From Chloroflexota bacterium (GTDB taxonomy: Bacteria > Chloroflexota > Ktedonobacteria > Ktedonobacterales > Ktedonobacteraceae): a stretch of DNA of 19,012 bases. The position numbers were made by a program, and so were the translations under genes. Below, in pieces: positions 1 to 19,012 of the stretch; position 1 is the stretch's first letter, and the number at the start of each line of letters is the position of its first letter. A model generated the notes under the pieces. The model searched no databases and was not told where the DNA came from. It saw nothing but the letters and a program-made list of their open reading frames with translations. The stretch is taken from assembly GCA_005879655.1 (NCBI GenBank), contig VBJK01000079.1, positions 18,373 to 37,384 of the forward strand, given 5' to 3'.

Positions 1-1513
1 ACGTTGGCTTGGTATTGAGCGTCATATTCCACTGAGCACACTGGTTATCACATTTTGCGCCTGGTAGCGCTGTAGCATAAATGAGCTGGCCAACAGGAAC
101 CATGGCTTGTGGTAACTGTGGTGATTTCACCGGAGTCGGTATAGTAGTCGTTACTTGCTTGATGATCGTGACTTCAGTTTTCTGCGGTGTGCGACCTAAA
201 TAGAGGTATGATGCAAAACCGCCCATTACAATCAGCAGCGCAAGTATACCCCCCAGAATGGCCATTGGAAAGGGACGCCCTGACGGTCGCGCAACAGCGT
301 CATAGCGCTCTACTTGTTCAAATTTGAACGCAGCAGCTGGTTCCTCTCCCTTTTGTGTAAGAGTCTTTACCGGTAAACGCGGTGCCTTTTCGGTCGCCGT
401 ATTATGAATCCTAGCGGCCTTGGCCAGATCTCCCCTTTGCGCTTGAGCTTGCTGGTGAGCACTAATAGGATACACTTCTTGCCCGGTAAGATCTACTGTG
501 GGCATCGCTGCGAGCGAATCTAGCTCTATTTCGGACTGCCTACTGGTATTGTTGCTATCACCATATATCCCTGGTTCCATGGGCATTTTGGTCTGTACAG
601 GCGGGTCCAGTGGCACACTACTGTTATATGCCGCAGCGATCAATGTACGAGCAAATATCCCCGCACTGGCATAACGCTGTGCAGGATCTTTTGCAAGTGC
701 CTTCATCACCACGGCTTCCACAGCTGGCGAGATCATAGGATTCAGCTCGCGCAGTGGCGGTGGAGGTTCCAGCGTATGCTTAATGGCAATGGCAACCGGC
801 GAGGTACCAGTAAAGGGTACACGACCAGCCAGCATCTGAAAAAGCACAACACCCAGTGCATACACATCTGTACGTGGATCAACCGGCTTGCCGGTCCCCT
901 GCTCCGGCGAAAGATATTCTGGCGTACCCACGATTGTACCTACACTGGTAATCGTCGCATTTATTATTTTATTCTCTCCATTTAGACCCCCTTGTTCTGT
1001 GAAATCCTTGAGCACTTTTGCTAGTCCGAAATCTGCTAGCACGATTCTACCATCCGCGTGAAAAAGGATATTGCCTGGCTTGAGATCACGATGAATAATG
1101 CCTTGAGCATGAGCGCAATCGAGTCCAGCAGCGGCCTGCTCGATAATAGGAACTACTTCATCTAGTGGAAGACTGCCTCGCTTTTCTAGTATATCGCGCA
1201 GCGTTCCACCCGTCACGTATGGCATAACGAGGTAAGCAATATCATCCTGTTCACCATACTCGTAAATCGGCATAATATTGACATGGTCAAGCGCTGCGAT
1301 GGCATCAGCCTCGCGGCGGAAACGCGCTAAAAATTCTGCTCGCGGTCTTTTTTCAAGCACGAAACTGGGCATGAGCACTTTGACCGCTACTGTGCGTCTT
1401 GGCCGTGATTGTTGCGCTAGATAGACGGCCCCCATACCACCTCGCCCCAGCAGTTTCAGGAGCGCGCACGTTCCGAGCGCTTGACCTATTAATTCGTTGC
1501 TATCAGCTAACAC
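1..1513 (-). CDS. Receptor-type serine/threonine protein kinase (3' end outside window)
   Basis: Reading the minus strand from a GTG at 1513 gives about 504 residues that stay open to the window edge. The N-terminal ~270 residues are a complete Hanks-type kinase: glycine loop GRGGMG (about 23-28), VAVK lysine at about 45, HRDLKPGN with catalytic Asp about 143, DFG about 161-163, and GTPEYLSPEQ. A long, Gln/Pro/Thr-rich juxtamembrane stretch follows, then one hydrophobic segment at about residues 414-436. The visible outer part is a Thr/Pro linker followed by a piece with two Cys (ALPGAKCDNQCAQW); it does not look like PASTA repeats. I infer a membrane kinase with a cytoplasmic catalytic domain and an extracellular sensor. 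The start was chosen because AGAGG lies 10 nt upstream and the glycine loop is at the usual distance. Substrate and ligand are unknown. It is transcribed away from the arg/his operon. Confidence 0.93.
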   Translation of the reverse strand, partial: MLADSNELIGQALGTCALLKLLGRGGMGAVYLAQQSRPRRTVAVKVLMPSFVLEKRPRAEFLARFRREADAIAALDHVNIMPIYEYGEQDDIAYLVMPYVTGGTLRDILEKRGSLPLDEVVPIIEQAAAGLDCAHAQGIIHRDLKPGNILFHADGRIVLADFGLAKVLKDFTEQGGLNGENKIINATITSVGTIVGTPEYLSPEQGTGKPVDPRTDVYALGVVLFQMLAGRVPFTGTSPVAIAIKHTLEPPPPLRELNPMISPAVEAVVMKALAKDPAQRYASAGIFARTLIAAAYNSSVPLDPPVQTKMPMEPGIYGDSNNTSRQSEIELDSLAAMPTVDLTGQEVYPISAHQQAQAQRGDLAKAARIHNTATEKAPRLPVKTLTQKGEEPAAAFKFEQVERYDAVARPSGRPFPMAILGGILALLIVMGGFASYLYLGRTPQKTEVTIIKQVTTTIPTPVKSPQLPQAMVPVGQLIYATALPGAKCDNQCAQWNMTLNTKPT

Positions 1514-1545
1514 GCTCGTCGATCCTCTCAGAAGAAATAGTGCAT

Positions 1546-1551
1546 AGTATA
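1546..1551 (-). promoter_or_regulatory. Possible -10 box for the kinase gene
   Basis: On the minus strand, TATACT lies 33-38 nt upstream of the GTG start. No good -35 box is seen at 16-18 nt, so this is only a weak candidate. Confidence 0.25.
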
Positions 1552-1883
1552 ATATCAGCTTTCTGTAAAAATGTATATCGCGAAGAAGGTATTCCTTCTA
1601 TTTCTGTAAGAGCTAGTAGTAGCTCTATTGCCCGTACATGCGAAAGCGCACGTAATAATCCCTAGGTATGAGTATAGAGCACGCGATATATATATACTAT
1701 CTCTGTTTTTGCTGACCTGTCACTAGAAGTAGTACCTGTAGAGAGAAATTGACACCTGTGGTTTTTTGACCCCCTCTGACTATAGACGCATGAAGCTCGT
1801 CAAATGTTTCAAGATCGTTCACATTTGTTTCTTTTGATTACATTCGGATTCAGTATCTACAGCTAGTGATGCGTAAGCGATCA
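1552..1883. other. Gene-free AT-rich intergenic stretch
   Basis: No convincing gene is present. There is a 7-bp hairpin (AGAGCTA/TAGCTCT, 1609-1626) and a second imperfect hairpin around the GCGAAAGCGC core near 1638-1660, but neither is followed by a T-run, so neither reads as a terminator. A TTGACA at 1748-1753 has no matching -10 box at the right distance. The one open frame on the plus strand (1399-1665) mostly overlaps the kinase antisense and has no family-like content. Confidence 0.5.
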
Positions 1884-2068
1884 GAGGCAACCATAAAGGA
1901 TGGCCATAAGCAGAGGTTTGCCTCTGTACTCCCTTGTTCTTGCCACCTCCGGCGGCAGCAGGGAAGAAAAGGGGTATTTGGGGATACCCCACACCCTGCC
2001 AGGATGGCTACCGCCCCCTGGACCCCCGCTTAGCGGGCATGCCTATGGGCATCCTTTATGGTTGCCCT
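1884..2068. repeat. Hairpin-rich repeat element with terminal inverted repeats (MITE-like)
   Basis: The two ends are inverted copies. GGCAACCATAAAGGATG at 1886-1902 is exactly complementary to 2050-2066, and the match continues inward with two mismatches for about ten more bases. Inside are at least three short hairpins: CAGAGG/CCTCTG at 1911-1926, GGGGTAT/ATACCCC at 1971-1990, and CCCGC/GCGGG at 2025-2037. The interior is GC- and C-rich, unlike the AT-rich flanks. No transposase is present and no clear target duplication is visible. This fits a small non-autonomous element or a dispersed intergenic repeat; which of these it is cannot be told from one copy. A 68-residue frame at 1900-2106 simply translates the repeat and is Pro/Leu/Gly-rich. 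Confidence 0.6.
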
Positions 2069-2161
2069 GGCTGCTGAGCAGTTACGTCTCTTCTGCCTCA
2101 TTATGAGCGTAGCATGGTCATGATCTCTATAAACTTACGATGAGACCGCCTATTCTTTCGG

Positions 2162-2190
2162 TTGACAACCCCGGCATCTGCTGTTATCCT
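2162..2190 (+). promoter_or_regulatory. Sigma-70-type promoter of the arg/his operon
   Basis: A perfect -35 box TTGACA (2162-2167), a 17-nt spacer, and TATCCT (2185-2190) as -10 box. Transcription would start near 2196-2198, just before the T-box leader. The same TTGACA-N17-TATCCT arrangement appears at 16431-16459. Confidence 0.65.
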
Positions 2191-2196
2191 TATTAA

Positions 2197-2600
2197 CAAT
2201 AACCCAATATTGAGACTGACCCGCGTTGACCGAATATAGTATGAGGCTGGTACCCGACAGAGATCCGACGTATGGTGAGAGTGCGGAACGGGCCTTACCC
2301 CTCAGAACCCTTTCGTGAGCGGCTGTCCGAAGAAAGCCGTAGCTGCGCAATTCATTGCGTTGTTATGTATAGTTCGCCTACAGCGGAGCATGGCAAGTAG
2401 GATCAGGTGGGCGGCTCCCACGCAGCAAGTAGCCAGTACAAAGTGGTCTTTCTACCCTCTCTACCACGAGCTAGAGTGGTGGGTCTGCCAATGTTGCAGC
2501 CCATTTATGATGAGGAGAAAGACAAGCTGGGTGGTACCACGGGAGCTAGTGTTCCGCTCTCGTCCCTTACTGTTGAGAGGGACGAGAGCGTTTTTGTTGT
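2197..2600 (+). promoter_or_regulatory. T-box riboswitch (tRNA-sensing leader) upstream of argC
   Basis: The T-box core TGGGTGGTACCACGG (2528-2542) closely matches the family consensus and is followed by a terminator that shares the CGTCCCT strand with the antiterminator. Upstream, Stem I can be folded: kink-turn GA pairs (2228-2229 with 2317-2318) over CCGC/GCGG (2221-2224, 2319-2322); AGTA (2238-2241) facing GAA (2305-2307) as the loop-E part of the specifier loop; helix GAGG/CCTC (2243-2246, 2300-2303); helix CCCG/CGGG (2253-2256, 2289-2292); AG bulge with AGAGA (2259-2263); and distal loop GGTGAGA (2274-2280). The tRNA-tail pairing bases are TGGT (2532-2535), which select a tRNA with discriminator A73. 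The specifier codon is not certain: AGA (2304-2306, followed by A) and CGT (2314-2316, followed by G) are both Arg codons in the right area. Uncharged tRNA should switch the operon on. Confidence 0.9.
2555..2600 (+). terminator. T-box-controlled intrinsic terminator
   Basis: A perfect 13-bp stem, 2555-2567 with 2578-2590 (CGCTCTCGTCCCT arm), a 10-nt loop and an immediate T-rich tail TTTTTGTTGTTCTTT from 2591. The left arm contains the CGTCCCT bases that would otherwise pair with the T-box, so terminator and antiterminator exclude each other. Confidence 0.92.
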
Positions 2601-2639
2601 TCTTTGATTGCCTTCGGGTGATCTCAAAGGCGGTTGCTT

Positions 2640-3719
2640 ATGATTAGCGTTTCTATTATTGGTATAACAGGCTATACAGCTTTAGAATTACTACGCTTAT
2701 TAGTCCAACACCCGCAGTTTGTGGTGAAATCAGTCACTGCTCGTAGTGCAGTAGGGATGCGCCTGGATGAAATTTATCCGCAACTTCGTGCGGTGGCATA
2801 TAACGAGACAACACCAGCCGTCAACCCCGCTCTCATCGTTACGGAGGAACCAGCACGGACGGACCTGGCGTTTGTTTGCTTGCCACATGCGGCAGCGGCT
2901 GAAAGCGTGGTGAAATTAGTGGAGCAAGGCAGCAAGGTGGTTGATCTGTCTGCTGATTTCCGTTTGCGTGATGTCAAAACCTATGAAAAATGGTATAACC
3001 ATACGCATCCCGCTCCTGCTCTCTTGGAGACTGCCGTCTACGGTTTATGCGAGCGGTATCGCGATAAAATACAGGGCGCTACCCTGGTCGCTAATCCCGG
3101 CTGTCATGTCACTACATCACTCTTGGCTTTGCTTCCCGCAGTACAAGCAGGTATCATTGAGCCAGATATTATTATTGACACAAAGACAGGTGTAAGCGGG
3201 GCCGGTCGTACTCCAAAGCTGACTTCGCTCTACGCTGAAGTTAGTGAAGATGTCCAAGCCTATAGTCTCGCAGGACACCGTCATTTGCCAGAGATTACAC
3301 AGGAACTGGAAGCCGCCGCTACTGCTAGTGGCCATGAGACCGCTACTGGATTGCGCGTGACTTTTATTCCTCATCTCATCCCGATGACGCGTGGGCTACT
3401 GGCTACATGTTATGCAAACTTAAAACAGGAGATGACAGCTATCCCAACTAATGAAGATGTATATGATCTCTATAAGCGCTATTATACTAATGAGCCGTTC
3501 GTGCATGTGGTGAATCAGCCACCACATACCAAGTGGACGTATGGCACCAATCATTGTTTTGTGTATCCAATAGTTGATGTGCGAACAAAGCGTTTCATTG
3601 TAATCTCTTGTTTGGATAACCTGGTCAAAGGCGCTTCAGGCCAAGCAATACAAAATGCTAATAGACTCTATGGATTACCAGAAAGTACTGGACTAGCAAG
3701 TATAGGCGTTAATCCATAG
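2640..3719 (+). CDS. argC: N-acetyl-gamma-glutamyl-phosphate reductase
   Basis: Third enzyme of arginine synthesis: NADPH-dependent reduction of N-acetylglutamyl phosphate to N-acetylglutamate semialdehyde in the cytoplasm. The 359-residue protein has the N-terminal nucleotide loop GITGYTALEL (residues 8-17), the catalytic Cys155 in ANPGCHVTT, the conserved GVSGAGR loop, and the HRHLPEI segment with the active-site His. Length is normal for the short ArgC type. The third Gly of the usual G-x-x-G-x-x-G loop is Ala here, a mild deviation. I chose ATG 2640, with AAAGG at 2626-2630 (9-nt spacing), over an in-frame TTG at 2634 that would leave only 3 nt. It is the first gene after the T-box terminator. 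The following gap to argB is 60 nt. Confidence 0.96.
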   Translation: MISVSIIGITGYTALELLRLLVQHPQFVVKSVTARSAVGMRLDEIYPQLRAVAYNETTPAVNPALIVTEEPARTDLAFVCLPHAAAAESVVKLVEQGSKVVDLSADFRLRDVKTYEKWYNHTHPAPALLETAVYGLCERYRDKIQGATLVANPGCHVTTSLLALLPAVQAGIIEPDIIIDTKTGVSGAGRTPKLTSLYAEVSEDVQAYSLAGHRHLPEITQELEAAATASGHETATGLRVTFIPHLIPMTRGLLATCYANLKQEMTAIPTNEDVYDLYKRYYTNEPFVHVVNQPPHTKWTYGTNHCFVYPIVDVRTKRFIVISCLDNLVKGASGQAIQNANRLYGLPESTGLASIGVNP

Positions 3720-3779
3720 CAATTGCGCTCTCTTGTGCTACTCACGAGCGGTGGCACGGAGTGAGGAGATATTCATAAA

Positions 3780-4649
3780 ATGGCAATTACCATTTCAGAC
3801 ACACAGGAACGCGAGATCGTTAGTAACCATCATCTCATTGCGCGTGTACTAGGTGAAGCGCTGACTTACATCGAGCTGTTAAAGGGCAAGATCCTCGTGA
3901 TAAAATTGGGTGGAAGTACACTTGAGCATCAGCGAGGTGTCTTACAGGATATCATCTGGCTACACACGCTAGGGGCGTTTCCCGTCCTAGTTCATGGGGG
4001 AGGCCCATACATTAACGAGTGGTTAACCAAACTCAATTTACCGACGCGTTTCATCGATGGTCTACGCGTCACCGACGCCCCGACACTGGAAGTCGTACGC
4101 ATGGTGTTACTAGGACAACTCAATCAAGGGCTGGTCTTGATGGCATCTCAGATGGGCGGTAAGGCGGTTGGCCTGAGTGGCACGGATGGTGGTATGGTAC
4201 AGGCACATATCGCAGATGAGCGTCTAGGCTTTGTGGGTGAGATCGATCACGTCGATCCTACAGCAGTGCTAGCGCTTATCAACCAGGGCTATATTCCGAT
4301 TATCGCCCCTCTTGGCGAGGGACCGGGTGGTACGTGTCTGAATATCAATGCTGATCTGGTTGCTTCTCATCTTGCTGGAGCACTTAATGCGGAAAAGCTC
4401 ATCTTTTTGAGTAATGTTGCTGGTATCCGTCGCTCAGATGGTTCGATGATTTCAGAACTGCACGAAACGGAGGCCAGAAAACTTATTGCAGAGGGGGTCA
4501 TCACTGGTGGTATGATCCCGAAGGTGTCTGCTTGCCTGGAGGCTCTAGCAACGGTTTTACGCGTCCACATTGTGGATGGTGGCGAGGAACATGTCCTGTT
4601 ACGCGAACTGTTCACCGATCAGGGTGCGGGCACGATGATTACTAAGTAA
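3780..4649 (+). CDS. argB: Acetylglutamate kinase
   Basis: Phosphorylates N-acetylglutamate with ATP, the step before ArgC. The 289 residues carry the amino-acid-kinase features: Lys42 in IKLGGS, the glycine loop VHGGGP (71-76), the substrate-binding GLRVTD (94-99), GLSGTDGGM, LNINADLVA (187-195, Mg/ATP-site Asn and Asp), and Lys248 in GGMIPK. About 30 residues precede the first strand, with the pattern ARVLGEALTYIELLKGK; arginine-sensitive hexameric acetylglutamate kinases have a similar N-terminal helix, so feedback inhibition by arginine is likely (inference). GAGGAG at 3763-3768 lies 11 nt before the ATG. It sits in the operon 60 nt after argC and 43 nt before the HisRS-like gene. No argJ, argD or argF is seen here. 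Confidence 0.96.
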   Translation: MAITISDTQEREIVSNHHLIARVLGEALTYIELLKGKILVIKLGGSTLEHQRGVLQDIIWLHTLGAFPVLVHGGGPYINEWLTKLNLPTRFIDGLRVTDAPTLEVVRMVLLGQLNQGLVLMASQMGGKAVGLSGTDGGMVQAHIADERLGFVGEIDHVDPTAVLALINQGYIPIIAPLGEGPGGTCLNINADLVASHLAGALNAEKLIFLSNVAGIRRSDGSMISELHETEARKLIAEGVITGGMIPKVSACLEALATVLRVHIVDGGEEHVLLRELFTDQGAGTMITK

Positions 4650-4692
4650 CGTCAGGTAAGATAGCTTACCTTCTACTACGAGAGGATACACG

Positions 4693-6195
4693 ATGGTAAA
4701 GCGCGTTGAGCGCCTACGGGGGATGCACGATCTTTTGCCGGATGTGCATCAGCAGCAGCGTTGGGTGATAGAAAAGCTTGGCACATTGCTGGAGCAGGCG
4801 GGCTATGCTCGCGTTGATACACCGATTGTTGAGTGTAGCGACCTCTTCCATGCCAGCTTTGGACAGGAGTCGTGGCAGAAGCTCTATGCGTTCCGTTTGC
4901 ATCAGCGCGATCTCTGTCTGCGTCCTGAATATACAGCTTCGATCTGCCGCCTTTACCTCGATCAGTATCAACGGCAAGCGTTGCCACTGCGTTTGCAGTA
5001 TGCAGGCCCGATCTTCCGCTATGAAGCGCCAGGGCGCGGTCGTTATCGACAACATACGCAACTTGGTATAGAACTGTTGGGGGGGCGGGCCACGGCTGCC
5101 GATGCTGAAATAGTACAGCTAGCGTGTGATGTGTTGCGCGAGCTAGCTATTACGCAGTATCGGCTGGAACTTGGACACATCGGGGTTGCCAGTGGCTTTA
5201 TCAATCGTTTGCATCTGGATGATCAAGCGGCATTTCTGCTCCTTAGCTTAATGGAGCAGATCAGCCGCTCTGAAGAGGGGGAACAATTAGCGCAGAAACG
5301 CTTGGAGGCTTTGTATCCCTCTCATGCTGTGCCTGATCTGGCAGCAAGCAATGGCACACATGGCAATAGTACTGAAGCACGCTACATTACATCGTTGCTG
5401 AGCGGGATTAGTATCTCGTTCGGCGACGATGATGCCCGGCGCGAGGTAGTGGAGCGCTTCTTGTGGAAGACAGGACGCAGTGAGCAGCGACGACAGATTT
5501 TACATGCACTAGAGTTTCTGCGCGCACTACATGCTCTTTCTGGTCCGCCACCCGATGTGTTCAGCCACGTCAGCGAGCTGCTTGAGCGCTATCAGCTCGA
5601 TGCCGCACCTCTCACTGAGCTACAGCAATTAGTCACTATTGTTGAGCAGTGTGGTGTGCCTCGCCAGCAGATTCAGCTGAACTTGTCATTAGGACGTGGT
5701 GTGAGCTACTACACGGGTCTGGTATTTGAGATCCATGCGCAAGAGGCAGACGGCTTTGATGCACAACTTTGCGGTGGTGGGCGCTATGACCGCTTAATAC
5801 ATGCTGTGGGTGGTCATCGTGATATGAACGCTTGTGGCTTCGCTTTTGGCGTTGAGCGTCTGCTGACACACATTCCTAGTTCTGACCTGCCCACGCTTGC
5901 TACAACGCAGGCGCTGGTCATACCTGTGACTGAGATGGAAATGCCTTACGCCTTGCAAGTGGCTCGCAGGTTGCGTTCACAAGGAGTACGTACAGAAGTG
6001 GATGTTATTGGTAATGGGGTTGGTGCTGGCTTGAAAGTTGCTGCGAAGAAACAGATTCGCCTGGCACTGATTGTAGGTGAAGACGAACAGCAGAAGAGTG
6101 TGGTGACTGTTCACGACCTGGTGACTGGCGAGGAGCAGGTGGCAAGTGTAGAAACGCTAGTGGATCGTATGTTAGAGAAGGAGCACTGTGCATGA
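4693..6195 (+). CDS. Histidyl-tRNA synthetase family protein (HisS or HisZ-type)
   Basis: A 500-residue class II synthetase-like protein. Motif 1 region RGMHDLLP (9-16), motif 2 FRYEAPGRGRYRQ (108-120) with Gln123 and Glu127 after it, the HisRS signatures RGVSYYTGLVFE (335-346) and CGGGRYD (360-366), and motif 3 GFAFGVERL (382-390) are all present. Residues ~405-495 look like the anticodon-binding domain, which most HisZ regulatory subunits lack. The known histidine-contact residues of HisRS have counterparts (Glu79, Thr81, Arg109, Gln123, Glu127, Arg335, Tyr340). Two usually invariant spots differ: ERP reads EAP in motif 2, and LDYYT reads VSYYT. Its place directly before hisG is that of hisZ in Bacillus-type operons. 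So it may be a second HisRS or an ATP-phosphoribosyltransferase regulator; sequence alone does not settle this. A GAGAGGA site precedes the ATG. Its stop overlaps the hisG start by 4 nt. Confidence 0.85.
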   Translation: MVKRVERLRGMHDLLPDVHQQQRWVIEKLGTLLEQAGYARVDTPIVECSDLFHASFGQESWQKLYAFRLHQRDLCLRPEYTASICRLYLDQYQRQALPLRLQYAGPIFRYEAPGRGRYRQHTQLGIELLGGRATAADAEIVQLACDVLRELAITQYRLELGHIGVASGFINRLHLDDQAAFLLLSLMEQISRSEEGEQLAQKRLEALYPSHAVPDLAASNGTHGNSTEARYITSLLSGISISFGDDDARREVVERFLWKTGRSEQRRQILHALEFLRALHALSGPPPDVFSHVSELLERYQLDAAPLTELQQLVTIVEQCGVPRQQIQLNLSLGRGVSYYTGLVFEIHAQEADGFDAQLCGGGRYDRLIHAVGGHRDMNACGFAFGVERLLTHIPSSDLPTLATTQALVIPVTEMEMPYALQVARRLRSQGVRTEVDVIGNGVGAGLKVAAKKQIRLALIVGEDEQQKSVVTVHDLVTGEEQVASVETLVDRMLEKEHCA

Positions 6196-7289
6196 GTGCA
6201 CATGGAGTAACAGGGAAGGGATGTATTCGCCTGGCATTACCCGGCAAGGGGGCGCTAGAAGCAGCGACTCAGACATTCTTCGCTGAATGTGGGATGAAGG
6301 TCAGCCGCAGTAATCCGCGCCAGTATCTGGCCAGCATTAAGAGTATGCCCGGCCTTGAGGTGGTATTTCAGCGTGTCGCCGATATTCCCTCTCTGGTACA
6401 GAGCGGCGATGCTTTACTGGGTATTACGGGCTATGACATTCTGGGCGAGCATCGTGGGTATGGTGACGAGTATGCGGAAGAGGGCGAGCACGATGATAAT
6501 TTGATGGTGCTGGCACGCGATCTAGGCTTTGGTGCTTGCCGTCTGGTTGTTGCCGTACCGGAGACATGGATCGATGTCAGTACGTGTGCTGACCTCTGGC
6601 ATCTGGCCGGTTACTATAAAACGCACAAGAATCGCGGCCTGCGTATCGCTACCAAATACCCGATCCTGACTGGACAGTTCTTGCGCCATCATAACATTAC
6701 GCACTGCAAAATATTTTCGCCACACGGCGCGCTAGAGGCTGCGCCACTGACTGATACAGCCGATTTAATTGTGGACCTGACCGAGACGGGCACAACGCTA
6801 CGCGAAAACCGGCTCAAGCTGCTGGACGATGGAGTTGTCTTACGCTCTCAGGCTTGTTTAATTGGCAATGCACGGCTGTTGTGTCAAGATCCGCACGCCT
6901 TGCGTCTGACCGAGACGATGCTGGAACTCATGGATGCTCGTCTGCAAGCGCGCAATCGTTCGATGCTCACTGCCTATATACACGGAGAGAGCTTTGAGGC
7001 GGTACAACGTATCTGCTCTAGACTCAATCAGCGTCTCAAATCGATGGTCTCTGGTGTTGAATTACAGGTGCTCACCTCTGAGCGCACGAGTGCCACTGCT
7101 GAGCCAGGTGGCTATACCATCTCTGGTGTAGCCAACGTTGGCGATTCTGCGCCCGAATTGCTGGAAACGGTGGCGGTTTTGCGTAGCGCAGGTGCCACGC
7201 ATATCCATGTGACACCGCTCATTTATCGCTTTACTGAAGAGTCTATTAGTGTACGTGCACTGCGCGAACGATTGAAGAGAATTCATTGA
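6192..7289 (+). CDS. hisG: ATP phosphoribosyltransferase (long form)
   Basis: First step of histidine synthesis: condenses ATP and PRPP to phosphoribosyl-ATP. The 365-residue protein starts its catalytic domain at IRLALPGKG (12-20), continues with ADIPSLVQSGDALLGITGYD (63-82) and RIATKYPILT, and has the PRPP-binding loop ETGTTLREN (198-206). Residues ~259-345 match the layout of the C-terminal regulatory domain of long-form HisG: TISGVANVGDS is followed by a helix and ATHIHVTPLIYRF. This domain allows histidine feedback without HisZ. The protein is some 65-75 residues longer than usual long forms, mainly through extra material in the catalytic domain (around 85-110 and 225-258) and at the C-terminus. 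The start overlaps the upstream stop as ATGA; the stop overlaps the next TTG start by 4 nt, so coupling is probable. Confidence 0.93.
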   Translation: MSAHGVTGKGCIRLALPGKGALEAATQTFFAECGMKVSRSNPRQYLASIKSMPGLEVVFQRVADIPSLVQSGDALLGITGYDILGEHRGYGDEYAEEGEHDDNLMVLARDLGFGACRLVVAVPETWIDVSTCADLWHLAGYYKTHKNRGLRIATKYPILTGQFLRHHNITHCKIFSPHGALEAAPLTDTADLIVDLTETGTTLRENRLKLLDDGVVLRSQACLIGNARLLCQDPHALRLTETMLELMDARLQARNRSMLTAYIHGESFEAVQRICSRLNQRLKSMVSGVELQVLTSERTSATAEPGGYTISGVANVGDSAPELLETVAVLRSAGATHIHVTPLIYRFTEESISVRALRERLKRIH

Positions 7290-9724
7290 GTAATCTGGTT
7301 ATATTCGATCTAGATGGCGTTATTACCGGTGAAGACGCTTATTGGGATACCGCTGGTCTGGTACTTCACGAACTGCTCTATAGCCCACGCTACTGGAATA
7401 TTAAGGCTGCCAGCGTCTACCATCCAGCACAAACCGCAGAGCAGTGTCGCCGCGTGAGCAGAGAGACTTTTCCTGACGCAGTGATTATGAGTCTGAAAGC
7501 GCGCTCTGTGAATTCCAACTGGGATACCTGTTACGCTGGTTTTTGCCTGTATTTACTAGAGCTACTGGCTCTTGTGCCCGATTTTACCTCTTTGTTGCCC
7601 CTGCGGCCAGCGGATGAGGATTGGATTGCTACGTTGCGTCAACAGCTTGCTACCGTGGGTAATATACGGGTTGGCGCTTGCCTGCTCACCTCTTTTGATG
7701 CAGAGGTTTTTCAAGGTGCTAGCGGCTTAGAGTTGCTCCAGCGTTTCAATATCCTGGCGCGTGAGGTTATCGGGCAGCCAGTAGAGGGGATTTTTGCGCG
7801 CAATAGTCCCTCGTGGAAGTTGTGCCAGACCTTATTTCAGGAATGGTATCTTGGTGAGACCTTCTACACCCAGAAATATGGTCATCCGCCAGCGCAGCCA
7901 GGAAAGCCTGGCTGTATTCATTTTGAGCAACCACTTTTGCCGCCTGAACGCATCTGTCAAACGCTTGAGCAATTGCGTGCGCGGGGCTACACCCTTGGTA
8001 TTGCTACCGGTCGGCCCGGCCAGGAAGCGCTTCCACCCCTGCGCAACTATGGCCTGCTCGCTTGTTTTGAGCAGCAGCATATTGTCACCGATACACAGGT
8101 GACACGCGCCGAAGCGAAACTACGCGCGCAAGGCAACACCACCACTCTGCTCAAACCACATCCTTTCCCATTTCTGCTAGCCGCAAACCCCACGTATCAA
8201 CTGGGACAACCTGCACCCTCACGTGGGAGCTTCATCGTCGTTGGTGATACTCCTAGCGACGTGCAGGGAGCACGTGCAGCAGGAGCACTTACTATTGCTG
8301 TCCTGACGGGTGCTCGTACAGCAGAGGCAAAAAGACTATTGGAACAGAGCCAGCCTGATTTTATCGTGCCAGACATCACCCATGTGCCCGCGCTACTTGA
8401 GCACATCGATGACCTTGCTACCATACAACGCCTTCAGTTTAGCGAACTTGAGAAGGCACAATTGTTGCTACAACGCTGGTTCTACCACCATATGAACTTG
8501 CCCACCGAGCAAGTGACCTTGACGCCTAAAGCAGTCTCGCTCAATTCTTTCAATGGGGTGTATCGTGCTGAACAGCAAGAATACTTTTTCAAAACGCATG
8601 TTGAGGAGCAAGGCGTTCTGCAAGAGTATTATCATGCACAGCTCCTCTTGCAGTCAGGTTACAATATTGTCAGGCCATTACGAACATTACATGAAAAAGG
8701 TCAGCAGATGGTGATCTATCCCGTTGTACGCTGGCCAGTCATGTTTGACTTGATGCGTGAAGTTGAGCTGAATAATCCCACTCATGCTAACATTGCTATG
8801 CTCGCCGCCGCTGAAAAACGTGAGTGTGAGCGGCTCATGCACATCTATCAGCAGACTGGCGCACACAGTACCGCCGAAGAACACGCTCAGGCCCCTATCC
8901 ATCAGCTCTTCTGGCATCGACTGACTGGTGAACGCCTCAAGAGTTTTTATGAAGGTAAATCTGTGCTCCTGCCAGCTACAACAGAGCACTCTATCTCTTT
9001 TGAAAAAATCGCTGCTTACCGCTGGCATATTAACGGCACTGCCCAGCAATATACCCTGGGTGAGTTGATCGAGCGAGCGAAGGTGGTGCTCAACCCCCAA
9101 CGGGCCGCTTTCACGGTGATCGGGCATGGAGATGCCCATTTCGGGAATGTATTCTTAGTTGTTTCAAACTCTACAACCGGGTCGGGAAAGGACATTAGCT
9201 CCCGCTCTCTCCCCACAGAGAGACTATACATACCCAATCCTAATGAGTCAAGTGTAAATGTATTAGAAGAGCAACAAAACTACCTGTATTTTGATCCAGC
9301 CTTTGCGGGCCGCCACTGTGTACTGCTCGATATGATTAAGCCTCTTTTCCATAATATCTTCGCTACATGGATGTACTTCCCGCAACAAGTAGCTTCAGGG
9401 TTATCACTGCATGTACACATTGATGACGCAACACAGGCTATTTTTATCGAGCATAATTTCAAGCCTCATCCCGTACGCGAGGCGATCTTACAAACGAAAA
9501 TAGCGTATCTTCTCGATCCGTTGCTTGCTTGGCTAGATGACATTGACGCATTGCCTGATGATTGGCTAGCCATCATGCAGTCGGCGCTGCTCTGTTGTCC
9601 ATTGCTGACGATCAATCTGTTTGATCAGGCGCGTATGCCTGCGGGCATAAGTTGGTTGGGATTGCTTTATGCGGTATATATGGGTAATAATGGGGTGACA
9701 TTCTGGAAGGTAGATTTTGATTAA
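7286..9724 (+). CDS. HAD phosphatase fused to APH/choline-kinase-like kinase
   Basis: An 812-residue two-domain protein. Residues 1-~375 are a haloacid dehalogenase hydrolase: motif I FDLDGVIT (nucleophile Asp8, Asp10), a large cap insert (~15-220), motif II ATGRPG (Thr241), motif III Lys290 in LLKPHP, and motif IV VVGDTPSD (Asp321, Asp325). All catalytic residues are present. Residues ~390-812 resemble aminoglycoside/choline kinases: Lys436 in YFFKTH, the Brenner motif IGHGDAHFGN (612-621, Asp616, Asn621), and Mg-binding Asp670 in YFDPAFAG. The distance between the last two motifs is enlarged by a Ser/Asn-rich insert (~626-665). TTG 7286 is chosen because motif I begins three codons later and it overlaps the hisG stop. 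It occupies the hisD-hisB position of the operon, so a role as histidinol-phosphate phosphatase or other sugar/amino-alcohol phosphate enzyme is possible, but this is inference; motif I is not the HisB-type DRDGT. Substrate unknown. Confidence 0.85.
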   Translation: MSNLVIFDLDGVITGEDAYWDTAGLVLHELLYSPRYWNIKAASVYHPAQTAEQCRRVSRETFPDAVIMSLKARSVNSNWDTCYAGFCLYLLELLALVPDFTSLLPLRPADEDWIATLRQQLATVGNIRVGACLLTSFDAEVFQGASGLELLQRFNILAREVIGQPVEGIFARNSPSWKLCQTLFQEWYLGETFYTQKYGHPPAQPGKPGCIHFEQPLLPPERICQTLEQLRARGYTLGIATGRPGQEALPPLRNYGLLACFEQQHIVTDTQVTRAEAKLRAQGNTTTLLKPHPFPFLLAANPTYQLGQPAPSRGSFIVVGDTPSDVQGARAAGALTIAVLTGARTAEAKRLLEQSQPDFIVPDITHVPALLEHIDDLATIQRLQFSELEKAQLLLQRWFYHHMNLPTEQVTLTPKAVSLNSFNGVYRAEQQEYFFKTHVEEQGVLQEYYHAQLLLQSGYNIVRPLRTLHEKGQQMVIYPVVRWPVMFDLMREVELNNPTHANIAMLAAAEKRECERLMHIYQQTGAHSTAEEHAQAPIHQLFWHRLTGERLKSFYEGKSVLLPATTEHSISFEKIAAYRWHINGTAQQYTLGELIERAKVVLNPQRAAFTVIGHGDAHFGNVFLVVSNSTTGSGKDISSRSLPTERLYIPNPNESSVNVLEEQQNYLYFDPAFAGRHCVLLDMIKPLFHNIFATWMYFPQQVASGLSLHVHIDDATQAIFIEHNFKPHPVREAILQTKIAYLLDPLLAWLDDIDALPDDWLAIMQSALLCCPLLTINLFDQARMPAGISWLGLLYAVYMGNNGVTFWKVDFD

Positions 9725-10335
9725 TGATTGCGATAATCGATTACGGTGCAGGCAACATTCGTAGCATTGCCAAAGCGCTGGAGCACGTTGGTGCGCAAGT
9801 ACAGGTGACGGATGATCCTGCTGTGGTCAGGCAAGCGCAAGCTGTGGTCTTGCCTGGCGTAGGTTCTGGCGGCTCAGCGATGGCGCGTATAACGGAGCGT
9901 AGTTTAGACGACGCCATTCGTGAAGCTACGCGCCAGGGGAAACCGTTCCTGGGGATCTGCCTGGGCATGCAATTACTGGCCGACCATCATGCGGAGGGAG
10001 AGGTAGATGGCTTACAGCTCTTTCGCGGTGAGGTACGGCGCATTCCTCATGGCCCTAAGATCCCGCATATGGGCTGGAACCAAGTGCAACAGCTCCATGC
10101 CAACCTGCCCATCTTTGCCGATATTCCTGCTGACGCTTATTTTTACTTTGCCCACTCCTACTATGTGGAGCCGCAGGATCACCAGGGAGTTGCCGCAGTG
10201 ACAGATTATGGCTCGCCATATTGTAGTGTCATTGCAACGCAGCAAGTCTGGGGTACACAGTTCCATCCTGAAAAGAGTGGTGCTATTGGCTTACAAATTT
10301 TGAAGAATTTCGTAAGGTGGATTAAGGTAGTATGA
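9724..10335 (+). CDS. hisH: Imidazole glycerol phosphate synthase, glutaminase subunit
   Basis: Class I glutamine amidotransferase that supplies ammonia to HisF. The 203 residues show IDYGAGNIRSI at the start, the oxyanion loop region PGVGSGG, the nucleophile Cys79 in GICLGMQLL, PHMGWNQ, YFAHSYYVEP, and the His181/Glu183 pair in FHPEKSG. Length is normal. The ATG shares one base with the stop of the fusion gene (TAATG), and the 3' end overlaps hisA as ATGA, so the subunits are translated in close coupling with their neighbours. Confidence 0.97.
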   Translation: MIAIIDYGAGNIRSIAKALEHVGAQVQVTDDPAVVRQAQAVVLPGVGSGGSAMARITERSLDDAIREATRQGKPFLGICLGMQLLADHHAEGEVDGLQLFRGEVRRIPHGPKIPHMGWNQVQQLHANLPIFADIPADAYFYFAHSYYVEPQDHQGVAAVTDYGSPYCSVIATQQVWGTQFHPEKSGAIGLQILKNFVRWIKVV

Positions 10336-11045
10336 TTATTTTGCCCGCTATTGATATCAAGGATGGTCTCTGTGTACGACTCTACCAGGGCGATTATGGC
10401 AAAGTCACCACCTATGGTGCTGATCCTGCCGGAGTCGCTTTACGCTGGCAGAACGCCGGGGCAAGCTGGCTACACGTGGTAGATCTTGATGGAGCAGCAC
10501 AAGGAAAACCTGTCAATACTGAGCTGATCGCGCGTATACGCAAGGAGACGAGGCTACATATCCAGGTCGGTGGAGGGATGCGCTCACCAGAACATATCGC
10601 GCAGGTCCTTGACCTTGGTGTTGACCGCGTAATCCTGGGCACAGTCGCACTGACGGATCGTGCACTCTTAGAGGATGCACTGGCACGCTGGGGAGAGCGC
10701 ATCGTGGTAGGCTTAGATGCGCGCAACGGTCTTGTAGCTATTGCTGGTTGGCATAAAACATCAAAGATACAGGCCACCACCTTAGCCGCAGAACTCTCTG
10801 AGCTAGGCGTACAGCGTTTTGTCTACACCGACATTGCTCGTGATGGTGCGCTGACTGGTCCTAACCTGCCCGCACTAGTCGAGATGCAGAAAGCCACTAC
10901 GCGACCACTCATAGCCTCCGGGGGAGTAAGTTCACTTGCAGACCTGCATGCCCTTGCAGCATTGAAAGTGGAGGGTGCGATTGTGGGGAAGGCAATATAC
11001 ACCGGCAATGTGGATCTGGCCACTGCGCTTCATGAAATAGCATAA
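10332..11045 (+). CDS. hisA: ProFAR isomerase (HisA)
   Basis: Phosphoribosylformimino-5-aminoimidazole carboxamide ribotide isomerase, a half-barrel-repeat TIM barrel that carries out the Amadori rearrangement before HisF. In 237 residues it has catalytic Asp8 in AIDIKDG, the first phosphate loop VGGGMRS (79-85), Asp129 in [19 protein letters not shown] (166-178) and the second phosphate loop ASGGV. No insert or loss is visible. It overlaps hisH by 4 nt and is followed after 25 nt by hisF. A bifunctional PriA role (also acting in tryptophan synthesis) cannot be excluded by eye but nothing suggests it. Confidence 0.96.
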
Positions 11046-11070
11046 GCCATGTAAGGGGAAAAGTCCAGCG

Positions 11071-11838
11071 ATGTTAACCAAACGAATTATTCCCTGCCTC
11101 GATGTAGCCAAGGGTCGTGTTGTGAAGGGCATAAATTTCCTCAACCTGCGCGATGCGGGCGATCCGGTCGAACTGGCCTCGTATTATAATGATGAAGGGG
11201 CTGATGAGGTCGTTTTCCTGGACATCACAGCATCATATGAAAACCGGGCGACCATGCTCGACGTGGTAAGGCGTACTGCTGAGCAGGTCTTTATTCCTGT
11301 CACTGTAGGTGGTGGCATTCGTACCGTAGAAGATATCCGTGCCACACTAGGGGCAGGAGCTGATAAAACATCGCTCAACACTGCTGCGGTACAAAACCCC
11401 GATCTGTTGCGCGCGGGAGCCGAGCAGTTTGGCGCACAGTGTATTGTGCTAGCCATCGACGCTCGCTCAAATGCCGCCATGCCCAGTGGTTACGAAGTCT
11501 TTATACACGGTGGACGTACTCCCACTGGCATAGACGTTGTAGCATGGGCGCAACGCGGTGTACAGCTAGGTGCGGGCGAAATTCTGTTGACGAGCATGGA
11601 CCGTGATGGCACGAAACAGGGCTATGACCTCGCTCTGAATGCGACAATATCTGCCGCTGTCACCGTACCAGTAATCGCTTCTGGTGGCGTGGGAACGTTA
11701 GAGCACCTCTATGATGGTCTGACAACTGGTAACGCTGATGCCGTATTAGCAGCCTCAATCTTTCATTTTGGAGAGTTTCGCGTGTGTGATGTGAAACAGT
11801 ATTTGCAGGCAAGAGGGGTTGTGGTGCGTCCCTGCTAA
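11071..11838 (+). CDS. hisF: Imidazole glycerol phosphate synthase, cyclase subunit
   Basis: TIM-barrel partner of HisH; turns PRFAR plus ammonia into imidazole-glycerol phosphate and AICAR. The 255 residues are canonical: [17 protein letters not shown] with Asp11, VTVGGGIRT (78-84) as phosphate loop, Asp130 in [21 protein letters not shown] and [14 protein letters not shown] at 11053-11058 is the probable ribosome site, spaced 12 nt from ATG. It lies in the usual order after hisA and 23 nt before hisI. Confidence 0.97.
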
Positions 11839-11861
11839 GCCACAAGGATGAGATAGAGCAT

Positions 11862-12830
11862 ATGGAATTACCAATTAAATTTGACCAACAGGGCCTAATA
11901 CCAGCCATTATTCAGGATGATAGCACCGAAGAAGTGCTCATGGTCGCCTTTATGAACCAGGAAGCATTACAACGTACACGTGAGACCGGCAATACTTATT
12001 TCTTCAGCCGTTCCCGTAACAAGATTTGGCATAAAGGCGAGCAATCGGGCAACGTGCAAGAAGTACGCGCTATTTTTGTGAATTGCGAGGAGAATAGCTT
12101 GCTCATTCGTGTACGGCAGCACGGCGATGCCGCTTGCCATGACGGCTATCACAGCTGTTACTATCGCCGCCTACTGCCTGACAATAGCTATCAAACGGTT
12201 GCAGAGCGGATATTTGATCCAGCTGTAGTGTATAAAACTGCCGCACATAGCCAAGCTATTCCTGTGAAAAACGAGACGAATATTGCCGTGAAGCCTACCC
12301 GGCAAGAGCTAGTAGAGAAGTTACAATCGGTATTCAGCCAGCTCTATGATGTCTATCTTTATTTGCGCGACCACGATCTAAGCCAACTATCGAATACCTC
12401 CCGTCTGTTGCAAGTGCCGAACCAGAGCTATCTTCTCAAGCGCTTAGCCGATGAGCTACAAGAGCTAGCTGATGTGCAAAGCGGCCAGCATGTTCACACT
12501 GGACTGCAAGCGGATACAGTGCTGGAGGGGAGCCAAGTAGGCTACTGGCTGTTTCTGTTAGCTGCCAGTTGTGATATTGACTATGCTGATTTTATGCCGC
12601 ACTGTGCTGTATTCAGTGGCTATAATGAGCACCCTAACGAAGTGGATGTGATCGAGTGGAGGAAGGAGTGCCTTCGCCTGTCGTCTAATGATGAGCCTGT
12701 TATTATTGCACGTGGCATACAGTTGGGTTTTGCGTTTGTTGGTTGGGCTTGTGCTGAAGCTGGAGTGAGTCCGTTGGGGCCGGGGGAGTATGATTTAGGG
12801 CAGATGAGGGTGAAGGGATTGGTGAAGTGA
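11862..12830 (+). CDS. hisI: Phosphoribosyl-AMP cyclohydrolase with a long divergent C-terminal domain
   Basis: Residues 1-~105 are the HisI fold: AFMNQEALQRTRETGNTYFF, SRSRNKIWHKGEQSG, and ACHDGYHSCYY. The three zinc Cys are kept (75, 92, 99). The Mg-binding DCDxD motif, however, reads NCEEN (74-78), so all three acidic positions are changed (Asn, Glu, Asn). The remaining ~215 residues are far longer than a normal HisE (about 90). A helix with RLADELQELADV (194-205) recalls MazG/HisE-type pyrophosphohydrolases, but the second acidic motif is not obvious, so a HisE identity is tentative. If both domains are active it would be a HisIE-type protein carrying steps 2 and 3 of the pathway. Alternatively the HisI part has lost activity. 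Last gene of the operon; a candidate terminator overlaps its 3' end. Confidence 0.85.
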   Translation: MELPIKFDQQGLIPAIIQDDSTEEVLMVAFMNQEALQRTRETGNTYFFSRSRNKIWHKGEQSGNVQEVRAIFVNCEENSLLIRVRQHGDAACHDGYHSCYYRRLLPDNSYQTVAERIFDPAVVYKTAAHSQAIPVKNETNIAVKPTRQELVEKLQSVFSQLYDVYLYLRDHDLSQLSNTSRLLQVPNQSYLLKRLADELQELADVQSGQHVHTGLQADTVLEGSQVGYWLFLLAASCDIDYADFMPHCAVFSGYNEHPNEVDVIEWRKECLRLSSNDEPVIIARGIQLGFAFVGWACAEAGVSPLGPGEYDLGQMRVKGLVK

Positions 12831-12854
12831 GCTGTCCCTTCACCCCAGTCTTTT
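12808..12854 (+). terminator. Candidate terminator overlapping the hisI 3' end
   Basis: An 11-bp perfect stem, GGGTGAAGGGA (12808-12818) with 12835-12845, and a 16-nt loop that contains the hisI stop codon. A short T-run (12851-12854) follows a few bases later. The weak tail makes this only moderately convincing. It lies between convergent genes. Confidence 0.45.
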
Positions 12855-12871
12855 GCTTGCGCTGTGCCACT

Positions 12872-13870
12872 TCACGAAGAGAACAGAATGCCAATAAGAT
12901 AAGCCACATACATTGCAATAAGGATATAACCGATACTGCGCCCAACGTACTTGACGCGCGTCAGAAATAATACCTCCAGAAATGCAAAACACATCACTGG
13001 CAAAGCGATGAAGAGCAATTTTAGATCTAATGTCACGGGATGGATTACGGCAGCCAGGCCAAGAGTTACTAACAGATTATAAACAAACGAGCCGATAATC
13101 CCTCCCATCAATATATCCGACCGTTGCTTGCGCGCAGCAGTGATTGCCAGCGCAATGATTTCGGCTCCCGTACCCAAGGCAACGATCGTCGCTCCAATCA
13201 CCCCTTGGCCCAGGCCAAGTGAGTTAGCTACTTGCAGTGCATTATCCACAACCAGAGGACCACCGACGGTCATAGCAAGCAGTCCACCCAACGTCCAAGC
13301 AATGAGACGCCAGTTACTAAGCAGTACTATCCATCCCCCCGTCTTTGCCCGTGTGTCATTATCATCATCATCATCGTCGTCATCATCGTCATCGTCATCA
13401 TCATCGCTATGCGCCTCTAACACCAGAGCAGGTTCTATGCGGAAGAGTAGCCAGAGATAGACTACAAAGATTGCCAATAGGCAGAGACCCATCCACCGAT
13501 TCACCGTGCCAAACGAGAGAAAAACAATTGGACAAACGGTGACTCCAGCCGCCAGGAGAGCCTGCCGTGCGAGCTGTCGATTGTGGTGATGTGGTGCCAG
13601 TAGTAGCCCGATGCCTAGCGCCAGTGTCGTAACCGTAATATTTGTTCCCAGTATATTGCCAGTAGCGAGTGTAGGCATCCCACGGAAGGCGGCAATTGCT
13701 GCTGTTAGCATCTCTTCAGGTTCCAGTCCGAGCAAAATAATGCTGATCAGCAGAGTGCTGACATGCAACATTTTTGCCAGGTCAGTCACACCATCGACAA
13801 AGCGGTCTGCCCCCCACATTAAGAGGATAATGCCTAGAAGTAACAATCCACAAGCAATGAGCAATGTCAT
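12872..13870 (-). CDS. CaCA-family sodium/calcium (cation) exchanger-like membrane protein
   Basis: A 332-residue membrane protein with about ten hydrophobic segments in two halves, separated by a hydrophilic loop. The halves carry the alpha repeats: LGLEPEEMLTAAIAAFRG then ATGNILGTNI in the first, ALGTGAEIIALAITAARK then GGIIGSFVYNLL in the second. This is the K+-dependent/independent exchanger fold (YrbG-like). The usual GTSLPE is altered in both repeats and the second GN/GSN has become GG/GSF, so cation choice is uncertain. The central loop holds 15 consecutive Asp and then Asn-Asp, coded by a GAT/GAC run at 13360-13404. Start ATG 13870 is preferred to the upstream in-frame ATG at 13957 because GGAGAG sits 6-7 nt before it and the extra residues are not family-like. 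Confidence 0.85.
   Translation of the reverse strand: MTLLIACGLLLLGIILLMWGADRFVDGVTDLAKMLHVSTLLISIILLGLEPEEMLTAAIAAFRGMPTLATGNILGTNITVTTLALGIGLLLAPHHHNRQLARQALLAAGVTVCPIVFLSFGTVNRWMGLCLLAIFVVYLWLLFRIEPALVLEAHSDDDDDDDDDDDDDDDNDTRAKTGGWIVLLSNWRLIAWTLGGLLAMTVGGPLVVDNALQVANSLGLGQGVIGATIVALGTGAEIIALAITAARKQRSDILMGGIIGSFVYNLLVTLGLAAVIHPVTLDLKLLFIALPVMCFAFLEVLFLTRVKYVGRSIGYILIAMYVAYLIGILFSS
13358..13405 (-). repeat. GAT/GAC trinucleotide tract coding poly-Asp
   Basis: On the minus strand, 15 consecutive GAT or GAC codons, then AAT GAC. Mixed GAT and GAC use suggests the tract is not entirely fresh slippage. It lies in the hydrophilic loop between the two halves of the exchanger. Confidence 0.9.
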
Positions 13871-13922
13871 TAGTATCTCTCCAGAGGCGTGCAGACATTG
13901 TAGAGAGAAGTTCTCCCCACTT

Positions 13923-13928
13923 ATTATA
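13923..13928 (-). promoter_or_regulatory. Possible -10 box for the exchanger gene
   Basis: TATAAT on the minus strand about 53 nt upstream of ATG 13870, next to a T-rich stretch. The -35 region is poor, so this is a weak call. Confidence 0.35.
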
Positions 13929-14084
13929 TAAAAAAACACAGTGATATGCCAGAACACGCTGTACTTTTATCGCTAAGTATAGCATGCTGGGAAAGATTTC
14001 TAGAGAATAAGAGCTTTCTATAGTACTATATGCCTGTGGAAATCCTTTAGCTTTGCTATGAAATAATAACCATTAATAAGAATT

Positions 14085-14669
14085 TCATTCATCTTTTGAC
14101 TTTTCTACTTCAATAGACAATATTTCCGGCAGATCATGTCCATATAACCTGTACACTTGTGCTGCGAACTGCTCTAAGGCACCTCGGCAGCGAGTAAGTG
14201 TGGCTGTTGCGGCGTCGCGTTGTGGTCCACCAAAGAAGTCGCGCTGATGAATCTTGCGTAGCCAGAGTATCAGTTTGTGTAAATCCTCCTCATTCTCATC
14301 CAATTCTGCAAAAGTAAATTTCTGTGCTTGTGTCTCCCTTGCCAGTTCAGCAAGAAAGCGCTCGCAGCGATCAAGAAATTCTTCATAATCTTGCTGACGC
14401 TCCGTACGAAAGCGTTCGATAATACGCTCCTCCGGCCCAGTGTGTGTTGCCTGGGTAATGAGCAAGAAGCCCCCTCCCCCTTGAGCTTCCAGCTCTGCCA
14501 GCAACAAGTGTAAGCCGCGTTCTAACTCATTACTACGTGGGAGTATCCATACTCCGTTTTGCAGAGCTAATGCTCCAAGTTGCTGCATACGTCGCCAAAC
14601 AGAGACACGCAAGCTGGATGGAACTGCTGGCGTCTGAGGGAGAAAGAGAAGCCATTGGCGTACAGACAT
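14085..14669 (-). CDS. ChrB N-terminal-domain / PaaX-like protein
   Basis: A 194-residue soluble protein. Its N-terminus, WLLFLPQTPAVPSSLRVSV followed by WRRMQQLGALALQNGVWILP, matches the pattern of the ChrB N-terminal domain, in which a W-L-L-x-x-x-P start leads to a winged-helix-like segment. The middle is highly charged and helical (FRTERQQDYEEFLDRCERFL), then LRKIHQRDFFGGPQRD and a helical C-terminus. In known chromate operons ChrB regulates or assists ChrA, but no chrA lies here, so a chromate role should not be assumed. ATG 14669 is chosen because AGGAG lies 7 nt before it; ten extra residues to an upstream in-frame start lack family resemblance. It is divergent from the MFS gene, 424 nt away, which would suit a regulator controlling its neighbour (inference). 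Confidence 0.7.
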   Translation of the reverse strand: MSVRQWLLFLPQTPAVPSSLRVSVWRRMQQLGALALQNGVWILPRSNELERGLHLLLAELEAQGGGGFLLITQATHTGPEERIIERFRTERQQDYEEFLDRCERFLAELARETQAQKFTFAELDENEEDLHKLILWLRKIHQRDFFGGPQRDAATATLTRCRGALEQFAAQVYRLYGHDLPEILSIEVEKSKDE

Positions 14670-15093
14670 GTTGCATCTCCTCTTGATAACAGTGTTCACA
14701 CATAATATGCAACATGTGTTTCACTATTCATGTTACAAGGTGAACAAACTTCTGCAAATATGTCCTTTATTATAGCAGAAACACTGGAAATTTGGCATAT
14801 CCTTAGCTATAATATGACCAGGGGGAGCAATATGGGCACATACGAACATTTAGCAATGATGCTTGGTAGTGGTATTGAGAAGTGAGTAGTACAGTCTCCA
14901 GGCCCCTCAGTCAAAGAGTTGCAGCCCCTTGCATGGCAGAGTAGCAGGAAGGGCAGTTGCAAAAGAGTATACGTATTAGCGTAACATAGGATGTCCAGTG
15001 GATATAATGACTGCTGGTATGTCTTATTGCCCAGAAAAAAAATGCCTCAGGATAATAGTTCATCTCACAAAAGTACCCAGGAGGAATAGCTTC
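14670..15093. promoter_or_regulatory. Divergent intergenic region between the ChrB-N-like gene and the MFS gene
   Basis: A 424-nt stretch between divergent starts. It contains a plus-strand promoter candidate (TGGAAA 14785-14790, 17-nt spacer, TATAAT 14808-14813). Short inverted repeats lie upstream of that: GTTCAC/GTGAAC (near 14692-14746) and TTCTGC/GCAGAA (near 14750-14780), which could be operator half-sites. A 17-codon frame at 14832-14885 follows GGGGGAG and ends in TGA; it might be a leader peptide but has no other support. The stretch 14886-15075 shows no further gene. Confidence 0.45.
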
Positions 15094-16329
15094 ATGCGTT
15101 TCCCACTTCGGCTCTCGCCTATACGCCTATTACTTTTTAGCACAACCTTACTGATACAAATGATATCGGCATTTCCAACCATTGGCTTGCCCTTGTTGCG
15201 TCACCAGGTTCCTATGAGCTATACACACATCGGTTTGCTCTTTAGTGTAGGAGCACTCGCATCCATGGTGCTGGAGCCGCTGGTGAATGTTTTAAGCGAT
15301 CTCACCTCAAGCAAAAAATACTGGGTCATTGGTGCAATGTTTGTGTTGGTTGGGGCTTTTCTGATGGCAGGGCTTGCGCATAGCTTTACAGTACTGCTCA
15401 TCTCATTTGCCCTCCTCTACCCTGCGCATGATATTGCAGAGGGGGTCGTTCAGACGGCACTGGTAGACGATAATCCCCACAAAAGTACCCGCACGCTGAC
15501 ACGACTGGCCTATTTTGGGAACTCAGGAGACTTTCTGGCCCCGGTGACCGTGGCCATCATTGCCTTCCTGGCTTTAGGCTGGTCTACCTTATGCATCCTG
15601 GCAGTAGCCATCTGGTTATGCGTGGCTTTTGTGACGCTCTTTCATCACTTCCCGAAAGTCGCGGATCATGAACAGAGAGAGCAGAAAAGCCGTGTGCTGG
15701 CAGGACTACGTCTGGTACAGCATAATCCTATCCTTTTCTGTTGGGTTGTGATGGCCATCTTCCCTATATTTCTCGACGAGGTATTTCGTAGCTTCGCGGG
15801 ACTCTATCTTCAGGATATGTTGCATATGAGCGATGATCAAGTCGAAGTCCTGCTCTCGATTGAGACCGGAGCGGGCTTTGCTGGATTGCTGCTGACCGAA
15901 ATTCTGCTCTGGCTCCGCGTGCCGAAACACTGGATGTTGCTCTACTCTGCAATAATTGTCTTCTTCTCTATGCTCAGTCTGCTGTTCACACATCAACTGT
16001 GGGCTATGGTGGTCGAACTCTGTCTCACTGGAGCTTGTTCAATAGCCTGGTTCCCCCTGGCGCGGGCACAGGTATATGACCGACTCCCTGGATACAGTGG
16101 CGCAGGACGTGCTCTCTTGAGTCTGGGAGCACCTGTGAATGTAATTTTACCAAGCGTTGTTGGCTTCATCGCTGGGGCTTATGGCATCGTTGCTGGTGTG
16201 GGCTTTCTGATGCTGGCTCCGATCGGTATCTTCGTGCTGGTTGTCAGTGGTCTGGCACGGGAACACCGCCCGCAAGTGGTACAGGAAGTGCTCTCAGAGA
16301 CGCTAAGCGCTACACAATCTTCAGTATAG
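15094..16329 (+). CDS. Major facilitator superfamily transporter
   Basis: A 411-residue integral membrane protein with about twelve hydrophobic segments and a charged central loop (HHFPKVADHEQREQKSRVL) between segments 6 and 7, the standard MFS layout. The loop after segment 2, VLSDLTSSKKYW, is a degenerate form of the MFS motif A. Charged residues inside or near membrane segments (PAHDIAEGVV, LVDDNPHKSTR, IFLDEVFRS) suggest a polar or proton-coupled substrate, but the substrate cannot be named. ATG 15094 follows AGGAGGA at good spacing and begins MRFPLRLSPIRLLL just before segment 1; an in-frame GTG at 14998 would add 32 non-family residues. The gene is followed by the 38-bp inverted repeat and then the ATP-grasp pair. 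Confidence 0.85.
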   Translation: MRFPLRLSPIRLLLFSTTLLIQMISAFPTIGLPLLRHQVPMSYTHIGLLFSVGALASMVLEPLVNVLSDLTSSKKYWVIGAMFVLVGAFLMAGLAHSFTVLLISFALLYPAHDIAEGVVQTALVDDNPHKSTRTLTRLAYFGNSGDFLAPVTVAIIAFLALGWSTLCILAVAIWLCVAFVTLFHHFPKVADHEQREQKSRVLAGLRLVQHNPILFCWVVMAIFPIFLDEVFRSFAGLYLQDMLHMSDDQVEVLLSIETGAGFAGLLLTEILLWLRVPKHWMLLYSAIIVFFSMLSLLFTHQLWAMVVELCLTGACSIAWFPLARAQVYDRLPGYSGAGRALLSLGAPVNVILPSVVGFIAGAYGIVAGVGFLMLAPIGIFVLVVSGLAREHRPQVVQEVLSETLSATQSSV

Positions 16330-16341
16330 AAACACGGTATG

Positions 16342-16420
16342 CAACAATTGAGAGACCCGCTGCTAGCTTTCTCAACGCCGCAGGCGTTGAGAAAGCTAGC
16401 AGCGGGTCTCTCAATTGTTG
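16342..16420. repeat. Perfect 38-bp inverted repeat with 3-nt loop
   Basis: Positions 16342-16379 are exactly complementary to 16383-16420, with loop GCA. It begins 12 nt after the MFS stop. No T-run follows on the plus strand (GTCGGAAACC comes next), nor is there a clean A-run on the other side. The stem may halt or protect the MFS transcript, but it is longer and more perfect than an ordinary intrinsic terminator. Confidence 0.95.
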
Positions 16421-16430
16421 GTCGGAAACC

Positions 16431-16459
16431 TTGACAAAGTAGACGTTATTGCCTATCCT
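16431..16459 (+). promoter_or_regulatory. Promoter of the ATP-grasp gene pair
   Basis: TTGACA (16431-16436), 17-nt spacer, TATCCT (16454-16459), 10 nt after the inverted repeat. The boxes and spacing are the same as in the arg/his promoter. The ATG of the first gene is about 49 nt downstream. Confidence 0.65.
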
Positions 16460-16507
16460 ATTAATTGAGAGGTTTTATTTTTGTTTTGTGCATTTTGGAG
16501 TATTTTT

Positions 16508-17488
16508 ATGGCATCTCCTCTAAAGAGAGAAAGAGTTACTCCCTTTATCAAGGCTACAGATCGACGTGATAGCGTGCGTCGGTCATCAAAATTGCCTTTG
16601 ACGCAACGCATGTTTTGGATGCCGGGCGTTGAAGGCGTGAAGGAAGACGAAAAAGCCGTCGCTGGCATCTCAGCAGAGATAGTCGTAGACAGCGGATCTC
16701 TGGAGCTAGTGGTCGTTGCACATCCTTCTGATCAATTGGCAAAGGAGTTGGTAGATCTAGCGCGTGAGCAGAAGCGCTCTGCCATGGTGCTTGACGTTTT
16801 TGCAGCAGCACAACTTTTCTCGATCTCTATAGACTCTGCTCAAGCGATGATTGAGCCTGATCTTCCTCTTTTTCTCCGTGTACCAGCGCCGCCCATGCTC
16901 CGTACTAGCTTTGACGAGGAATTTCTCTTTAATGAGAGCCTGGCAACACTCTGGTCTGTGGCAGCTTTATGCAAATCGCCTGTCATTAATCGACCAACTA
17001 GTGATAGTTTTGGAGGGCGCGTTTCCCATTCGGCAGCGTTAACAGAACTCAGAGCGGGTATAAATACAACGTCGCTAGAGATATTTTCCAGTAGTGTAGC
17101 GCCTGCACCTGTAATAGATGTAGTAAGACAATGGTATGTGCAAAACATTATGACACAGCAAACCACGGTTTGGCCCGCGCTACCTGAAGGTCACGGTCCC
17201 TATTGTGCCCGCTGGTCCGATCCCGAGCCAGTATACGAAGTTGTGGTAGTACTGGGCATAAAAGCATGGCGCTGTACGTCAGTAGAACTCGGCTACTTAG
17301 AATTGAATGAGCAGAGTATTGCTCTGGTGCAGCGCTTGGGCCTTATCTTTGCTACTGTCACCTGGGTGATCGCACATGATCTTAGCAGTGCTACTGCTGT
17401 CAATATCGAGCCATTTCCCTTGATGGAGCAAGTGAAATACGTATGGCCTGAGTTGGGGCCAGCATTGTTAGAGGAATTGTTCTCATGA
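16508..17488 (+). CDS. Degenerate ATP-grasp-like protein, paralogue of the next gene
   Basis: A 326-residue protein of no family I can name directly. Residues 1-~64 are a basic, Arg/Lys-rich lead-in. From about 65 it can be laid over the next gene's product: VINRPTSDSFGGRVS against VVNRPDAHCSNAAKP, LTELRAGINTTSLEIFSS against EYVLQCQGFNVPASLTSS, VYEVVVVLGIKAW against ADVRAHVVGEDVH, and FATVTWV...AVNIEPFP against LLVGWDF...CLEANPMP. The central ATP-binding stretch is shorter, no counterpart of the ATP Lys is seen, and the Mg-site Glu-x-Asn reads Asn-x-Glu (299-301). I infer a catalytically altered or dead ATP-grasp fold, perhaps a partner or substrate-holding subunit. ATG 16508 follows TTGGAG; an in-frame TTG at 16481 is less likely. 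The stop overlaps the next ATG by 4 nt. Confidence 0.7.
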   Translation: MASPLKRERVTPFIKATDRRDSVRRSSKLPLTQRMFWMPGVEGVKEDEKAVAGISAEIVVDSGSLELVVVAHPSDQLAKELVDLAREQKRSAMVLDVFAAAQLFSISIDSAQAMIEPDLPLFLRVPAPPMLRTSFDEEFLFNESLATLWSVAALCKSPVINRPTSDSFGGRVSHSAALTELRAGINTTSLEIFSSSVAPAPVIDVVRQWYVQNIMTQQTTVWPALPEGHGPYCARWSDPEPVYEVVVVLGIKAWRCTSVELGYLELNEQSIALVQRLGLIFATVTWVIAHDLSSATAVNIEPFPLMEQVKYVWPELGPALLEELFS

Positions 17489-18390
17489 TCTATGCTATTG
17501 GACTTGGTACTGATCGTACTTTGCGCTATACAATTTCTGAAGCTATGAAACGCGGTATTGAAGTAAATATCATTGATCTACGAGCAGCAGTAATAGGAGA
17601 ATGGCGTCTTGCGCTGCCGGATGATGGAGGAAGTTTTCTTACATTAGCGGGGAAAACATGTTCACTTGATCCGCAAGCCTCTTATTTCTGTCGGATTGTC
17701 GATCTTTCGATGGTGCAGACAGACCTTGAGTTGGCGGCGCGCTGGCGTAACCTTGTTGTCAGTCTGGCAGCGTGGTTAGAGCACATCCCTGGCACAGTTG
17801 TCAATCGTCCAGATGCTCATTGCAGTAACGCTGCAAAGCCTTTACACGAGTATGTGTTGCAGTGTCAAGGCTTTAATGTTCCCGCGAGCCTTACTAGCTC
17901 TGATTCCTCATGTTTAGCTGCTTTTGCAGGTGCTGGACCCACGATAGTCAAAACTGTGTCTGGTGTCCGTGCTAATAGTCGGTTAGTTGTTGGTGATGAA
18001 TTCAACGATTTTATAGCGGCTCAAGGTCCTGTGCATCTCCAGAGGTATATAGCAGGTGCTGACGTGCGTGCACATGTGGTAGGCGAGGATGTTCATGCAG
18101 AGTTAATCCAGTCGGTGGCTATAGATTATCGTAATCCGTCCAAGTATGAAGTAGTATTTTCTTCTTGCACCCTGCCAGATGAGCTACAGAAGAAACTTGT
18201 ACGTACTAGCAGAGCGTTTCAGTTACTGCTCGTGGGTTGGGACTTTAAGGTGACTGATGATGGGGTGTACTGGTGCTTGGAGGCAAATCCTATGCCCGGC
18301 TATGATTGGTATGATCGTCGTCTTGGTTATAAGATTACTACATCTTTGCTTGACTTGCTAACAAGTGGAAGTATTTCCACTATAGTTTAA
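17485..18390 (+). CDS. ATP-grasp ligase (RimK/MvdD-like)
   Basis: A 301-residue protein with the plan of ATP-grasp carboxylate-amine ligases that act on peptides or proteins. Seen in order: an N-terminal alpha/beta part, NRPDAHCSNAAKP (107-119), GFNVPASLTSSD (129-140), Lys156 in TIVKTVSG, the hinge LQRYIAGADVRAHVVG (185-200), IDYRN (213-217), Asp253 in GWDFKV, the Mg-site LEANP with Glu266 and Asn268, and W275 with a GYKI tail. RimK and microviridin MvdC/MvdD enzymes share these features; such enzymes activate a carboxylate with ATP and join it to an amine or hydroxyl. The start overlaps the upstream stop as ATGA, so it is coupled to the degenerate paralogue. No precursor peptide gene is found nearby, so the substrate is unknown. 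The GC content and codon use do not stand out. Confidence 0.85.
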   Translation: MIYAIGLGTDRTLRYTISEAMKRGIEVNIIDLRAAVIGEWRLALPDDGGSFLTLAGKTCSLDPQASYFCRIVDLSMVQTDLELAARWRNLVVSLAAWLEHIPGTVVNRPDAHCSNAAKPLHEYVLQCQGFNVPASLTSSDSSCLAAFAGAGPTIVKTVSGVRANSRLVVGDEFNDFIAAQGPVHLQRYIAGADVRAHVVGEDVHAELIQSVAIDYRNPSKYEVVFSSCTLPDELQKKLVRTSRAFQLLLVGWDFKVTDDGVYWCLEANPMPGYDWYDRRLGYKITTSLLDLLTSGSISTIV

Positions 18391-18459
18391 GGAGTGGGTT
18401 TTCGTTCAAACTCAGGGTTTGCTTGTGTAAGATGAGATTGTTGTCATGAAGTACACCTA

Positions 18460-19012
18460 CTAATACGGTTGTATCAGACTTGCATCCGCTCGCACCACAG
18501 TCCTGTAATAGCCGCACAAATCCGTGAGAGGACATTGCTGACACCGTGGCCGCTCGTAGAAACATACTCGTTGCCCATGATGCAAGAGACCTTTGTGAAA
18601 GTTATAGATTACCTGAGCATCATGTGGTAATAGCGCCTGTAGCAAGCCATGGGCGTTATCTGCACTGACCTTAGAGCCGATAAGTTCCAGGCGAATCGAC
18701 AAGCGGTGGACATGTGTATCAACTGGTAATGCTTCTTTCTTACAGCTAAATAGTAGTACAGAAGCAGTAGTTTTGGGTCCAACACCCTCCATACGTCCCA
18801 GCCATGCCACAGCCTCTTCCACTGGCAGATCACGCAAAAAATCCAGGTTCAGCTCCCCTCTCTCCTGTGTGATGCGGCGCATTAGCGTTTGTAGGCGAGG
18901 GGCCTTTACTTCAGGCCAATTCACGTTGGCTATCGTCTCCTGTACTTCCTGTGTCGGCGCATCCCGTACTGCTTCCCAGGAACCAAAGCGTTTGAGGAGA
19001 TTGGCATATGCC
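18460..19012 (-). CDS. nth: Endonuclease III-family DNA glycosylase (5' end outside window)
   Basis: About 183 C-terminal residues are visible, open to the right edge. The helix-hairpin-helix with its lysine reads MEGVGPKTTASVLLF, the catalytic Asp is in LPVDTHVHRL, and the 4Fe-4S site is complete as C-x6-C-x2-C-x5-C (CFYERPRCQQCPLTDLC). These are hallmarks of the HhH-GPD family of bifunctional glycosylase/AP lyases that remove oxidised pyrimidines. Visible upstream residues (LLKRFGSWEAVRDAP) are of the less canonical endonuclease III-like subgroup, so the exact base preference is open. It converges with the ATP-grasp pair; the 69-nt gap has no clear terminator. Confidence 0.88.
   Translation of the reverse strand, partial: AYANLLKRFGSWEAVRDAPTQEVQETIANVNWPEVKAPRLQTLMRRITQERGELNLDFLRDLPVEEAVAWLGRMEGVGPKTTASVLLFSCKKEALPVDTHVHRLSIRLELIGSKVSADNAHGLLQALLPHDAQVIYNFHKGLLHHGQRVCFYERPRCQQCPLTDLCGYYRTVVRADASLIQPY

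Follow-up and report, generated by a model that had tools for sequence, protein, structure and literature searches.

We propose that an 812-residue protein encoded in a histidine operon of the class Ktedonobacteria acts as a non-homologous equivalent of bifunctional HisB, in which a kinase-fold half takes the place of imidazoleglycerol-phosphate (IGP) dehydratase (IGPD) and a HAD half probably serves as the histidinol-phosphate phosphatase. Comparisons of sequences and gene neighborhoods lead us to assign this reading a probability of roughly 0.7. To our knowledge, IGPD is regarded as the only enzyme that carries out its step, and a kinase-fold IGPD would be its first non-homologous replacement. 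We also lean toward a broader view, namely that the kinase-fold family is an ATP-dependent IGPD that has been swapped with IGPD at least five times on the Chloroflexota hisF tree and whose fusion to a HAD histidinol-phosphatase constitutes a second, unrelated bifunctional HisB.

The window, i.e., the whole stretch of 19,012 nucleotides that was analyzed, contains the gene order argC argB hisZ/S hisG fusion hisH hisA hisF hisI according to NCBIfam (Table 1), which bears out the operon order proposed in an initial annotation made from the sequence. The fusion gene is an intact open reading frame of 812 codons with a TTG start and no internal stops, and its coordinates overlap those of hisG by 4 bases and those of hisH by 1 base, as had been noted for both flanks. 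Searches yield 451 relatives of the fusion (E<=1e-3); coverage is 86-100% and identity 57-100% among the 120 listed. Because so many proteins match and the locus is conserved, a chance origin of the gene and its locus is excluded. Across the window, a tandem-repeat scan returned two rows that describe one repeat inside an antiporter gene, a tRNA scan found none, and an Rfam scan gave no match.

Table 1. Features of the window, with positions counted from its first nucleotide.
Feature	Coordinates	Strand	Remarks
argC	2634..3719	+	also upstream in most Ktedonobacteria loci
argB	3780..4649	+	also upstream in most Ktedonobacteria loci
hisZ/hisS-like gene with anticodon-binding domain	4693..6195	+	
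hisG	6192..7289	+	NCBIfam
HAD::kinase fusion gene, 812 aa	7286..9724	+	proposed functional counterpart of bifunctional HisB
HAD half, residues 1-375	7286..8410	+	large helical cap, 1QYI-like
kinase half, residues 376-812	8411..9721	+	APH/MTR-kinase fold
low-confidence insert, ~35 residues (about 625-659)	9158..9262	+	window's protein only, among 57 aligned
hisH	9724..10335	+	NCBIfam
hisA	10332..11045	+	NCBIfam
hisF	11071..11838	+	NCBIfam
hisI with C-terminal extension, probably divergent HisE	11862..12830	+	

The HAD half contains the motifs DLDGV (8-12), TGR (241-243), K290, and GDTPSD (320-325), and Pfam HAD profiles exceed their cut-offs at residues 214-365. Residues D8, D10, T241, K290, D321, and D325 are invariant among 57 aligned sequences, which places this half within the HAD superfamily. 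It resembles 1QYI both by sequence (residues 5-372, E 4.1e-33) and as the best Foldseek match of the AF2 model (6.4e-20). The kinase half features K436, HGDAHFGN (614-621), D670, and a conserved C770-C771 pair, and H438, H677, and H689 are conserved as well; within a 138-row alignment that includes some genes in repeated copies, K436, H614, G615, D616, N621, and D670 are 0.99-1.00 identical. This half has the two-lobed APH/MTR-kinase fold, with APH(9)-Ia as the best Foldseek match in the AF2 model of the fusion (mean pLDDT 85.9). By sequence, the Pfam APH profile PF01636 gave no match to the window's protein at E<=1 and is carried by 3 of the 120 listed relatives, and a PDB sequence search with the kinase profile returned a single match (E 0.11). 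The fusion matched neither PF00475 (IGPD) at E<=1 nor any NCBIfam IGPD model at E<=0.01. The HAD profiles and the Foldseek folds thus agree with the HAD-APH fusion described initially between hisG and hisH, and the catalytic residues proposed for its two halves (D8, D10, K290, D321, D325, K436, D616, N621, and D670) show no variation among the 57 sequences, including that of the window.

The fusion is present, in one copy each, in 27 of 47 Ktedonobacteria genomes, a count that leaves aside seven weak matches (E 2.5e-7 to 5.7e-4). The fusion is followed by hisH in 21 of 23 loci, and one locus among the 23 is a fragment that lies away from his genes. This conservation at the his locus strongly supports the function shared with his genes that the overlaps had suggested. 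Whole-genome profile searches detected IGPD (hisB) in none of the 27 carriers, and hisD was found in 26 of them outside the operon slot of the fusion. Positive controls for IGPD and hisD were detected in 13 of 14 cases, the exception being Bacillus subtilis, which has both genes and is missing from both lists. The hisD neighborhoods of eight carriers were read by eye, and the whole-genome IGPD searches cover the same genomes. Based on its relatives, the host of the window is expected to possess hisD and to lack IGPD. The initial annotation had hisD and hisB replaced by the fusion, which is accurate for the operon slot only; because hisD is present elsewhere, its loss is ruled out. It had also reasoned that a separate, clear histidinol-phosphatase and a hisB/hisD set elsewhere, with homologues of the fusion scattered away from his genes, would argue against its reading: hisD does lie elsewhere, but IGPD was not found in the carriers, and full-length fusions keep to the his locus apart from the exceptions given above. 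The C-terminal extension of HisI was considered as the missing IGPD and ruled out, since G008 and G009, which encode IGPD, have the extension too.

The histidine prototrophy of the carriers is presumed, and 16 other Ktedonobacteria genomes lack both hisD and an over-cut-off match to hisF. These points would suit a scenario in which carriers make no histidine, with the upper his genes devoted to a different product and the kinase modifying either IGP or a compound derived from it. However, hisD, whose enzyme makes histidine itself, is present in nearly all carriers and, as described below, lies beside the kinase in another lineage, which makes this scenario highly improbable.

The kinase also occurs as a stand-alone gene in a second Chloroflexota order. 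Among 154 genomes of this order, the kinase was found in 65 and IGPD in 66, and none had both. One of the kinase searches scored at most four candidates in each genome and may have missed some kinase-bearing genomes. Neither gene was found in 23 of the 154, of which 13 have hisF, i.e., 13 of the 136 hisF-bearing genomes. Matches of ~400 aa at >~52% identity, including P0159, which was modeled, may be pieces of fusions rather than true stand-alone genes. In the genomes searched from two lineages, kinase and IGPD are thus mutually exclusive, and the loss of IGPD is tracked by the kinase half and not by the phosphatase half.

We read 21 kinase loci, of which 20 were hand-picked from the 65 genomes and one is from G259, and 20 IGPD loci hand-picked from the 66 genomes with hisF nearby. 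The stand-alone kinase directly follows hisD in 19 of the 21 loci; in the other two (L180 and L182), the stretch read contains no his genes. The hisD-kinase pair sits within a block common to many genomes, with SDR/epimerase-like and asd-like genes in 17 and a pheA-like gene in 15 of the 21 loci, so the 19 adjacencies largely represent one inherited arrangement. A HAD-half relative was found in one kinase locus only (L168), where the kinase and HAD genes are adjacent. The presence of hisZ in 14 of 21 kinase loci versus 0 of 20 IGPD loci suggests that hisZ too may track the kinase. A hisC query had no match in any locus read from kinase-bearing genomes, and no recognizable lyase partner of the kinase was found in the loci of this lineage. 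The SDR/epimerase-like gene upstream of hisD was considered as an IGPD substitute and is not favored, as it is missing from two of the 19 hisD-kinase loci (L168 and L183) and from the 23 Ktedonobacteria fusion loci.

On a hisF tree, supported branches force five changes between kinase and IGPD states. The five phylogenetic pairs give a sign-test p of 0.0625, which is the floor for five. The tree was built from genomes with exactly one of the two genes, which sets aside the 23 of 154 with neither, and from the second order it samples 28 of the 65 kinase-bearing and 32 of the 66 IGPD-bearing genomes, together with 15 Ktedonobacteria carriers, G008, and G009.

These patterns bear on whether the kinase half has only a side role, such as regulation or metabolite repair, in a fusion that acts as a histidinol-phosphatase while another protein replaces IGPD. 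The intact HAD motifs, the carriers' want of an over-cut-off histidinol-phosphatase match, and the other block genes that accompany hisD and the kinase are consistent with such a role. However, a kinase that occurs without the HAD half in all but one of the 21 stand-alone loci, beside hisD in 19 of them, and never with IGPD in the 154 genomes argues against it, as does the poor fit of the SDR/epimerase-like gene and the HisI extension as substitutes, and we consider this explanation unlikely. The same evidence speaks against the initial suggestion that the kinase half does something else. The joining of a kinase to a phosphatase in a single polypeptide, and the adjacency of kinase and HAD genes in L168, would also fit a longer bypass in which the two act in sequence, with IGP dephosphorylated, dehydrated, and then rephosphorylated or carried on unphosphorylated. 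That route is very unlikely, since it requires a further dehydratase, which was recognized in no locus, and the stretches read around the other 20 stand-alone kinases hold no relative of the HAD half.

We instead favor direct replacement: the kinase half probably catalyzes the IGP step (step 6) in place of IGPD. If so, phosphorylation and elimination would be the likely chemistry, as with the APH-like lanthipeptide kinases and their lyase partner. The kinase half would use ATP to phosphorylate IGP at the hydroxyl whose carbon is bonded to the imidazole ring; expulsion of this phosphate, helped by the ring, would yield an enol, which would convert to imidazole-acetol phosphate. Each histidine made in this way would cost one ATP. 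Because the kinase of the second lineage is a separate gene with no recognized lyase partner, both half-reactions may share one kinase active site.

The HAD half would then act at step 8, an assignment as histidinol-phosphate phosphatase that we consider probable given the fusion, its position, and the profile searches of carriers. None of the 27 carriers has a HisJ or HisN family match above cut-off, which makes the phosphatase role raised initially plausible, but weaker matches to PHP proteins (up to 71.4 bits, cut-off 90.2) and to the IMPase family (up to 157.2 bits, cut-off 275.15) exist in these genomes and could be histidinol-phosphatases. In the fusion itself, HisB-N and histidinol-phosphatase models are absent among the 15 NCBIfam matches at E<=0.01, and no PHP-type or IMPase-type histidinol-phosphatase profile matched (Pfam E<=1, NCBIfam E<=0.01). 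With a probable histidinol-phosphatase beside an IGPD-replacing kinase, the fusion would be an independently built bifunctional HisB.

If correct, this proposal provides a second, ATP-using solution that accounts for a gap left unexplained in the histidine synthesis of two bacterial lineages, corrects false auxotrophy calls from genomes, gives a function to a kinase-like family that had none, and brings dehydration by phosphorylation and elimination, seen with peptides and acyl-CoAs, into a core pathway of amino-acid synthesis. According to PMC10978614, herbicides target IGPD. Searches of open-licence PMC papers brought up nothing to the point on IGPD replacement or on histidine genetics or prototrophy in Ktedonobacteria; among the papers found were PMC6306507 and PMC9413887, the latter on histidine regulation and naming Chloroflexi once.

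Several known systems resemble parts of the fusion. The Staphylococcus aureus hypothetical protein 1QYI (Q8NW41) resembles the HAD half in sequence and fold but is a 384-residue chain with no kinase domain. The 5-methylthioribose kinase and the 4-hydroxytryptamine kinase PsiK share ~10% sequence identity with the kinase half, and their products are stable phosphate esters. The APH-like kinases of class V lanthipeptide dehydratases (LxmK and CaoK) carry out the phosphorylation in a phosphorylation-elimination route like that proposed here, but they act on peptides and leave elimination to a partner lyase (CaoY), whereas no such partner was recognized for the kinase half. For ACAD10/ACAD11, PMC12440821 describes a kinase domain that forms a phosphate ester ahead of an alkene-containing product, which again parallels our proposal; there, a flavin acyl-CoA dehydrogenase domain, which the fusion lacks, conducts the second step on a lipid substrate.

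The proposed functional parallel is the enterobacterial bifunctional HisB (NF003937), which combines a HAD histidinol-phosphatase with IGPD, the latter matching model positions 166-354 of 355. The second domain of the fusion instead has the APH kinase fold and matches no IGPD model, and its HAD domain is 1QYI-like, with a large helical cap and no HisB-N match. Nevertheless, the two proteins share a domain order, with HAD first, as in Escherichia coli HisB, and the dehydratase, or its proposed counterpart, second, and would catalyze the same two reactions of the same pathway.

In the window, the genes are ordered argC-argB-hisZ/S-hisG-X-hisH-hisA-hisF-hisI. By coordinates, the fusion gene X shares 4 bases with hisG and 1 base with hisH. 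The closest solved relative of the HAD half by sequence is 1QYI from S. aureus (E 4.1e-33), which is also its top Foldseek match, and the named shorter relatives of this half (30-37% identity) are from Firmicutes, e.g., Dethiobacter, Staphylospora and Salinicoccus. The fold of the kinase half is clear in X and likewise in a 410-aa relative, and a Pfam scan of this half returned no family above cut-off. The HAD and kinase catalytic residues are invariant across 57 aligned sequences; a ~35-residue insert in the kinase half is unique to the window copy and absent from the other 56.

Features of X and of other genes in the window
Feature	Position	Description
X	7286-9724	single open frame, 812 codons
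HAD half of X	residues 1-375	HAD phosphatase, large helical cap
Kinase half of X	residues 376-812	APH/MTR-kinase-type domain
hisZ-position gene	4693-6195	retains anticodon-binding domain
HisI	11862-12830	C-terminal part of ~200 residues
Calcium/sodium antiporter gene	12872-13957 (-)	
Asp-codon run	13356-13406	tandem repeat within the antiporter gene
335-aa protein	16481-18390	no Pfam match; overlaps RimK-type ATP-grasp gene (position covers the two-gene unit)

We found 23 X loci in named genomes, all under Ktedonobacteria names, with class membership verified for six names. hisH lies 3' of X in 21 of these loci. The two exceptions are L016, which stops within X, and L021, which holds a fragment of approximately the first 121 residues (10001-10363) with no his genes near. 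Another fragment, covering the same part of X, occurs in G034 (contig C218, 36211-36573), a genome that also has a full copy. In six X loci (L005, L008, L009, L010, L016 and L019), hisZ and hisG are absent from the fetched stretch and argB is upstream of X, which indicates that X keeps with hisH rather than with hisG. The X of Dictyobacter kobayashii (L019 10001-12315) is split into two frames near residues 412-416, past the HAD half, which reflects either a sequencing error or a genuine split.

Within the class of Ktedonobacter racemifer (G001), X is present in 27 of 47 genomes, a count that excludes seven further, weak matches. Imidazoleglycerol-phosphate dehydratase (IGPD; hisB, PF00475) was detected in two of the 47, G008 and G009, neither of which has X. 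hisF scored above cut-off in these two and in 26 of the 27 carriers (28/47); the sole exception among carriers, G035, is a 3.3-Mb genome whose copy of X lies on a contig of 7.8 kb. hisD was found in 30 genomes, namely 26 carriers (all except G046), G008, G009, G026 and G027. Thus, 25 of the 26 carriers with hisF also have hisD, and none of the 26 has a recognisable enzyme for the step that follows imidazoleglycerol phosphate. Two carrier genomes are complete according to their titles (AP024096 and CP035758; loci L009 in G002 and L020 in G003). In G008, a hisD::IGPD fusion (L087 8827-10791) sits between hisG and hisH, which is the slot of X in carriers. Sixteen other genomes of the class (G010-G025) gave no match above cut-off for hisD, IGPD or hisF, and are possibly histidine auxotrophs or incomplete genomes.

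As a query, the kinase half drew shorter proteins of ~400-445 residues, with identities down to 41% among the matches listed; some of these could be fragments of the fusion. An 11-row kinase alignment searched against 400 Chloroflexota genomes matched 28, comprising the 27 carriers and G259. In G259, a stand-alone kinase frame shares 4 bases with the hisD end and faces hisG-hisZ. Of the 400 genomes, 283 have IGPD, with none of the 28 kinase bearers among them (hypergeometric 9e-17, kinship ignored). Among the 154 genomes of the order of G259 (the second order), the kinase is present in 65, of which G451, G480 and G533 were counted from pieces alone. IGPD is present in 66, and the observed overlap is 0 vs 27.9 expected. 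The 136 with hisF above cut-off comprise 59 with the kinase only, 64 with IGPD only, none with both and 13 with neither (G421, G423, G443, G444, G453, G454, G457, G458, G465, G478, G493, G516 and G539); these 13 represent either incomplete assemblies or a third solution.

We also examined a hisF tree with 77 rows, 43 of them kinase-bearing and 34 IGPD-bearing, all taken from genomes that carry either the kinase or IGPD but not both. This tree, which is not a species tree, requires six state changes, five of them forced by supported branches; an earlier quick tree forced three. A single clade of kinase bearers was rejected (p-AU 5e-47), and five independent pairs were all opposite in direction (p 0.0625, the floor for five).

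Among 21 kinase loci of the second order (20 hand-picked, plus G259), hisD is immediately upstream of the kinase in 19 and hisG is in the stretch in 15. The hisD-kinase pair lies in a common block with genes named by eye as SDR/epimerase-like and asd-like (17/21 loci), pheA-like (15/21) and HesB-like (14/21), so the 19/21 linkage is largely one inherited arrangement. When eight block genes were used as queries against the Ktedonobacteria X loci, only the kinase, hisG and hisZ recurred. Two stand-alone kinases (L180 10036-11214 and L182 8930-10129) have no his neighbours in the fetched stretch. Of 20 hand-picked IGPD loci from the same order, 16 have hisD within the cluster and 18 have hisC adjoining IGPD, while the remaining two (L202 and L204) start at IGPD; a hisC query found no match in loci from kinase-bearing genomes. 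hisF is downstream on the same strand in 17 IGPD loci, and hisF-hisI is on the opposite strand in L199-L201.

hisZ encodes the regulatory subunit of HisG. It is present in 14 of the 21 kinase loci (L133, L164-L183) vs none of the 20 IGPD loci (L186-L205), which suggests that it may track the kinase too and be associated with the kinase-type pathway; hisZ is not likely to be the dehydratase itself. The window gene at the hisZ position scored 307.6 bits against a hisS cut-off of 286.75 and 261.1 against a hisZ cut-off of 271.65, and could be a genuine HisRS or one with a dual use. The C-terminal part of the window HisI had no Pfam PRA-PH match and looks MazG/HisE-like by eye; extensions of similar kind occur in the IGPD-bearing G008 and G009. 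The 335-aa protein and the RimK-type ATP-grasp gene look like a two-gene unit.

L168 carries, in this order, hisD, the kinase and a separate HAD gene whose product is 35% identical to the HAD half of X, and this locus is a split form of the fusion. Searches of the 27 carriers for the histidinol-phosphatases HisJ (PHP) and HisN gave none above cut-off. Together with fusion to the proposed dehydratase, this result suggests that the HAD half is a histidinol-phosphatase; weaker HisJ and HisN matches in carriers leave room for other such enzymes. As a histidinol-phosphatase, the HAD half would reproduce the layout of E. coli HisB from unrelated parts.
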